Under the pieces are notes generated by a model. It did no database searches. It was not told the DNA's origin and saw nothing but the letters and a program-made list of their open reading frames with translations. This document shows positions 1 through 64,000 of a stretch of 64,000 nt of DNA, piece by piece. Position 1 is the first letter of the stretch. The number at the start of each line of letters is the position of its first letter. The position numbers were made by a program, and so were the translations under genes. Source of the DNA: Gemmatimonadaceae bacterium (GTDB taxonomy: Bacteria > Gemmatimonadota > Gemmatimonadetes > Gemmatimonadales > Gemmatimonadaceae); assembly GCA_037721215.1 (NCBI GenBank), contig JBBJNV010000010.1:62001-126000 (forward strand), read 5' to 3'.

Positions 1-61
1 TCACAACGACACCGGCGATTACGGTTCGTCGCTCACGCGCGGTCAAATCAAGGTACGGCAC
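1..61 (-). CDS. gspM: GspM-like type II secretion protein, N-terminus only
   Basis: Only the first 15-20 codons lie in the window. Read on the minus strand after the gspL stop, the frame gives LTARERRTVIAGVVV, a short polar stretch (TARER) running into a hydrophobic segment, which is how GspM inner-membrane proteins begin. The start is either the GTG at 61-59, overlapping the gspL end, or the TTG at 46-44. The position directly after gspL is where gspM is expected. The call rests on context and about 15 residues, so it is tentative. Confidence 0.5.
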   Translation of the reverse strand, partial: MPYLDLTARERRTVIAGVVV

Positions 62-1208
62 GCAGGGCAATCGAGAACGTTTCGTAGCTCCTGTTGCCCT
101 CTCGGAATCTCGAGCTCGCCGAAAGGAATCGTACATCCTCGAAGATTTTGTCCGCGGCCAGTGCCGGTATCAATGCACCTGCATCTCGCGCCGTGCCCTC
201 GATCTGCCACACGAGTCCGTCCGCCCGCACACTCATCACTGTCGCACCAGCGGGGAGACGGCGGCTAAGTGCCGCAAGAACAATGACGGGGCTGACCCTT
301 GCCGCGGTCACACTTCGAGTAGCGGCCAGCTCGACATTCAGCGACGCGAGTCTGGTCTGCAGCGATGCCCCCTTCGCGGCGCGTGGCGTGACCATCGCGA
401 TTTCCTGCTCCACGGCGGCAAGCTGTCGCGATCGCGAACGGTCGAGCGCTGCAAGCACAAATGCAACAGCCAGCGCGAAGTTCAGCGCCCCGCGAGTGAC
501 GCCGGCCATCCGGCGCCGGCTGATTCTCGCATGGCCGGAATTGGACACGAGCATCTGGTCGGGGGAGTCATCGGCGCCAAGAACGGCCCCGAACGCCGAA
601 GCGAACTCGGGCGCGACGCCGCGAATCGCCGGAGGATTTTGTTGCTGACCCTCCGCAGGTCCGCTTCCAATGCGCCGCGCCGACACGAGCGCACCCCCAC
701 GCAGCTCCGCGGTCGCGCGCTCGTCGGCTGCTGCAGGCAGCTGGAACGTTCCATCACGCACGCCTCCTCGCCGCAGGGCGCGGGCAAGCGATACCGGGCT
801 TGCCTCGACGGTATCGACAGGAGCCCATCGCTCGAACGCGGTGACCCACGATTCAACCAGTCGTGCATCAGCGGCAAAGACAATATCCGAACCACCACTG
901 ACCGACACCACCACTTCGCCGCTCTCGATCGGAAAGAAACGATCGGGTTCCAGCGTCAGAATGTTTCGCCTTTCCATCGTGGATACGGGCGGAAGTTTTA
1001 CATGCTTCACGTGCAGAAACTCAATGCCCACAGACAGCGCGATCCCGGAGATATTGCCAAGGTGCTGACGAAGGATGGCGACGCCATCGGCTGGTGCAGT
1101 CGGATCCCACCGGAGCTCGAAGCTCTCGAACGGAGCGCTCAGCCAGCGGCTCACGGTCACCGCGCGCACCCGGTCGCCCGTCAGTTCGAGACCGACGCGT
1201 CTGCTCAC
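48..1208 (-). CDS. gspL: GspL-type inner-membrane platform protein of the type II secretion system
   Basis: About 386 residues. The N-terminal part (residues 1-210, starting RRVGLELTGDRVRAV) resembles the actin-like cytoplasmic fold of PilM/GspL proteins. A hydrophobic segment near residue 245 (ALNFALAVAFVLAAL) is the single membrane span, followed by a coiled-coil-like stretch and a PilN-like ferredoxin-fold periplasmic domain. In the family, GspL links the GspE ATPase to GspF and GspM. I chose the GTG at 1208 because it overlaps the gspK stop as GTGA, and the homologous sequence begins right after it; a longer frame starting at 1304 would lie inside gspK. The protein is widely diverged from proteobacterial GspL. 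Confidence 0.75.
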   Translation of the reverse strand: MSRRVGLELTGDRVRAVTVSRWLSAPFESFELRWDPTAPADGVAILRQHLGNISGIALSVGIEFLHVKHVKLPPVSTMERRNILTLEPDRFFPIESGEVVVSVSGGSDIVFAADARLVESWVTAFERWAPVDTVEASPVSLARALRRGGVRDGTFQLPAAADERATAELRGGALVSARRIGSGPAEGQQQNPPAIRGVAPEFASAFGAVLGADDSPDQMLVSNSGHARISRRRMAGVTRGALNFALAVAFVLAALDRSRSRQLAAVEQEIAMVTPRAAKGASLQTRLASLNVELAATRSVTAARVSPVIVLAALSRRLPAGATVMSVRADGLVWQIEGTARDAGALIPALAADKIFEDVRFLSASSRFREGNRSYETFSIALRAVP

Positions 1209-2017
1209 AGGTCCCGCTCGCGCCAGCGTACCAGCACCGCCGAGTTGCCTTCGATTGCATATACTGCCTGAATTTCGTGAGTCAGGGGATGCCCAGCCAG
1301 CCACCCGCGAGCGACAATCATGATTCGGGATGGTTCGTTCTGGAGGCTGCCGGCCGCGGCAGCGAGAACTGTGTCCGACGCCGTCATGCGGTTGATACGT
1401 CCGTCGCCATCGACGGTAAGATATGGTGCTGCAGCGAATGCGAGCCGTTCCGGTACGCCCCTTATCGTGCGAAGCGTCTCCAGCGTTCTGAGAGGGCGCG
1501 ACACAGGCATCTGTGGAAAGGAGAGATCCGTGCGCGAAGTGGTGTACCGCCGGGAGGCATCTGCGCCATACTCATCGCCGCCAACCCACTCCCGGATACC
1601 CGCCGCAGCTGCCGCAGCTTCACCGGGGCCGACGAAAAACAGGAAGAATCGCGTCAACTGCGCTTCACTCGCCGCGTTAACGTCAAGCCGTGAGTTGACA
1701 TCGACATAGGTCAGGTGAAAACGCGCTCCGCCCAACGCCACCTCCCCGGTTGCGGAGCCCAGTGCCTGAAGATTGTTGAGGAAGGTCTGACGGCCTTCGG
1801 CATCGGAAAAAGACTGGAGATCGGAGCGCAATGTCCGGGATGCGAACACGATACCGCTTTCAGCCGCATACCGGCCCGCGGCTCGCGCACGCAGGTTCGT
1901 TGCGGTCCCTGTCGCCGAGCGCGCAGCACTCGCGACCCCTCCGGCGATCATGCCAAGTACCACGATCAACCAGAGCACGAGCATCAGCGCCACTCCCCGT
2001 CGCTCAGCCGCCTTCAT
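1205..2017 (-). CDS. gspK: GspK minor pseudopilin, type II secretion
   Basis: 270 residues. The short basic leader MKAAERRG is followed by VALMLVLWLIVVLGM, the GspK-type prepilin N-terminus, which lacks the Glu+5 of other pseudopilins. The size, larger than GspH/I/J, and the extended periplasmic region with an internal helical domain (VDVNSRLDVNAASEAQL, a typical GspK stretch) fit the family. GspK caps the pseudopilus tip together with GspI and GspJ. It overlaps gspJ by 14 bases and gspL by 4, so translation is coupled. Confidence 0.88.
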   Translation of the reverse strand: MKAAERRGVALMLVLWLIVVLGMIAGGVASAARSATGTATNLRARAAGRYAAESGIVFASRTLRSDLQSFSDAEGRQTFLNNLQALGSATGEVALGGARFHLTYVDVNSRLDVNAASEAQLTRFFLFFVGPGEAAAAAAGIREWVGGDEYGADASRRYTTSRTDLSFPQMPVSRPLRTLETLRTIRGVPERLAFAAAPYLTVDGDGRINRMTASDTVLAAAAGSLQNEPSRIMIVARGWLAGHPLTHEIQAVYAIEGNSAVLVRWRERDL

Positions 2018-2603
2018 TGCCCGTTTCCATTGAGGTTACAACCACCGTGGGGGCGCCGATCTCGCGGTTGTCCCGGTCGAAAAAACGCAGCTCGACTGCA
2101 TGGGGCACCCGGCTGCCCGCTTCCCACGTTCCGATCCACTCGAAGTTCGAAACCGGTGCCATTACCCGAACGCGCATTCCCCTGATCGCCGCCACGACGG
2201 AGACTATCGGAAGTTCTGGCGTCGCCTCCAGTGGAGAAGCCGAAAACCGTAATCCGTCTGGCGTCGGCTCGAGCACGACGTTCCATAGCGCGCCGGCACC
2301 ATAAGGAGGAGACACGCCTCGTGAGACGAACTGAAGGCGATCGTCATTAAGACCACTGCCCTCACCCCGCGAGAGCAAAAACGACGAAGCAACAGGCGCG
2401 GACGCGGATGCGGGATGCCGCAATGCGTCCACCACGATGCTGCGCAGCAATGCCAGCGACTCCACGTCCTGACGATGCATCTGAATGCGACCACCGGCGT
2501 CCAGCCCCGCCTGCAGTGAACCGTAGGCAAGCAACGCCACGACCCCGCTTACCACCATGGCGATCGTCACCTCGATTAGCGTAAAACCCCGCTGGTTGCT
2601 CAT
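2004..2603 (-). CDS. gspJ: GspJ minor pseudopilin, type II secretion
   Basis: 199 residues. It starts MSNQRGFTLIEVTIAMVVSG, a textbook type IV prepilin leader: short basic leader, Gly at -1, Phe at +1 and Glu at +5, then a hydrophobic helix. Prepilin peptidase would cleave after the Gly. The remainder is a soluble beta-rich domain. Size and position between gspI and gspK identify it as GspJ. The start overlaps the gspI stop (ATGA at 2603-2600). Confidence 0.88.
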   Translation of the reverse strand: MSNQRGFTLIEVTIAMVVSGVVALLAYGSLQAGLDAGGRIQMHRQDVESLALLRSIVVDALRHPASASAPVASSFLLSRGEGSGLNDDRLQFVSRGVSPPYGAGALWNVVLEPTPDGLRFSASPLEATPELPIVSVVAAIRGMRVRVMAPVSNFEWIGTWEAGSRVPHAVELRFFDRDNREIGAPTVVVTSMETGNEGG

Positions 2604-2923
2604 TGCGCGTCAATGAGCCGGTGAAGCACGAACTGTGCTCCCCCCTGCATCGTGACAGTCACAACCACATTCTGCATGCCACGGGGCCAGGGCTTCAGCT
2701 CTATGCTTCTTGAAAAACCAGCCGGCGCCGGGTTCGATGCGCTCGCATCCAGAGCCTTCTGGCCAGCTTTCACGGCCTCAACACCTTCCTCCGCATATGC
2801 AACCGCCGTCACCCAGGTCTGGGCATCCCTCGTGCTTCGATTCGTGGTCTGGAACAGCTCGAGAAATCCAACCGATGCGAGGCCCAGAATTACAAGGGCG
2901 ATAACCGCTTCAAGAAGACTCAT
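2600..2923 (-). CDS. gspI: GspI-like minor pseudopilin with no visible leader peptide
   Basis: 107 residues from the ATG at 2923. This start overlaps the gspH stop (ATGA) and has GGAGAG about seven bases upstream, so it is well supported. The protein therefore begins MSLLEAVIALVILGLASV, exactly at the position that is normally residue +1 of the mature pilin, with Glu at +5 but no basic leader and no Gly/Ala at -1. Reading further upstream gives a Gln at -1, still not a peptidase site. The hydrophobic helix and the region around AEEGVEAVK are typical of GspI. Function as tip pseudopilin is inferred from order and length. Confidence 0.82.
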   Translation of the reverse strand: MSLLEAVIALVILGLASVGFLELFQTTNRSTRDAQTWVTAVAYAEEGVEAVKAGQKALDASASNPAPAGFSRSIELKPWPRGMQNVVVTVTMQGGAQFVLHRLIDAQ

Positions 2924-3339
2924 TTGGGGCTCTCCGCGCGATGTCCAGGCAGACACGTCAGCGGATCGAACACAAGGCCCGGAGCAACGCCGGAGTCAGC
3001 CTCCGTTAGACACAGGCCGAGCGGAGTAATCCTTAGATGGACGTTGCGGTCTGGAGGCGCGTCGAGTTCGCCGCTCAGGATCACTTCGTCATCTGCCCTC
3101 TCCGCTCCCGCCACCTGCCAGCCACCCGATGCATCGATGTCCAGTCTCACGGTTTGCGCGCGCTGCATGGCGGCGCGGCGCGCTGACGTAATTACGCGCT
3201 GTAAAGACTCATCAGGTGACGGGGGGCGCAACACAAGCGATGGGGCGACGATTGCTATCGCGAGACCCATGAGCGCCAGCACCACTACGAGCTCCAAAAG
3301 CGTAAAAGCGGCGCGGCGCCGTGTGGCAATGGCTCTCAC
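2920..3339 (-). CDS. gspH: GspH minor pseudopilin, type II secretion
   Basis: About 139 residues from a GTG at 3339. The N-terminus is RRRAAFTLLELVVVLALMG: a basic leader, Ala at -1, Phe at +1 and Glu at +5, so a processable prepilin. A GspH C-terminal beta domain follows (QRVITSARRAAMQRAQTVRL is the usual helix-to-sheet junction). No clear Shine-Dalgarno precedes the GTG; translation may be coupled to the GGDEF-EAL gene that ends 28 bases upstream. A longer frame reaching 3618 lies antisense-free inside the upstream gene and is not pilin-like. It is the first Gsp gene of the run; gspG, the major pseudopilin, is not adjacent. Confidence 0.8.
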   Translation of the reverse strand: MRAIATRRRAAFTLLELVVVLALMGLAIAIVAPSLVLRPPSPDESLQRVITSARRAAMQRAQTVRLDIDASGGWQVAGAERADDEVILSGELDAPPDRNVHLRITPLGLCLTEADSGVAPGLVFDPLTCLPGHRAESPK

Positions 3340-3367
3340 GGACGTGCGACACAACGGCCGCCAAGGG

Positions 3368-5227
3368 TCACCAGACGGGGTCTGCTGCCAGCAGATCACC
3401 GACGGCGTCGGCGGGAATCGGCGCGGAGAAAAGGTATCCCTGACCCTGCTCGCAATCGAGCGAACGCAACTCCCGCAACTGCTCTGCCGTGCTGATACCT
3501 TCTGCCTCGGCACGGACTCCCACAATGCGCGCAAGTGTAAGAATCGTACGCACCAGGCGCGAATTCTTCTCGTCGATATCCATGTTGCTGACGAACAACC
3601 GGTCAATCTTGATGGCATCGATTGGAAGGCCGTGCAGATAACTCAGCGATGAATAGCCGGTACCGAAATCGTCCAGATAAACCTGCGCGCCGAGGCGTTT
3701 TATTCCGGCGAGAATGGCGGTGGCGTATCGCCCCTTGTCGATAATAGCAGATTCGGTGATCTCGAGCCTGAGGCAGTGTGCGGCAACACCACTTCGCGCA
3801 ATGGCCCGGGATATCTGATCCAGCAAATCCGGCTGTGAGAATTGCTTCACTGACAGATTGACGCTCATTGTAAGCTGAGCATCGACGCGCATCGCCTGCC
3901 AGACCATCAGTTGCCTGCAAGCTTCGGCAAGCACCCACCGGCCGACCGGAACGATCAGTCCGGTTTCTTCAGCAATCGCGATGAATTCCGCGGGGGGAAC
4001 GAGCCCGCGTTCCGGGTGGTCCCACCGCAATAGCGCTTCGAGCCCGGTAATGCGCCCGGTGCGCAGGGAAACCAGTGGCTGGTAATAAAGGCGGAACTCC
4101 CGGCGCACTACGGCGCGTCTGAGGTCGGATTCCAGCTGCACGCGCGTCAGAGCGTCGGTATGCATGGCGCGGTCAAACATTTCGTAGCGAGCGCGGCCCG
4201 CGGCTTTGGCGCGATACATCGCCATGTCGGCACTGCGCAGCAGCTGCTCCGGCTGATCGTGTGCCATCGAGCTCGTCACGATCCCCATGCTGGCGGATGT
4301 GGCCACTTCCGCGCCAGCGAGACTCACAGGAAACGACAGGGCTTCTTCGATGCGCTCGGCCACGATGCCAGCGTCGCTGGGCTCCGCAATACTTTCAAGA
4401 AGAATCGCGAATTCATCACCGGAGAGGCGGGCGACCGTATCCTCAGGCCGGAGGCACGCTTCGAGCCGCCGGGCAACAGCTCGAAGCAGCTCGTCGCCCG
4501 CGAAATGACCGAGCGTGTCATTGACCTCCTTGAAGCGATCGAGATCCAGGAACAGCACCGCAAAAAGATCGTCAGGGTGCCGCGTCACCCGCCGCATCGC
4601 ATGCCTCAGCCGCTCGGTGAACAACGACCGATTGGGTAGGCCGGTAAGGGGATCATGAAGCGTGCTGTACAGAAGGTGTTCCTGCGCCTGCCGCTTCAGA
4701 GACAGATCGCTGCGAAGCTCGAGTTCGGTCACGAGCGCCGCCGCCACATCCGTCAGACTACTGAGCTCCAAGTGCGTCCATCCGTGCGGCGATGAGTCAA
4801 TCGCGCACAGAGTTCCGATCACTTCACCGTTCGAGGCGACAATCGGAGCTGCGGCATATGCAACGCCGTCGGGAGTCTGAGGCTGCGCACCTGTGCTTCC
4901 GCCGAACTGGATCTCGATATTGCTCGCGGCGACGAGCCGGCCCGTGGCGACTGCCTGTCGTGAGTACTGAAGCGCCAGCGGCACCTTCTTCCAGATGCGC
5001 GACCGGCCCGTCAGGCCGACGCTGCTTTTTACCACATGCTGGTCCTGGTCCAGCATCGAGACGATCGCGGACGGAGCATGCATGACTCCCGCAACCAGGC
5101 GCGCGACCCTGTCAAACGACTCTTCGGGGAAGGCACCATACGGAGCCTCCGGGCGGATGCCCACCGAATTCTCCCGGTCGTGGTCATCCGTTCCTGGGCG
5201 TTGCGACGTGCCCTTGGGGTCGGTCAT
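3368..5227 (-). CDS. GAF-GGDEF-EAL cyclic-di-GMP turnover protein
   Basis: About 619 residues from the ATG at 5227 (MTDPKGTSQ); a start at 5353 is possible but adds non-conserved sequence. An N-terminal GAF-like domain (roughly 30-175) is followed by a diguanylate cyclase domain (185-345) with SGDEF, a permitted variant of GGDEF, and by a phosphodiesterase domain (368-605) with intact EAL (LEALLRW) and DDFGTGYSSL motifs. No membrane segment is seen, so the protein should be cytoplasmic. Both catalytic domains look potentially active. It ends 28 bases before gspH on the same strand, so it may be cotranscribed with, and control, the secretion genes. Confidence 0.9.
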   Translation of the reverse strand: MTDPKGTSQRPGTDDHDRENSVGIRPEAPYGAFPEESFDRVARLVAGVMHAPSAIVSMLDQDQHVVKSSVGLTGRSRIWKKVPLALQYSRQAVATGRLVAASNIEIQFGGSTGAQPQTPDGVAYAAAPIVASNGEVIGTLCAIDSSPHGWTHLELSSLTDVAAALVTELELRSDLSLKRQAQEHLLYSTLHDPLTGLPNRSLFTERLRHAMRRVTRHPDDLFAVLFLDLDRFKEVNDTLGHFAGDELLRAVARRLEACLRPEDTVARLSGDEFAILLESIAEPSDAGIVAERIEEALSFPVSLAGAEVATSASMGIVTSSMAHDQPEQLLRSADMAMYRAKAAGRARYEMFDRAMHTDALTRVQLESDLRRAVVRREFRLYYQPLVSLRTGRITGLEALLRWDHPERGLVPPAEFIAIAEETGLIVPVGRWVLAEACRQLMVWQAMRVDAQLTMSVNLSVKQFSQPDLLDQISRAIARSGVAAHCLRLEITESAIIDKGRYATAILAGIKRLGAQVYLDDFGTGYSSLSYLHGLPIDAIKIDRLFVSNMDIDEKNSRLVRTILTLARIVGVRAEAEGISTAEQLRELRSLDCEQGQGYLFSAPIPADAVGDLLAADPVW

Positions 5228-5391
5228 CGGGGGCGCAGGTGCACTGCTTTCTGGTCCGGGTTCATTGCCAGCTGTAACCCGTGGGAGGGTCCGCGGAAAG
5301 GCGGAGCTTGATGCAGCGAGCCGCCAATGTAGTGCCAGATTCGGGAATATCAAAGCACCTCAGAATATTGCATCATGAATGTGATCTTTGC

Positions 5392-6183
5392 CTATAGAAG
5401 ACCCTTTATCCAGCCCCCGTCCACCGCTATTGACGTCCCAGTGATGTAGCTTGCGCGCTCCGAGGCGAGGAAGGCGGCCAGAGCAGCCAGCTCACGGGGC
5501 TCACCAAGACGGCCCATCGGAATCTCGGCTTTCCAGCCGCCGAGCGCTTCACTGACCGACGAGCCTTCGCGCGAGGCGATTGCCGTCGCCAGCTCCTCAA
5601 CACGATCGGTGCGGGTGTAACCCGGCAGAATGTTATTGACGGTAATTCCCTGGGGCGCAACTTCGTTTGCCAGGGTACGCGCAAAACCCGTCACCGCCGA
5701 GCGAACGCTGTTCGAGAGCATCAGACCGTTGACAGGCTGCTTGACCGCAATCGACGTCACATTAATGATCCGCCCCCATTTTCGCTCCTTCATGCCGGGC
5801 AATACGCCCCGCGCAAGATTGACGGCGCTCATCAGCGTCAACCGAACTGCGGCGTCCCACATTTCTGCGCTGAGCGATTCAAAAACGCCGCCCGGCGGCC
5901 CCCCGGCATTGGTCACGAGAATATCGATGCGGCCAAACTTTCTCAGCCCCTCGTCGACAACCCTCGTCACGTCCGTTGGAACCGATACGTCCGCTACTAC
6001 GGAAAGGGCATCTACGCCCGACATTTTGACAATGGCGTCACGCGTGGCATCAAGAGCCGGTTCCCCACGTGCGCAAAGAATGAGGTTTACACCTTCTCCC
6101 CCCAATTCTTCAGCAATCGCCCGACCGAGGCCTTTGCTCGCCGCCGCAACCAGAGCGACCTTACCGCCTAGTCCAAGATCCAT
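5392..6183 (-). CDS. SDR-family oxidoreductase-like protein with altered active site
   Basis: 263 residues, full SDR length. The Rossmann start (KVALVAAASKGLGRAIA) and the NAG motif (ILVTNAGGPPGG) are present, as is the catalytic Ser (INVTSIAV). The usual YxxxK is replaced: the equivalent stretch reads MLSNSVRSAVTGFA, with no Tyr at the expected place and Arg instead of Lys. A recognised subgroup of BKR-like SDR proteins shares this LSNxxR pattern. The gene follows the cupin gene by 3 bases and is probably cotranscribed with it. The substrate is unknown; calling it an active 3-oxoacyl-ACP reductase would be unsafe. Confidence 0.85.
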   Translation of the reverse strand: MDLGLGGKVALVAAASKGLGRAIAEELGGEGVNLILCARGEPALDATRDAIVKMSGVDALSVVADVSVPTDVTRVVDEGLRKFGRIDILVTNAGGPPGGVFESLSAEMWDAAVRLTLMSAVNLARGVLPGMKERKWGRIINVTSIAVKQPVNGLMLSNSVRSAVTGFARTLANEVAPQGITVNNILPGYTRTDRVEELATAIASREGSSVSEALGGWKAEIPMGRLGEPRELAALAAFLASERASYITGTSIAVDGGWIKGLL

Positions 6184-6186
6184 CGT

Positions 6187-6564
6187 TTATTTCCGCAGGT
6201 AGTCGTCTGTCTTGTTAAGCCAGTCTTCCCTCGGCGGGCTGAAGATGTCGACATCCAGAGTGTCTTCAAGCGCCTCTGCCATATGCGGCACGTGCGACGG
6301 GATGTGGAGTACTTCACCCGCACTGACGACGACCTCCTCCATCTGATCTTCGCCGAGGCAGAACCGGAGTACCCCTTCGAGGATGTATGTGAGCTGCTCG
6401 TTCATGTGGGAGTGCTTTGGAACGATGCACCCCTTCTTCAGATAGACGTGCGCCAGCATCATGCTGTCGCCGGTAATGAGACGGCGGTCCAGGAGATCGG
6501 TGACTCGCTCTCTCGGCATCGCCTCCCATCTGTAGTGCGTAACGCCTGAATTCAGTTTCTCCAC
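6187..6564 (-). CDS. Cupin-domain protein
   Basis: 125 residues from a GTG at 6564 with GGAGA four bases upstream. The cupin 1 motif is visible as PKHSHMNEQLTYILEG (two His and a Glu as metal ligands) and cupin 2 as HIPSHVPHMAEAL (further His). This is a single small beta-barrel cupin of the type used for sensing or small-molecule dioxygenase/isomerase reactions. It lies three bases before the SDR gene, so both probably act on the same small molecule, which cannot be named from sequence. Confidence 0.85.
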   Translation of the reverse strand: MEKLNSGVTHYRWEAMPRERVTDLLDRRLITGDSMMLAHVYLKKGCIVPKHSHMNEQLTYILEGVLRFCLGEDQMEEVVVSAGEVLHIPSHVPHMAEALEDTLDVDIFSPPREDWLNKTDDYLRK

Positions 6565-6612
6565 ATTATCTCCATCGCGGGGTCAGCAAGCATATATCGA
6601 TTGCCCAAATGA

Positions 6613-6640
6613 CGACGGGCTCCCTTGCGGGAGCCCGTCG
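6613..6640 (-). terminator. Strong hairpin terminator downstream of the subtilase gene
   Basis: A perfect 12-bp stem (CGACGGGCTCCC paired with GGGAGCCCGTCG) with a TTGC loop lies 30 bases after the protease stop. On the minus strand the hairpin is followed by TCATTTGGG, a weak T-rich tail. It separates the protease gene from the cupin-SDR pair. Confidence 0.8.
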
Positions 6641-6670
6641 AAAGAAACGTCCAGATTTCTCAGGAGGCCG

Positions 6671-8053
6671 TCAGAACCCGCTGACGTTGAGGCGACCACC
6701 AGTCACAGTCTTGCCCGCGAGTGACGCGGTTGGCACGGCGCTGTTGAGGATCGCAGCCTTGATCGTCGCAGCCGATGACCCTGGATGGTATGCGGCATAC
6801 AGCGCCGCGGCCCCACTGACACGCGGAGTTGCCATCGAAGTTCCGCTATAGCTCGAATAGCCGGAAACAACCTTGCCTTTGGAGCTTACGGGAACAGTAG
6901 ACCAGATGCCGCTTCCCGGGGCGCCGATATCGATCGTCGTCACGCCGAAATTCGAGAACGAGCTGATTGCTCCGGTATTTGTGATCGAGGCCACGGAGAT
7001 CACGTTCGCGTTTGAGTACGAAGCGGGATAGCACGCGGTCGTCTCGCAATTGTATGTGCTGTTACCGGGAGCCGCAATGAACAGGATACCTGCAGCATTG
7101 GCGCGACCGATCGCATCCCCCAGTGCCTGAGAGAACCCGCCGCCGCCCCAGGAATTGCTGGTGGCCACGAGATTGAGACCGTGACGCGTCTTAAGATCTG
7201 TGAAGTAGTCAACCGCCTTGACGGCGTTCGCGGTGGTCCCGCCGTTGCGGCCGAGGAATTTTGCATTCATGAGCTTGACGCTCCAGCAAACGCCGGCAAC
7301 GCCTGAACCGTTGCCACCCACACCGCCGATCGTGCCTGCGACGTGCGTGCCATGATCGTCGCCTGAACCATCGAATATGGAGCTGTTGCTACCGTCAAAG
7401 TCCCAGCCGTACACGTCATCCACGTAGCCGTTTCCGTCGTCATCCGCGCCATTGCCCGCGATCTCGCCAGGATTTGTCCCCGCGTTGGCCGCAAGGTCTA
7501 CGTGATTGTACATATAGCCTTCGTCGATGATTCCCACGTAGACAGCACTACAGTTGGTCTTTCCGGCCGCCCATGCCTCGCCAGCCTGACTTCCCCACTG
7601 ATTCGCGGGCGCCGTGGCATCGCCGTACATCCCCCAGAGCGACCCGTTGGTGTAATAGCTGTCATTCGAGGTCGCGTTATGCTGGTAGATGTAGTTTGGC
7701 TCGGCGTATTCAACATCTTCCGAGCCGCGCAGTGCGGCGATCGCGGCTGGAACTGCCGCCGATGTGTGCACGATCGTCAATCCCTCGCTGTCGCCAGAAC
7801 GCCGCATCATGGCAGTAAGAATCCGCTCGCCAGCCTGCCCATTTGCCCGTCCCAGCGCCGCCGCACGGCCCTCGGCAGAGGTACCCTCGCGGAACTTGAC
7901 AATCACCTCGCCCGGTACAAAATCGGATCCCTCTCCAGCGGAGAGGCTCGGCGCATCGGGGGCATTCAATGCCGGACCGGTGGGTGCTGGCGCGTCACTG
8001 CACGCTGCGAGCGCACCAAAGGTGGCAACAGCGAAGGCAAACTTTTTGTTCAT
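6671..8053 (-). CDS. Secreted S8 (subtilisin-like) serine protease lipoprotein
   Basis: 460 residues. The signal peptide ends in a lipobox (FGALAACSD), so the mature protein is probably a lipoprotein. An inhibitor I9-like propeptide region spans about 45-125 (VPGEVIVKFREG, YAEPNYIYQ). The catalytic domain has Asp in VGIIDEGYMYNHVDL, His in DDHGTHVAGTIG, the oxyanion Asn in AAPGNSTYN and Ser in YSGTSMATPRVSG, so the triad is complete. The acidic stretch NGADDDGNGYVDD looks like a calcium site. It stands alone between two hairpins, with GGAGA before the ATG. Likely role: extracellular protein degradation. Confidence 0.93.
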   Translation of the reverse strand: MNKKFAFAVATFGALAACSDAPAPTGPALNAPDAPSLSAGEGSDFVPGEVIVKFREGTSAEGRAAALGRANGQAGERILTAMMRRSGDSEGLTIVHTSAAVPAAIAALRGSEDVEYAEPNYIYQHNATSNDSYYTNGSLWGMYGDATAPANQWGSQAGEAWAAGKTNCSAVYVGIIDEGYMYNHVDLAANAGTNPGEIAGNGADDDGNGYVDDVYGWDFDGSNSSIFDGSGDDHGTHVAGTIGGVGGNGSGVAGVCWSVKLMNAKFLGRNGGTTANAVKAVDYFTDLKTRHGLNLVATSNSWGGGGFSQALGDAIGRANAAGILFIAAPGNSTYNCETTACYPASYSNANVISVASITNTGAISSFSNFGVTTIDIGAPGSGIWSTVPVSSKGKVVSGYSSYSGTSMATPRVSGAAALYAAYHPGSSAATIKAAILNSAVPTASLAGKTVTGGRLNVSGF

Positions 8054-8364
8054 CGACGATTCTCCGATCAGGGTGGCAAAGCGACCATATCTGCCAGACT
8101 AAAGCACAGACAGGGACAGCGCGTTTTGAAACGCGTTTATGTTATCGGCCGCACACAGTGCGACCGCTAAGGGCTTGCGTTGTTGAATCGTCGTGCCGGA
8201 GGGTCAAGCGACGATCGGCCGGCAAAACCATGCCGGCCGATCGGTCCGTTTAACCGTGACTGTACAATAATCGGCCCAGGAGCCCTTCGCAAGACATGTG
8301 TTCCGATGGAAAAACCAGTGGTCTGCCGTTACGAGAGGCGGGTCGAAATAAGGCCGCGTAGCAG
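8054..8364. other. 311-base intergenic region with one strong hairpin
   Basis: No convincing gene. It contains the upstream region of the subtilase gene on the minus strand, including a short inverted repeat (ACGCG around 8120-8136), and a long GC-rich hairpin at 8212-8243. I see no protein-like frame and no RNA gene I can name. Confidence 0.5.
8212..8243 (-). terminator. Hairpin, probable terminator of the lipoprotein transcript
   Basis: A perfect 12-bp stem (CGATCGGCCGGC with GCCGGCCGATCG) closes an 8-base loop, about 120 bases after the lipoprotein stop. There is no T-run on either side, so it could also be a mRNA-stabilising structure or protein site. Confidence 0.5.
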
Positions 8365-8856
8365 TTACTTGATGCTGAAATCCTTGGTGCCGGCGGACTG
8401 TCCGTCGAGCATCACTTCGACCTTGTAGTCGCCCTTCGGCCATGCGCTTGATTTCTGCATGTGGAACTCGTGCCGCGTTTCGCCGCCCGAGGGCGATATG
8501 GTCTGCGTCGACTGGCTCACAGGTTGCCCGTCCTTGTAAGTCCACTTTGCGTCGAGCTTGGCGCCGGTCGACGCCCCGTCGGTCTCGACGACCGCGTAGA
8601 TAGTGTCGCGAACCTTGAAGTCTCCGGTCTGGTCCTTCAGCGTCATGTCAGAGTTCAGACCTTTGCCAATCTCGATGTCGTTCACACGCAAGGCCCCCGT
8701 ACCCGCCGTTGCAACGCCACCAGCCGGTTCAGCCGTCGCGGCCGGCTCCGTATAGGCTCCATCGGAGTCACCCTTCTTGTTACACGCAGCGGCCAGCGGA
8801 ACGATCAGGGCTATCAAAAGCGCGCGGTGCGCCGCGCCATGGGTGAATCGATACAT
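8365..8856 (-). CDS. Lipoprotein, uncharacterised
   Basis: About 163 residues from the ATG at 8856, which has AGGAGA at good spacing. The signal peptide ends in a lipobox (VPLAAACNK). The mature part (about residues 55-163) is a beta-rich domain resembling Ig-like or macroglobulin-like folds (TWYKDGQ-type strand patterns, WPKGDYKVEVMLDG). I do not recognise a named family. It follows the LysM gene by 22 bases and is probably cotranscribed, suggesting a shared envelope role. Confidence 0.75.
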   Translation of the reverse strand: MYRFTHGAAHRALLIALIVPLAAACNKKGDSDGAYTEPAATAEPAGGVATAGTGALRVNDIEIGKGLNSDMTLKDQTGDFKVRDTIYAVVETDGASTGAKLDAKWTYKDGQPVSQSTQTISPSGGETRHEFHMQKSSAWPKGDYKVEVMLDGQSAGTKDFSIK

Positions 8857-8878
8857 GATTTCTCCTGGAATTGATTTG

Positions 8879-9256
8879 TCAGGCGTCCGGAATCGTGAAC
8901 TGCTGGCCCGGGTGGATGAGATCGGGGTTGTCGATCTTGTCACGGTTTGCTTCAAAAATGCGATTCCACTTGCTGCCGTCGCCGTAGAAATGCTTAGCGA
9001 TCTCGCTTAGCGAGTCTCCACTCTTGACGGTGTAGGACTGACCCCCCCCACCCATGCCATACTCGGGCGTTTCGGAAGAGCTGCCACTCGAGACGTCAGA
9101 GAAGTCTGCCGTGCGTTCCCCGCCCCCTGCCGTCGAACTCGTGTCCGATCCGACGTCGGAAAAATCAGCGTCATCGTCCTTTTTCTTCCGATTGAGAATG
9201 CCGCCGTCGGGATTGTCACCGAATATCCCGCCTGGCTTGTTATCGAAGATTCCCAT
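8879..9256 (-). CDS. LysM-domain protein (Kbp/YgaU-like)
   Basis: 125 residues. The N-terminal 75 residues are polar, Asp/Ser/Gly-rich and probably disordered. The C-terminal 50 form a LysM domain: YTVKSGDSLSEIAKHFYGD, then NRDKIDNPDLIHPGQQFTIP. There is no signal peptide, as in the cytoplasmic or periplasmic potassium-binding YgaU/Kbp family, although that family also has a BON domain which is missing here. A strong GGGGGAG site lies just upstream of the ATG. First gene of a two-gene operon with the lipoprotein. Confidence 0.85.
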   Translation of the reverse strand: MGIFDNKPGGIFGDNPDGGILNRKKKDDDADFSDVGSDTSSTAGGGERTADFSDVSSGSSSETPEYGMGGGGQSYTVKSGDSLSEIAKHFYGDGSKWNRIFEANRDKIDNPDLIHPGQQFTIPDA

Positions 9257-9325
9257 CGCTCCCCCGTAGTGTGAGTCCGGGCATTCATGCCCGGCTTATG
9301 CCATGACAAGCACGTTGCGTACCAG

Positions 9326-9913
9326 TCATGTGGGAGTGAGGAATGATCGTAGCAAGTCGCGCACTGCCGGCCACTCCGTATCAAGGATGCTGTAGTAGAC
9401 GCTGTCCCTGAACCGGCCCTCCTGAGCAAGCATATGTTTACGAAGAATGCCCTCTTCAGTCGCGCCAATCCGGAGTATCGCCGCGCGGGACTGGGTGTTG
9501 AGAACATCGGTCTTGAGCTCCACACGCACGCAATCCCATACTTCGAAGGCATGCCGAAGCATGAAGTACTTCGCTTCGGAATTGACATACGTGCGCTGCA
9601 ACGCCGGGGTGATCCACGTCCATCCGATCTCGGCCCGGCGGTTCGCCGCGTCGATGTTGCCGAAGCGCGTGCTGCCTGCGACTCTTCCAGACGGCTTGTC
9701 GATGGTAACGAACGGAAGTGCCGTACCCTGGCGCTGCTCACGCAGCGCCGACTCGATGTACTCGGCCATTCCCTCCCGGGTTTCCGCTCGGGTGCGTGTC
9801 AGCCTCCAGAGGTCATCATGAGCGCCGGCTTCGCTCAGGGCGTCGAGATGGGCCAGCGACAACGGCTCGAGCCGGATTCGATCACCGTCGAGCGCGACTG
9901 GCTGGACAATCAC
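9326..9913 (-). CDS. GNAT-family N-acetyltransferase (RimJ/RimL-like)
   Basis: 195 residues with the Acetyltransf_3 layout: IRLEPLSLAHLDAL at the start, then GSTRFGNIDAANRRAEIGWTW, LRHAFEVWDCVRVELKTDVLN and the late IGATEEGILR segment in which RimJ/RimL proteins contact acetyl-CoA and the target. The acceptor is unknown. The ATG overlaps the stop of the preceding amidase gene (ATGA), so the two are translationally coupled, though a functional link is not evident. Confidence 0.88.
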   Translation of the reverse strand: MIVQPVALDGDRIRLEPLSLAHLDALSEAGAHDDLWRLTRTRAETREGMAEYIESALREQRQGTALPFVTIDKPSGRVAGSTRFGNIDAANRRAEIGWTWITPALQRTYVNSEAKYFMLRHAFEVWDCVRVELKTDVLNTQSRAAILRIGATEEGILRKHMLAQEGRFRDSVYYSILDTEWPAVRDLLRSFLTPT

Positions 9914-11664
9914 GCCGGCTTGGGCATCGCATTCATTGTCGTCGTCGGATGCAGTCGATGAAAACCTGTTGCCGACTGGTAGGCATGCGCCACTGCCATG
10001 AGCTTCGCTTCCTGAAACAGGCCGCCCAGAAATGTCAGTGATACCGGCGTTCCGTCGTCCCGGAACCCATGCGGAAGAATTACCGCCGGATGGCCAGTGA
10101 GATTGGTCGCCACGAGCTGTGACAGATTGGCCGCACTGGTGGGGGTCACGATGACATCCACTTTTTTCATCAGCTCATGCCACGCGGCGATAGCGGTGCT
10201 GCGGAGCCGGTTCGCGTTTATGTAGTCAACGGCTGGTATGAACCGCGCTGTCCGAAATGTGTTTGCCCAGTCGTTTCGACCTTGCTGGACGAGCTCACTG
10301 TCCCGGTTCGAGCGCGTGAGATCATCGAACGCCGCGGCTGCCTCCGCCGTGAGGATGATGCGCATTGAATCATAGGGAAGGTCCGGCAGCTCGACGGGAA
10401 TCAGCGATATGCGCATTGACCGCAGCACTCCGAGCGCAGCGTCGTCGAACTTTTTGCTGCCATGAAGCGTACGTTTTTCATCCTTCGGGTCGAGTATGGG
10501 AAGATCGAACGCACTTTTGACGTACCCAATCCGCAGACGCGACGGATCGAGCGCGGCATCCCAGTTGAACGACGCCGGAATAGCGCTCAGATCCTTGCCG
10601 TCGGGACCGTGGATGGCATCAAACACCAGCGCACAGTCCTCCACGCTCCTGCAGATCGGCCCGAGTTTGTCCATACTCCAGGAGAGTGCCATCGCTCCGG
10701 ACTTCGGAACGCGGCCAAACGTCGGGCGCAGCCCGGTAGTGCCGCAACGCGTCGACGGCGAGGAAATCGAGCCAAGCGTTTCGCTTCCTATGGCGAATCC
10801 CACCAGTCCGGCAGCAGTGGCCGACGCGGGGCCCGCCGACGAGCCACTCGAGCCCTGATCGAGCTTCCATGGATTTTTCGTCGTCCCGCCAAACCACACA
10901 TCGCCCTGCGCCAATTCCCCAAGGGTCAGCTTGGCGACGAGAATTGCCCCTGCGCCATCGAGGCGCTCGACGACCGTCGCGTCGTCATCGATAACCTGGT
11001 TCCTGTAAGGGCCAGCGCCCCATGTCGTCTTGTGCCCGCGCACAGCAAGGAGATCCTTTGCACCCCATGGGATCCCATGTAACGGCCCGCGGTATTTTCC
11101 GCGCGACATCTCAGCGTCTGCAGTTCGCGCCTGCGCCATCGCTCGCTCCTCCATCAGCGTCACGACGCACTTGAGTGCCGGATCGTATTTCCTGATCCGC
11201 GCGATATACATACGGGTCAGTTGGGTTGCCGTGATCCGGCGCAGCCGCATCATCTCCGACAGCTCGGTCACCGGCAGAAAAGCAAGCTCATCGAGATTAC
11301 CGGGAACAGCCCGGGGTGAGACGCGTGCACGCACCATCGGCCGCTTCGCGTCGCGCGGAACCCGCATTCCCGCCGGAACCGGATTGAATATGAGTGCCGG
11401 GGAGGTGGAATTCGCGATCTGAGCCTTGTGCAGCGTCTCGATGCGTGAGTGCTGCTGCTTGAGTCCCTCGAGCATCATTGTCCGCTCGGCGTCATCAAAC
11501 TTGAGCCCCGCCATTTCCTCGGCGGCAGCAATCGAGGCGTTGGTGATTTCCGCTCCGTTGGCGACCGCCGCCCACAAAACCCCGGGGAGAAGCGTGCCTC
11601 CAAGGCCGATACCGGCGAAATAGGTCATGAAGGAACGCCGGTCGTACTCGCGGGTGGTATCCAT
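9910..11664 (-). CDS. Exported amidase-signature hydrolase
   Basis: 584 residues. The N-terminus has a twin-arginine motif (DRRSFMTYFAG) and hydrophobic stretch, so export by Tat is likely. The amidase-signature catalytic elements are in place: Lys in GIPWGAKDL, cis-Ser in GSSGSSAGPA and the nucleophile Ser in GSETLGSISSPS. A conserved block DNA ends with TGHPAVILPHGF near the C-terminus. The family hydrolyses amide bonds in many substrates (Asn/Gln amides, fatty amides, peptides); the substrate here cannot be predicted. Coupled to the GNAT gene by a 4-base overlap. Confidence 0.9.
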   Translation of the reverse strand: MDTTREYDRRSFMTYFAGIGLGGTLLPGVLWAAVANGAEITNASIAAAEEMAGLKFDDAERTMMLEGLKQQHSRIETLHKAQIANSTSPALIFNPVPAGMRVPRDAKRPMVRARVSPRAVPGNLDELAFLPVTELSEMMRLRRITATQLTRMYIARIRKYDPALKCVVTLMEERAMAQARTADAEMSRGKYRGPLHGIPWGAKDLLAVRGHKTTWGAGPYRNQVIDDDATVVERLDGAGAILVAKLTLGELAQGDVWFGGTTKNPWKLDQGSSGSSAGPASATAAGLVGFAIGSETLGSISSPSTRCGTTGLRPTFGRVPKSGAMALSWSMDKLGPICRSVEDCALVFDAIHGPDGKDLSAIPASFNWDAALDPSRLRIGYVKSAFDLPILDPKDEKRTLHGSKKFDDAALGVLRSMRISLIPVELPDLPYDSMRIILTAEAAAAFDDLTRSNRDSELVQQGRNDWANTFRTARFIPAVDYINANRLRSTAIAAWHELMKKVDVIVTPTSAANLSQLVATNLTGHPAVILPHGFRDDGTPVSLTFLGGLFQEAKLMAVAHAYQSATGFHRLHPTTTMNAMPKPA

Positions 11665-11782
11665 TTGGTGATTAACCTGTTAATTGGTAACTAAGCGGAA
11701 TTCCGGGGAAGTTACGCGAAACGCATCGGGCGCGTTTTTTGAATGGCACTACTCTCCACGACCTTCATCAGGCTGGGTAAAC

Positions 11783-12289
11783 ATGCGCAAACCTGCAATT
11801 CTTCTGGTCGCACTGGTGGTCCTGTCAGCCTGCGACGCTTCGACTCGATCCCAGGGTCTGCCTTCGCCAGTGTCGGCGGTGTCGGACAATCCTGACAGCG
11901 TCTTCCAGGCCATGGATCACCGGCACGGAGACATTGTCGGGATGGACCCAATGGCAATGGCCCACCAGTTCGAAGCGCTGCCGGAAGGGGGCGACATCGT
12001 TCTGGAACGTCAGGCGCATGACGATTTCGGCATCAGCCAGATCCGGCTGCATCTCCTGCAGATATCCAAGGCCTTCAAGCGCGGGAATTTCACCATTCCG
12101 GGATTCATTCACGCGCAGGCTGTGCCGGGTGCGGAGATGATGGCGGAGAAATCCGGAAAGATCGACTACATGATTGAAGACTTGCCGAGTGGGGGTGCCA
12201 TACGCATTCGCACGAGTGATCCTGAGGCGTTGCGGGCCATTCATTCGTTCATCGCATTCCAGATTGCGGAGCATCGGACGACGAAGTAA
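11783..12289 (+). CDS. Lipoprotein, uncharacterised
   Basis: 168 residues from the ATG at 11783; the frame is open further upstream, but the signal peptide [20 protein letters not shown] with a lipobox fixes the start. The mature part contains [23 protein letters not shown] and a C-terminal region like [20 protein letters not shown]. It is a conserved-looking domain for which I have no name. Monocistronic, divergent from the amidase gene. Confidence 0.7.
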
Positions 12290-12425
12290 ACCGGGGATGC
12301 GGGGAGTGGGGCGTTCTGGACACCGAGACCACCGGGACCACCGAGAACGGAGGGCTGGGAGTTAGGGGAGCCACAGCGCGCACCTGCGTAAATTCCAGGA
12401 GCGCGCCACCAAAGTCAGCCAATGC

Positions 12426-13592
12426 TTACTGGAACGCCTCGATGTATTTGACGCCGGCTCCCGTATTGAAAAGAACGACACGCTCATCCAGGGCTACATC
12501 GCCGGCGGCAATCAGTTGTTTCAGCGCTGGGAGGCATGCACCACCTTCGGGCGCCGCGAACACTCCTTCAAGCGCGCCAATTTCCTTGACGGCTGCCATT
12601 AGCTCAGCGTCGGTGACGGCGAGCGCGGTGCCGCCGGATGCACGAATTGCATCGAGGATCATGAAGTCCCCAATGGCTTTCGGAACTCTCAGGCCTGACG
12701 CAACGGTTGCGGCATCGGGAAACATCTCCGCGAACCGCCCCCCCTTTGCGAATGCCCGTACGATGGGCGCGCATCCCGCTGCCTGAACGGTGACCATCCG
12801 CGGCCTCGCGCTGCCGATCAACGCCATCTGTTCCATCTCGTCGAACGCCTTCCACATCCCGATGAGGCCGGTTCCGCCCCCGGTCGGGTACACAATTGCA
12901 TCGGGCAGCGTCCATCCCATTTGCTCGGCCAGTTCGTACCCCAGCGTCTTCTTCCCCTCTACGCGATAAGGCTCCTTCAGCGTCGAGACATCGAACCAAC
13001 CCTCGGCGTCCTTTCGCCGTGCCACTTCTGCACCACAATCGGTGATCAGCCCGTCGATCAGGGTCACATGTGCGCCGAGCTGCGCGCATTCGACGACGTT
13101 TGCACGCGGCGTGTCGCGTGGCATGAAGAGGTAGGCCGGCAGGCCTGCCCTGGCTGCGTAGGCGGCAAGCGCGCCGGCGGCATTGCCCGCCGACGGTGCG
13201 GCAACCGCCTTAACTCCAAGTGCCTTTGCCATAGACACGGCGGCAGACATCCCGCGGGCCTTGAAGCTCCCGGTGGGATTCAGGGATTCGTCCTTTATGA
13301 AGAGGTGCGGCATTCCCAGCGACTTTCCCAGGCGTTCGGCGTGAAGCAGCGGCGTGAAACCTTCGCCGAGGGAAATGATGCTTTCGTCTTTGTCGACCGG
13401 CATTACTTCCCGATACCGCCACATGTCGGGGCGACGCCCGGAAAGTGCACTGGCGGTCAGTGTTCGAGCGGCACGAGAGAGATCGTAGCGCACCAGCAGT
13501 GGCTTACCGCACGCTGTGCAGAGGTTGTGAAGCTGCGCGGGTGGGTACTGAACGCTGCACGCTGCGCATTCCAGATGGGTGACGTTGTTCAT
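12426..13592 (-). CDS. thrC: Threonine synthase
   Basis: About 388 residues from the ATG at 13592. An N-terminal zinc ribbon (CAAC and CTAC pairs, residues 7-30) is typical of this threonine synthase class. PLP-binding motifs follow: [15 protein letters not shown] with the Schiff-base Lys, [17 protein letters not shown], and a Gly-rich phosphate loop in [13 protein letters not shown]. It converts O-phosphohomoserine to threonine in the cytoplasm. No thrA/thrB neighbours. A start at 13619 would add nine residues with no extra support. Confidence 0.92.
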
Positions 13593-13654
13593 CGCCGGGG
13601 CTAAGTTAAGCGAACGCATGACCGGTTGCCCAGCCTGACGACAGCGACGCCGTA

Positions 13655-13903
13655 ATGCCGCATCCCGCGAAGGCCTCGCGCGTCATCATACCAGCGCTGC
13701 TGGTGGTGGTGCTTCTACTTGTGGCGCGCGTCGTCTCTGACTTTGCTTTTGGTGACGGATGGCGGTTCGGTCAGTTGACCGGGGTCATATTCTCGGACGA
13801 CATCGCGGCGCGCTTTCCAATTGTCGGTTCGGTACGGCTGATCCTCGCCACGGTCGCGGTTGCTGCTGTCGCCGTCGCGCTCGATCGCGCGGCGCGCCGG
13901 TAA
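13655..13903 (+). CDS. Small membrane protein, hypothetical
   Basis: 82 residues with two hydrophobic segments (VIIPALLVVVLLLVARVV near 10-28 and LILATVAVAAVAVAL near 62-76) separated by a polar loop. Divergent from thrC. No Shine-Dalgarno is obvious and no family is recognised, so the coding status rests on the two well-formed membrane segments. Confidence 0.5.
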   Translation: MPHPAKASRVIIPALLVVVLLLVARVVSDFAFGDGWRFGQLTGVIFSDDIAARFPIVGSVRLILATVAVAAVAVALDRAARR

Positions 13904-13960
13904 CCGCGATGAGATCCTTCGGCAGCAGCCGGGTGCGAAACAGCATGCGTCAACAGTAGC

Positions 13961-14488
13961 ATGTACGCGGGACATATCGGATTCGCGCTTGCGGCAAAAG
14001 GACTGCGGGATTCGGTACCGCTCTGGCTGCTGGTGTTCGCCGCTCAGCTGCCGGACTGGGCCGATGCGGGACTCTGCCTCGCCGGATTCCGGACGTCGAC
14101 GCCGGGTGTGTATTCCCATTCCTGGCTGGCAATCGCAGCTCTCGCAAGTGTGGTTTCGGTGCTCTATTACGTGGCCTCGCGCGATGTAGCCGCCCTTGCC
14201 ATCCTTGCCACCGTCGTCCTCTCGCACCTGGTCGGCGACTATGTGACCGGCATCAAGCCCACCTGGCCGGGCGGCCCGATGGTCGGACTCGGTCTTTACT
14301 CCTGTCCCGTCCTCGATTTCGTCGTCGAAACAGCGATTATCATCGGCGGATGGCTGATCTACCGTCGCAGCTTTTCCGCGGCCCGGCGTTCAACACTCGC
14401 GGTGAGACTCATGCCTGTGGTCCTCATATTGTTCCAGCTCGGCGCGGTGATTGCTTTCACGCTTTCGCCGCCACTGAGGAAGTGTTAG
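13961..14488 (+). CDS. YdjM/DUF457-like integral membrane protein
   Basis: 175 residues with about five membrane segments. The pattern HIGFALAAKGLRD near the start, PDWADAG after the second segment, HSWLAIAAL and LSHLVGDYVTG gives the His/Asp set of the LexA-binding-type membrane-bound metal-dependent hydrolase family (YdjM-like). That enzymatic role is itself only predicted. The gene ends 74 bases before the ferritin-like gene on the same strand. Confidence 0.75.
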   Translation: MYAGHIGFALAAKGLRDSVPLWLLVFAAQLPDWADAGLCLAGFRTSTPGVYSHSWLAIAALASVVSVLYYVASRDVAALAILATVVLSHLVGDYVTGIKPTWPGGPMVGLGLYSCPVLDFVVETAIIIGGWLIYRRSFSAARRSTLAVRLMPVVLILFQLGAVIAFTLSPPLRKC

Positions 14489-14562
14489 AAGACCGTTGTC
14501 CGTTACCCGTTATCGCTTGCTGCCATCCGATCTTTCATAACCATCAAACCATCGCGACTGAC

Positions 14563-14877
14563 ATGCCTACTGAACAGTACCACGAGCCACCCGAAGAATT
14601 ATCTGACGAAACCCGCACCCTCGCGCGGATGCTGACCTCAGTCATTGAGGAAACCGAGGCCATCAACTGGTACGAGCAGCGCATTTCCGTTGAGAAGAAC
14701 GCCGAGGCACGGGCCATCATGCAGAACGCGCAGAAGGAAGAATTCAAGCACTTTGGAATGGACCTCGAGTTCGTGCTCCGTCAGAAGCAGGATTTCCGCG
14801 AGATTCTCAAAGGCATCCTGTTTCAGGACGGCAACATTGTGGAGCACGGCGAAGAGGCGGAGGAATCCGTTGACTGA
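14563..14877 (+). CDS. Encapsulated-ferritin-like protein (EncFtn family), orphan
   Basis: 104 residues from the ATG at 14563. The sequence follows the EncFtn family closely: HEPPEELSDETR, then EETEAINWYEQR and EEFKHFGMDLEFVLR, ending GILFQDGNIVEH. By hand alignment to the Rhodospirillum rubrum protein the ferroxidase residues are kept: Glu at the E32 place with Trp-Tyr six and seven residues on, and Glu and His at the E62 and H65 places. Such half-ferritins form annular decamers that oxidise iron inside an encapsulin shell. Here no encapsulin gene lies nearby and the C-terminus (EEAEESVD) has no encapsulin targeting peptide. The following HD gene overlaps it. Confidence 0.85.
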   Translation: MPTEQYHEPPEELSDETRTLARMLTSVIEETEAINWYEQRISVEKNAEARAIMQNAQKEEFKHFGMDLEFVLRQKQDFREILKGILFQDGNIVEHGEEAEESVD

Positions 14878-15463
14878 AGCGACGCTCCCCACGCGCGATG
14901 AGGCACTCGCGCTCATGCAGGAGTACACGACCAGCGATTCGCTGAGGAAGCACATGCTTTCGGTGGAGGCCGCGATGAGGGCGTACGCTGGGAAGTTCGG
15001 CGAGGACGCCGACACGTGGGGCCTCGCTGGACTGATGCACGACTTCGATTACGAGAGATTTCCAAACAACTCGCACTCGCCCACGGAGGAGCATCCCGCC
15101 GAAGGTGCGCGCGTACTCCGCTCGCACGGCTATCCGGAAGAGATCGTGCAGGCGATACTCGGCCACGCGACGTACTCCGGCGTGGCGCGCGAGACGCAAA
15201 TGGCGAAGACATTGTTTGCAGTGGACGAGCTTACCGGATTGGTCACGGCAACAGCCCTTGTGCGTCCCTCGAAGAGCGTTCTCGAGGTCGAAGCAAAGTC
15301 CGTTCGGAAAAAAATGAAAGACAAAGCTTTCGCGCGCGGGGTGAATCGCGACGACGTCGTCAATGGAGCAGCGGATCTGCGCGTCGACCTCGACGAGCAC
15401 ATCGCGTTCGTCATCGCAGCGATGCAGGGGGTCGCCCCGTCGCTGGGACTGGCCGGGGCGTAA
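14870..15463 (+). CDS. HD-domain hydrolase-like protein
   Basis: About 197 residues. I chose the TTG at 14870, overlapping the ferritin stop by 8 bases, because GGAGGA lies at ideal spacing and the homologous sequence (RDEALALMQEYTT) starts just after it. HD metal ligands are visible: His in LRKHMLSVEAAM, HD in LAGLMHDFDYERF, His in ILGHAT and Asp in AVDELTGL. HD proteins hydrolyse phosphoesters or nucleotides; no partner domain is present, so the substrate is unknown. Coupling to the ferritin-like gene is tight and suggests a shared role. Confidence 0.87.
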   Translation: MTEATLPTRDEALALMQEYTTSDSLRKHMLSVEAAMRAYAGKFGEDADTWGLAGLMHDFDYERFPNNSHSPTEEHPAEGARVLRSHGYPEEIVQAILGHATYSGVARETQMAKTLFAVDELTGLVTATALVRPSKSVLEVEAKSVRKKMKDKAFARGVNRDDVVNGAADLRVDLDEHIAFVIAAMQGVAPSLGLAGA

Positions 15464-15493
15464 CTGGCGAGCAGGGTGCCACTTACGCGCCTG

Positions 15494-16468
15494 CTAGTCC
15501 ATCACAAACTCCCGGTTGAACGCCACGTCGAACGAAAACGTCTTCCGCTTTGACTTGGCTTCCATCACGCCGGCGATCCGCTCGATGCGCGCCGGAATCT
15601 GCATGATCTTTTCCTGCGCCTTCCGCCCAGCGTCATTGAGCCCGCCGATCTTGTCGATTGCCCAGTACTTGATCTGCTCTTCGACAATCTTCAGGTAGTC
15701 ACGAGGCCCATAGATACCCGCCCGGCGGACAACATCCGCCAACTCGCGAAAGTGGGGCATGTTCACGCCCGGCATGTCGATCGCGGGCATGATCTTCGCC
15801 GCTGATTCAAGCGCTTGATTCGGATCCCGGTCGAGCACTTCCTTGAACACCGATCTGTAGAACGCGAAGTGACGTGCCTCTTCCTTTGCAACGTTGGCGA
15901 GGACATTGCCGATCATCGGCTCGAACTCCGATGCGAGCTTGCCGGTATTTGCGTGTGACATCTGAGTTGCACGCTCCTGCAGGGACGTATATACGAAGAC
16001 TCGATAAGGGTCGCGGTCCCAGTCCGGCGCAAATCCGGCACGCATGTAATCGAACTGCATCTTCTCGATCACCACGCGGTCGAACACACGCGCGTCCCTG
16101 GTATAGTCGTGCAGAATCACGCCATGCCGGTCTTCCTCAGCGGTCCAGAGGTTGGTCCACGTCTGCCAGTGGCTGTCGTCGCCGAGGTAAACGGCGAGGA
16201 TACGGTGAAAGTGCGGGAGCCCCTCCTCGGTGAGCAGGTTCAGTGCGAGTGCGACCCTGGCCGGAGCGCTGATTCCCTCTGCGCGCTTCTGCAGATCTTT
16301 CAGGTGACGATCCGGATCCTCGTCGGCAGGCGGATCGAGAATCTCGCTCGGAAACCAGAGCACGCGCTTTGCCTCGTGCGCAACCATGAGCTCCGCGACC
16401 ACATCCTCCAGGTCGGCGAGAACTTCGATTTTCGAGAGCATCTCAGCGTCAGCAGTGTTCACGGTCAC
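15494..16468 (-). CDS. Acyl-ACP desaturase (ferritin-like, stearoyl-ACP type)
   Basis: 324 residues. The two diiron helices are clear: TAEEDRHGVIL (EExxH) and AKEEARHFAFYR (EExxH), plus Glu in LTEEGLPHFHR and QERATQMSH. This is the soluble plant/actinobacterial acyl-ACP desaturase fold that introduces a cis double bond into acyl-ACP using O2 and ferredoxin. No redox partner is adjacent. The start is uncertain: GTG at 16468, with a second GTG at 16462 and an ATG at 16441; none has a good ribosome site. Confidence 0.9.
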   Translation of the reverse strand: MTVNTADAEMLSKIEVLADLEDVVAELMVAHEAKRVLWFPSEILDPPADEDPDRHLKDLQKRAEGISAPARVALALNLLTEEGLPHFHRILAVYLGDDSHWQTWTNLWTAEEDRHGVILHDYTRDARVFDRVVIEKMQFDYMRAGFAPDWDRDPYRVFVYTSLQERATQMSHANTGKLASEFEPMIGNVLANVAKEEARHFAFYRSVFKEVLDRDPNQALESAAKIMPAIDMPGVNMPHFRELADVVRRAGIYGPRDYLKIVEEQIKYWAIDKIGGLNDAGRKAQEKIMQIPARIERIAGVMEAKSKRKTFSFDVAFNREFVMD

Positions 16469-16736
16469 GTCGGAAGTCCGGATTGTTCGTCAAGGGTAAA
16501 AACAGCCGCCGCCTGAACGGCGGGGACTAAAGGGACGGTTCGATCACAGGCAATTTGCATTATTCGCACCCCGGAGGAAATGGGAGGAGGAGGCTATCAG
16601 CGAGAGTTGCGCACCGCAGGGCAATGGCGATCGCCCTGGCACCCGCACGTCCGCGTCAAAATGGAACAGCGCAAAGACATCGCTGGCTGGTTCAACGATT
16701 GCATGTGCGAAGGCACTGATGATAAAAGGAGACAAC

Positions 16737-17471
16737 ATGGACGAACTGAAGCGCGGCCCCGAGGACCTTCCGACGAGCGAGAGAGTTTCGACACTTGCCG
16801 GTGCGATGAAGAGCGCAATGCAGCAGAAGGCGCGGGGCGAGCATGAAACTGAGGGCGGGAGCAGTCAGTCGGTTTCCCTGAGCCAAGCCGAGGCGATCAT
16901 CGAGAGCTGGCCTGCGGCACCGCAGAAGGGCGCGCGTCAGATGCTCGAACAGTACGGGGCGCCGAACGAGGCGACTCCGACGAAGCTTTTCTGGTATCGC
17001 AAGGGACCGTGGAAGCGGATCCTTGTGACGAGTGACGTGCTGGTCCATGACTTCCCCGCGCCCCATACCGATTACATCACCCAGTGGATCGACTACAAGG
17101 TTCCGGTCGAAATGGCCAGTGATATCACACGTTACGATGGAAGCTGTCTGATTGACCGAACCGCAGGCGAAGCAGGAGCGAGATGCGACTCCGAAGCCGC
17201 GAACATGATAACGCTCAACCTCATGCATGAGATAGTCCTCGGCAAGCGCACGGTAGAGGAGGCCCGGAAGGTTTACGCCGAGAACGTCGCCGGTTACACG
17301 ATGGGACGTCCCGCGCCCTATGCGGAGCGTCTGCTGTTCCAGGTTCCCCAGGGAGGTACGCACGATCCCGACGATGGAATGGGCGTCGCGCCGATAATGA
17401 AGCAAGCGGCGGGAAAGATGAAGGACGCCATCACGGGAGACGCACGCGAACCAACTGACCGAAAGACCTGA
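16737..17471 (+). CDS. Conserved hypothetical cytoplasmic protein
   Basis: 244 residues from the ATG at 16737, preceded by AAAAGGAGACAAC, a strong ribosome site. No signal peptide or membrane segment. Residues about 55-80 (SLSQAEAIIESWPAAPQKGA) and 80-150 (FWYRKGPWKRILVTSDVLVHDFPAPH, read in pieces) look like a globular domain, followed by a Cys-containing region and a helical stretch NMITLNLMHEIVLGKRT. The last 30 residues are polar. I recognise no family. It converges on the isochorismatase gene 18 bases away. Confidence 0.7.
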   Translation: MDELKRGPEDLPTSERVSTLAGAMKSAMQQKARGEHETEGGSSQSVSLSQAEAIIESWPAAPQKGARQMLEQYGAPNEATPTKLFWYRKGPWKRILVTSDVLVHDFPAPHTDYITQWIDYKVPVEMASDITRYDGSCLIDRTAGEAGARCDSEAANMITLNLMHEIVLGKRTVEEARKVYAENVAGYTMGRPAPYAERLLFQVPQGGTHDPDDGMGVAPIMKQAAGKMKDAITGDAREPTDRKT

Positions 17472-17489
17472 CCAGGCGCAGAGAACGAC

Positions 17490-18512
17490 CTAGCCGCTGC
17501 TTGTCGGAGGATTCGATCGGTTCTTCTCAACTGCACTCGCGGGAGGCCCGTGCATCTGTCGGCGCTCCGCCGTCGCCGGTGGCCGGTCCCAGGGCATCTT
17601 CCCCACGACGAGGCGGGGGACGTTGATGAACACGACGTTGCCGGCGCGTTTCGTTACCGCATCGAGTGGTATGTAAGTATCAGTTTCAAAGATTATTCCG
17701 CGCGGCACGAGCATGTACGCTTCGTTGCCCTCCGTCGCATCGACAACATCCTTCACCTCGCCAATCTCGAGGTGATCAGAGCCGCGCACAGTGTCGCCGA
17801 CATCTGCGAGAGCTCGCCCGGAGGGGGGTCCCACCGCCTGCAGAAATTCGTCCACGTGCATAACAGCGTTCCCGATCAACGGGAAGTTCACGAGCACCGC
17901 CGCCTCGTACGATGGTACGCTCTCTGACCCAATTGCGTCCGAGAGAAACGTCACGTCGTAACCATCCTCCGCCGCGTGGCGGCCAGTGCTCTCAACGCAG
18001 AGGTTGGCCGTCATCCCGGCGATCACCAGATGCGTGATGCCGAGGCGGCGCAAGTGGTCAGGCAGATCAGTGCGGAAGACATCGGTGCCCTTGTGCGGCA
18101 GGAGGATGACGTCTTCCGGCCCCGGCTGAAGGCGAGGGTGGAAATCTGCCCCCCAGCTCCCGGCCAGGAACATCTTCCTCTCGAATTGTATCCGGTTGAT
18201 GCCCGTTCGGCGGTGGAGCGAGTGGTCCGCGTAGTCTTCCTCGGTGTAGGCCATCGGCCCGAACAGGACCGGAATGCCGTTTCGCCGCGCGCCTTGAATC
18301 GCACGCTCGAGGTTCTCCACCACATCGTGCAGCCGGACCGTGTTCTTCGTCAGGTCCCAGGCGGCTCCGCCTTCGGATAGGAAGTCGTTCACGGGATCGA
18401 TTACGAGGAGCGCCGTTCGATCCGGCGGGAACGTGGCTCCCGTCTCTCCCTTGGCCAGATATGTTGCGCCATCCGCGGCTCCGCGGTCGGCGTCCTGTCC
18501 GAGATCCCTCAT
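17490..18512 (-). CDS. Isochorismatase-family hydrolase fused to a PRC-barrel/DUF2171-like domain
   Basis: About 340 residues from the ATG at 18512 with GGAGA upstream; an in-frame ATG at 18572 is possible. The cysteine-hydrolase domain (about 30-225) has the Asp in LLVIDPVNDF, a Lys in LPHKGTDVF and the nucleophile Cys in MTANLCVESTGR. After a linker, residues about 235-305 (GDTVRGSDHLEIGEVKDV, IIFETDTYIPLDAV) form a small beta domain like the PRC barrel or DUF2171. The polar tail is probably disordered. The reaction could be isochorismate, nicotinamide or carbamoyl hydrolysis. The fusion is unusual. Confidence 0.85.
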   Translation of the reverse strand: MRDLGQDADRGAADGATYLAKGETGATFPPDRTALLVIDPVNDFLSEGGAAWDLTKNTVRLHDVVENLERAIQGARRNGIPVLFGPMAYTEEDYADHSLHRRTGINRIQFERKMFLAGSWGADFHPRLQPGPEDVILLPHKGTDVFRTDLPDHLRRLGITHLVIAGMTANLCVESTGRHAAEDGYDVTFLSDAIGSESVPSYEAAVLVNFPLIGNAVMHVDEFLQAVGPPSGRALADVGDTVRGSDHLEIGEVKDVVDATEGNEAYMLVPRGIIFETDTYIPLDAVTKRAGNVVFINVPRLVVGKMPWDRPPATAERRQMHGPPASAVEKNRSNPPTSSG

Positions 18513-18636
18513 GAATGTATTCTCCGGCTGCGGGATGCCTGCTCCAACCGGTGAAAACCTAGCAAGCCGCATGCCCGCCACGTCAACGCGTGAATCACCC
18601 AGACGAAAAGTGCGTGATCGAAGAGCAGGCGCCGCG

Positions 18637-19203
18637 TCAGGGGACAGGCGCACACTCTGCGGCCCGCTCTATCACGTCGCGCAGGGTCCGCTCGATCTGC
18701 TTGCGGTGTCGCTCCTCATGCTGGGCGACCAACAGCGCCCACTGGTAAAGTGTCAGATCGCCGAGGAGGGGGTGAGGTCGCGTGACAGAAGCAAGGTCGA
18801 GTCCATCACCTTCGGCGAGTGCCTGGCGCAGCGCCAGGCGCGAGTTCTCGAGCGATTTGACCGCTTCCTTCAGGTCTGCCTCCCCGCTCACGTCAACCAC
18901 TGCAGGGGCCTTCATCGCGCGGGTCGGGTTGGCGATCGAGAACGCATCCAGGCAGCCAAGCACAGAATCATCCGAAATTTCCGCGGCAACGCCGTTGTCG
19001 CGGGCCCAGCGCACCGAGCTGGCCATCAGGCGCGCAATCTCTCTTTCCACCATCGCCAGGTGCGTGACATTTTCAGCTACGGACCATGCGTCGCTGCTCG
19101 GACGAACGGATGCGAAGGCATCGCTCGCGCCGTCGACTGTCGCCATCAGCGCGTTTCTATTCGTATCCATGACAGCCAGCACTTCACAAAGCCGCTTTCG
19201 CAT
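18637..19203 (-). CDS. DinB-superfamily protein
   Basis: About 188 residues. I chose the ATG at 19203 because GGGGGAGGG lies six bases upstream, although it overlaps the thioredoxin-like gene by 20 bases; the ATG at 19170 has no ribosome site. The four-helix DinB pattern is seen as DAWSVAENVTHLAMVE with one His and HEERHRKQIERTL with two His, giving the usual three-His metal site. DinB-fold proteins include thiol-dependent S-transferases (bacillithiol/mycothiol type) and many of unknown role. Last gene of the ElaA-thioredoxin-DinB operon. Confidence 0.82.
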   Translation of the reverse strand: MRKRLCEVLAVMDTNRNALMATVDGASDAFASVRPSSDAWSVAENVTHLAMVEREIARLMASSVRWARDNGVAAEISDDSVLGCLDAFSIANPTRAMKAPAVVDVSGEADLKEAVKSLENSRLALRQALAEGDGLDLASVTRPHPLLGDLTLYQWALLVAQHEERHRKQIERTLRDVIERAAECAPVP

Positions 19204-19744
19204 CAGCACCCTCCCCCTGCTCGATGATAGCCAGAATTTCCTCGACGATGGTCGCTCCGCGATCGCGTGCATACCACGTTCTCATTTGACGATACCGCTC
19301 GGCCTTGGGGAGCGCGAGACCCTCGGATGTCGCCCAGACCTGAAGGCTTCCAGGCCGCGGACCCCACCAGCCTCGTTCGACAAAGTCGCTGTCGAGGACG
19401 ATAACCACCGGGATGGACCTCGACCCATTGGTGAGGTGGGCGTTCATGATGTCCGGGTTCGCATCGCGCCCGATAATCCGCAGGTCGATCCCGGATGACG
19501 CTTCCTTGAGCCGGGCGAGATGAGGCAAGACGTTGACGGAATCACCACACCAGTCCTCGTGCAGCACGAGCAAATTCCACTGCCCACGCAACAACGACGC
19601 GCGATGCGAGCTTTCGCTGCTCAGGCTCGCCTTTTTATAGAGCGCCTCCAACAGATTGTCGCCGTCCTTCATCCGTCTCAGCAAACCGGCAAAAGTCTCG
19701 CCCGCCTCAAAGCTCTGCCGGATCAAGCGCATGGCGTCATCCAC
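19184..19744 (-). CDS. Thioredoxin-fold protein with CGDS motif
   Basis: 186 residues, no signal peptide. The thioredoxin core is visible as WNLLVLHEDWCGDSVNVLPHL, followed by LRIIGRDANPDIMN and the cis-Pro segment SRSIPVVIVLD. The active site is CxxS (CGDS), a monothiol rather than a dithiol site, as in the thioredoxin_9 group. It could be an adaptor or glutaredoxin-like protein. It overlaps both neighbours (8 and 20 bases), so ElaA, this gene and the DinB gene form one unit; a thiol theme is possible with DinB. Confidence 0.85.
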   Translation of the reverse strand: MDDAMRLIRQSFEAGETFAGLLRRMKDGDNLLEALYKKASLSSESSHRASLLRGQWNLLVLHEDWCGDSVNVLPHLARLKEASSGIDLRIIGRDANPDIMNAHLTNGSRSIPVVIVLDSDFVERGWWGPRPGSLQVWATSEGLALPKAERYRQMRTWYARDRGATIVEEILAIIEQGEGADAKAAL

Positions 19745-20222
19745 GGAGCATGTCCACGTGCCAGATATTGTCTTCGGTGTAGGGTTGAGTCACTCGTCTG
19801 AAGCCGAAACGCGAGTAGAATGATTCAAGATACATCTGCGCGGCGATCCTGATCGCGCTTCCCCATCCGTTCGTTTCGATCCGCTGGATCGCCTCGGTCA
19901 TCAACTCCAGACCGGCGCCTGAACGGCGGACATCAGGGTGAGTCACCACTCTGCCAATCGAAGCCTCGGGGTACTTTGCGCCTGGCGGGAACAGCCGCGC
20001 GTACGCGATGAGCTTTGTATCGCCATCGGTCGCGCGCCAGCCCAGCAGGTGGACGGCTGCAAGGTCGCTTCCGTCGGCGTCCATATAGGGACAGTTCTGC
20101 TCGACAACGAACACACGCTGCCTCAGCTCCATGGCGGAATAGAGATCAGCGGGACTGAGGGCGGCAAAGGTGGAATGCTGCCAGAAACTGATCGTGCCCG
20201 CGGGGGCTGTCTGATGATGCAT
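19737..20222 (-). CDS. GNAT acetyltransferase, ElaA family
   Basis: About 161 residues from the ATG at 20222; a GTG at 20252 would add ten residues. ElaA hallmarks are present: LYSAMELRQRVFVVEQNCPY, the Asp-rich DADGSDLAAVHLLGW, and ASIGRVVTHPDVRRSGAGLEL, where the acetyl-CoA pyrophosphate loop normally reads RGxGxG/A (here RRSGAG). The C-terminal FYSRFGFRRVT is also typical. The acceptor is unknown. Confidence 0.88.
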   Translation of the reverse strand: MHHQTAPAGTISFWQHSTFAALSPADLYSAMELRQRVFVVEQNCPYMDADGSDLAAVHLLGWRATDGDTKLIAYARLFPPGAKYPEASIGRVVTHPDVRRSGAGLELMTEAIQRIETNGWGSAIRIAAQMYLESFYSRFGFRRVTQPYTEDNIWHVDMLRG

Positions 20223-20385
20223 GATCGTGGGAAGATCAACGAAGAAGTACACAGATGCGAGATCTCAGAAGCATAGCTGTTTGGCTCCTATATGCGTTCG
20301 ACCCGCAACTAAAAAGCTATACTTCTGTTCCTCCGCAGCGCCGTTTTTCCTGTTCGATTTCAGTATTTTCTCCAACGGTCCCAGC

Positions 20386-21753
20386 ATGCCAGAACCCATC
20401 TCACTGCTGCGAATCGCAGCCCTCGCCCTGATGCTTGGCGCCACGGCCTGTACCGCGTCCACCGGTGTTCCCGTCGCCGCACGGAGCAGCTCTCCAGTGA
20501 TCACGACCGGCGGCGACGTAACGATTGGCCTTCATCGCGATCCTGCACTCGTCCAGCTGATTGCGCAGATCTCGCCCGCGCGCATTCGCGACACTGACTC
20601 GATACTCGTTTCATTCGGCACGCGCCACACCATGGCGGACACTCTCAGCGCGACGCGAGGCATTGGCGCTGCCCGCCGTTTTCTGCATCAGCGGCTCAGC
20701 GGCTACAGCGCTGAATGCGGCGGGTGCCTGCGCGTCGAGTACAACGATGAGATGGTCGAAGTCACACGGCACCCGCAGAAACCGAAAGTCGACATTGTAA
20801 ACGTGCTCGCATGGCTGCCTGGACGCGACACGAGCAGGGTGGTGGTGATCGGTGGACACTACGATTCGTGCATCTGCAACGTCGACCGGTTCGATTTCAC
20901 CTCCGACGCACCGGGCGCAGACGACGACGGATCGGGCACTGCAGCGGTGGTCGAGCTGGCACGCGTGTTCTCCCGCGCGTTCCCTCGCGGACTCGACGCC
21001 ACGATAATTTTTGCCCTCTACTCGGGTGAAGAGCTTGGCCTGCTTGGCTCCACCCATCTCGCGCGCAGCCTGCACGCCTCCAACTACAGGGTCGTGGCCG
21101 CTATGACCGACGACATCGTCGGCAACGTCGTCGCGGACGATGGCCAGGTCGATTCGACGAGCGTGCGAATCTTTGGTGCCGACCCGGACAATGGGCCGAG
21201 CCGCGAGTTGGCGCGCTATGCCTGGGCGGTCGGGACGTTGTACAACCCCGCCTTTGCCGTGTTTCCAGTGTTCCGGCTCGACCGCGTAGGCCGTGGAGGT
21301 GACCATTCGCCATTCGTCACTCTTCGCGATGCCGGTCTTCGATTTACCGAACGGCTCGAGAATTACAAGCGGCAACACCTCGCGACAGATCTGCTGAAGG
21401 ACGTCAACTTCGGGTACGTTGCAAATGTTGCACGGCTGAACGCGGCGGTGGTCGGTGGCCTGGCCAGCGCGCCATCGGTGCCGGACAGCGTCACTGCCCG
21501 CCGCGATCAGGCTTCGGGTGGTCAGAAATGGCTCCTCGCGTGGAAACCGGTGGCTGGTGCAGCGAGCTACGAGATTCTCGTGAGGCGCACTTCATCGGCC
21601 ACGCACGACCAGGTGATACCGGTTGGCAACGTGACCTCATATCTGCTCCCGTTCCAGCTCGATGATTACTGGGCGGGCGTACGTTCAGTTGGAGCAAACG
21701 GGCACCGCTCGATTGCGGTGGTGGTGCCCCCACCGACTTATGTAACGCGATAG
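20386..21753 (+). CDS. Secreted M28-family zinc aminopeptidase lipoprotein
   Basis: About 455 residues from the ATG at 20386; the signal peptide ends in a lipobox (LMLGATACTA). The M28 metal ligands are all present: His in VIGGHYDSC, Asp in PGADDDGSG, Glu pair in YSGEELGLLGS, Asp in MTDDIVGN and His in GRGGDHSPFV. A C-terminal beta domain (about 365-455, KWLLAWKPVAGAASYEILV) resembles fibronectin type III. It probably releases N-terminal residues from peptides in the periplasm or outside. Divergent from elaA. Confidence 0.92.
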   Translation: MPEPISLLRIAALALMLGATACTASTGVPVAARSSSPVITTGGDVTIGLHRDPALVQLIAQISPARIRDTDSILVSFGTRHTMADTLSATRGIGAARRFLHQRLSGYSAECGGCLRVEYNDEMVEVTRHPQKPKVDIVNVLAWLPGRDTSRVVVIGGHYDSCICNVDRFDFTSDAPGADDDGSGTAAVVELARVFSRAFPRGLDATIIFALYSGEELGLLGSTHLARSLHASNYRVVAAMTDDIVGNVVADDGQVDSTSVRIFGADPDNGPSRELARYAWAVGTLYNPAFAVFPVFRLDRVGRGGDHSPFVTLRDAGLRFTERLENYKRQHLATDLLKDVNFGYVANVARLNAAVVGGLASAPSVPDSVTARRDQASGGQKWLLAWKPVAGAASYEILVRRTSSATHDQVIPVGNVTSYLLPFQLDDYWAGVRSVGANGHRSIAVVVPPPTYVTR

Positions 21754-21822
21754 GATCGCTAACACAGTCGCCGCCAGCCCCGCGAATCTGGCAGCTTTGC
21801 GAAAGTCGAACCGGCGTTGCGG

Positions 21823-23694
21823 CTAATCTTGCACACCGAGAGCCTTGAGAAAGTTGCGCAGCCTCGACTTCAACGATGGGCGGGCCGCCGGCACTGATGC
21901 CGATACCTCCGCGACAGGAGCCCGCGGGGTGGAAGATCCGCCAATCGCTTCAAGAAATTCCGACGCGCTCTGAAATCTCGAAGCAGGGTCCTTCTGCATC
22001 GACTTCCTGATCGCCAGCCTCACGGCTAGCGGAGTATCTGCGCGGAAATGTTCGAGTGGCTCCGGATCACGGGTCAGATGAGCTACAAGGATTGCGTGAT
22101 CGGTCTCGCCGGAAAACGGCGGACGTCCAGCAAAAATCTCGAACCCCACCACGCCCACGGAATAGATGTCCGCGCGCCCATCCACGTTTTTTTCCCCGAG
22201 AGCCTGTTCCGGGGGCATGTACCCCACCGTACCAAGAGACATTCCCGTGCCGGTAATGCGTTCTCCCGTTTCATTTCCCACACCGGTCAGCGCCGACGCA
22301 ATTCCGAAATCCGCAAGAACAGCGTGCCCGCCAAGAATCAGAATATTCTCCGGCTTGATGTCTCGATGAACGATGCCCTGCTCGTGCGCGCACGAAAGCG
22401 CGTCAGTTATCTCGCAGAGAAGACGCACCCCATCCTCGATCGATAACCGGCCCTCGCGGCGGAGCCGTGCACGCAGGGACTCTCCCTCGAAGAATGGCAT
22501 GATGTAGTACGCGAGACCACCGCGCACACCAGCAGATATAATTGGAAGAATGTGAGGATGATGAAGCAGAGCTGTGACTTTGCTCTCGCGCCTGAATCGG
22601 GCCAGCATCATCGGGCTCGTCAGTTCCGGAGGAAGGATTTTGATCACCACCCGCCGGTGCAGCTCGATGTCGGTGGCAACGAAGAGCCGGCTCATGCCGC
22701 CACTCTTCATTTCCTTCTCCACTTTGTAGACGCCCTCAAAGGCCACCTTGAGCGACTCCAGCATTTCATTTGGCGCTAAGTCCTTGTTCGTACTCAGGGG
22801 CATGGCTTCCGTCGACGGCGGCAGAGACACAGGCATAACCACAATCGCCTCCCGCAGCGCCTCGCTGAAATCCGCCGTGCCCAGCCAGCGATCCTCCGGT
22901 GCCTGCGCCATCGCCCGGCCGACCACGCGCTCGAGTTCCGCCGGCACATTGTCCCTAAGGTCTCGCAACGACTGTGGAGCCTCGGCGAAACGAAGCGCAA
23001 GCAAAGCCTCGCGAGTGGCGGCCGCGAACGGAGGGAATCCGGCTAGCATCTCATACACGACGCAACCGAGCGAGAAGATATCGCTGCGCTGATCCAGCTC
23101 GCGCCGTCCGAGCGCCTGCTCGGGACTCATGTAGGCGGGGGTTCCGACAGTAAGCCCCGTGCGAGTGAGCCGCTCGCCACCCGCGCCGACGAGCGCCCGG
23201 GCGATGCCGAAATCGAGAATGAAAACCCCGGAGGGTGAAACGATGATGTTGTGAGGCTTTATATCGCGATGGATGACGCCGCGATTGTGGGCGTACCCCA
23301 TCGGCTTCATCACTTCCCGCGCAACTCGAACTGCTTCGTTGACGGGAAGCTGCCCGTGGCGATCGATCAGCAACCTGACTGACTCACCCTCCACGTACGT
23401 CATCACATAAAACGGCAGACCACCCGCCACTCCGCTGTCGATCACCTTTGGAATGAACGGGTGGTCGAAGTTCGCAATGAATTCCACTTCGCGCAAAAAT
23501 CTCTCGGCAGCGACCGCGTTAGCGTATTCGGATCGAAGCACCTTTGCCGCCACAAGGCCGCCGTCGCGGCCATCTGTGCACAGGTACACAGTGGCCACTC
23601 CGCCGCGTCCAAGCTCACGCTCCACCCGATATCTCGCGGGAAGATCGTAAAGAGTCTCTGCGCCCTCACCAGCGGGCCTATCGCCTTGCGTCAC
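21823..23694 (-). CDS. Tandem Ser/Thr protein kinase with two complete kinase domains
   Basis: 623 residues from a GTG at 23694, with GAGG eight bases upstream. Kinase domain 1 (about 22-285) has the Gly loop LGRGGVATVYL, Lys in VAAKVL, HRDIKPHN, DFG (ILDFGIA) and the PEQ variant of APE. Kinase domain 2 (about 330-590) has KSGGMSRLFVA, Lys in VVIKILP, HRDIKPEN, DFG (LADFGIA) and PEQ. Both therefore look catalytically competent. There is no membrane segment and no sensor domain, unlike PknB-type kinases; a short basic tail (SLKSRLRNFLKAL) ends the protein. It starts 165 bases from a divergent AAA-LuxR regulator. Confidence 0.93.
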   Translation of the reverse strand: MTQGDRPAGEGAETLYDLPARYRVERELGRGGVATVYLCTDGRDGGLVAAKVLRSEYANAVAAERFLREVEFIANFDHPFIPKVIDSGVAGGLPFYVMTYVEGESVRLLIDRHGQLPVNEAVRVAREVMKPMGYAHNRGVIHRDIKPHNIIVSPSGVFILDFGIARALVGAGGERLTRTGLTVGTPAYMSPEQALGRRELDQRSDIFSLGCVVYEMLAGFPPFAAATREALLALRFAEAPQSLRDLRDNVPAELERVVGRAMAQAPEDRWLGTADFSEALREAIVVMPVSLPPSTEAMPLSTNKDLAPNEMLESLKVAFEGVYKVEKEMKSGGMSRLFVATDIELHRRVVIKILPPELTSPMMLARFRRESKVTALLHHPHILPIISAGVRGGLAYYIMPFFEGESLRARLRREGRLSIEDGVRLLCEITDALSCAHEQGIVHRDIKPENILILGGHAVLADFGIASALTGVGNETGERITGTGMSLGTVGYMPPEQALGEKNVDGRADIYSVGVVGFEIFAGRPPFSGETDHAILVAHLTRDPEPLEHFRADTPLAVRLAIRKSMQKDPASRFQSASEFLEAIGGSSTPRAPVAEVSASVPAARPSLKSRLRNFLKALGVQD

Positions 23695-23858
23695 GATGAG
23701 GGCCTCATGTCATGTAAGGACTTCGATGTCCATCGGTGCCGAACGGCCGAGGCGGCGAGTCTACTCGGAACATCGCCGTACCTGTGGTTGCATATTATTG
23801 CGCAAGCTGCCCGGGCCAGCAACCCTCTTTTACTCATGTCCTTAACAAGGTCGATATA

Positions 23859-26855
23859 ATGCAGCCGCGTACGGCTCCGATGATCGGACGAGAAGCTGAG
23901 CTGGCGCTCATGGAGGCGGTTCTTCGCGCCGCAACATCGGGCAATGGGTCGACGATGTTCGTGTCCGGCGACGGCGGCGTTGGCAAAACCCGCATCCTGG
24001 CCTCCGCTGCTGAGAAAGCCACCCGCGAAGGATGGAACGTCGTGCTCGGCAGAGCATATGCCGTCGAAACGGGCATCCCATACTCGCTCTTCGCCGACGC
24101 ACTACTGCCATCGCTGAGACAACTGGAACCCGGCGCGCTGTCTGTTCTGTCGCGCGGGGGAACCGCTGAGCTCGCATATCTGTTTCCCGCCCTGTCGTCA
24201 TCAGGAAGCCGAACAAGCGCGGGCGCGGGCGCTGATCCATCGGAGCTCAAATCGCGATTGCTCTGGAATTTCACGCAGTTCCTCGGACGGTTTGCCGCGC
24301 GACAGCCGCTGTGTCTGGTACTGGAGAATCTGCAGTGGGCCGACGCCGCCTCGCTCGAGCTTTTCCACTTCGTGGCCCGTCAAATTTCTGGACACCGCAT
24401 CGCGCTCCTTGCCTCATACAACGAAACAGAGCGCGATTCGAATCAGATGCTGCGCACCACCGAGCAATCACTGGTGAAACTCGGCGCGGCGACGTGCTGC
24501 CGCGTCGGACCGCTGGCCCAAACCGATGTCGGCGAAATGCTGCGCGAGATGTTCGGTGTCGATCCCGATACCATCCGGCAATTCACGGCTCTCCTCTATG
24601 GATGGACGCGTGGCAATCCCTTCTTCGTTGAGGAAACTCTCAAGTGGCTCGTCGAATCCGCGGTGCTTCGCGAGCAGGACGGCCGGTGGACAGGGTGGGA
24701 GGTAGAGTCGCTTCAGCTGCCGCCAACAGTGCGCGATGCCGTTGCGTCGCGGCTCGGCCGGCTGTCGGCATCTGCGCGTGAACTCGCAAACCTTGCTGCG
24801 GTTGTCGGGACGCGGGTGACATTCGCGCAACTGGTTGCGCTGTCGCGAACGTCCGACGCACTCGTTGCCGAAGCGGTGGACGAGCTCTGTGCCGAACGCG
24901 TACTAGTCGAAGTCGAGGGCCCCGCCGGTCCAGCCTACGATTTCATGCACCCGATCATGCAGCAGGTGACCTATTCGTCGCTTGGCCACGCCCGCTCACG
25001 CCTTCTTCATGCGGCCGTTGCGGAAGCCCTCGAGAAATACTACGGAAAGAAATCCCTTGCCCACGCGGGTGAGCTTGCATTCCACTTCACCCGCTCCACA
25101 TCGATGGCGCCCAAGGCCATCCAGTACCTCGGCGAAGCGGGACGCATGGCGCTTCAGACGTACGCGAATCGTGAAGCTGCGGATTTTCTCGGATCGGCAC
25201 TCGAGCAGATCGACAACCTCGATGATGGCTCGATCGACCGGGACGAAATTGTGAGGAGTCTGGCGAGAGCCCGCCAGAGGCTTGGCAACTATGAAGGTGC
25301 GCTGGCGCTGTGGGAGACGGCGCGTCAGAAAGCGGTCGCGGCGGGGAACCACAACGCCGTCACGGTGATCGAGCATCGAATGGGCCTCGCATGTTATTGG
25401 GACGGGCGGTACGACGAGGCCCTCGCCCATTACACGGACGGGCTCAACGGCGTCGGCGGCTCGCCCGACAACGCCGTAGTGATGCGGCTGCATCTCGCCA
25501 GGGGCATGTGCTTCCAGGATCTGGGAAGACTCGATGATGCCAAAGCGGAAATGGAGTGTGCATTGCAGGCCGCGGAGGCCGCCAACAGCACGCCGCTGCT
25601 GGCTCGCGCACATCGGGCGTTGCTGCTCCTCTATGCATGGACGGGGCCCGCCGATGTCGCCCTTTTCCATGGCAGGAAAGCAGTCGAGCTGGCGGTGAGC
25701 TCGAAAGATCTGATGCTGGAGTGGACGGCGCACTGGGGCATGGCAGTACTTGCCGGCCTCACCAGCGACGCCGCGGGCATGATCAAACACATTCGCGAGA
25801 GCGAGCACCTCGCGGCACGGCTTAAATCACCCCTCCTCGCGCTGTGGTCTGCGGAGCTCTCAGTGCAATACGCGTCCACCACGGGAGACTGGGATGCGGG
25901 GTTGGCGACCGGCGAGAGAACGATCGCACTCGCTCGGTCGCTCCGTCAGCGCGCCCTGTTGCCGCGATTGCTGGTATGGACCGGGCTAATCCATTTGTGG
26001 CGGAGTGATCTCGCCAAGGCGAAAACTTACTTCGATGAGGCGTGGCAATTGTCGGGGGCGGGATCAGACGATTCCCGGATCAACGTGCCGACGCTGGCAC
26101 CGACACACATGGGCTTGGCTGCCTATTACCTCGAGACCAACAATTTTGCCGAGGCGATAAGGATCGGCGAGGCGGGTATGGAGATCGCCGACAGGTCCGG
26201 ATATCTGGCATGGTCGCTTCAGTTCCTGCTGCCGGTGGTCGGTGAAGCGTCACTCTGGATACGAGACTTCGAACGCGCCGAACGCCATTCCGTGAGAATG
26301 AGGCGTGACGCCACTCGTCTTGGCAATCGGCTCGGGCTGGCAATGGCAGACGCATGTGACGGAATGCTGCTGTTGCTTCGCGATGCAAACTCCGAGGCAG
26401 CGATTCCACTTCTGCGGGCTGCTGCGGAAACCCTCGAATCGATTCCCTATCCCGACTCAGCCGCGCGCGTCCGCCGCATTCTCGCGTGGGCGCTCCGCGA
26501 CAACGGCGATCGCGATGGCGCAATGCGTGAGTTCAGACGCGCGCACGACGTCTTTGCTAGGCTGCACGCAGCGACTGCACTCACCGAAGTGCGTGAGGAA
26601 ATCAGGAAACTGGGGGTGCGTCCGCCGTCGCGCACGCTTGTCGCCGGCGCGGGGGGCCTAACCGGGCGTGAGCTTGAGATTGCACGCATGGTGGCCCGCA
26701 GAAAATCCAACCGGGAAATAGGGAGTAAGCTCGACATATCTGCCCGGACGGTGAGCACCCATATGTCCAACATCTTCCTCAAACTCGGCGTCGCGTCCCG
26801 GGGGGAACTGGCGGATGTGATCCGTACCAGATTTCCGGAGGTCGATTCACCATGA
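23859..26855 (+). CDS. Large AAA-ATPase/TPR/LuxR-type transcriptional regulator
   Basis: About 998 residues from the ATG at 23859 (AAGG eight bases upstream). An N-terminal STAND/AAA_16-type ATPase starts IGREAELALM with Walker A GDGGVGKT and Walker B-like LCLVLENLQWAD. The middle (about 400-900) is helical with TPR-like repeats (LGNYEGALALWETA, GRYDEALAHYTDG, LGRLDDAKAEMECA). The C-terminus (930-990) is a LuxR/GerE helix-turn-helix: LTGRELEIARMVARRKSNRE, then ISARTVSTHMSNIF. Such proteins sense a ligand or partner through the TPR part and activate transcription. Divergent from the tandem kinase. Confidence 0.93.
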   Translation: MQPRTAPMIGREAELALMEAVLRAATSGNGSTMFVSGDGGVGKTRILASAAEKATREGWNVVLGRAYAVETGIPYSLFADALLPSLRQLEPGALSVLSRGGTAELAYLFPALSSSGSRTSAGAGADPSELKSRLLWNFTQFLGRFAARQPLCLVLENLQWADAASLELFHFVARQISGHRIALLASYNETERDSNQMLRTTEQSLVKLGAATCCRVGPLAQTDVGEMLREMFGVDPDTIRQFTALLYGWTRGNPFFVEETLKWLVESAVLREQDGRWTGWEVESLQLPPTVRDAVASRLGRLSASARELANLAAVVGTRVTFAQLVALSRTSDALVAEAVDELCAERVLVEVEGPAGPAYDFMHPIMQQVTYSSLGHARSRLLHAAVAEALEKYYGKKSLAHAGELAFHFTRSTSMAPKAIQYLGEAGRMALQTYANREAADFLGSALEQIDNLDDGSIDRDEIVRSLARARQRLGNYEGALALWETARQKAVAAGNHNAVTVIEHRMGLACYWDGRYDEALAHYTDGLNGVGGSPDNAVVMRLHLARGMCFQDLGRLDDAKAEMECALQAAEAANSTPLLARAHRALLLLYAWTGPADVALFHGRKAVELAVSSKDLMLEWTAHWGMAVLAGLTSDAAGMIKHIRESEHLAARLKSPLLALWSAELSVQYASTTGDWDAGLATGERTIALARSLRQRALLPRLLVWTGLIHLWRSDLAKAKTYFDEAWQLSGAGSDDSRINVPTLAPTHMGLAAYYLETNNFAEAIRIGEAGMEIADRSGYLAWSLQFLLPVVGEASLWIRDFERAERHSVRMRRDATRLGNRLGLAMADACDGMLLLLRDANSEAAIPLLRAAAETLESIPYPDSAARVRRILAWALRDNGDRDGAMREFRRAHDVFARLHAATALTEVREEIRKLGVRPPSRTLVAGAGGLTGRELEIARMVARRKSNREIGSKLDISARTVSTHMSNIFLKLGVASRGELADVIRTRFPEVDSP

Positions 26856-26863
26856 GAAACTGA

Positions 26864-28423
26864 CTACTGCCCAGACCTTCCCTGCGTCGCACGTGCCTGC
26901 CGGACAATCTCCTTTACCTCGGCCAGCAGCTTCGGTCCATTATATGGGATCCCATCTTTAATCGTCCACTCAACGCCGCCAGTGCGAACCTCTTTCCCGT
27001 CTTTGATGTCCTCGATCCCGGTTGGGTAGAGAACCTTGAGATTCTCCAGCGGATTCCCCTTTACTACTATCAGATCGGCGAGATATCCAGCGCGCACCCG
27101 GCCCAGCCGCGCTTCTTCGCCGAGGATCTTCGCATTGTTACCGGTTGCATGCTGGATGACCTTTATCGGGCTGAAGCCGGCCTCTTCGTGCAGCTCGAGC
27201 TCGCGAATGAGCCCGAATCCGTATAGCTGATAGATGAATCCCGCATCATCGCCGGCACCGATGAGGCCGCCCCGACGCTCGAATTCGCGCAACGCGTTCA
27301 TCCATATCCGGTAGTTCTCCTTCCAGAACGTTTCGTCGGTCGACGTCCATCCAAAGAAATACGAGCCGTGGTTGGCGGCGTCGGGCCGGAAATATTTCTC
27401 CAGCGTCGGGTGCAGATAATCCTTGAACCATGGCTGGGTCTGCGCGCGCTGGAGGTCACGGCTCGCCTCGTAGATATCAAGGGTCGGCATCCAGGCAACC
27501 CTGGCCGCGACCATGCCATCCAGAACCTTCAGGAGCTTGTCGGGATCGGCCTCCCGCCACAGCCGTCCCGCATATCTGAACCGATCGACTTCGTTCCGGT
27601 AGTTATAGGTCGCGGGAAACCTCTGACCGCCGTCAATCAGCGCAGCGTCGGGAATGCCATACCAGTGCTCGATGCTCGTCGTGCCCAGCCGTATGTCGTC
27701 CCAGGCATTCGTTTCCTCGACGCCGGCATGGTGGGCAACGCGAAGCCCGACTTTCTTCGCCTCGTCTTCCATCGCCGTCATCAAGTCTCGATCGATTCCA
27801 GTGCTCTTGATTCCATCGGCGCCCATACGCTTCAGTTCGCGCACGCGCGCACGAGCCGCTTCAGGCGTGCGCGGAAAAGGCGGTGCGCCGAACCGCGCGT
27901 AAACGAAAATGCGGGGCGATGCGATTTCCCCGCGCTGGCTTCGGCCGCGTAGCGCAATGAGTTTGCCTGTGTCATCAGCGCCTACTTCGCGCACGCTGGT
28001 GATGCCGCAAGCCAACCAGAGTTTTAGCTCATAGTCGAGAGGCTGAGGAATGCCTCCGCGTTCATCCTGGACATGCGCATGCCCGTTGATCAACCCCGGA
28101 AGCACGTAGTTTCCCGTCGCGTCGATCTCGGTATCGCCCGACGGCCGCTTTGCCGTGCCGGATTTCAAAGCGACAGGATCGAGCCACACGACATCGGTAA
28201 TGCGATTTCCTCGAACGACTATATCTGCCGGGCCCGACGCCGGTGTGCCGTTTCCGTCGACAATTGTAGCGTTGCGGATCACCAGGCTGGCCGCTCGCGA
28301 GCCGCTCACGGGACCGCGCGATGTCGTCTGGGCATCGGCACCATCGGCCATGCCCGACGCACCCGCCACCAGCGATGCGAGCGCAATACTGCGCCGCCAA
28401 CGGACAAGGCCTGAAAAACGCAA
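26864..28423 (-). CDS. Secreted amidohydrolase-superfamily hydrolase
   Basis: 519 residues with a cleavable signal peptide (ASLVAGASGMADGADA). The metal-dependent TIM-barrel motifs are present: HxH in INGHAHVQ, Lys in GADGIKSTG, His in RVAHHAG, His in SIEHWYG and Asp in IGAGDDAG. The N- and C-terminal beta parts (IRNATIVDGNG, GYLADLIVVKGNP) form the usual composite sandwich. Related secreted members act as Xaa-Pro-type dipeptidases or imidazolonepropionase-like enzymes; the substrate is open. It ends 8 bases from the LuxR-type gene in a tail-to-tail arrangement. Confidence 0.9.
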   Translation of the reverse strand: MRFSGLVRWRRSIALASLVAGASGMADGADAQTTSRGPVSGSRAASLVIRNATIVDGNGTPASGPADIVVRGNRITDVVWLDPVALKSGTAKRPSGDTEIDATGNYVLPGLINGHAHVQDERGGIPQPLDYELKLWLACGITSVREVGADDTGKLIALRGRSQRGEIASPRIFVYARFGAPPFPRTPEAARARVRELKRMGADGIKSTGIDRDLMTAMEDEAKKVGLRVAHHAGVEETNAWDDIRLGTTSIEHWYGIPDAALIDGGQRFPATYNYRNEVDRFRYAGRLWREADPDKLLKVLDGMVAARVAWMPTLDIYEASRDLQRAQTQPWFKDYLHPTLEKYFRPDAANHGSYFFGWTSTDETFWKENYRIWMNALREFERRGGLIGAGDDAGFIYQLYGFGLIRELELHEEAGFSPIKVIQHATGNNAKILGEEARLGRVRAGYLADLIVVKGNPLENLKVLYPTGIEDIKDGKEVRTGGVEWTIKDGIPYNGPKLLAEVKEIVRQARATQGRSGQ

Positions 28424-28467
28424 TCGAAATCTCCTTTTGGGGTCGAAAGAATCTACATCCCGGAAAT

Positions 28468-28494
28468 GAAAAAGGGCCGGCTTTCGCCGGACCT
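28468..28494 (-). terminator. Rho-independent terminator of the tonB-like gene
   Basis: On the minus strand the sequence reads GGTCCGGC-GAAA-GCCGGCCC followed by TTTTTC: a GC-rich stem with one mismatch, a GAAA tetraloop and a T-run, 28 bases after the tonB-like stop. Confidence 0.8.
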
Positions 28495-28521
28495 TGCCAT
28501 GAGATGCAGACCAGTCCCGCT

Positions 28522-29316
28522 TCAGGCGTCGAGTTTGAACACGAAGGCCTGCTGTACTACCTGAGACACATTGGTCTTGCCAATCTGAGCCGGACGAAAG
28601 CGCATCCGGCTGAGCGCATTCTTCACCGCGCTGGTGAATTGAGGGTTTGAAGAGCTGAGCACCTTGAAGGTAGCCGTCTCGACCCGGCCGCTTTCGTTGA
28701 CAACGAACTGGGCGAGCACTTGCCCCTGAACCCCTGACGACCTGAGACCCTCTGGATAGGCCACCGACGTTCCCGAGATTGCGGTGACCTGACGCTCGAC
28801 CTCAAACTCAGCGTAGTTCTTGTTGGTGTCGACACCGCCCGCTGCACCCTCCTTGGTGCCGCTGCTGCCCGCCACTCCATCCGAGCTTCCACCACGGACG
28901 CCTTTGCCGGAAAAATCGGCTTCGTTCGTCGCCTTCGCTGAAAGGTCGATAGTCGGAATCGTGGTGGGGATGTTGACCGGCGCCTCGAGAACCTTGAAGC
29001 CCTTGGGCGGAGCGATCTCAGCCTTGGGCGCTGGCGGAAGCGGAGTCGGCCGGTGATCGCTTGGCGGTGGCGGCTTCTTCGGCTTCGCTTTTGGCGGGGG
29101 TGGAGGCGGCTCATCCTTCTTTACTACCGGAGGTGGGGGCGGCTCGGCAGTCTTGACGAAATTTACCTTCTGTTGCCGCTTCTCGTTGACATCAGGCACA
29201 CCGGCACGAGCCGTGGCGTAGACCGCAAAGAGCACCAGCGACGAGTGAAAGACAACGCTCGCGACGGTGCCGCCGGCCATGCGCTGTTTTTTTGATTGCG
29301 ATTCGAGCAGCATCAT
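28522..29316 (-). CDS. TonB-family energy transducer
   Basis: 264 residues. One N-terminal membrane anchor (about 17-38) is followed by a long Pro/Lys-rich periplasmic spacer (several PPPPP runs, about 58-110), a Gly/Ser-rich linker and a C-terminal TonB fold (about 170-264): YPEGLRSSGVQGQVLAQFVV, ESGRVETATFKVL, ALSRMRFRPAQIG. It should couple the proton motive force to outer-membrane transport. No exbBD or receptor gene is adjacent. The true start may be the second Met at 29313. Confidence 0.87.
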   Translation of the reverse strand: MMLLESQSKKQRMAGGTVASVVFHSSLVLFAVYATARAGVPDVNEKRQQKVNFVKTAEPPPPPVVKKDEPPPPPPKAKPKKPPPPSDHRPTPLPPAPKAEIAPPKGFKVLEAPVNIPTTIPTIDLSAKATNEADFSGKGVRGGSSDGVAGSSGTKEGAAGGVDTNKNYAEFEVERQVTAISGTSVAYPEGLRSSGVQGQVLAQFVVNESGRVETATFKVLSSSNPQFTSAVKNALSRMRFRPAQIGKTNVSQVVQQAFVFKLDA

Positions 29317-29533
29317 TGCGGAAAGCTCCGGGGTTGAACAACGTCGTAACTATAGGCAAACGCCCGGCCATAAAGTGCTTTATTTCAAATTTATGCAGGC
29401 ATTTGTCCCGAAGTAATAAGGGGTTAATCGTCAGTTAATGGAACCGCCATCCATTGCCGAAAAGAATTGGCGGCAGCCGCACCGTGTGTTTTCTTTGTAT
29501 TTCGCAAACCCACCACTGAAGCCTCAACAGATA

Positions 29534-30211
29534 ATGACACGCCTACGAAAACCTCTCATCCTGGCAGCGCTGGTTGTAGCCACTGGCTGCGGCGAGTCCG
29601 CCACCGGGCCGGTCGCATTGCCCGCGCTCCGGCACGACCCGATTCTGTTTGTCCATGGCTACGGCGGCAACGGCGGCAACTGGCAAGATCTCAAGGCTTT
29701 GTTCAAGGCCGACGGCTGGCTGGATCAGGAATTGTATTCCTACAATTACAGCTTTACGGCATCCAATGCCACGAGCGCTGAGGAGATTCGTGCGCAAGTG
29801 GACGGAATCATCGCCAGCACAGGCGCTGTAAAAGTGGATATCGTGGCCTTCTCCATGGGCAGCATCTCTTCGCGCTACTATCTCAGGAATCTCGGGGGGG
29901 CGTCGAAGGTGGAGGCGTGGGTTTCGCTCGCCGGACCGAATCACGGAACGGATACCGCCGATAACTGCAGCTTCACGCCGTGCAGGGAAATTCAGATCGG
30001 TTCCCCGTTTCTCGCGGCGCTCAACGTGGGAGATGAAACCCCAGGATTGACCCGTTACGCCACATGGCGTTCACCCTGCGACCTGACAATCAATCCCGAT
30101 CAGAGCGTCCCGCTTTCCGGCGCTACAAACAATGAAAGCGCGTGCATCAACCACATCGAATTTCTCGTGCACGCACCTACCTACAGGCAGGTGCGGGATT
30201 TCGTGGATTAA
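29534..30211 (+). CDS. Secreted lipase-like alpha/beta hydrolase lipoprotein
   Basis: About 225 residues from the ATG at 29534, where the signal peptide MTRLRKPLILAALVVATGCG supplies a lipobox. The oxyanion segment ILFVHGYGGNGGNW and the nucleophile elbow VAFSMGSISS (AxSxG, first Gly replaced as in several Bacillus-type lipases) are clear. Asp candidates are in LTINPDQS and His in CINHIEFL. Paired Cys residues (DNCSFTPC) may form a disulfide. Predicted triacylglycerol lipase or esterase of the envelope. Converges on the outer-membrane gene 12 bases away. Confidence 0.88.
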   Translation: MTRLRKPLILAALVVATGCGESATGPVALPALRHDPILFVHGYGGNGGNWQDLKALFKADGWLDQELYSYNYSFTASNATSAEEIRAQVDGIIASTGAVKVDIVAFSMGSISSRYYLRNLGGASKVEAWVSLAGPNHGTDTADNCSFTPCREIQIGSPFLAALNVGDETPGLTRYATWRSPCDLTINPDQSVPLSGATNNESACINHIEFLVHAPTYRQVRDFVD

Positions 30212-30223
30212 CTCAACAGCCGT

Positions 30224-31249
30224 CTACCTGCCGAAGCTGAATCCAATAGAGCCGTAGGTTCGGTTGTCTGCGGGCTGAGCGCCATCGAACTGGTTGAAGG
30301 TGTCGACCGTTCCGCCGCTCACCCGCCCTATCTCCGCGACTATTCGAAGTACCTGCGACGTGAACCATACGCTGCCGAAGACGTTGTTCCGTTTCAGCTT
30401 CTGGGTGAGCATGATCGGGCCTCCGCTACCTCCCTCCGATGTGGGCCGCGGCGCCACACTCACTCGAATCGCAGCGTTGTTATTGTAGGTATCCTGCCCG
30501 AATCCCCCACCAACTCCCAGAAACAGGAGACTTTTGCCGGCTACGGCACGCCACGATCTGGAGCGAACCTGCAGACTGTCAAGGAACAGCATGTCCTCCC
30601 CCGACACACCAGCGATGTCTACCCGCGGCAACTCACGCTCCAGAAAGCTGATGGACACACCGGGAATCAGCGCGGTTTCCTGCACGAGGCCGAGCTTGCC
30701 CCCATATCCCAGCTTCCACGCCCCGCCGGGCAGGGTGACATCGAAGGCACCCTGCGTGTAGTTCGGGACATATGAAGCACTGACGAGCAGATCGAGGCCG
30801 CCGACGTTGGTAAGGCCGAGCGGCAGCCCTCGGAAAATTCCCAGTGCAAGGTCGCCCGTGACGAAACCCGCCGGCTTGTTGTCGAGCGAGTACGTGCTCG
30901 ACTGAGCGCCACGGGTCGACGGAACCACCCGGTCTACCTCGGGAAGCGACGCCCGTAACGCGTTGCCACGCAGGCCGATCGAAAAATGACCGAGGCCGCC
31001 CAGCGTGCCCGTGATCCCCTGAGTCGCACTTCCTCCTGCAAGGACGGCCCCAAGCTGCGGCGCCGTGTACTTGAAGAGATCGATCGCTTTCTGGCAGGCG
31101 TCCTGCGCGATCTTTGTGTTGTTCGGAGTGCCGCCGGCGTTGAACGATCCGGAAGGGCACTGCGGGTCGATCCCCTGCGCCAGGCTCACCGAACCGGAAA
31201 TAGCGGTCAGAAGAGGTGCAAGGACGAATGCGGCCAGACGTGATCTCAT
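30224..31249 (-). CDS. Putative outer-membrane beta-barrel protein
   Basis: 341 residues with a Sec signal peptide ending SVSLAQG. The body is rich in alternating hydrophobic/Gly strands (GHFSIGLRGNAL, LDLLVSASYVPNY, WKLGYGGKLGL, SLLFLGVGGGFG, NVFGSVWFTSQVLRIVAEIG) and ends YGSIGFSFGR, with an aromatic near the C-terminus as expected for a barrel. An N-terminal Cys-containing part (DPQCPSGS ... DACQKA) precedes the barrel. No family name recognised. Confidence 0.75.
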   Translation of the reverse strand: MRSRLAAFVLAPLLTAISGSVSLAQGIDPQCPSGSFNAGGTPNNTKIAQDACQKAIDLFKYTAPQLGAVLAGGSATQGITGTLGGLGHFSIGLRGNALRASLPEVDRVVPSTRGAQSSTYSLDNKPAGFVTGDLALGIFRGLPLGLTNVGGLDLLVSASYVPNYTQGAFDVTLPGGAWKLGYGGKLGLVQETALIPGVSISFLERELPRVDIAGVSGEDMLFLDSLQVRSRSWRAVAGKSLLFLGVGGGFGQDTYNNNAAIRVSVAPRPTSEGGSGGPIMLTQKLKRNNVFGSVWFTSQVLRIVAEIGRVSGGTVDTFNQFDGAQPADNRTYGSIGFSFGR

Positions 31250-31340
31250 TGGTTAACTACCCTGACTCTGCACATGTGGTGACACGACGAACGGAATACC
31301 CGGCTCGTCACCTGCTGATCCATGCAAACTACGTGCAGCA

Positions 31341-32531
31341 TTAACCTGCATGCTCCGGACCCTGACGGGGTGATCCCAATCCAGCGCCACTCAAAGCCTG
31401 ATCCAGATCCGAGATCAGGTCACTTACATTTTCGAGACCGATGTTGAGACGGACCAGACGGTCTCCGTAGCCGGTTTCGTAGCTTCGTTTCAGATCAAAG
31501 CCAGGAACGGCGAGGCTCGTGACACCACCCCAGCTGAAACCCACCTTGAATAACGCGAGGGCATCGATAAACCCGAGGATCGTGTCCCGCTCGGTGCCTT
31601 CGACGAATACTATCGAGAACAGGCTTGCCGAGCCGGTAAAGTCGCGCGTCCAGTTTGGGTGACCCGGACAGGAAGGCAGAGCGGGGTGCAACACGGTTGC
31701 GATCGCCGGATGAACTGCGAGCCAGCGAGCAACCTCGAGCGCGCTTATCTCCAGCGCCGACAGCCTGACAGCCAGCGTCTGCATACCGCGCAGCGCGAGT
31801 GAGCAGTCATCGGGCGACACGCCGAGCCCGAGCAAGCCGTGCACTCGACCCAGTTTTTCGTAAAGGGCCATGTCCCTGACTGTCACCGAGCCGAGGATCA
31901 GGTCACTGTGCCCGCCGATGTATTTGGTGATTGCCTGCATCGTGACATCGACTGAGTGGGCGAAGGCATCGAAGTAGATCCCCGCCGCATACGTGTTGTC
32001 GAGCGCGACAAGTGCACCGTGCCGGTGTGCGACTTCCGCGATAGCCGGGACGTCCTGAACCTCCATCGTGATCGAACCCGGACTTTCACACCAGATCAGT
32101 CGCGTGTTTGGGCGCATCCGCGCCTCGAGTTCAAATCCCTCGAGAGGGGGATAGTATTCGACCTCGACGCCGAACCGCCGGAGCACGTGATCCAGAGCGC
32201 GATTGGGGCCATACGCGCTGTCGGGGGCAAGCACGTGGTCTCCCGCGCTTGTAAATGCGAAGTAGATGAGTGCGATCGCAGCCTGGCCACCGGGAGTCAG
32301 AAATGTCCGCTCACCTTTCTCCAGTTCCGCAATCCGCGACGCCAGCTCACGTGTCGTCGGCGTCCCGAAGAGCCCGTAGCTGTAGCCCGCTTCATGCCGC
32401 CAGTCGTCCTTTACGTCGGCGGCGCGAGGGAAAACGGTGGTCGAGCCCCGAAACACCGGTGTGACGAGTGACTCGAATCCCTCCGCGTATTCCGCATCGG
32501 AATGAATCAGCTTCGTCGTCCAGTGCGTCAT
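31341..32531 (-). CDS. metC: Cystathionine beta-lyase (PLP-dependent)
   Basis: 396 residues of the Cys/Met metabolism PLP family. The start THWTTKLIHSDAEYAEGFES, the active-site tyrosine region YGLFGTPTTRELASRIAELE, the PLP-binding TPGGQAAIALIY and the Schiff-base Lys in MQAITKYIGGHSD are visible, and SWGGVTSLAVP near the C-terminus is typical of the proteobacterial MetC branch. It would cleave cystathionine to homocysteine, pyruvate and ammonia. Cystathionine gamma-synthase activity cannot be excluded from sequence. Monocistronic. Confidence 0.88.
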   Translation of the reverse strand: MTHWTTKLIHSDAEYAEGFESLVTPVFRGSTTVFPRAADVKDDWRHEAGYSYGLFGTPTTRELASRIAELEKGERTFLTPGGQAAIALIYFAFTSAGDHVLAPDSAYGPNRALDHVLRRFGVEVEYYPPLEGFELEARMRPNTRLIWCESPGSITMEVQDVPAIAEVAHRHGALVALDNTYAAGIYFDAFAHSVDVTMQAITKYIGGHSDLILGSVTVRDMALYEKLGRVHGLLGLGVSPDDCSLALRGMQTLAVRLSALEISALEVARWLAVHPAIATVLHPALPSCPGHPNWTRDFTGSASLFSIVFVEGTERDTILGFIDALALFKVGFSWGGVTSLAVPGFDLKRSYETGYGDRLVRLNIGLENVSDLISDLDQALSGAGLGSPRQGPEHAG

Positions 32532-32589
32532 GATGGGTCGCGTCGCCCGTTATTCACTACTCGTTCGCGCTGCCAGTATCCGCGGGTAA

Positions 32590-33036
32590 CTAGCGTCGCG
32601 CACGATTCCGGCGTGCGATGTTGGCGCACACGTTGCTGAACGCTCTCGATCCTTCCGACCGCGGCTTGAACCGGTCCCAGTTCATGAACCGTATGTCCTC
32701 CTGGCTCGGCATGACCCCTTCTCTGACGACAGCTCCGTTAGCCGAATAAAACGACTCAGTGAGCCGCTTGATGCGCACCGGGGTGCAGCGGATCAACGCG
32801 ACTTCCGTCATCGCCATGTATGGCCGCCGGCTTTCGAGAGCGTGCAGTTTTGCGTAATCCCATCGGGTGCGAGTCATGTACGAGCCGTCCGCGTTCCTGC
32901 TCGCGTTGGCGGTATCGAAAGCGACACTCACGTTGGCATCCTTGTACACCACGGGCCACGGCGCCTGCGCCTGCATGGACGACGCAGCAACCGTCAGGGC
33001 CGCGCCAGCGACCATTAACTGCAGAACAAGTTTCAT
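32590..33036 (-). CDS. Secreted hypothetical protein (surface-adhesin-E-like)
   Basis: 148 residues with a Sec signal peptide ending SSMQAQA. The mature part WPVVYKDANVSVAFDTANAS, MTRTRWDYAK and a conserved Cys pair (LIRCTPVRIKR; SNVCANIARR) resemble small surface-adhesin protein E-like domains, but the match is by eye only. It lies 26 bases downstream of the receiver-GAF-kinase gene and may share its transcript. Confidence 0.65.
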   Translation of the reverse strand: MKLVLQLMVAGAALTVAASSMQAQAPWPVVYKDANVSVAFDTANASRNADGSYMTRTRWDYAKLHALESRRPYMAMTEVALIRCTPVRIKRLTESFYSANGAVVREGVMPSQEDIRFMNWDRFKPRSEGSRAFSNVCANIARRNRARR

Positions 33037-33062
33037 CTGTGAGATCCCTGTAGTTGGTACCG

Positions 33063-34697
33063 CTACGGTGCCGCCGGCAAAGTAAAACTGAACGCGGCGC
33101 CGCTCTGTGGAGGACTCTCTACCCAGATGCGGCCACCGTGTGCCTCCACAATTCCTTTCGCGATCGACAGCCCAAGACCAGTGCCCAGTTTTGCGGTGGA
33201 CTTTGCCTGCCAGTACCGGTCGAATACGTGGGCCAGATTCTCCTGCGGAATGCCGGGTCCGGTGTCGACGACGGTGAAATTCACCTCCGCACCGGCAGCC
33301 TTTGCCTGAATCCTGATCTCTCCACCCTTTGGAGTAAATTTGATGGCGTTACCGATCAGATTGGCAAATACCTGCAGCACCCGCTCGCGGTCGGCTCGCG
33401 CGCTGCCGGCGCCTGCTTCCACATCCGTCAGCACGTTTATCTGGCTTGCGCCCGCAAGGGGCGAAGCCGACTCCATGGCTTCGAGCACCAGTGAGTTAAC
33501 GTCCACCGAAACCGGATCGACGGCCAGACCCCCTGCCTGAATACGCGCAACATCGAGGAGATCCTTGATGAGGCGGTTTGCCCGCGTCGCCGCGCGCTGA
33601 ATTACCTCGAGCTGCCTCCGCGCCATCACCCGGCGATCTGTCGCAGGCGCAACTTCCAGAAGAAAGGATGCCGCCATGTGAATCGTATGCAGCGGATTCC
33701 TCAGGTCGTGAGACACGATCGCGACAAGGTCATCGCGTGCCCTCGTGGCTTCCTGAGCAGCCTTGAAAAGGCGGGCATTTTCCAGCGCCACCGAAGCAAG
33801 CTGCGCAAGCTGGGTCAGAACGGCTTCGTCAGATTCATCGAAGTCCCCCTCTTTTTTGTCCCACAGCTGAATCACGCCGAGCATCTGTCCGTCGCGCCCC
33901 ATCAAATCCGCGGAAAGCGTACTGAAAGGCCGCATAGCCATTTCCGACGGCGGAAGCGTGGGTATGTCCTGGCCGGCGGCAAGCGCGGCAATTATCTCCG
34001 GCGTCAGCGCGGGCATCGAGTCGCGCGTGGCATCGGCCCAGGAAGTGAGCTCGTGCTCGTTTTCGCCAGGCGCAGTCGCAAGCCACAGGGCTGTTTGTCC
34101 TTCGAGAACCGCATTCGACGTTGCGTTGCCATCTACAGCGAGCCGGGTTTCCGCTCGTTTCGCGTTCAGGATGCGTCGCGCATTCTCAGTCGTTGCCTGG
34201 AGCATGGCGTCGACGGCGAGCGTGGAGTTGATCTCGATTGCTGCCTGCGCTACTGACCGCAGCTGCATCGCATAGCGACGCAGCTCTCCGTCTGCCCGGT
34301 TAGCCTCGATCTCAGCTTGATGGACACGCACCACGCTTCGCAGACTCTGGCCCAGGCGCTCCGGCGTCAACATGCTCTTGGGTATGTAATCGGCAGCCCC
34401 GGCTTTCATCAACTCGACCGCTGTCTGCTCGTCACCAAAACCCGTCAGCATGATGAAGGGAATGAGTATTCCCTTCGCTCGCGCCTTCCGTACAACCTCG
34501 AGGCCGTCGCTGCCGGGCATACGGTAGTCGAGGATTGCGCAGTCGAACCGCGCCGCTTCGAGATGCCGAATTGCGCTATCCGCGTTGTTCGCTTCAACGA
34601 CGGAAACGTCTATTGCCGAGGCCTTGAGCGCACGCCTCACTGCCATGCGGTCGATCTCATCATCATCCACTACGAGAACACGCAGCACGGTATCCAT
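33063..34697 (-). CDS. Receiver-GAF-histidine kinase hybrid
   Basis: 544 residues. An N-terminal receiver domain (about 5-125) has the acidic pocket VVDDDEID, phospho-Asp in CAILDYRMPG and Lys in DYIPKSML. A GAF domain (about 150-310) and a HisKA domain with the phospho-His in VSHDLRNPLHTIH (about 325-395) follow, then an HATPase (about 435-544) with NLIGNAIKF, DTGPGIP and GTGLGLSIAKG. The receiver in front of the kinase is the layout of phosphorelay intermediates. No membrane segment. It begins 9 bases after the response regulator gene. Confidence 0.92.
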   Translation of the reverse strand: MDTVLRVLVVDDDEIDRMAVRRALKASAIDVSVVEANNADSAIRHLEAARFDCAILDYRMPGSDGLEVVRKARAKGILIPFIMLTGFGDEQTAVELMKAGAADYIPKSMLTPERLGQSLRSVVRVHQAEIEANRADGELRRYAMQLRSVAQAAIEINSTLAVDAMLQATTENARRILNAKRAETRLAVDGNATSNAVLEGQTALWLATAPGENEHELTSWADATRDSMPALTPEIIAALAAGQDIPTLPPSEMAMRPFSTLSADLMGRDGQMLGVIQLWDKKEGDFDESDEAVLTQLAQLASVALENARLFKAAQEATRARDDLVAIVSHDLRNPLHTIHMAASFLLEVAPATDRRVMARRQLEVIQRAATRANRLIKDLLDVARIQAGGLAVDPVSVDVNSLVLEAMESASPLAGASQINVLTDVEAGAGSARADRERVLQVFANLIGNAIKFTPKGGEIRIQAKAAGAEVNFTVVDTGPGIPQENLAHVFDRYWQAKSTAKLGTGLGLSIAKGIVEAHGGRIWVESPPQSGAAFSFTLPAAP

Positions 34698-34706
34698 GAG
34701 TCGGCC

Positions 34707-35123
34707 TTACGGCATCTCCACCAGCGTCCAGTACTTGTTCAGGGCGGCCATCCGTTCGCAGAAACTGCTGAACGTCACTGGCTTGAGGAGATATCCGGCA
34801 ACATTCAGGTTGTATGCATCGATCTTGTCCTGATCGTCGTTGGAGGTCGTCAACACCACCACCGGCGTGCTCGACAGATCGGCGTCGGCGCGAAGCGCTT
34901 CGAGAAATTCGATGCCGTTCATCTTCGGCATGTTGAGATCGAGAAGGACGAGACGTCTCTCTTTCGGCACGACGTCGCCTCGCAACATCTCGAGCGCCTC
35001 CAGGCCGTTACCGGCGACGAACAGAGGGTTCGACACGTGATTTTTCTCGAACGCACGCCGAACGTTCATCACATCGACTTCATCATCCTCCACCAGCAGG
35101 ATATTCAACACGCGCTCGCCCAT
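34707..35123 (-). CDS. Single-domain response regulator (Rcp1-like)
   Basis: 138 residues from the ATG at 35123. A stand-alone receiver: ILLVEDDEVDVMNVRRAF, phospho-Asp in RLVLLDLNMPKMNG, Thr in VVVLTTSNDD and Lys in GYLLKPVTF. There is no output domain. This type, with the long beta4-alpha4 loop and LDLNMPKM, pairs with phytochrome-like or PAS kinases as a phosphate shuttle. It starts 4 bases after the upstream PAS kinase and is followed by the receiver-kinase hybrid, so a three-protein relay is likely. Confidence 0.93.
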   Translation of the reverse strand: MGERVLNILLVEDDEVDVMNVRRAFEKNHVSNPLFVAGNGLEALEMLRGDVVPKERRLVLLDLNMPKMNGIEFLEALRADADLSSTPVVVLTTSNDDQDKIDAYNLNVAGYLLKPVTFSSFCERMAALNKYWTLVEMP

Positions 35124-35127
35124 CGCC

Positions 35128-37377
35128 TCACTCCTCGGTAACCTCATTCCTCGGCCAGGTGAAATGGAAAGTCGAGCCCAGTCCGACATCAGATTCGAGC
35201 CAGACACGCCCTCCTTTGGATTCGACCATTTTTTTCACGACCGACAAGCCGATACCAGTGCCTTCCACTTTATCGCGGGCTTCCAGCGTGTGAAATATGG
35301 CAAATATCCGATCGTGGTATTGCGGCGCGATTCCCTGCCCATTGTCGCTCACCGTGAACTCCACAAGCTCACCCGCATCGGCCCAGCGAATACTAATCAC
35401 GGGGTCAATCCTGCCGGTGTGCTTGATAGCGTTGCCGATGAGGTTGAGCAACACCTGTTGCAGGGGAACCCGCTCTGTGTTTACGACCGGCATCCCGGGA
35501 ATAACATCGGTTACGACGTTCGGCCCGGGAGCGAGCAGGTCGATCACCTCGGCGACCAGCAATCCGGTGTCCACTGCCTCCGGCCGGGCTCTTACACGCC
35601 CTGCCCGCGAGTACTGAAGGATGCCGTCGATCAGAGCTTCCATGCGGTGAACCCGTCCGCGCAGCATTTCCATCTGGCTCTTGCTCTCACCGTTCAGTGC
35701 TCCTCCCAGATCCTCCTCGATCCACTGTGAGAGGTTGGCAATCCCGCGCAGCGGGGCTTTCAGATCGTGCGAGGCGACATAGGCAAACTGGTCGAGCTCC
35801 TGATTGCTGCGGGCGAGTGCCGCAATCAGCTGCTCGCGCTCGGCGTCGGCTTTTTTTCTGGCGGTGATGTCGCGGAGAACGCCGATGAACGCCGGGGTCC
35901 CGTCAATATCCGTCCGGGTGATCGTCAGCTCCGAGGGAAACTCGGTGCCGTCGCGCCTCATGGCCGGAAGCTCCAGGCGCTTCCCGAGGATATGAGCGGT
36001 GCCGGTGTTCAGGTAGCGTCCCATTCCTGCACGGTGCGCCTCGCGCAGCCGCTCCGGAACGATGAGATCGCCGAGCGGCTTCCCAATGGCCTCCTCGTAG
36101 GTATATCCGAAAGTTTCCTGAGCGGCGCGGTTGAATTCGAACACAATTCCATCCGCATCGATGCTGATGATGGAGTCGAGTGTCGACCTGAGCACAGCCG
36201 CCTTGCGTTCCTCACTCTCGGCGACGATGCGGTCTGCGCGTTTTCGTGCGGAGATATCGGCAAATGCGACCACCGCCCCGCGTAACTCGCCGTTTTCCTG
36301 TATGGGAGATGTAGAGTACTCGACTGGCATTGCAGTTCCATCGTTCCGCCAGAACACCTCTTCATCGTTCCGCGCGCTCTGGCCTGTGCGCGATGCGGAA
36401 TTCATCGTGCATTCAGCCAGCGGGTACGCGGATCCGTCGGCCCGGTGGTGATGAATGGTCGCGTGCATATCGCGGCCGACGAGCGCGTCCGGCGCATAGC
36501 CAAGCATCGCCGCTCCCGCGCGATTGATGAAGGTACACTCGCCCTTTGGGTTCATGCCGTAAAAACCGGCTTCGGTTGAATTGAGCAGCGCCGAATTCTG
36601 ACTCGCCAGCGCCTGTTGTTCGGCGAGCTGCCGGGCGAGCACGGATTGCTGGGTTTCGAGCGTGTTGGACTGTTTCTGAAGTTTTGATGACTGACGCTCG
36701 ATCAGCTTCTGCTGTGCCTCACGATCGATCACATCCCGCCTGATCGAGCGGTTGATGAGTAGTGAGATGAGAAAGGCCATGAAGCTTCCAACCGCAATCA
36801 CGATAACCGCGAGTCGCTGGTCGGCTCGGAGATCGGCGGTGCGGCGCGCCAGCAACGCGCGCTCTTCGGCCTCCATCATCTCCAGCAGGGCACGGGCGTG
36901 ATCCATCACCATCGTCGACTGGCCGGTACCGAGCAGCAGGCGCGCCATCTCGAATCCCTGGGTTCGCCTGATGAGTATGATCTGATCGCTGAGCTCGACT
37001 CTCTCCCGCGCAACACTCTCGAGGGTGTCGAGCCGCTGTTGCTGGAGTGGATTGTCGGCGGTCATCCTGCGCAGCCTTGCCAGGGACGCGGACACCTCCT
37101 TTACCGCGGTGTCATACGGGCCCAGGAACTCGTCCTTGCCGATTGCGACAAAGCTTCGCGATCCGCTCTGGACATCCTTGAGCGCCGACAGCAGCTGCTC
37201 CTGTTCGAGCAGTACCCGGCCTGTTTTTTCGACGAGCGCCGACGAGTTCGATGCGCGCTGAACGGAGTACACCGAAATGGCGCCGACGACCAGGATCAGC
37301 AGCGCGGCGACCAGACCGGCGCCGATCTTGGAACGCAGGGAGGGAATGAACGGCCGGGGGGGTCTTGGTGATGGCAT
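35128..37377 (-). CDS. CHASE3-PAS-PAS membrane sensor histidine kinase
   Basis: 749 residues. Two membrane segments (about 18-40 and 190-210) flank a helical periplasmic CHASE3-like domain. A coiled coil (about 215-265), PAS 1 (270-390, GFYGMNPKGECTFINRAGAA), PAS 2 (400-510, DGIVFEFNRAAQETFGYTYE), HisKA with the phospho-His in VASHDLKAPLRGIANL and an HATPase (NLIGNAIKH, DNGQGIAP, GTGIGLSVVKKM) follow. Both PAS units end in DI(S/T)ARK linkers. First gene of the relay operon. The stimulus is not evident. Confidence 0.93.
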   Translation of the reverse strand: MPSPRPPRPFIPSLRSKIGAGLVAALLILVVGAISVYSVQRASNSSALVEKTGRVLLEQEQLLSALKDVQSGSRSFVAIGKDEFLGPYDTAVKEVSASLARLRRMTADNPLQQQRLDTLESVARERVELSDQIILIRRTQGFEMARLLLGTGQSTMVMDHARALLEMMEAEERALLARRTADLRADQRLAVIVIAVGSFMAFLISLLINRSIRRDVIDREAQQKLIERQSSKLQKQSNTLETQQSVLARQLAEQQALASQNSALLNSTEAGFYGMNPKGECTFINRAGAAMLGYAPDALVGRDMHATIHHHRADGSAYPLAECTMNSASRTGQSARNDEEVFWRNDGTAMPVEYSTSPIQENGELRGAVVAFADISARKRADRIVAESEERKAAVLRSTLDSIISIDADGIVFEFNRAAQETFGYTYEEAIGKPLGDLIVPERLREAHRAGMGRYLNTGTAHILGKRLELPAMRRDGTEFPSELTITRTDIDGTPAFIGVLRDITARKKADAEREQLIAALARSNQELDQFAYVASHDLKAPLRGIANLSQWIEEDLGGALNGESKSQMEMLRGRVHRMEALIDGILQYSRAGRVRARPEAVDTGLLVAEVIDLLAPGPNVVTDVIPGMPVVNTERVPLQQVLLNLIGNAIKHTGRIDPVISIRWADAGELVEFTVSDNGQGIAPQYHDRIFAIFHTLEARDKVEGTGIGLSVVKKMVESKGGRVWLESDVGLGSTFHFTWPRNEVTEE

Positions 37378-37590
37378 GATGGCCGGGGGGAATATATCGG
37401 AGGGGCTATTCCGTCGCAGTCAGTGGGAGGGGGGTAGCCGGTGACTGACTGTGGACATGCAAACCTGCCGGCTGCTGCGAGTCGGATGAAGAAGCACCCG
37501 CGCGTTCTCGAGACGGAAGGACTCGGATTTGCTGAAACGTGACGCCGACAAATGCCCGTCACCCGGATCGCAGGTCGAAAGACAATTCCC

Positions 37591-38283
37591 ATGATGCCGC
37601 TTGTTCATTATGACATTCTGACGCGACCACTCGAAGGCGCCCTCAGGCGCTGGAGAGCGGCTTTGTGGAAACTCGTTCCCGCATACACGGCAAGCGGACA
37701 CGAGTCGCGGGATTCTCTGCGAAGCAAAGCGAGGGGTCTTGAGATCGGCGTTGGAACCGGGGGCAGCTTCCCGCATTACCCGGCGGCTCTGATCATCGCA
37801 ACCGACGTATCACCTGCCAACATGGTGACCGCAAAGCAGAAGCTTTTCGAGGGAGCGGCGGAATCGAGTGGGGCGTGCGTATTGCTGGTCGTTGCCGACG
37901 TATCAAGCCTCCCGTTCCGCGACGCGACGTTCGACTGGGGCGCCGAGGCGCTGGTATTCTGCGAAGTACGTAATCCCGTCGAAGGCCTGCGAGAAGTGAG
38001 CCGCGTGCTTCGCGATGGAGCGCCGTTCCTGATGCTCGAGCACGTTCGCCCCGGTGGCGTGCTCGGCGCAATTGCCGCAGCAGTCACGCGAGTGACAGCA
38101 CCATTATGGGGAGAGCATTTTGATCGCGATACAATAACGGCGGTTCGCGACGCCGGCCTTCGTATTTCCAGCACGGCGTGGCTCTGGCGCGATGCGGTCT
38201 TATTGCTCGAAGTCCTCTCACCGAAAGCTTTGGGAGAAGTTCCGACGTCTGATTTGCGCGCTCGGTTGTCAGACGGTGAATAA
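37591..38283 (+). CDS. SAM-dependent methyltransferase (class I, type 11)
   Basis: About 230 residues from the ATG at 37591 (a further in-frame start lies at 37552). The SAM-binding motif I is RGLEIGVGTGGSF, followed by ATDVSPANM (acidic residue for the ribose), VVADVSSLPFRDATFD and VFCEVRNPVEGLREVSRVLRD. It looks like a small-molecule or lipid/quinone methyltransferase. It ends 42 bases before crcB on the same strand. Substrate unknown. Confidence 0.87.
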   Translation: MMPLVHYDILTRPLEGALRRWRAALWKLVPAYTASGHESRDSLRSKARGLEIGVGTGGSFPHYPAALIIATDVSPANMVTAKQKLFEGAAESSGACVLLVVADVSSLPFRDATFDWGAEALVFCEVRNPVEGLREVSRVLRDGAPFLMLEHVRPGGVLGAIAAAVTRVTAPLWGEHFDRDTITAVRDAGLRISSTAWLWRDAVLLLEVLSPKALGEVPTSDLRARLSDGE

Positions 38284-38325
38284 CCGAGGTTATTGGGATG
38301 AACGTGAGAATGCTATTGTTTCGTC

Positions 38326-38700
38326 ATGACAATTCTCGCCATCGCCGTGGGCGGGGCTCTGGGTTCGGTCCTTCGGTACCTGCTGGCGGGAACGGTGCAG
38401 CGATCCAGCGCGGCCGGATTCACTTACGGCACGCTCGCGGTGAATGTCGTGGGCTGCCTCATTGTCGGACTTCTGGTGCCGCGCTTCACGAATGCTGAAC
38501 CTTCCTCGGCGCTAGGCGGCCTGCTCATCGTGGGTTTTTGCGGAGGGTTCACAACGTTTTCTGCATTCAGTATCGAGACGGTGGGCCTCGCCAGCGAGGG
38601 AGAATATCTACGAGCCCTGCTCTACGTGTTTCTGAGTGTTACACTTTGTCTGCTTGCCACCGCCAGCGGGCTCGCGCTTGCACGCGCCCTCTTCCGCTAA
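38326..38700 (+). CDS. crcB: CrcB/Fluc fluoride channel
   Basis: 124 residues with four membrane segments. Family motifs are intact: GGALGSVLRYLLAG, YGTLAVNVVGCLIVG (the conserved Asn) and GFCGGFTTFSAFS (the Phe/Thr box that lines the fluoride path). It exports fluoride as an antiparallel dimer in the inner membrane. I looked for a fluoride riboswitch in the 42 bases upstream and found none, so the gene may be expressed with the methyltransferase. Confidence 0.95.
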   Translation: MTILAIAVGGALGSVLRYLLAGTVQRSSAAGFTYGTLAVNVVGCLIVGLLVPRFTNAEPSSALGGLLIVGFCGGFTTFSAFSIETVGLASEGEYLRALLYVFLSVTLCLLATASGLALARALFR

Positions 38701-38860
38701 TGACTCCGCCTGGGTTACCGAAGTGACGCTTCTGCTCATCCGTTGAGAAGATGATCGGGTCGATCGGCGAGAATCACATCCTGGTCCCTCTAGCGGGGTA
38801 GAGACTCAAAGCCTGAACGATTAGCCACGAAATAGCGCTTCCGGAGCCGTGGAAAGCACT

Positions 38861-38884
38861 TCATATTCGCTTTAGCATATATGA
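38861..38884. promoter_or_regulatory. arsR: Palindrome over the arsR start codon, candidate ArsR operator
   Basis: A 24-base dyad reads TCATAT-nn-GCT-nn-AGC-nn-ATATGA, with 18 of 24 positions symmetric. The right arm contains the arsR ATG (38881). ArsR/SmtB proteins bind imperfect dyads of this kind. There is no Shine-Dalgarno near the ATG, so the mRNA may be leaderless or weakly translated. Confidence 0.6.
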
Positions 38885-39258
38885 GACTTCTTCATCCGGG
38901 TACTCCGGGCAGCATTGACGATGTCGAGACTCTGTTCAAAGCGTTCGCCGATCCGACCCGCCTCCGAATTCTCAACATTCTGGTGGCGGGCGAACTCTGC
39001 GTCTGCGATATCGTGACGATCCTCGACCTGCCGCAGCCGATGGTTTCGAGACACCTCGCGCTGCTCAGAAACGCGGATCTCGTTGAGGTGACGCGGGAGT
39101 GGAAGTACGCGCACTACCGCCTCGCCGGCCCCGCGAACACCGTCCACCGGACGCTCATCAACTGCGTGCGCTCCTGCTTCGCGGGAATCGACTCTCTCGG
39201 CCGCGAGCGCGACCTTGCATCACGCCAACTCAAGGAGAGGGAATCCGACCCATGCTGA
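38881..39258 (+). CDS. arsR: ArsR-family arsenic-type metalloregulator
   Basis: 125 residues, winged-helix. The metal-binding motif ELCVCDIVTIL matches the ELCVCDL of As(III)/Sb(III)-binding ArsR, with the two Cys on helix alpha3; a further pair (NCVRSCF) lies near the C-terminus. The recognition helix is QPMVSRHLALLRNADLV. It should repress its own operon and release DNA on binding trivalent arsenic. The stop overlaps the start of the phosphoesterase gene (ATGCTGA), so the regulator heads a three-gene operon with an aquaporin. Confidence 0.9.
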   Translation: MRLLHPGTPGSIDDVETLFKAFADPTRLRILNILVAGELCVCDIVTILDLPQPMVSRHLALLRNADLVEVTREWKYAHYRLAGPANTVHRTLINCVRSCFAGIDSLGRERDLASRQLKERESDPC

Positions 39259-40010
39259 ATCGCACTTACGCTCTCATCTCCGACATCCACGCGAACCTAC
39301 CGGCGCTTGAAGCGGTGCTCGGCGACATCGCCGGGGGAACGCCAGCGGGAGTTTACCACCTAGGCGACCTCGTCGGTTACGCGCCGTGGCCGAACGAATG
39401 TGTCGCCCGCCTGAGGAACGACGGGATACCCGGAGTCGCCGGCAACTACGACTCCACGGTCGCCACCGACTACAAACATTGTGGATGCAGAGCTGACACT
39501 CCGCGCGATGAGGAACTCGCGCACATCAGTTATGAGTGGACACGCCGCGCAGTATCGGGAGAGACTAAATCATTCCTGGGCGGACTTCCGTTCCGCATCG
39601 ACATTCGGCCCGGCGGCGGGCATCTGGCCGGTCCGACGATCATGCTCTTTCATGCGACGCCGGTGAGCAACCTCATTTACGTCACTGAAGATCGTTCAGA
39701 CGGCTTTCTACAGAAAATGGCACAGCAGGCTGGTGCCAGATCGGGAGACGTAATCTGCTTCGGGCACACTCACGTGCCGTGGCACAGGGTTGTCGATGGG
39801 ATTCATTTCATCAACACCGGCAGCGTGGGGCGGCCCAAGGGAGGTGATCCACGTGCCTGCTACGTCGTTCTCGATATGGCGGGTAACGTTCCAGTCGTCG
39901 GCTTTGCACGTGTCGAGTATGATATCGAACGAGCAGCGGAGGGAATTGTCGAGGCCGGACTGCCGATTGAGTTCGCGGAGCATCTTCGCGCCGGCGGGAA
40001 AAAAGAATGA
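39252..40010 (+). CDS. Calcineurin-like metallophosphoesterase in an ars-type operon
   Basis: About 252 residues from the ATG at 39252. All five metallophosphoesterase motifs are visible: SDIHANLPALEAVL, LGDLVGYAPWPNE, AGNYDS (GNHD variant), an internal His in LFHATP and CFGHTHVPWH (GHTH). This is the YfcE/MJ0936-like two-metal fold that hydrolyses phosphodiesters or nucleotides. It overlaps arsR by 7 bases and the aquaporin gene by 4, so it belongs to the arsenic-type operon. Its substrate and role in metalloid resistance are not deducible from sequence. Confidence 0.9.
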   Translation: MLNRTYALISDIHANLPALEAVLGDIAGGTPAGVYHLGDLVGYAPWPNECVARLRNDGIPGVAGNYDSTVATDYKHCGCRADTPRDEELAHISYEWTRRAVSGETKSFLGGLPFRIDIRPGGGHLAGPTIMLFHATPVSNLIYVTEDRSDGFLQKMAQQAGARSGDVICFGHTHVPWHRVVDGIHFINTGSVGRPKGGDPRACYVVLDMAGNVPVVGFARVEYDIERAAEGIVEAGLPIEFAEHLRAGGKKE

Positions 40011-40717
40011 ATGGCCACGCCGATGCCCGACGCTGGATCGCCGAGCTCATCGGAACGTTCTTTCTCGTTTTTGTGGGCCCCGGTGCTGTCATGGTGAATG
40101 CAGCGAGCCAGGGAATAATCGGTCACGCGGGTGTCGCAATCGCCTTCGGTTTTGTCGTAGTGGCGATGATTTACGCGGTCGGTCATTTGTCGGGAGCTCA
40201 CCTCAATCCGGCAGTAACGCTGGGTTTCTGGTCGGTGCGACGCTTTCCTGCTCGTGAGGTGGTTCCCTACGTCATTGCTCAATGTGTTGGGGCAACGCTG
40301 GCATCGCTGGCGTTGTACGGAATCCTCGGCGACGTCGGGAGCATGGGGGCGACAATCCCTTCGATTTCGACCGCGCGGGCGTTCGCCGTGGAATGGCTGT
40401 TGTCCTTTGCGCTGATGTTCGTCATCATGGCGGTCGCGACGGATGCGCGCGCGAAGGATGGATTCGCGGCTCTCGCAGTCGGGCTCACCGTTGGCTTTTG
40501 CGCGATGATGGGCGGCCCGCTTACCGGCGCGTCGATGAATCCAGCGCGATCACTCGGGCCTGCTATCGCCGGAAATGTGTGGGTCGATCACTGGATCTAC
40601 TGGGTTGCGCCGATTGCAGCGACTGTTATCGCCGCCCGCGTCTATGAGTTTCTGAGGCCCGTAAAATACAGGGGTCATCACGCGATTCACGGCGTTGCAG
40701 GGGTGATTGCGAAGTGA
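40007..40717 (+). CDS. Aquaporin/aquaglyceroporin (MIP family)
   Basis: 236 residues, six membrane segments and two NPA loops (HLNPAVTLGF and SMNPARSLGP). The overall sequence is AqpZ-like at the N-terminus (RRWIAELIGTFFLVFVGPGA). By hand alignment to E. coli AqpZ the aromatic/Arg filter keeps the Phe and Arg but has Ala where AqpZ has His174 and Ala where it has Thr183, so the pore should be wider than a pure water channel. In Sinorhizobium meliloti an ars-operon aquaporin, AqpS, exports As(III); the same role is likely here. No arsB or acr3 is in the operon. Confidence 0.92.
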   Translation: MNGHADARRWIAELIGTFFLVFVGPGAVMVNAASQGIIGHAGVAIAFGFVVVAMIYAVGHLSGAHLNPAVTLGFWSVRRFPAREVVPYVIAQCVGATLASLALYGILGDVGSMGATIPSISTARAFAVEWLLSFALMFVIMAVATDARAKDGFAALAVGLTVGFCAMMGGPLTGASMNPARSLGPAIAGNVWVDHWIYWVAPIAATVIAARVYEFLRPVKYRGHHAIHGVAGVIAK

Positions 40718-40778
40718 CCTGAAGCGCGGGCCGCGACGACATTTCACCTACGGCGTTCAGGCGAATCTGCATGCCCCC

Positions 40779-41558
40779 TCACTCCATCCGCTTCAGCTCC
40801 CGGTAATCGCCACTCGTTCGCAGTGTAAGAGTGAGCGGCTCCCGCGTGCGGTTGCGCCAGAACCATCCGTGCATTCCGTCGAAGGCCGCGACCAGCACTC
40901 CCGTATCAGACGCCTTGCCCTGGCCCTTTGCGTAACCGTGATACTTGATTGCCGGCGACGCCGTTCGGTCTGCGTGTGTGTCGTAGTTCACGACGCCACG
41001 GTCGGTCGACCAGGTATAGTTCACGCGTGCGCCCTTCTGCATCGACAGCTTTATTTCCTTGCCTTCGTTTGGTCGCAACGTGACGCTTGCCTCATCGGTC
41101 TTCGGAGCGATAGCCGAAGCCGCCGGCGGCGGCGCGACTGCGGGAACGGCAGTGTTCGGAATCGATCTTGGGGGCAATGACCCAACCGCGGCGTTTGCAG
41201 CTCGCGGCGGGGGGGCGCCCGGGCTAGCGCCGGGGGTCGACCGCGGGGCAGTCACACCGACCGTAGCCGGTGTCGCTCCGGCCGCGACATCGGCAGCCAC
41301 GTCGGCTGCTGCTTCCTTCGCCAACTGAACCTTGATTTCGCCCATCTCCGTCAGCCCCAGCGCGCGGCCAATGCCAGTTGCATCCACACCGTACTCGGCC
41401 GGCAGCACCACCGTGACCAGCAGCAACAAGGCCACTACTGCCGCCAGCGCCGTGGAGCGGAGCAGTTTTCGGGACGAGGGAAGAGTCGTGTACGACGAAG
41501 GGATTTCTGCAGGAGCGGCGGCGCCTTCCGCCGCCGGTACTGAGTTTATATCTGACAT
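40779..41558 (-). CDS. Transmembrane anchor protein found beside HupE/UreJ
   Basis: 259 residues. A short cytoplasmic N-terminus, one membrane segment (about 32-52, ALAAVVALLLLVTVVLP), a long Ala/Pro-rich low-complexity stretch (about 80-150) and a C-terminal beta domain (about 155-259) with NEGKEIKLSMQKGARVNY, DTHADRTASPAIKYHGYAKG and FDGMHGWFWRNRT. Proteins of this layout are commonly encoded next to HupE/UreJ and are annotated as transmembrane anchor proteins of unknown function. Here it follows hupE by 9 bases as the last gene of the copper transcript. Confidence 0.8.
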   Translation of the reverse strand: MSDINSVPAAEGAAAPAEIPSSYTTLPSSRKLLRSTALAAVVALLLLVTVVLPAEYGVDATGIGRALGLTEMGEIKVQLAKEAAADVAADVAAGATPATVGVTAPRSTPGASPGAPPPRAANAAVGSLPPRSIPNTAVPAVAPPPAASAIAPKTDEASVTLRPNEGKEIKLSMQKGARVNYTWSTDRGVVNYDTHADRTASPAIKYHGYAKGQGKASDTGVLVAAFDGMHGWFWRNRTREPLTLTLRTSGDYRELKRME

Positions 41559-41567
41559 AAAGTCGCC

Positions 41568-42296
41568 CTATCCTTTCTGAGTGAGGTAGTAACCCGCGAG
41601 CTGATAACCCATCAGCAGAAAGCCGGCACTCATGAGGGCAACATTGCCCGTGTATGCGTGACGCACGAAGCTGCCCGTACGCCGCCAGTAAGTCATTGCG
41701 ATGAGGATCGCGCTGAGCGCAAGCAACTGACCGATCTCCACGCCGACATTGAACGCAATCAGATTCGCAAACAGGCCGTCCGGCGAAATCCGGAACTCGA
41801 GAATCTTGGTGGCCAGTCCGAAGCCGTGAAACAATCCGAATACGAGCGTCGCCGCCTTGGTGTTCGGCTGGAAACCGAACCAGCGGCGGAACGCGCCGAG
41901 GTTGTCGAGCGCCTTATAGACCACCGACAGCCCGATGATGGCATCGATCAGGTACGCGCTCACGGTCACGCCTGTGAGCACGCCAATCAGAAGCGTTGTC
42001 GAGTGACCGATTGCGAACAGGGTCACATAAACGCCGATGTCCTTCAGCCGGTACAGAAAAAATATTACGCCGAGCAGGAAGAGCAGGTGGTCGTACCCGG
42101 TTACCATGTGCTTGGCGCCGAGATAGGCGAACGGAATCGGAAGAATTCCGGAGACATTCTGGATATAGCCCTTGTCGCCCGCCGCAACGCCGTGGGCGAG
42201 TGCCTCGGCGGGCGCCAGCAGAAGCGTCAGCAGGCCTGTAATGAGCAGGATCAGAAGCACCTGCGTGCGGGTATCGGCAGCACGTAATCGCTCCAT
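41568..42296 (-). CDS. HupE/UreJ-family membrane protein
   Basis: About 242 residues from the ATG at 42296; the frame is open further upstream but that part is not membrane-like. After a signal-like first segment (LTLLLAPAEALAHG) come about six membrane helices. The family metal motif is visible as GAKHMVTGYDHLLFLLGVIF (His and Asp-His) and later FGLFHGFGLATKIL (His). HupE/UreJ proteins transport nickel or cobalt, and some subgroups lie in copper or other metal loci. No hydrogenase or urease genes are in the window. Confidence 0.85.
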   Translation of the reverse strand: MERLRAADTRTQVLLILLITGLLTLLLAPAEALAHGVAAGDKGYIQNVSGILPIPFAYLGAKHMVTGYDHLLFLLGVIFFLYRLKDIGVYVTLFAIGHSTTLLIGVLTGVTVSAYLIDAIIGLSVVYKALDNLGAFRRWFGFQPNTKAATLVFGLFHGFGLATKILEFRISPDGLFANLIAFNVGVEIGQLLALSAILIAMTYWRRTGSFVRHAYTGNVALMSAGFLLMGYQLAGYYLTQKG

Positions 42297-42334
42297 CGGG
42301 TCAAGTCTCAGCCGCACTGTATTTCCGCAAACCC

Positions 42335-42844
42335 TCAACGAGCCGTCTTGTTTCGGGACGACCAGTGAATGGATCGAATTCTCCAGCCGTCCCGGGTTCG
42401 GGAAAGCACCATCGACTCGGCACCAACGGAGTTGATTGTCCGCGTTTTGTACTGACCTTGAGTAGTACTCGTCCCCACCGTCCACGCAACGTCGCCCACA
42501 ATGTGGATCTTCAGGGGTGCGCGAACACCCGCCACACCTTTTGCAAAAGCGATGTCTCCCGCAAGATGGTGGGACCGATACTCCGCCCGTGTTTCCACGC
42601 CGCCGCTTTCAAGAATCATTACATCTGGAGCCAGGAGCGCAAGCGCAGCCGCGCTGTCGCCCGTCGCAAGCGCGGTGTGATACCTGTTGACGACCGTCGC
42701 AACCGCAGCGGAGTCGACGCTGTTTCCACTGACCTGGCTTTGCGCCAGCACAAAAGCCGGACGAAGGACTGACTGCGCGCCAAGAAACATCGGCGCGGCA
42801 AGAAGGATGACGCGAGGGAGTCGCGTGCGGAAGCGTTTTTTCAT
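42335..42844 (-). CDS. Secreted NTF2-like (SnoaL/DUF4440-type) protein
   Basis: 169 residues with a signal peptide (ILLAAPMFLGAQ and FVLAQS). The mature part is a cone-shaped NTF2-like fold: VVNRYHTALATGDSAAALALL, DVMILESGGVETRAEYRSHH, and the final GWRIRSIHWSSR strand. Such domains act as enzymes or ligand-binding partners; the role is unknown. It lies between the cupredoxin and hupE genes on the copper transcript; homologs in copper loci are plausible but not checked. Confidence 0.82.
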   Translation of the reverse strand: MKKRFRTRLPRVILLAAPMFLGAQSVLRPAFVLAQSQVSGNSVDSAAVATVVNRYHTALATGDSAAALALLAPDVMILESGGVETRAEYRSHHLAGDIAFAKGVAGVRAPLKIHIVGDVAWTVGTSTTQGQYKTRTINSVGAESMVLSRTRDGWRIRSIHWSSRNKTAR

Positions 42845-42931
42845 GTGACTCGAGCCAGAGAAAGAGTTAAGAACACAAGTGTGATTTTTTGTACCCGGAA
42901 TGCCGTATGATGTCGCCCTGACGCTTCTGCT

Positions 42932-43321
42932 TTATCGCGCTGCTTGCGGCTCTACCACCAGCTTGCCTCGCACCATGTTCATGCCGCAGGCAAAGGTGAA
43001 CTCCCCGGCCTTGTCCGGCGTAAACTCGATCGAGGTGGTCTGGAACGCCGGCAAGTTGCGGGCAATGCCAAAATCTCCGAAGACAACCTGTTCGGTGCAC
43101 GAAGCTGATTCGTCCCGATAGAAATCGAGCTTCACGGGCATACCCTGCTTCACCGCAATGACATCGGGCGAGTAGCCGCCCTTGACGGTGATCTTGATCT
43201 GCTGCACGCCGGTCTCGCTGATGCCAACCGCAACCGTCTCCCGCTCGCCGAAGAAATACCAGAGCACTCCGGCGATGAGCACGGCCGAACCTGCAAGCAC
43301 ACCCATTTCCATGGGATCCAT
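42932..43321 (-). CDS. Membrane-anchored cupredoxin-domain protein
   Basis: 129 residues. One N-terminal membrane anchor (about 6-24) is followed by a cupredoxin_1 domain: QQIKITVKGGYSPDVIAVKQ, LDFYRDESASCTEQVVFGDF and FACGMNMVRGKLVVE. The Cys in SASCTEQV and the Cys/Met in FACGMNM are candidate copper ligands; the usual copper His is not seen. The ATG overlaps the copA stop (TAATG), so it is coupled to the copper ATPase and probably binds or hands over copper on the periplasmic side. Confidence 0.88.
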   Translation of the reverse strand: MDPMEMGVLAGSAVLIAGVLWYFFGERETVAVGISETGVQQIKITVKGGYSPDVIAVKQGMPVKLDFYRDESASCTEQVVFGDFGIARNLPAFQTTSIEFTPDKAGEFTFACGMNMVRGKLVVEPQAAR

Positions 43322-45888
43322 TATATCGCTCCCGTGGCAATACCCGGCGCGCGAAACCGCCGCAGTCTCAGACTGTTGGTCACCACCGACACGCTCGACA
43401 ACGACATGGCAGCACTGGCAATCACTGGCGAGAGCAGCCAGCCGGTAATCGGATAAAGAACTCCCGCCGCGATAGGGATCCCCACGACGTTGTAAATAAA
43501 CGCCCAGAACAGATTCTGTTTCACGGTGCGGATAGTCGCCCGCGAAAGTGCGATCGCGGTCACCACCCCACGCAGGTCGCCCCGGAGCAGCGTGATGTCC
43601 GAGGCCTCGATGGCGACGTCGGTACCGGTTCCAATTGCGATACCTACATCTGCCTGCGCCAGTGCGGGCGCATCGTTGATGCCGTCGCCGACCATTCCGA
43701 CCACAGCTTTGCCCTCCTGCAGCCGCTTCACCTCGCCCGCCTTCCCTTCCGGCAACACCTCGGCGAGAACCCGACTGATGCCAACCTGTTTCGCCACAGC
43801 GTCGGCTGTGCGCTTGTTGTCGCCTGTCATCATGACCACGTCGAGCCCCATCTGCTGCATCGCCTTCACTGCACCCGCAGATTCCGGCTTTATCTGGTCG
43901 GCGACCGCGATAATCCCGGCCAGGCGACCATCGATAGCGACATACATCGGTGTTTTTCCGTCGGCAGCAAGCCCCGATGCCCGCTCCTCGCCATCGCCGA
44001 GGTCGACGTTGCCGTCACGCATCATTTTGATATTGCCGAGCATGAGCATCCTGCCATCGACGGTGGCTTGGAGCCCGTGTCCGGGCACTGCGCGAAACTC
44101 ATCAGCCTTCCCAGGCAGGATGTTTCGCGCCTCTGCACCGCGCACGATTGCCTGGCCAAGCGGGTGCTCACTTTGCCGCTCAGCGCTCGCGACAAGGCGC
44201 AGTAATTCTTCCTCGGGCGTCCCGTCCATCACGATTACGTCGGTCAGCGCTGGCTCGCCTTTGGTAATCGTCCCCGTCTTGTCGAGGATCATGGTGTCGA
44301 GTTTGTGAGCCGTCTCCAGGCTTTCACCACCCTTGATGAGAACTCCGTTCTCTGCGCCGCGGCCTGTGCCCACCATAATCGCGGTGGGCGTGGCAAGGCC
44401 GAGTGCGCACGGGCAGGCGATGATCAATACCGCAACGAAGTTCACGAGCGCCATCGTGAAGCGGATGTCCACCGGCGCAAGAATGAACCAGATGGCGAAC
44501 GTCGCTATCGCGATGCAGATGACTACAGGAGTGAATATCCCGCTGATGACATCGGCGAGGCGAGCGATTGGCGCTTTTGACCCCTGTGCGTCCTGGACCA
44601 TTTTCACGATCTGCTGAAGCGCGGTATCACGGCCGACCTTCGTGGCCTCGAACTGGAATGCGCCGGTCTTGTTGAGCGTCGCGCCAAATACCTGGGCGCC
44701 GACAGTCTTCTCCACGGGGATGCTTTCTCCCGTGAGCATCGATTCGTCGATAGCGGAGCTGCCCTCGAGCACCACTCCATCCACTGGGATTTTCTCCCCC
44801 GGTCGGACGAGAACGGTGTCGCCCGGCAGTACCCGCTCTACTTCGATCTCGGATTCCATGCCGCCGCGGATGACGCGTGCGGTTTTTGCCTGGAGTTTAG
44901 CGAGGCGCTGGATTGCCTCGGAAGTCCGGCCCTTGGCGCCAGCCTCGAGCATGCGGCCGAGCAGTATGAGGGCAATGATGACGCTTGCGGCCTCGAAGTA
45001 GACGGGAACCATTGCTGTCCCGGACATGCCTGCCATTCCCGGCATTGGGTCGGAACCGGTGCTCCCCGCGAAGAACGATGGATACACGGTGGCGGCGATC
45101 GAGTAGATGTACGCGGCGCCCGTGCCGATGGCGATCAGCGTGTTCATGTCGGCGGCGCGATGTCTGAACGCAGCCCACGCACCGCGATAGAACTGCGCGC
45201 CGCAGTAAAAGACGACCGGCGTCGCGAGAGCGAGCTGAAGCCAGTTGACTCCGCCGAAGTTGAGGGCCGCGACCCGTCCGTGTGACATGGCGATGACGAG
45301 AATCGGCAGCGACAGAATGGTAGCTATCCAGAATTTCCTCCGGATTTCCTCATACTCCTTGCGCCGAGCCTCTTCCTCGGACCCTTCGCCGGAACCCATG
45401 TCGCGCGTTCCAGGCGTGTCGCGAACAGTATACCCGAACTCCTCTATCGCCGTGTGTATCGCGCGGACATCGGTCTCTCCCGTGAGATACTCTACCCGTA
45501 CCTGCGAAGTACCGAGGTTGAACGATGCTTCAACGACACCGCGGATGGCGTTGAGATGTTTTTCGAGTGGCTGCGCCGAACCTGACGGCCGCGCAGAATC
45601 ATCGACTATAAAATCGGCGCGGGCGGTACCGGTAGTTCCATAACCAACATCTTTCACGGTCGCGAAGAGTTGCTTCAGCCCCGTCGCGGCTGGATCGTAC
45701 TCGACAGTCGCGCGGGATGTCGCGAAGTTGACGTTGGCTTTTCGAACGCCCGTGCTCTTGTTGAGCGACTTCTCGATGCGGTTGGCGCACGCCGCGCAGG
45801 TCATCCCGGTGATCGGGAGATCTACCCGCTCACCTTCGCCGTCGGGAGTCGACCGCGTATGGCGCTGGTGATCGGACGCGACGGTCAT
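43321..45888 (-). CDS. copA: CopA-type Cu(I) P1B ATPase
   Basis: 855 residues. N-terminal HMA domain 1 has the copper site [16 protein letters not shown] second HMA-like domain (about 90-155) has lost its CxxC ([14 protein letters not shown]). The ATPase core has CPC in [12 protein letters not shown], phospho-Asp in [21 protein letters not shown] and the Cu-type membrane residues Tyr-Asn (FIYNVVGIP) and Met-Ser (MSLSSVSVV). It exports Cu(I) from the cytoplasm. A Met-rich loop ([14 protein letters not shown]) between the first helices may collect copper. The start overlaps csoR (ATGA). Confidence 0.96.
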
Positions 45889-46343
45889 CGCCCGCTCCGG
45901 TACATGAGGTCGACGAGCTCGTCGTACATCGCGTTCGCCTCATCATCGCCCGCGCGAATCGCTGAGGCGGCGCAATGTTTGAGGTGATTGCGCATCAGCT
46001 CGCGGCCAACAGCGCGAAGCGCTTCGTGGACAGATGATATCTGGATCATGATGTCGGCGCAGTAGCGATCGTCCTCGACCATCTTCTGGAGTCCGCGCAC
46101 CTGGCCCTCAATGCGGCGGAGCCGTTTGAGATTGCGGTCTTTCGCGTCGGAGTCCACGGCAATCGCCTTCCGGCCTTTGTGATCACCGGATGCCGGGAGG
46201 CCGCAACCACAGCGCGCGACTACCGCTTCCCACGGCGAGCGATCCGGCTCCGAGCGCGGCAGAGCCGGGCCTGAGGCCGACTTTCGGGGCCCACGGGAGG
46301 TTGCGGCCACCCTTTGTCGCGTGTCCGATTTACTGTCCGGCAT
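45885..46343 (-). CDS. csoR: CsoR-family copper-sensing repressor
   Basis: 152 residues if started at the ATG at 46343. The conserved DUF156 helix bundle begins at about residue 64 ([20 protein letters not shown]) and carries the Cu(I) triad: Cys in RYCADIMIQ, His in [11 protein letters not shown] and Cys in HLKHCAA. The usual family length (about 90) would be obtained from a GTG at 46157, which has GAAGG upstream. The extra 62 residues, with CGCG and DHKG, would be unusual if translated. It probably represses the promoter at 46599-46628. Confidence 0.88.
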
Positions 46344-46345
46344 GT

Positions 46346-46549
46346 TCAGCCAACCACCTCGAACCCCGCATCGGCCACTGCTTCGGCTATGCGGTCGCGG
46401 GAGAGACTGGCAGGATCGTAGCTCACCTTCACCGAGCCGATATCCACGTTTTCGACATTGACGCCGTCGAGCGCGTTGAGGGATTTTGATACAGCGGCGA
46501 CGCAGTGACCGCAGCTCATTCCCGAGACCTTGAGTTCCAGTTTTTCCAT
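46346..46549 (-). CDS. CopZ-like HMA copper chaperone
   Basis: 67 residues from the ATG at 46549 (GGGGA upstream), a complete single HMA domain: LKVSGMSCGHCVAAVSKSL with the metal-binding CxxC, then VSYDPASLSRDRIAEAVADA. It would carry Cu(I) to CopA and CsoR in the cytoplasm. First gene of the copper operon, 3 bases from csoR. Confidence 0.93.
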   Translation of the reverse strand: MEKLELKVSGMSCGHCVAAVSKSLNALDGVNVENVDIGSVKVSYDPASLSRDRIAEAVADAGFEVVG

Positions 46550-46571
46550 TGATTCCCCTTGTTTTTGCGTG

Positions 46572-46628
46572 ATACCCTGGGTGGGTATGCAGTGAATCAT
46601 TTTATCATACCCCCATACCCTATGTCAA
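46572..46628 (-). promoter_or_regulatory. Copper operon promoter with CsoR-type GC-box operators
   Basis: On the minus strand a -35 TTGACA (46628-46623) and a -10 TAAAAT (46604-46599) are separated by 18 bases. The spacer holds GGGTATGGGGGTATG, and just downstream lies the palindrome ATACCCTGGGTGGGTAT (46572-46588). CsoR proteins bind G-tract dyads of the TACCC-n-GGGTA type, so both are likely operator sites blocking RNA polymerase. Confidence 0.8.
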
Positions 46629-46732
46629 GTGGCGATCGATCGCGCATTCGCAAGCGCTGGCAAGCTGGGCATATTTTATGCCCCTTAAAGCGTCATCGAT
46701 ATCATACCGTCCATATGGAACATGAGGATTCT

Positions 46733-47344
46733 ATGCCGTCACTGATCAAATTCGCCCGCCTTCTGGCAATCGCAGCCGTCGTTGCAACGGTTGTCGCCGC
46801 GTGCAGCAGCGGCGACTCCGCGGATGCCGACACCGGCGCTGTTGCAGCCGAGCCCGCGATGATGGACACTGGCATGGCGGCGATGCCAGGCATGAACGAC
46901 GCTCCGGCGAAGGACGCCGATCAGGAATTTCTGCGGATGATGGTCGACCATCACGAGGGCCTGCTGGTCATGGCCGACTCGGCTCTTAAAAAAGGTACGA
47001 GCGCCCAGGTAAAGGCGGATGCGCAGAAACTCAAGACCGATCAGACGGCCGAGAGGCAGAAGATGCTCGGGATGCTCAAGACCGATTACAGCGATGATCA
47101 CATGGCGATGGTGATGCCGAGCAGCAACACTATGATCGCAGCGGCGGCACGGAAGACCGGGGCCGAGTACGACCGCCAGTTCCGCGAGAATATCATAGCG
47201 CATCATCGTGAAGCACTTACGATGATCGATAGATTCCTGCCCCGGTTCACAAAGCCCGCGAACCGGCAGATGGCTGAGAAAATGAAGGCAGCGCAGGCCA
47301 GAGAGATCGCAGACTTCGAGAAGAAGATTCAGCGGGGGGTTTGA
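46733..47344 (+). CDS. DUF305-family lipoprotein
   Basis: 203 residues from the ATG at 46733 (GAGG six bases upstream); an ATG at 46715 is also in frame. A lipobox (VVAACSSG) follows the signal peptide. The mature part is a pair of DUF305 four-helix units with the His motifs MMVDHHEGLLVMA and IIAHHREALTM, and Met-rich stretches (MDTGMAAMPGMND, DDHMAMVMPSS). DUF305 proteins are linked with periplasmic copper handling (CopM-type). It is divergent from the copper operon and shares its upstream region. Confidence 0.88.
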   Translation: MPSLIKFARLLAIAAVVATVVAACSSGDSADADTGAVAAEPAMMDTGMAAMPGMNDAPAKDADQEFLRMMVDHHEGLLVMADSALKKGTSAQVKADAQKLKTDQTAERQKMLGMLKTDYSDDHMAMVMPSSNTMIAAAARKTGAEYDRQFRENIIAHHREALTMIDRFLPRFTKPANRQMAEKMKAAQAREIADFEKKIQRGV

Positions 47345-47383
47345 GGCCAGCCGCGTCGGTGGCATGATCCTGCCGGCGCCATC

Positions 47384-47911
47384 TCACGCCTTTGAACTAT
47401 TCCCTTTCGTTTGACCGCTCAGGGCGCGCCGTCCGTGTGGAGTCATGCCCCGCGGCTTGTACACTGCCAGCACCGTGGCGATGACCAGGACGAGCAGAGC
47501 GAGGGAGGCGTGGAACATGGGGGACGCATTGCGTACCGCGCCAAGATCCGCACCTGGGTCGGCGGCCACGCCTGCCATGGAGCGAAAAGTCTCCATATAA
47601 GTCAGCAGGATGATCGTGGCGACGACGGTTATCAGGAGCTTGAACACCAACCAATAGTGTCGGAACAAGCCCCACGCGGTTCCCAGGGATTGCACAATCC
47701 CGGTCAACAAGGACGCGACGGCCATCGGGACGAGGACCAACCAGGCGGCCGGCTCCATCACCAGATAGACGCCACGAACCGTCTGAGCGGCCTGGCTGGT
47801 CAAGCCGACGACGGCGAGTGCGAGGAAGACAACGACCGCGCCGAGCCATCCGACTGAGGAGGCGACATGGGCGGTGAGTGCGAACTTGCGCACGCGGGGT
47901 GGCATGATCAT
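47384..47911 (-). CDS. DUF2269-like integral membrane protein
   Basis: 175 residues with four membrane segments (about 10-33, 55-75, 85-107 and 140-160). KFALTAHVASSVGWLGAVVVF near the start is typical of DUF2269/CopD-like small membrane proteins. It overlaps the small upstream gene by 4 bases (ATGA). The role is unknown; copper association is suggested only by location. Confidence 0.8.
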   Translation of the reverse strand: MIMPPRVRKFALTAHVASSVGWLGAVVVFLALAVVGLTSQAAQTVRGVYLVMEPAAWLVLVPMAVASLLTGIVQSLGTAWGLFRHYWLVFKLLITVVATIILLTYMETFRSMAGVAADPGADLGAVRNASPMFHASLALLVLVIATVLAVYKPRGMTPHGRRALSGQTKGNSSKA

Positions 47912-48162
47912 ACGCGGCCACCCAAGGGCGATGCGTGGCCGCCAAAGTCGTGGTTTATTGTAACGGCGCGTGGGGTCGCGCCGCCCCCGCGTGTATCACC
48001 ATATGATGTGTGGCGGCGTGGGCCGTGGCCCTCGCGGCCCCTGGTGAGCAACAGGATGACAAACAGCAGGACAACAACGAGGGTGATGGCCCCAAATACT
48101 TTCACCCAGCGTGGTGTGCGCATGTCCTCGCCGGTATCGGGATCCGCGGGTGGGTCAGCCAT
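47908..48162 (-). CDS. Small single-pass membrane protein
   Basis: 84 residues from the ATG at 48162 with AAGGAG upstream. A polar N-terminus (DPPADPDTGED) and one membrane helix (TPRWVKVFGAITLVVVLLFV) are followed by a Gly/His-rich tail (GREGHGPRRHTSYGD, INHDFGGHASP). Such proteins are seen beside DUF2269 genes. Function unknown; the His residues could bind metal. Confidence 0.7.
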   Translation of the reverse strand: MADPPADPDTGEDMRTPRWVKVFGAITLVVVLLFVILLLTRGREGHGPRRHTSYGDTRGGGATPRAVTINHDFGGHASPLGGRV

Positions 48163-48194
48163 GTGCGTCTTCTCCTTGTCGCGTGTCGGAAGAA

Positions 48195-48579
48195 CGTAAT
48201 GTTTCCTGCTACGAGGCGCTCCGGTCCGCAGGGCGACTGTCTGACGCACGGCAACAGGCGGAACGCCTCGTTGCGCTCACGGATAGTTCAACCTCTTCAC
48301 TCGCTTTGCTAGCCGAAATCAGCTTCGAAACGGGGAGAGAGGATGTGACCCGTTCGATTCTTGCCAGGTTGTTCGAGCGCGGGCGGACACAGTACGTCTA
48401 GCCTGCCCTCGATCGTGGGGATTTTCGCCATCCTCGGAGATACTGACAACCAGTTGCTCTGGACGGCCAAGGCATTCGAGGAGCGTTCCAATGCCATGGC
48501 CTACCGCAAGTTTGATTCGGGCCCGTGGAAGAACGACCCCCGGTTTCGTGCGCTCCTGGCACGGTCTGGACCGAAATAG
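48195..48579 (+). pseudogene. C-terminal remnant of a TPR-type regulator, frameshifted
   Basis: Two partial frames join into one familiar ending. The first (to 48401) reads LSDARQQAERLVALT and ARLFERGRTQYV then stops; the second, in the next frame (from about 48400), reads GIFAILGDTDNQLLWTAKAF, then EERSNAMAYRKFDSGP and DPRFRALLARSGPK. The tail (LGD.D.A..W...A.EERS ... DPRF..L) is the usual C-terminus of large TPR proteins such as BTAD or Ser/Thr-kinase-linked regulators. The rest of the gene is absent, so it is a decayed remnant. Confidence 0.6.
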
Positions 48580-48758
48580 CCAGGCGGCTCACCCGTTGCA
48601 ACTCGGCGCCCAGGATTTGAGCGGCGATTGAGGACGGTCGGAAGGGGCAGCAACTTACAAGCGTGTAGCTTGTTCAGATGGACGTCGCTCAGTTCGTTGA
48701 ACGGATTCTTTATTTCATTTAACTCGATTAATGCATCTTGGGATGCGATTTGGAGACC

Positions 48759-49142
48759 ATGGAAGCTCCACTTGCCCACTGCCGGCTGAAAATTCGCGGT
48801 TATCATACCTGGGTTCATCTGGGATGCAGCGAAGCCGAGCGATCAATGACCCAGGAAGTGGTGTTTGATGTCGGGATCGGCTTCACGACCCCTCCGTTGG
48901 GCGCCATAACGGACCGGCTCGAAGACACGCTCAATTATGCTGCCCTTTGCGAAGCGCTCGACGCCACCGCTCGCAGTCAGCCCTACCAGCTGATCGAGGC
49001 GCTTGCACGATCCGCTTACGATGCCCTCAAAAAAATAGCGGGCCCAGGCCCGCTGATCGAAGTGACCGTGCACAAGCTCCGCCCTCCGATTGAGAATCTG
49101 CGAGGGGGCGTGCGCTTCTCGTATGGAGATATCCTGCCCTGA
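48759..49142 (+). CDS. folB: Dihydroneopterin aldolase
   Basis: 127 residues from the ATG at 48759 (GGAG five bases upstream). The family pattern is complete: LKIRGYHTWVHLGCSEAERS, the catalytic Glu in that segment, DTLNYAALCEALDATA, YQLIEALARSAYDAL and VTVHKLRPPIENLRGG with the Lys. It converts 7,8-dihydroneopterin to 6-hydroxymethyldihydropterin. The next gene provides the two following folate enzymes. A DNA stretch with AT-rich sequence precedes it (48690-48735). Confidence 0.92.
   Translation: MEAPLAHCRLKIRGYHTWVHLGCSEAERSMTQEVVFDVGIGFTTPPLGAITDRLEDTLNYAALCEALDATARSQPYQLIEALARSAYDALKKIAGPGPLIEVTVHKLRPPIENLRGGVRFSYGDILP
49029..49054 (-). terminator. Antisense intrinsic-terminator-like element inside folB
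   Basis: The palindrome AGCGGGCCCAGGCCCGCT (49037-49054) is followed on the minus strand by ATTTTTTTG. On that strand it has the form of a Rho-independent terminator, although it lies within folB. It would stop minus-strand read-through from the P-type ATPase gene. Confidence 0.5.
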
Positions 49143-50530
49143 AACCCGCGCTCCTGGTTCTAGGGCTGGGCTCGAGCGAGCGGCATGCGGTCGGTTGGCT
49201 GCGACGCGCGGTCTCGCTGCTCAAATTGCAAGGCGGGCTGAGAATTCGCGCGGTCTCGGCGATTTACGAATCAGATGCTATGCTGCCGGAGGGCGCACCT
49301 GAATCCTGGAAGGTTCCTTACCTGAACCTGGCTCTTGCCTGCGAGACGCGGCAAAACCTGAGTCCGCTCGAAGTGCTGGCGCAGCTCAAGCATCTGGAGA
49401 GAGTTCTAGGTCGGCAGCAACGCACGCGCTGGGCCCCGCGCGAAATTGATATCGATATCCTGGCGTGGGATGGCGTGGAGCTCGACACGAACGATCTTGC
49501 GCTTCCGCATCGCGGCCTGCTCGAGCGCCCTTTCGCGCTTTTACCCTTGGCCGAAGTTCATCCAGACTGGGCTGCATCCCGGCCCGACGCCGCGACCCTC
49601 ATCCGACGCTGGCGCCTGGCGCCGCTATCAGAAGTTCCGTTTCGCACGCGCCGAACTCTGCATCGCCTCACCGAATTGATGGCGGTGCTCAATCTCACGC
49701 CCGACTCCTTTTCGGATGGGGGAAGGTTCGAAGGGGGTGGCGGGAATGGCGAAATTTCCGAGGCGGCGGTTGAAAAAGCGGCGCGCGCGGCGGTCGAACT
49801 GGGTGCCACGGTCCTGGATCTGGGCGCCGAATCCACCAGACCGGGCGCAACCCCCGTGCACCCGGCGGAAGAATGGCGAAGGCTCGCCCCCGGACTTCGC
49901 GCCGTGAGCGCTCTTCGCGACGGCGTCACGGAAAACGCCTGCGCCGTGAAGATCAGCATCGACAGCCGCAATCCCGAAACTATCGCGCGCGCACTTGAAA
50001 CAGGCATAGTGGATTGGATCAACGATGTAACGGGCTTTGACTCGGCCGCCATGCGCGACGTCGCCCGCGTCGCAACAGGCACGAGCGTGGTGCTCATGCA
50101 CTCGCTTGGAGTGCCTCCGGATCGGCTGGTGACTTTGCGCACCGGAGAAGACCCCGTGATGGCAATCCTGGACTGGGGCAAGAACAAGCTTGCCGAGCTT
50201 GGGCGCGCGGGCATCGATCCTCAGCGCGTGATCCTGGATCCCGGCATCGGTTTTGGCAAAACGCCTGAGCAGAATCTCGCGCTCCTGCGAGGAGCCGCGC
50301 GCCTTCACGAAATTGGCGCGCGCCTCCTGATCGGACATTCGCGCAAGTCGTTCATGGCTCATTTCGAATCACCCGGATTGCATGCTCCGTCCGACCGCGA
50401 ACTCGAAACCGCGCTGATCTCGACTCGACTGGCCGATCAGGGCATCGAGTACCTTCGCGTGCACGACATAGCGTTTCAAAAACGCGCGCTGCGACTCTCG
50501 GCAGCCTGGGAAGGAGTGGCACGTTGGTGA
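49139..50530 (+). CDS. folKP: Fused HPPK-DHPS folate enzyme
   Basis: 463 residues. The N-terminal half is HPPK: VLGLGSSERHAVGWL, VPYLNLALACETR, RTRWAPREIDIDILAWDG (Mg-binding Asp pair) and LALPHRGLLERPFALLPLAE. The C-terminal half is DHPS: MAVLNLTPDSFSDGG, DLGAESTRPGATPV, ISIDSRNPETIA, INDVTGFDS, VLMHSLGVP, ILDPGIGFGKT and LLIGHSRKSFM. Together they make 7,8-dihydropteroate. No ATG, GTG or TTG in this frame precedes the HPPK start; the only fit is CTG at 49139, overlapping the folB stop, with GGAG about ten bases before. The 3' end overlaps the ATPase gene by 55 bases. Confidence 0.93.
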   Translation: MKPALLVLGLGSSERHAVGWLRRAVSLLKLQGGLRIRAVSAIYESDAMLPEGAPESWKVPYLNLALACETRQNLSPLEVLAQLKHLERVLGRQQRTRWAPREIDIDILAWDGVELDTNDLALPHRGLLERPFALLPLAEVHPDWAASRPDAATLIRRWRLAPLSEVPFRTRRTLHRLTELMAVLNLTPDSFSDGGRFEGGGGNGEISEAAVEKAARAAVELGATVLDLGAESTRPGATPVHPAEEWRRLAPGLRAVSALRDGVTENACAVKISIDSRNPETIARALETGIVDWINDVTGFDSAAMRDVARVATGTSVVLMHSLGVPPDRLVTLRTGEDPVMAILDWGKNKLAELGRAGIDPQRVILDPGIGFGKTPEQNLALLRGAARLHEIGARLLIGHSRKSFMAHFESPGLHAPSDRELETALISTRLADQGIEYLRVHDIAFQKRALRLSAAWEGVARW

Positions 50531-52695
50531 CCGCGCGCCCGCAGGCCGTTGGCAACGACGATCAGCGAGCTTCCCATATCGGCGGCCACCGCCATCCATA
50601 GCGTCGCCACACCGGTCAGCGCGAGAATCAGGAACACCGCCTTGATCGCGATCGAGAAGAAAACATTCTGTTTGATAATTCCAAGCGTTCGGCGGGAGAT
50701 CCTTATCGTCTCCGCTACTCGTGAAAGATCGTCCGACATCAACGCGATGTCCGCCGTCTCGATGGCGACGTCGGTACCCGCAGCGCCCATTGCTATGCCA
50801 AGCGTCGAGGCGGCAAGCGCGGGGGCGTCGTTTACGCCGTCACCGACAAAAGCTGTCCGGTGGCCCCCGTTCTCCAGCTCGTTGACGATTCCGATTTTAT
50901 CAGAAGGCAGAAGACCGGCATGGAACTCCGTTATGCCGAGCTCGGCGGCTGCAGCCCGCGCCGTCCCCTCGTTGTCGCCCGTCAGCATGATGACCCTCGA
51001 AATACCGGACGCACGCAAGGACGCGACTGCAGAGCGCGCATGGGGACGCACCTTGTCTGCAATCGCCACAAAGCCAAGGGGCCTTCCGTCTCGGACGACA
51101 AGCATCGCGGTTTTCGCTTCACGTTCAAACCGCGCGAAGACCGCCTTCGTTTCTTCGGTCTGAAGTCCGAGTTCCCCCGCAAGGCGCTCGTTGCCAATGT
51201 GAATGAATTGTCCGTCCAGAACCGCGCGAGCGCCAAGTCCGGGCATCGCCTCGAAATCATCCGCTTCACCGGCGGTGATTCCACGGTCGCGGCCATGGGC
51301 GAGGATCGCCCGCGCGAGGGGGTGCTCGGAACGGAGCTCGATGCTGAGCGCAACATCGAGCACCTCTCTCTCAGTGCTTGCTCCGAGGCCGACCACATCG
51401 GTCACTGACGGTTTGCCCTCCGTCAACGTTCCGGTCTTGTCGAAACACACTACTGAAATCGTTCCCGCGCTTTCCAGATGCACGCCGCCCTTGATCAGAA
51501 TCCCCCTGCTCGCCGCACCGGTAAGCCCGCTTACGATCGTGACAGGCGTAGAAATCACGAGCGCGCAGGGGCAGGCGACGACCAGCATCGCGAGCGCGCG
51601 ATAGATCCACGTTTCCCACGTGCCTGCTCCGAACAACGGCGGCAGGATCGCGATAAGCAATGCGCCAATTACCACCGCTGGCGTATAGATCCGGGTGAAT
51701 CTGTCAACAAAAGTCTGACTCGGCGCTCGCGTCGCCTGAGCATCTTCTACCGCGTGCACTATCCGAGCAAGCGTCGTGTCGCTTGCCGGCTTCGTCGAAC
51801 GAACATCAATTGTACCGTGGCCGTTGAAGGTGCCCGCGAAAACCTCTGCGCCTTGCTCCTTGTCGACCGGCATGGATTCGCCGGTGATCGCGGCCTGGTT
51901 CACGCTCGAGCGACCCGTGATGACTTCGCCGTCCACCGATATTTTTTCTCCGGGCCGAACGACTACTGTTTCACCGACCGCAACATCGGCGACGGGAACG
52001 CGAAGCTCGCCGCCACTCCGCCGTACCGTCGCTTCAGCGGGCGACAGATCCATCAGCGCCTTGATCGCGTTTCGCGCCCTGTCCATCGAGAACGATTCGA
52101 GCATCTCCGCGACGGAAAACAGAAACAGCGTGGCGGCCGCCTCGGCCTGCTCTCCGATCAGCCACGCGCCTACGGCTGCAATGGCCATGAGGAAATTCAT
52201 GTCGAGCGAGCGGTTCCGCGCCGCCCTCAGTCCCTGGGGGAATACGAACCATCCGCCCGCAACGCTGGAGATTCCGAGGGCGGCGATTCCGATCCAACCT
52301 TGGCCGCCAATCCAATTACTCGCTACACCGAGGCCCAGGAAAAGACCGCTGATGGTGGCCGTTATGAAACGGCTACGGCGCCTCAGGATCGACGACGACG
52401 CTTCTTCCCCGCCTCTAGTCGAGATTCCCGGCTCGACCGCATCCCCGACACCGTACCCGATACGTCGTATGGCGCCGGCAATGTCGTCGCGACGAACAGC
52501 GCTTTCGGAGTACTTCACTCGCACGCGACCGCCTACAACGTCCACCTGGACATCATCGACGCCGTTGAGTTCGGAAAGTGCGCGCTCGATGGGTGCCGCG
52601 CACGAAGCGCAATCCATTCCATCAACGCGGAGATACTCGGTGCGAAGCTGGACTGGGGGGATTGCCTCCGTTCCGTCGCGGTCAACTTTCAACAT
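50476..52695 (-). CDS. zntA: Zn/Cd/Pb-type P1B ATPase
   Basis: About 739 residues from the ATG at 52695 (AGGA upstream). An HMA domain with GMDCASCAAPIERAL, CPC in VACPCALVISTP, phospho-Asp in DKTGTLTEG, TGES, FVGDGVNDAPAL and the late Asp in MAVAADMGSSLIVVANGL mark a Zn2+/Cd2+/Pb2+ exporter rather than a copper pump. The last 20 residues (GHQRATPSQAAESRSARF) run into the end of folKP on the other strand and look non-native. The SmtB/CadC-type regulator lies 65 bases upstream. Confidence 0.94.
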   Translation of the reverse strand: MLKVDRDGTEAIPPVQLRTEYLRVDGMDCASCAAPIERALSELNGVDDVQVDVVGGRVRVKYSESAVRRDDIAGAIRRIGYGVGDAVEPGISTRGGEEASSSILRRRSRFITATISGLFLGLGVASNWIGGQGWIGIAALGISSVAGGWFVFPQGLRAARNRSLDMNFLMAIAAVGAWLIGEQAEAAATLFLFSVAEMLESFSMDRARNAIKALMDLSPAEATVRRSGGELRVPVADVAVGETVVVRPGEKISVDGEVITGRSSVNQAAITGESMPVDKEQGAEVFAGTFNGHGTIDVRSTKPASDTTLARIVHAVEDAQATRAPSQTFVDRFTRIYTPAVVIGALLIAILPPLFGAGTWETWIYRALAMLVVACPCALVISTPVTIVSGLTGAASRGILIKGGVHLESAGTISVVCFDKTGTLTEGKPSVTDVVGLGASTEREVLDVALSIELRSEHPLARAILAHGRDRGITAGEADDFEAMPGLGARAVLDGQFIHIGNERLAGELGLQTEETKAVFARFEREAKTAMLVVRDGRPLGFVAIADKVRPHARSAVASLRASGISRVIMLTGDNEGTARAAAAELGITEFHAGLLPSDKIGIVNELENGGHRTAFVGDGVNDAPALAASTLGIAMGAAGTDVAIETADIALMSDDLSRVAETIRISRRTLGIIKQNVFFSIAIKAVFLILALTGVATLWMAVAADMGSSLIVVANGLRARGHQRATPSQAAESRSARF

Positions 52696-52759
52696 TCGCA
52701 ATGTCCTGCGCCCGGGACGCACGCCGTGGCGAGAACCGTCGCGGATGTGCTGAGGTCTG

Positions 52760-53248
52760 TCACCGGCGCGATCGCGTCAACGGATCATTATTCTCAGCCT
52801 CTCTCACATGACGAATCCCTTCGCGCAGCAACGAGCCGATATGTTCGTCGTCGAGCGTGTAGTACGCGATCTTGCCCGTTTTTCTGTAGCGGACGAGGCG
52901 GAGCAGGCGCAGTGAGCGAAGCGAATGGGAGACCGCCGACTGCGACGCACCCAGCAACGTCGCGATGTCGCAAACGCAAAGCTCCTCTTCGGCGAGCGCG
53001 GCCACGATTCGCAGTCGCGTCGGATCCCCCAAGGTCTTGAACGTTTCGGCAAGCGTCGCGACGTCGGCAGCTGACGGCTGCGCCTTCCGCGCCCGATTCA
53101 CCCTCTTCGCGTCTACACATTCCACCTGGCATTCGGCATCGCCATCGGAAGTGTCGCGGTCTGGTGGTCCTCCCAGCACTCGTCGCTGAGTCGCTTTGGC
53201 CCTCACTGCGGGCCGACGGCCTGATCCATGTCTCGTCGCTTGCGGCAT
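52760..53248 (-). CDS. SmtB/CadC/ZiaR-type ArsR-family metalloregulator
   Basis: 162 residues from the ATG at 53248, supported by GGAGAAA just upstream. The N-terminal extension has a Cys pair (AECQVECVDA), the alpha3 segment has ELCVCDIATLL, and the alpha5 segment DDEHIGSLLREGIRHVREAE carries Asp, His, His and Glu at the exact spacing of the SmtB alpha5 zinc site. The protein may thus bind metals at both alpha3N and alpha5, as in CadC and ZiaR. It likely represses the ATPase gene and the divergent czc genes. Confidence 0.93.
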   Translation of the reverse strand: MPQATRHGSGRRPAVRAKATQRRVLGGPPDRDTSDGDAECQVECVDAKRVNRARKAQPSAADVATLAETFKTLGDPTRLRIVAALAEEELCVCDIATLLGASQSAVSHSLRSLRLLRLVRYRKTGKIAYYTLDDEHIGSLLREGIRHVREAENNDPLTRSRR

Positions 53249-53273
53249 TTTCTCCGGTGCTATAGGTTACCTG

Positions 53274-53295
53274 CTCATATGAGCATTCGTTCATA
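53274..53295. promoter_or_regulatory. Candidate SmtB/CadC operator
   Basis: A dyad TATGA-n-C-nnnn-G-n-TCATA (53278-53295) resembles SmtB/CadC operator sites, and the perfect palindrome CTCATATGAG (53274-53283) overlaps its left part. It sits between the regulator gene and the divergent small Cys/His gene, and covers the ATG of the latter (53279). Confidence 0.6.
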
Positions 53296-53722
53296 CATAA
53301 GCTATGCCCGCGCCTGGATTGCATCAACCCGCCACTTCGCAGAGCGGGCTGCGGTCCTTCGCCGTGTAACCGCGACGTTCCTTGCGCTGGCGTTCATCGG
53401 CTTTTCCGCCGAAACGCTGATCGCGGATGTTCACGATGGCGATGCCTCGCTAGCCGAGGTAGAAGCCGCGGGATTGTTCGCGGCCGAAATGGCTGATCAA
53501 ACCCCCGGTATCGCTCCAGCGCCGGAACGTCACTCAGGGGAAGCGCCGTCTACCGGCCACTCGGCGCATGTCTGCCACTGCATTCACGCCCACGGTGGCA
53601 TTCCCGGGATCTCCGCAACCCGACCGGTTGTCGCTAATCCCCGATCCCACGTTCCGGGAGCGTCCGACCGGATGCCCGCGAGCGTAACCGTCGAACCGCG
53701 TATCCGCCCTCCCCAAGCGTAG
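53279..53722 (+). CDS. Small secreted or membrane-anchored His/Cys-rich protein ahead of czcCBA
   Basis: 147 residues from the ATG at 53279, which lies inside the operator-like dyad and has no ribosome site; a later start near the membrane segment is possible. A single hydrophobic segment (about 36-52, TATFLALAFIGFSAETLI) is followed by an exposed tail with HSGEAP, GHSAHVCHCIHAHGG and a basic, Pro-rich end. The HxCHCxHxH cluster is a candidate metal-binding site. I recognise no family, though small proteins in this place are common in czc loci. Confidence 0.65.
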   Translation: MSIRSYISYARAWIASTRHFAERAAVLRRVTATFLALAFIGFSAETLIADVHDGDASLAEVEAAGLFAAEMADQTPGIAPAPERHSGEAPSTGHSAHVCHCIHAHGGIPGISATRPVVANPRSHVPGASDRMPASVTVEPRIRPPQA

Positions 53723-53814
53723 CCTTCGAAGCCAGCCGGCCCGCGCCTTAAGCGCAGCCTGACTGGTTTGTGCGCCCATTCGGCGCGCCCCCAAATCTCG
53801 TGACTTCATGCAGC

Positions 53815-53867
53815 TGCCCGGCGTTCCTCGGGCAACTCCACGCGCGTTTCAGGCCCGTTCGGGCCTG
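53815..53867 (+). promoter_or_regulatory. Two GC-rich hairpins between the His-rich gene and czcC
   Basis: TGCCCG...CGGGCA (53815-53834) and CAGGCCC-GTTC-GGGCCTG (53850-53867) are adjacent stem-loops in the 171-base gap before czcC. There is no T-run after the second, so it could be an attenuator or processing site rather than a plain terminator. Confidence 0.45.
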
Positions 53868-53893
53868 CAATACGATTTATACAGGGAAAGGCA

Positions 53894-55264
53894 TTGATCA
53901 CTCATCATATTCGATCCATCGTGGGTCTTGTCACCGTGCTCGCCGGGAGCTGCGGCTGGTTCCTTGTTCCTGATCTCGCATCAGGACAGTCTCGAGCTCC
54001 AGCCTCGGAACCGCGCACGCTTCGGCCCGCGGCTCGTGACTCCGTCAACATTGGCGACGGCCTTCGCGACGCGCTGGTTGCAAATAATCCCGAACTTCTC
54101 GCGCGTCGGCTGGCACTGCGCGCCGCCGAAGCCGGTGTGCGCGCCGCCGGTCACAGGCCCGTTGCCATTCTCGCGGCCGAAGCCGAGGAGATTCCCCGCG
54201 GAGTTGACATCTCTGACGGGGGTTCGTTGACTGTCGGCATCGAGCAGGAATTCCTGAGCGGCGCACTACGGTCATCACAGAGAAACGCGGCTATGTCGAA
54301 CGTAACTGTGGCTCGCGCTGCCATAGCAATCACCGAGCAACGGCTCCTTGCGTCACTTGACCGACACTCCGTTCGGCTTTCGGCGTGGGGGACGATCGCA
54401 CGGCGTCTTGCTGCTGAAGACGGGATCCTCGCCTCCGCGGAAGGTTCTATCCGCGGCCGATTTGCGGTGGGCGACGCCCGTTACGTAGATGTACTTCGAC
54501 TGCGAACTGAACGGCTCCGCGTTCAGGCCGATCGTGCTGCGGCGATCACCGAAGTGCGCGCCGCGCGGGCAGCGATGACAGGGCTTGTGGGGTCGACGTC
54601 CGATACGGCCACCGGTAGACAGCTGCGAGCCGTGCTCGATTCGATCGAGGTGAGCCCCCTCTCCCTCATGCTGATGCCTGTCCTCGACATTGACAGCCTT
54701 CTCGCACGGTCTGGAATCCTCGCCATGTCCGCTGCACGTGTCGCGCGCGCAGCCGCCGCTCAACGCGTGCTCGTCGCGGAGCAGGGCCGGCGAATCACAG
54801 CCAGTGTTGGAGGCCAGCGATTCGAGGACCAACGCGGAGGTATTTCTTTTGGTCCCGCGATTTCCTTTTCAACGAGCCTTCCCTTCACGGCACGACGTGG
54901 AAACCGGGCAAGGGCCGAAGCTGCCGGACTCGAAGCACGAGTGGTGAACGCGGAGGAGCGGGGCACACTCGCGACGCTTCGCACAATACTGGCAATCGCG
55001 CGCGATCGGCACGAAGCGGCGCGAGCCCGACTGTCTGTCTATGAGAGCGCGCTGCTCCGTGGAGCACGCGAAGAACGTGAAAATGCGCTCGCAACATTCC
55101 GATCGGGCGAGTTGTCTCTGACCGAGCTCCTTGATTTCGAACGAGCATTGGCGCGGGCCGAAATCGACCGCATTCGTGCGCGAATCGAGGCCGCTGAAGC
55201 GATGGAGGATTTTTACAACGGAATCGCCGAGGCCGCAGGTCTCCGTCCGGGGAGCAGCCGATGA
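53894..55264 (+). CDS. czcC: CzcC-like outer-membrane factor of an RND efflux pump
   Basis: 456 residues from a TTG at 53894 (AAAGG upstream). A signal peptide is followed by the TolC/CzcC domain: two long helical pairs (about 50-240 and 270-450) with INIGDGLRDALVANNPELLA-like first helix, RGRFAVGDARYVDVLRLRTE and, in the second repeat, FRSGELSLTELLDFERAL, the typical CzcC signature. It would form the outer-membrane channel of the heavy-metal pump. Overlaps czcB by 4 bases. Confidence 0.9.
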   Translation: MITHHIRSIVGLVTVLAGSCGWFLVPDLASGQSRAPASEPRTLRPAARDSVNIGDGLRDALVANNPELLARRLALRAAEAGVRAAGHRPVAILAAEAEEIPRGVDISDGGSLTVGIEQEFLSGALRSSQRNAAMSNVTVARAAIAITEQRLLASLDRHSVRLSAWGTIARRLAAEDGILASAEGSIRGRFAVGDARYVDVLRLRTERLRVQADRAAAITEVRAARAAMTGLVGSTSDTATGRQLRAVLDSIEVSPLSLMLMPVLDIDSLLARSGILAMSAARVARAAAAQRVLVAEQGRRITASVGGQRFEDQRGGISFGPAISFSTSLPFTARRGNRARAEAAGLEARVVNAEERGTLATLRTILAIARDRHEAARARLSVYESALLRGAREERENALATFRSGELSLTELLDFERALARAEIDRIRARIEAAEAMEDFYNGIAEAAGLRPGSSR

Positions 55265-56532
55265 AATTGTACTCATCTTATCGACAGCCATCCCAAGCTC
55301 TTATTGCGCTGGCAATATCCGCGTTTGCCGCTTCTGCTTTTGCGGGTTGTAGTGACAGCAAATCAAACGGCGATAACGCCTCCGGCCCGGCTGGCGGGAG
55401 CGCCGAAGCGGCAAGTGCGGGCGATAGCGACAAACATGCTGGCGAAGAACACGGCGACGAGAGCCGCGTCACGCTCACCGAGGCGGAAATGGCGACCGCG
55501 GGGATTGGCGTAGCCGAGGTGACCGCCGAGCCGGTGGTCGCCGAGCGGGCGGCTCTGGATGTGCCGGGCCAGGTGGAGCACGATCCTCGAAGGGTGGCGA
55601 TAATATCACCGCGTACATCGGGCCGGATCGAACGCCTTCCCGTTGTCGAAGGCGATCATGTGCGCGCAGGCCAAACCGTGGCACTCCTGACGAGCCCGGC
55701 ATTCCTCACTGCTCAGAATGATCTGGCACAGGCGGCCCGGCGAGCCAGCATACTCGCAGGTACACCGGACGCTCAAGGCGCGTCGGCACTGGTGAGTGCA
55801 GCACGGCGGCGGTTGTCTCTGCTCGGTGCCGGAACTGCCCTGATCAGACGCGTCGAGGGAGGCGCCGAGCCAAGCCTCGTACTGGCCGTAGCGGCACCAT
55901 TCGGCGGGACGATAATCGAAGCAAGCGTGCTGGCGGGAACAGCGGTCGAAGCCGGCACCCCGCTTTTCAAAATCGCGGACCTGTCAGTGGTTGACGTAGT
56001 CGCAGAGGTACCGGAGCGAGCGTTGTCGCTCTTGCGAATTGGGCTCGACGCATCGATCCGTATTCCCGCCTATCCGAATCTCCGGTTTGCCGGAACTGTG
56101 GAGCGACTTCATTCGGAACTGAACCCGACAACAAGAACGGTTCGCGCAGTGATCCACGTATCCAACCGTGGCGGGGCGCTACGGCCGGGAATGTTCGCCA
56201 GCGTTCAGTTCCCGGTTACGATGGGGGCCGCCCTCGCCACCGCCACCGCCCCCGGTGGTACGAGTCCGACGACCGGGTCAGTTCTGACGATTCCCGAAAC
56301 GGCACTCGTCACTGACGGCAGCAACCGGCTGCTTTTTGTGGAGGTCGCGCCCCGCACGTTTGAGAAACGCATAGTCCAGGTTGCCTCGCTCGCTCCGCCG
56401 GGATCGGGTAATTCGACATCCGGCCGCGTAGCGATCGCCAGTGGAGTCAAGGCCGGCGAGCGGGTGGTGATACGTGGCGCTTTCACACTCAAGTCCGAGC
56501 TCGCGAAAGCGTCATTCTCGGATGAGCACTAG
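55261..56532 (+). CDS. czcB: CzcB-like periplasmic adaptor of an RND efflux pump
   Basis: 423 residues. A lipobox-like FAGCSDS after the signal segment suggests a lipid anchor. A His/Asp/Glu-rich linker (DSDKHAGEEHGDESR) may bind metal. The adaptor core follows: ISPRTSGRIERLPVVEGDHVRAGQ (lipoyl half, read in two parts), SPAFLTAQNDLAQA hairpin, APFGGTIIEASVLAGTAVEAG, beta barrel with TRTVRAVIHVSN and membrane-proximal domain. It bridges CzcA and CzcC. The ATG overlaps the czcC stop. Confidence 0.92.
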   Translation: MKLYSSYRQPSQALIALAISAFAASAFAGCSDSKSNGDNASGPAGGSAEAASAGDSDKHAGEEHGDESRVTLTEAEMATAGIGVAEVTAEPVVAERAALDVPGQVEHDPRRVAIISPRTSGRIERLPVVEGDHVRAGQTVALLTSPAFLTAQNDLAQAARRASILAGTPDAQGASALVSAARRRLSLLGAGTALIRRVEGGAEPSLVLAVAAPFGGTIIEASVLAGTAVEAGTPLFKIADLSVVDVVAEVPERALSLLRIGLDASIRIPAYPNLRFAGTVERLHSELNPTTRTVRAVIHVSNRGGALRPGMFASVQFPVTMGAALATATAPGGTSPTTGSVLTIPETALVTDGSNRLLFVEVAPRTFEKRIVQVASLAPPGSGNSTSGRVAIASGVKAGERVVIRGAFTLKSELAKASFSDEH

Positions 56533-56541
56533 GTCCGTCAG

Positions 56542-59500
56542 GTGATCGAAAAACTGATTGGTTGGGCGGTACGCCGACGGATGACCGTAATGGTTCTCGT
56601 GGCCGCGCTTGTCGGCGGCGGGGTGTGGGCCCTGCGAACTCTCCGCGTCGACGCATTCCCTGATCTGACAGACGTCCAGGTGCAGGTGCTGGTGGAGGCA
56701 CCCGGCCTGTCGCCAGTCGAAGTAGAGCGGCTCGCCTCCTTTCCGATTGAAGTCGCGCTGAACGGAATTCCACGAGTTACGCTGGTTCGATCGATCTCAA
56801 AGTACGCGTTTGCCGCGATAACGGTCGTCTTCGAGGACGGCGTCGACCTTTATTTCGCGAGGACGCTTGTCTCCGAACGCCTCCAGAGCGTTCGCTCCAG
56901 CCTTCCTCAGCAGGTGGAGGTATCGCTCGGTCCGCTCTCGGCGGCCAACAGCGAGATCTATCACTACACTCTGGAAGATACGTCCCGCGCGTCCAGTACT
57001 GCCGAGCGAACGAGTTTGACCGATCTGCGCACGCTGCATGACAGGGTTGTCAGACCGCAACTCCGAACAGTCGCCGGCGTTACCGAGGTAAACGCATTCG
57101 GCGGATTCGTCAGACAGGTACAGGTTGTCATCTCCCCCGAGCAGCTCGTCAGGTACGGCTTGACCCTGCACGATGTCGTCGAGGCAATCGAAGCGAATAA
57201 CAGCGTTGCCGCCGGTGGCTATCTCGAACATCGCGATGAGCAATACATACTGAGAGGCCTCGGCCAGGCAACCGGCCCTGATGATCTCGCGCGGACGGTC
57301 ATTCGAAGTACGACTGCGGGAATACCCGTGCTGGTGGGGGACGTTGCACAAATAGCCTACGGATCTGAGCTCCGGCAGGGTGCCGTGTCGCGGGATGGAA
57401 CGGGGGAAGTGATGAGCGGCATCGTGATGATGCTTCGCGGGGAGAACGGTCGTGAAGTGGTGAGACGCGTCAGGGACCGGGCTGCCGAAATCAACAAGAC
57501 CCTGCCTGCGGGAGTGGTGCTAACCCCCTTCTACGACCAGACAGATCTGGTGAACGGTACTCTCAGGACCGTTCAGACAAATCTCGTCGAGGGTGGCTTC
57601 CTGGTGATCGCGATCCTGCTGTTGTTTCTCGGGAACATCCGCGCGGCATTCATAGTGGCGGCGACGATTCCGCTGTCGCTGCTATTTGCGTTTGTCGGAA
57701 TGCGCTGGCTTGGACTTTCGGCGAATCTTATGAGCCTCGGCGCCATCGATTTCGGGATGATAGTCGATGGGTCGGTGGTGATGACCGAACACTTTGTGAA
57801 GACGTTGCATCAGGATGAGGAAGACGGGGAATTTCCATTCACCGCCGACGGATTATTCAAGCGGATAGCCGGCGCAGCTCGCGAGGTGGGACGACCGATC
57901 GGCTTTGGCGTTCTCATCATCATGCTGGTTTACATCCCGATACTGTCGTTGCAGGGGCTCGAAGCACGGATGTTCAGGCCGATGGCAATCACTGTCGCAA
58001 TCGCGCTCTTCGGCAGTCTGCTCCTCGCGCTGGCTTTCATTCCAGCGGCCGCAACGTGGGTGTTCAGGAAGGGGGCTCCCGAATCGCGGGTGGCAATAAG
58101 GCTTTCTCGGTGGCTCGACGGACGATACGCGCCGATTTTGGCGCGATCGATTGCACGGCCGGCCGCTACACTCGGAATTGCGGTCGGGATATTCGCGGCG
58201 TCCATGTTCGTTGTACCACTTCTCGGAACGGAATTTCTGCCCGAGCTCGACGAGGGCTCTTTACTTATTGAAGCGACGAGAGATCCGGGAGTTTCCTTGA
58301 CGAGGTCGGTAGAGATGCAGCGCGAACTCGAGCGGACTGTTCGGATGAGTCCTGAGGTCACGACAGTTGTAAGCCGCGTTGGGAGGCCGGAAGTCGGAAG
58401 CGATCCCATGGGGTTGAACCGGGCGGACGTGTTCGTGATGCTCAAACCACGTTCGGAATGGAGGCCGGGCGTCGACAAAGACAGCCTGGTCGAGGAGATC
58501 GAGCATCGCCTTGACGATCGCGTGCCTGGTGTTGGTGTCGCTTTTACTCAACCCATGGCGATGAGGCTCGACGAGCTCATCTCCGGTGTTCGGGCAGATC
58601 TTGCGGTCAAGGTGTTCGGAGACGATTCACGCGCGAACCGGGAAGTTGCCGAGAAAGTCGCGGCTGTGGTTCGCACCGTGTCTGGTGCAACCGAGGTTCG
58701 CGTTGAGGCCACGGAAGGCCAGGGATACCTCAACGTGCGCATGAACCGCGATGCAATGGCGCGTTTCGGAATTCCGATGGCCGAGGTTCAGGAGGCTTTG
58801 GAGACGGCGGTCGGAGGTCGTCCGGTTTCGCAGGTAGTCGATGGGAGCTACACGCTGGACGTTGTAGTTCAGTATCCTGCAGCACTTAGAACATCTCCGG
58901 AGGCGATCGGTGCTATTACCGTACCGGCTCCCGGCGGAGCTCGAATAGCGTTGTCACAGCTGGCGGAGATAGCGCTGGAGTCGGGGCCGGTCCAGGTTAG
59001 CCGTGAGTCAGCGCAACGACTTGTCGTCGTGCAGGCGAATGTCGCGGGCCGGGATCTCGGCGGGTTTGTGGATGAGGTGCAGGCCACCATCGGGCGCAAC
59101 GTAATCGTACCGCCGGGGATGTTCGTCACGTATGGAGGAGAGTTCGAGAATCAGCAACGGGCGATGAGCAGGCTCAAGTTTGTGGTCCCGGTGTCGATTG
59201 CTCTTATTGCGGGATTGCTGTTCATGTCTCTCGGATCGTGGACCCTTGCCCTGCTCGTACTTACAAACCTTCCGTTCGCGGCCGTCGGCGGAATTCTTGC
59301 GCTCTGGGGCCGCGGGCTTCACCTCTCGGTTTCGGCGTCAATCGGCTTCATCGCTTTGTTTGGCGTCGCCGTACTCAACGGCCTGGTTCTGCTCACGACT
59401 GTTCAGCGGACGCGGCAGGCCGGTGCGTCGGCAGAGGACGCAGCGCTGGAGGGAGCTCGGTCGCGGCTCAGGCCGGTCCTGATGACCGCGCTCGTCGCGT

Positions 59501-59730
59501 CGTTCGGATTTCTTCCGGTTGCCTTTTCCCATGGAACGGGGGCCGAAGTACAGAGACCGCTGGCTACGGTCGTGATCGGCGGACTCGTCACATCCACTTT
59601 GCTTACACTGCTGGTGCTTCCAACTCTGTATAGTTGGATCGAAGGCCGGGTCGAACGGCGCATTTCGCGGCGCGCGCTGACAATGTCACCCACTGGCGGT
59701 GTGACACTTCCGGGAGCGGTTCGACAATGA
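56542..59730 (+). CDS. czcA: CzcA-like heavy-metal RND transporter
   Basis: 1062 residues from a GTG at 56542, full RND length with 12 membrane helices in two halves and large periplasmic loops. The helix-4 signature GAIDFGMIVDGSVVMTEHF, with Asp residues in DFG and VDG, matches the HME1 pattern of Zn/Co/Cd transporters rather than the Cu/Ag type. Proton-antiport energised metal export across the periplasm is expected. The start lies 9 bases after czcB and the stop overlaps czcD. Confidence 0.95.
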   Translation: MIEKLIGWAVRRRMTVMVLVAALVGGGVWALRTLRVDAFPDLTDVQVQVLVEAPGLSPVEVERLASFPIEVALNGIPRVTLVRSISKYAFAAITVVFEDGVDLYFARTLVSERLQSVRSSLPQQVEVSLGPLSAANSEIYHYTLEDTSRASSTAERTSLTDLRTLHDRVVRPQLRTVAGVTEVNAFGGFVRQVQVVISPEQLVRYGLTLHDVVEAIEANNSVAAGGYLEHRDEQYILRGLGQATGPDDLARTVIRSTTAGIPVLVGDVAQIAYGSELRQGAVSRDGTGEVMSGIVMMLRGENGREVVRRVRDRAAEINKTLPAGVVLTPFYDQTDLVNGTLRTVQTNLVEGGFLVIAILLLFLGNIRAAFIVAATIPLSLLFAFVGMRWLGLSANLMSLGAIDFGMIVDGSVVMTEHFVKTLHQDEEDGEFPFTADGLFKRIAGAAREVGRPIGFGVLIIMLVYIPILSLQGLEARMFRPMAITVAIALFGSLLLALAFIPAAATWVFRKGAPESRVAIRLSRWLDGRYAPILARSIARPAATLGIAVGIFAASMFVVPLLGTEFLPELDEGSLLIEATRDPGVSLTRSVEMQRELERTVRMSPEVTTVVSRVGRPEVGSDPMGLNRADVFVMLKPRSEWRPGVDKDSLVEEIEHRLDDRVPGVGVAFTQPMAMRLDELISGVRADLAVKVFGDDSRANREVAEKVAAVVRTVSGATEVRVEATEGQGYLNVRMNRDAMARFGIPMAEVQEALETAVGGRPVSQVVDGSYTLDVVVQYPAALRTSPEAIGAITVPAPGGARIALSQLAEIALESGPVQVSRESAQRLVVVQANVAGRDLGGFVDEVQATIGRNVIVPPGMFVTYGGEFENQQRAMSRLKFVVPVSIALIAGLLFMSLGSWTLALLVLTNLPFAAVGGILALWGRGLHLSVSASIGFIALFGVAVLNGLVLLTTVQRTRQAGASAEDAALEGARSRLRPVLMTALVASFGFLPVAFSHGTGAEVQRPLATVVIGGLVTSTLLTLLVLPTLYSWIEGRVERRISRRALTMSPTGGVTLPGAVRQ

Positions 59731-60737
59731 CACAGCCTCATGCTGGCGGTTCTGGTGGGAACTTGCTTACGAACCCCAGCCCGGATACGAAGCCGGACCC
59801 ACACAATCATCGTCCCGGTGAATCACACAATCACGGCGCCGGAGCGAGCCGGCGGCGGCTTGCGACGGTGCTCGTTCTCGTCTCGTTCTACATGGTGGCC
59901 GAGGCTGTAGGAGGGTGGCTCACCAACTCCCTTGCGTTGATGGCCGACGCCGGTCACATGTTGTCCGACGCCGGTGCCCTGGCGCTGTCACTATTCGCAG
60001 TATGGATCGCCCAGAGACCAGCGACCTCGCGGCGAACGTACGGTTACCATCGCACAGAAATCCTTGCAGCACTGGTCAATGGCGCGACGCTTGTCGCCAT
60101 CTCACTGCTGATCTTCGTCCAGGCATATCACAGATTCAGCCGGCCGCCGGAAGTACAGGGCGGCCTGATGATCTGGATCGCCGTCGGCGGGCTGCTCGTA
60201 AACATGCTCGGCTTGTGGATCCTCAATTCGCAACGCCATGAAAGCCTAAACGTGCGGGGTGCGTGGCTCCACGTACTCACTGATGCAATCGGCAGCGTCG
60301 GAGCGATGATCGGCGGAACGCTCATCTGGATTTATGGCTGGAACTGGGTGGATCCGCTGATTTCTGTGCTGATTGGAATTCTCGTCATTTACTCATCGTG
60401 GGCGCTCCTCAGAGAGACTGTTGCCATTCTCATGGAGGAGGCGCCCGGCAACATCGACGTCGAAGTCGTGCGAGCGTCGATGTCCCGGGTAGGCGGGATA
60501 ACGGACGTTCATGATCTTCACGTATGGTCAATAACAAGCGGTATGGTCGCGCTCTCTGCGCACGTAAAAAGCGATGATGTCGAGCCAGCAGCGGTTCTGC
60601 TCGCCTTACGCAATGTGTTGAACGATGATTTCGGGATCGGGCACATCACCATTCAGATCGATCCGCCCGGACACGACGATTCGGGGTGCTTCGCTTGCCA
60701 CACAACCGCAGATGTGTACGCAACTCCACTAAAGTGA
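59727..60737 (+). CDS. czcD: CDF-family metal exporter (CzcD/ZitB-like)
   Basis: 336 residues from the ATG at 59727, overlapping the czcA stop. A His-rich N-terminus (PHNHRPGESHNHGAG) precedes six membrane helices with the zinc-site motifs ALMADAGHMLSDAGA (helix 2) and WLHVLTDAIGS (helix 5), then a cytoplasmic domain with VHDLHVWSI. The C-terminal HDDSGCFACHT adds a Cys/His cluster. It moves Zn2+/Cd2+/Co2+ from cytoplasm to periplasm, feeding the CzcCBA pump. Confidence 0.95.
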   Translation: MTQPHAGGSGGNLLTNPSPDTKPDPHNHRPGESHNHGAGASRRRLATVLVLVSFYMVAEAVGGWLTNSLALMADAGHMLSDAGALALSLFAVWIAQRPATSRRTYGYHRTEILAALVNGATLVAISLLIFVQAYHRFSRPPEVQGGLMIWIAVGGLLVNMLGLWILNSQRHESLNVRGAWLHVLTDAIGSVGAMIGGTLIWIYGWNWVDPLISVLIGILVIYSSWALLRETVAILMEEAPGNIDVEVVRASMSRVGGITDVHDLHVWSITSGMVALSAHVKSDDVEPAAVLLALRNVLNDDFGIGHITIQIDPPGHDDSGCFACHTTADVYATPLK

Positions 60738-60799
60738 GTTGGGATGGCAGGCACCGTTTCAGCGGAAGAGATACGAGCGCAATCTCTAAACCTCCTCGA

Positions 60800-61189
60800 C
60801 TACGCGGCGCGCGGCCAGTACATGATCACGGCGACGCCGGCGAGACAAAGCACGCCCCCTGCAATATCCGGCACGTCGGGCCGGTGGCCGTCAACCCACC
60901 ACCCCCATAATAGCGACAGCACCACAAAAACTCCGCCATACGCCGCATAGACACGACCGAAGTGCGCGGGCTGAAGGGTTGGGACGACACCGTACAGAAA
61001 CAGGAGCAGTCCGCCAATGACACCGACGAACACGGCGCGTCCTTCGCGGAGCCAGAGCCACACGAGGTAGCCGCCGCCAATCTCCATGAGTCCCGCCACA
61101 ACGAACAGCGCTATCGAGCGCAGGAGGATGGCCGCAGTCATTCCAGCGACGGCCGTTCCGCCGGAGGGGGTGAGTTGCGCCGGATCCAT
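60800..61189 (-). CDS. YnfA/UPF0060-family small membrane protein
   Basis: 129 residues from the ATG at 61189, which overlaps the merR stop (TGATG). Four membrane helices with the family motifs [51 protein letters not shown] and [23 protein letters not shown]0060 is related to small multidrug transporters and is often placed near metal-resistance genes; the substrate is not established. Cotranscribed with merR. Confidence 0.92.
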
Positions 61190-61644
61190 CACCGATTCCC
61201 CTTGGTAGCCACGTGCTGGCGATGGCGCGCCCTGGTGTTTGGCGCGCGCACCCGTGGAGGCGCAGCAATGGGCGAGCAGCCGCAATCCTCGAGACGCAGA
61301 CAGCTACAGGCGAGTGCGCGCTTAAGCACCCTCCTCATCCTCGATACACGTGCGACCTGTACGTCGATCTCTGCAAGCTTGCGGGTAGCCAGCGCCTCCC
61401 ACCGCGTCGCCGGCCTCGTGCCGGGCTCGAACCCGCGGATCAACTGCCGCGTTTCGGCCATCGTGAAGCCGGCTTCCCTCGCAAGCGCTATGAGAGCAAG
61501 CCACCTGAGCACGGTCTCATCGTAACGCCGCTTGCCACCTGCGCGAGCCGGACGCGGTAACAGACCCAGGCTTTCGTAGTAACGGATCGCTGACGCGGCG
61601 AACCCTGAACGGCTAGCCACCTCGCCGATGCTCATCATGTCCAT
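61189..61644 (-). CDS. MerR-family metal- or thiol-responsive regulator
   Basis: 151 residues. The winged helix starts [20 protein letters not shown] and [17 protein letters not shown], followed by the dimer helix. The C-terminal loop has Cys in [14 protein letters not shown], a metal-binding loop as in ZntR/CueR-type MerR proteins or SoxR-like iron-sulfur sensors. The last 25 residues are basic and unconserved. It should act on the 19-bp-spacer promoter at 61669-61699 that drives the divergent gene. Confidence 0.9.
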
Positions 61645-61668
61645 TGCGATTTCCCCTCCCGCTTGGGC

Positions 61669-61699
61669 TTGACCTCAAGTGTGCTTGAAGTTGTAATGT
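61669..61699 (+). promoter_or_regulatory. MerR-type promoter with 19-bp spacer
   Basis: -35 TTGACC (61669-61674) and -10 TAATGT (61694-61699) are separated by 19 bases, the over-long spacing typical of MerR-activated promoters. The spacer holds the dyad ACCTCAAG-TGTG-CTTGAAGT, close to SoxR/ZntR-type operator half-sites. It points to the gene at 61741. Confidence 0.85.
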
Positions 61700-61740
61700 C
61701 CGGACGAGAGTCGCAATAGTCGTACACTCACGGAGTCATC

Positions 61741-62091
61741 ATGCAGGCAGGTATGAAACAAACCAAGTCAGAGCCCTCGTCCTCGCAAGTCATCGCGTGC
61801 GTCCCGGGGGGCATTCCAGCCGATGAGAGAGACGCGCACTTCGCGCTTCTGTCCCGGCTATTGAAGGAAGACGTCCGCGAGCGGCTCGGCAGCCCGGACG
61901 GTTACGCATTTCGCTTTGACAGCGAAAACTTCGATGACATCGCCCGCTATGTGAGCAACGAACGAAAGTGCTGCCCGTTCCTCAACTTCGTGATCGAGGT
62001 CGCGTCCGATGGCGGGCCGCTCTGGCTTCGGCTAACTGGTCCCTCCGGCACGCGGGAGTTTCTTGACGCGGCGATGCCTGCCATTCGGTAA
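61741..62091 (+). CDS. Small CCPF-motif protein, MerR-controlled, unknown function
   Basis: 116 residues from the ATG at 61741 (GGAG six bases upstream). No signal peptide or membrane segment. A conserved-looking core reads NERKCCPFLNFVIEVASDGG and LWLRLTGPSGTREFL, with adjacent Cys residues. Similar small proteins recur beside MerR and metal genes, but I know of no assigned function. Its promoter is the MerR-type element just upstream, so it is probably induced by the MerR ligand. Confidence 0.8.
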   Translation: MQAGMKQTKSEPSSSQVIACVPGGIPADERDAHFALLSRLLKEDVRERLGSPDGYAFRFDSENFDDIARYVSNERKCCPFLNFVIEVASDGGPLWLRLTGPSGTREFLDAAMPAIR

Positions 62092-62109
62092 CAACCACGA
62101 AGCCGAAAG

Positions 62110-62138
62110 TTGCTACTACCACTATATAGTTATATACT
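62110..62138 (+). promoter_or_regulatory. Promoter of the sulfur-stress operon with palindromic spacer
   Basis: -35 TTGCTA (62110-62115), 17-base spacer, -10 TATACT (62133-62138). The spacer includes the perfect palindrome ACTATATAGT (62121-62130) and repeats AGTTATATACT, an AT-rich block unlike its surroundings. This could be a repressor site; no regulator is encoded in the operon in view. Confidence 0.65.
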
Positions 62139-62192
62139 ACAGTTGTTGTCACTCTCCGTCTCCCGACACACTGCGACCTCGGATCCCCGATC

Positions 62193-62786
62193 ATGACCAA
62201 AACGCACTCGCCCTCTGTAATTGCCCCTGACGCGCTGGCGGCACTCCTCCGGAAGCAACCTGGGGTTCGCCTCCTCGATGTGCGCACCCCCGGTGAATAC
62301 GCAACCGCTCACATCCGCGAAGCCATTAATGTCCCGCTCGACCGGCTGGACGAATACAGCCGCGAAATCAGCAAGTCGGGCAGCGATCCAATAGTTCTGG
62401 TGTGCCAGAGCGGCCAGCGTGCGCGGAAAGCCGATGGTGCTCTGCGCGGGGCGGGAATGGCGAACCTGATGATCCTGGACGGGGGCGTCGATGCGTGGGC
62501 GGCAACTGGGCAGCCAGTTATTAGGGGTGCCAGACGCATGTCCCTCGAGCGACAAGTGCGAATTGCGGCCGGTGCACTGGCTGCCACCGGCGGTTTCCTC
62601 GCGCTATTCGTAAATCCGCTCTTTGCCGCTGTTCCCGCATTGGTCGGCAGCGGGCTCGTCTTCGCTGGAATCACCGACACATGCATGATGGGAATGCTTA
62701 TCGCGAAGCTGCCCTATAATCGCACAGCTTCCTGCGACGTGCAGTCAATGGTACGCCAACTCTCATCGCCGATTAGGCGGCGATGA
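62193..62786 (+). CDS. Rhodanese-DUF2892 fusion (YgaP-like sulfurtransferase)
   Basis: 197 residues. The rhodanese domain (about 8-110) has LLDVRTPGEYATAHIREAIN and the active-site Cys in VLVCQSGQRARK. The C-terminal DUF2892 part (about 120-185) has two membrane helices (RIAAGALAATGGFLALFV and AAVPALVGSGLVFAG), giving a membrane-anchored sulfurtransferase. It would move sulfane sulfur between persulfides and acceptors such as sulfite. The stop overlaps the TauE/SafE gene. Confidence 0.92.
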   Translation: MTKTHSPSVIAPDALAALLRKQPGVRLLDVRTPGEYATAHIREAINVPLDRLDEYSREISKSGSDPIVLVCQSGQRARKADGALRGAGMANLMILDGGVDAWAATGQPVIRGARRMSLERQVRIAAGALAATGGFLALFVNPLFAAVPALVGSGLVFAGITDTCMMGMLIAKLPYNRTASCDVQSMVRQLSSPIRRR

Positions 62787-63559
62787 TTGTTCTGGGGTAC
62801 GCGCTTGCCGCAGTCGTCGGGCTCTCGCTCGGATTGATGGGGGCCGGCGGATCTATCCTCACAGTCCCCATATTTGTCTACTTGCTCGGCTTCGATCCGA
62901 AACTGGCGATCGCGATGAGCCTGCCAGTGGTCGGAGCAACCAGCCTCGTTGGCGCGGCGGGCCACTGGAAAGCAGGTAATGTCCATTTCCGAACAGCGGT
63001 GAGTTTCGGAGCGATCGCAATGATCGGATCATACATCGGGGCCCGGCTGTCAGTCCTTTTCGCGGGGGCGGTGCAGTTGACGCTTCTAGCTGTTGTGATG
63101 ATCATCGCCGCGGTCTTCATGTTCCGGGCAGCAGCTGGGCAGGAGGATACGTCTCCGGTGGCCACCGACACGCGGTCCGGCGCATCGCTGGCACTACTCG
63201 TCCCTGTTGCCATCGGCGTCGGCCTGTTGACGGGACTTGTCGGAACCGGAGGAGGATTTATGGTCGTACCGGCCCTGGTTCTTCTCGCTCGTGTTCCGAT
63301 TACGCAGGCGATTGGGACATCGCTCCTTGTTATCGCACTGAATTCGGTTGCCGGATTCGCCGGTTATTCCACGACTGTCAGCGTGCCGTGGACATTCCTG
63401 TTCGGCTTCACTGCCATCGCCATCGCTGGGATCCTTGCTGGCACATACCTGGTGCGATTCATAGCTCAGCGAACGCTCAAGCGGGGATTCGCGGTTCTCC
63501 TGATGCTGATGGGAGCCTTCATTCTTTACCAGAGCAGAGCGGCATTCGGGCTGCTGTAA
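62783..63559 (+). CDS. TauE/SafE-family (TSUP) sulfite/organosulfonate exporter
   Basis: 258 residues, about eight membrane helices in two repeats, each with the family motif: GLSLGLMGAGGSILTVPIFV and GLLTGLVGTGGGFMVVPALV. It likely exports sulfite, thiosulfate or a related anion produced by the neighbouring sulfur enzymes. The ATG overlaps the rhodanese stop (ATGA). Confidence 0.92.
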   Translation: MIVLGYALAAVVGLSLGLMGAGGSILTVPIFVYLLGFDPKLAIAMSLPVVGATSLVGAAGHWKAGNVHFRTAVSFGAIAMIGSYIGARLSVLFAGAVQLTLLAVVMIIAAVFMFRAAAGQEDTSPVATDTRSGASLALLVPVAIGVGLLTGLVGTGGGFMVVPALVLLARVPITQAIGTSLLVIALNSVAGFAGYSTTVSVPWTFLFGFTAIAIAGILAGTYLVRFIAQRTLKRGFAVLLMLMGAFILYQSRAAFGLL

Positions 63560-63574
63560 CCGGGGAAACGACCA

Positions 63575-64000
63575 ATGATCCTCAAACGCATTTATGATTC
63601 GAAGCTCGCGCAAGCGAGCTACCTGATCGGCTGTGCCGCCACCGGGGAGTGTCTGGTGGTCGACCCCAATCGGGACGCCGGACAATATCGCCGCGCCGCA
63701 GGCGATGACGGCCTTCGCGTTACGCATGTAGCCGAGACTCACATCCACGCCGATTTCGTTTCGGGAGCCCGCGAGCTCGCACATCAGACCGGCGCCGCGC
63801 TGCTACTTTCGGATGAGGGCGACGCAGATTGGAAGTATGCGTTCGCCGCGGACGCTGGCGCGCGATTGCTCCACGACGGCGACACCTTCATGGTGGGGAA
63901 TCTGAAAATCGATGTGATGCACACTCCCGGGCACACCCCGGAGCACATTGTCTTTCTCGTCACTGATACCCCCGCCTCCGACAATCCGATTGGAGTACTC
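63575..64000 (+). CDS. MBL-fold persulfide-dioxygenase-like protein, 3' end outside the window
   Basis: 142 codons are visible from the ATG at 63575 to the window end. The metallo-beta-lactamase motif reads [19 protein letters not shown] and a later metal His is in [21 protein letters not shown] is the form seen in ETHE1/Blh-type persulfide dioxygenases, often followed by a rhodanese domain. With the rhodanese and TSUP genes it would oxidise persulfides to sulfite. The gene is cut, not truncated by nature. Confidence 0.9.

Follow-up and report, generated by a model that had tools for sequence, protein, structure and literature searches.

A compact arsenic operon of Gemmatimonadaceae with a Car1-like metallophosphoesterase as probable arsenate reductase and a MIP channel as probable exit

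Introduction

The operon arsR-aqpS-arsC-arsH of Sinorhizobium meliloti places a MIP channel beside ArsR and an arsenate reductase, with the channel as the sole transporter. In an earlier survey, 18/18 MIPs encoded in ars operons were likewise the only transporter (PMC4435449). A different arrangement is described for the Orf1/arsM ars operons of Paraclostridium and related anaerobes, in which ArsR is followed directly by a metallophosphoesterase (MPE), with ACR3 and ArsM inside the same operon (PMC12124457). That paper puts this MPE at ~40% identity to an As(V) reductase from Rufibacter tibetensis, Car1 (described by Shen et al. 2024, Mol Microbiol 122:201, as cited in PMC12124457), and notes in it the two residues, Cys74 and Cys76, that are essential in Car1. 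A strain with such an MPE methylated As(V) (PMC12124457), for which prior reduction is needed.

The locus described here lies in the genome of a soil-dwelling member of the Gemmatimonadaceae, within a stretch of 64,000 nucleotides that was analysed as a whole (the window). Like the S. meliloti operon, it combines ArsR with a MIP as the sole transporter and follows the same logic; unlike that operon, it contains neither arsC nor arsH, and an unrelated MPE stands where ArsC would be. With the Paraclostridium-type operons it shares a Car1-like MPE directly after ArsR, but the MIP replaces ACR3 and ArsM is encoded elsewhere in the genome. Compared with Car1 itself, the window MPE belongs to the same family, has CxC cysteines at the equivalent place and adjoins arsenic genes; it differs in coming from Gemmatimonadota and in having a MIP channel rather than ACR3 as its partner. 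As far as we have searched the literature, the arsR-car1-MIP combination and a clear alternation with ArsC are new, while the parts were already known.

Operon architecture

The features of the locus are as follows.

38861..38884, no strand assigned: operator-like imperfect inverted repeat TCATATTCGCTTTAGCATATATGA, core ATATTCGC-TTTA-GCATATA at 38863-38881, covering the arsR start codon
38881-39258, + strand: arsR, ArsR/SmtB repressor, 125 aa; HTH_5 E 1.7e-17, ELCVCD with C40-V-C42
39252-40010, + strand: car1-like metallophosphoesterase (MPE), 252 aa; Metallophos_2 E 1.2e-18, C77-G-C79; probable thiol-dependent arsenate reductase
40007-40717, + strand: MIP channel (NIP/AqpZ-like), 236 aa; MIP E 3.8e-58; probable As(OH)3 exit

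The arsR and MPE genes overlap by 7 bases and the MPE and MIP genes by 4 bases, all on the + strand, which points to one transcript. Between CrcB and a convergent gene at 40779, the + strand holds these three genes and nothing else. A reading made from the sequence alone had proposed such an overlapping trio of ArsR, phosphoesterase and MIP, with an ELCVCD arsenic site and an intact phosphoesterase. The coordinates and Pfam domains bear this out: the ArsR site has its cysteines at C40 and C42, and the phosphoesterase keeps all seven usual metal ligands. The start codon (ATG) of arsR lies at 38881; position 38861, where the sequence-only reading had begun the operon, is the left arm of the inverted repeat. 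Homologues at 60-80% identity are found in Gemmatimonadaceae records and their relatives.

Other genes of the window lie close by. Immediately upstream (37552-38700) are a Methyltransf_11 protein and the CrcB fluoride exporter. The methyltransferase (37552-38283) was considered as an ArsM and ruled out: ArsM models score it far under their cut-off, and the true ArsM is on another contig. Downstream, a copper-type P1B ATPase with heavy-metal domains (43321-45888) is adjoined by a small cupredoxin-like membrane protein (42932-43321); both belong to a metal-handling neighbourhood.

ArsR and its putative operator

The repressor has the HTH_5 domain and CxC metal site of an ArsR/SmtB As(III) repressor, and it would sense As(III) through its cysteines. 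C40, C42, C95, C99 and the C-terminal C125 are retained among orthologues; the conservation of the last three suggests that the As(III) site may extend past the ELCVCD pair. The inverted repeat at the arsR start is probably the site to which ArsR binds. Sites resembling ATATYYGC-N4-.CRTAT precede orthologous arsR genes in other genomes, and this pattern, which was derived after the fact, matches a single site in the whole 3.5 Mb genome when at most one mismatch is allowed.

The metallophosphoesterase and its relation to Car1

The predicted structure of the window MPE (pLDDT 95.9) is that of a plain metallophosphoesterase with intact dinuclear metal ligands, and its fold differs from that of ArsC, whether of the LMW-PTP or the glutaredoxin type. 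The top structural match is 3rqz, a metallophosphoesterase of Sphaerobacter thermophilus (Z 28.8); SapH (3qfm, Z 27.5) and YfcE are also near. Both 3rqz and SapH share the fold along the whole chain, but 3rqz has no CxC pair aligned at the CGC place and SapH is an Ap4A hydrolase.

Over 52 aligned members of the family, the metal ligands D11, H13, D39, N65, H134, H172 and H174 are invariant, and so is C77-G-C79. The window protein is ~40-44% identical to its Hymenobacteraceae homologues. In those of Adhaeribacter and Pontibacter (Hymenobacteraceae, as is Rufibacter), and in that of Paraclostridium, the CxC cysteines are residues 74 and 76 counted from the ATG; the homologue of Pontibacter kalidii has one extra N-terminal residue and its first cysteine at 75. 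Compared through these homologues rather than through R. tibetensis Car1 itself, C77 and C79 form a putative redox cysteine pair equivalent to Cys74/Cys76 of Car1. The CGC motif is absent from the MPE paralogues, and in the tree all CxC MPEs form one clade (support 99/95) apart from the remaining MPEs. The window MPE is very probably a Car1-type arsenate reductase. The replacement of the histidine of the usual GNH(D/E) motif, giving GNYD, was weighed as evidence against hydrolysis and set aside, because the paralogues vary at this position too.

Some relatives have a different character. On a plasmid of Picosynechococcus PCC 7117 (L161:3992-4816), an MPE relative with C74-E-C76 has altered metal ligands (CIH for DIH, GCWD for GNYD); it is followed by a second metallophosphatase, with no ars genes near, and is possibly a non-arsenic offshoot of the CxC clade. 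Another (L134:1523-2325, contig 132 of G038) is 30% identical, carries a CQC motif on a long branch within the clade and has no ars genes nearby.

Association with arsenic genes and alternation with ArsC

Among 61 genomes (the source genome and its relatives), the MPE is present at 58-80% identity in 29. It is found after ArsR and an ArsM-type methyltransferase, on either side of ACR3, or ahead of a MIP. Neighbours were counted at loci flanked by 1.3 kb or more, on the same strand and within 3 kb, and were compared with those of paralogues, defined as more distant MPEs from the same genome set. ArsR, ArsM, ACR3 or MIP stands beside 71/81 family loci versus 0/8 paralogues (p 6e-7, a significance inflated by genome kinship). 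These figures are a recount using the defined paralogues; the first count had included two non-CGC loci with ars genes (L066, L126), which are taken as family members with split or truncated frames. At the other 10/81 family loci, the seeds used recognise no ars gene in the vicinity, and one of these loci (L104) adjoins an ArsC. Annotated plasmid records agree, in that ars clusters of Rubrobacter, Paraclostridium and Pontibacter contain the MPE.

The association spans at least Gemmatimonadota, Bacteroidota, Armatimonadota, Chloroflexota, Actinomycetota and Bacillota; being conserved so far beyond the source genome, it is not due to chance. The exact arsR-MPE-MIP trio recurs at L125, and the trio plus ArsM at L050, L064, L120, L123 and L130. 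The sequence-only reading would have counted as refuted had the trio been confined to the source genome, and it is not.

Different surroundings are seen in Chlorobiota/Kapabacteria, where CGC members (L073, L095, L102, L106) are without recognised ars neighbours and share a conserved, different context; in L073 and L095 a Leu/Phe dehydrogenase-like gene lies upstream. On a plasmid of Pontibacter kalidii (L160:2281-2736), a DUF6428 protein is encoded between arsR and the Car1-like gene of the ars operon.

ArsC genes in the same 61 genomes were identified with a model of the thioredoxin-type enzyme. A clear hit has at least 69 bits and the P-loop CxxNSARSQ or one close to it; this threshold is under the curated cut-off of 174 bits and well over the phosphatase background of ~20-50 bits. 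On this basis 29 genomes have only the MPE, 18 only ArsC and 14 neither, and none has the MPE together with an intact ArsC (p 4e-7, or 5e-6 if the split ArsC of G021 is counted; genome kinship inflates both significances). Most ArsC genes of the 18 ArsC-only genomes sit in the same kind of operon as the MPE, with gene orders that include the following.

L174: ArsR-ArsM-ArsC-MIP
L168: ArsR-ArsM-MIP-ArsC
L175, L176, L181: ArsR-ArsM-ArsC
L172: ArsR-ArsM-ACR3-ArsC

With its ars neighbours and its alternation with ArsC, the MPE occupies the genomic place of an arsenate reductase, and from these comparisons it appears to be a non-orthologous displacement of ArsC in otherwise equal operons. Beyond the order of the source genome, the two do occur in one genome in Rubrobacter and in an Anaerolineae genome, and G021 has both with its ArsC split, so the MPE is not always a replacement.

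The MIP channel and the rest of the genome

The channel next to arsR is the only transporter of the operon, as in the AqpS type. At 98 MPE loci, a MIP is found beside the MPE in 15, ACR3 in 44, neither in 39 and both in 0 (p 8e-5, again inflated by genome kinship), and this exclusion accords with the survey of ars-operon MIPs mentioned above. The earlier proposal that this is an arsenic operon, which probably exports through its MIP much as the AqpS operon does, is upheld.

Scored by sequence against proteins of solved structure, the MIP matches rice NIP2-1 best (Lsi1; E 4e-45), a channel that passes arsenite. The same protein is described in PMC8556265 as the silicic acid channel Lsi1. The window MIP has both NPA motifs and, by alignment, a predicted selectivity filter F47-A166-A175-R181; most MIPs linked to an MPE in Gemmatimonadota and Bacteroidota also have F-A-A-R. 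Its side chains are smaller than those of F-H-T-R in AqpZ, and Lsi1 has G-S-G-R; as the filter differs from both, the substrate of the MIP is a guess. The NCBIfam AqpZ model scores the protein under its cut-off. A second MIP, 37% identical to that of the operon, is encoded on contig 8.

Inside the operon there is no arsB, acr3 or arsC, as the sequence-only reading had stated, and searches of the source genome, a draft that is 96.6% complete so that gene absences are provisional, also detect no SBF/ACR3, ArsB or ArsP and no canonical ArsC. Two proteins were examined as arsenate reductases and rejected: the one LMW-PTP has Wzb phosphatase as its best-scoring match and adjoins TsaC- and AroE-like genes, and the one protein with an ArsC domain resembles Spx/YffB and is without the catalytic Cys. 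An ArsR-ArsM pair is present on contig 4; its ArsM shares 67% identity with its counterparts in related operons.

Discussion

The phosphoesterase, the puzzling member of the trio, is most likely the missing reductase, from a known but recent enzyme family. With a Car1-type MPE, the window operon would thus not lack an arsenate reductase but have a different one. We consider it highly likely that the three genes are a minimal arsenic-resistance operon, in which ArsR senses As(III), the MPE reduces arsenate and the MIP lets As(OH)3 out. ArsR would repress its own operon from the operator at the arsR start. Arsenate would enter by phosphate transporters and be reduced to arsenite by the MPE. In Car1, the first cysteine reportedly attacks, a disulfide forms and thioredoxin reduces it, with limited phosphatase activity. 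If the window enzyme works in the same way, its dinuclear metal site would hold arsenate while C77 attacks and C79 resolves, and thioredoxin would reduce the C77-C79 disulfide. Neutral As(OH)3 would then exit down its gradient through the MIP, and the separate ArsR-ArsM pair could methylate remaining arsenic. The logic of the operon (sensor, reductase, exit) is ordinary; its parts are unusual.

The sequence-only reading had instead cast the phosphoesterase as a hydrolase of an arsenylated or phosphorylated metabolite whose product leaves through the MIP, in analogy to GAPDH-ArsJ. In its favour, no metal ligand of an active metallophosphoesterase is lost, and Ap4A hydrolase SapH and YfcE are among the fold neighbours. 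However, no role of the invariant CGC in hydrolysis is known, the protein falls in a clade with Car1-like reductases, and it both alternates with ArsC in one slot and occurs equally beside ACR3 or with ArsM alone, as fits a supplier of As(III); we regard hydrolysis as very improbable. The MPE could also be a passenger, or a phosphatase of the regulator type, that the operon picked up accidentally; this view can appeal to nothing but the general abundance of metallophosphoesterases. It is already contradicted by the locus neighbourhoods and adjacency counts, the ars association being kept over at least six phyla while paralogues are without it, and we give it practically no credence.

An alternative that leaves the MPE a reductase concerns the cargo of the channel, which might be mainly antimonite or the methylated products of the ArsM that the genome encodes away from the operon. 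GlpF-type channels are described as conducting methylarsonous acid (PMC1440775), many MIP-bearing relatives have ArsM in the operon, and the source genome has its ArsR-ArsM pair on another contig. But MIP and ArsM are apart in this genome, the MIP alternates with the As(III) exporter ACR3 and never accompanies it, and the cell would be left without any recognised As(III) exit, so we think this assignment unlikely.

If the MPE is the reductase, the generic label 'metallophosphoesterase family protein' hides an arsenate reductase. We find it fairly likely that a redox-converted MPE displaced ArsC in otherwise unchanged ars operons across many phyla and that, together with ArsR and a channel, it makes up the whole of inorganic arsenic resistance in some Gemmatimonadota; arsenate reduction in such lineages would escape surveys that count arsC. 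Because members of the family occur widely and exchange places with ArsC in the operon, such surveys would undercount arsenate reduction in Gemmatimonadota and in other groups.
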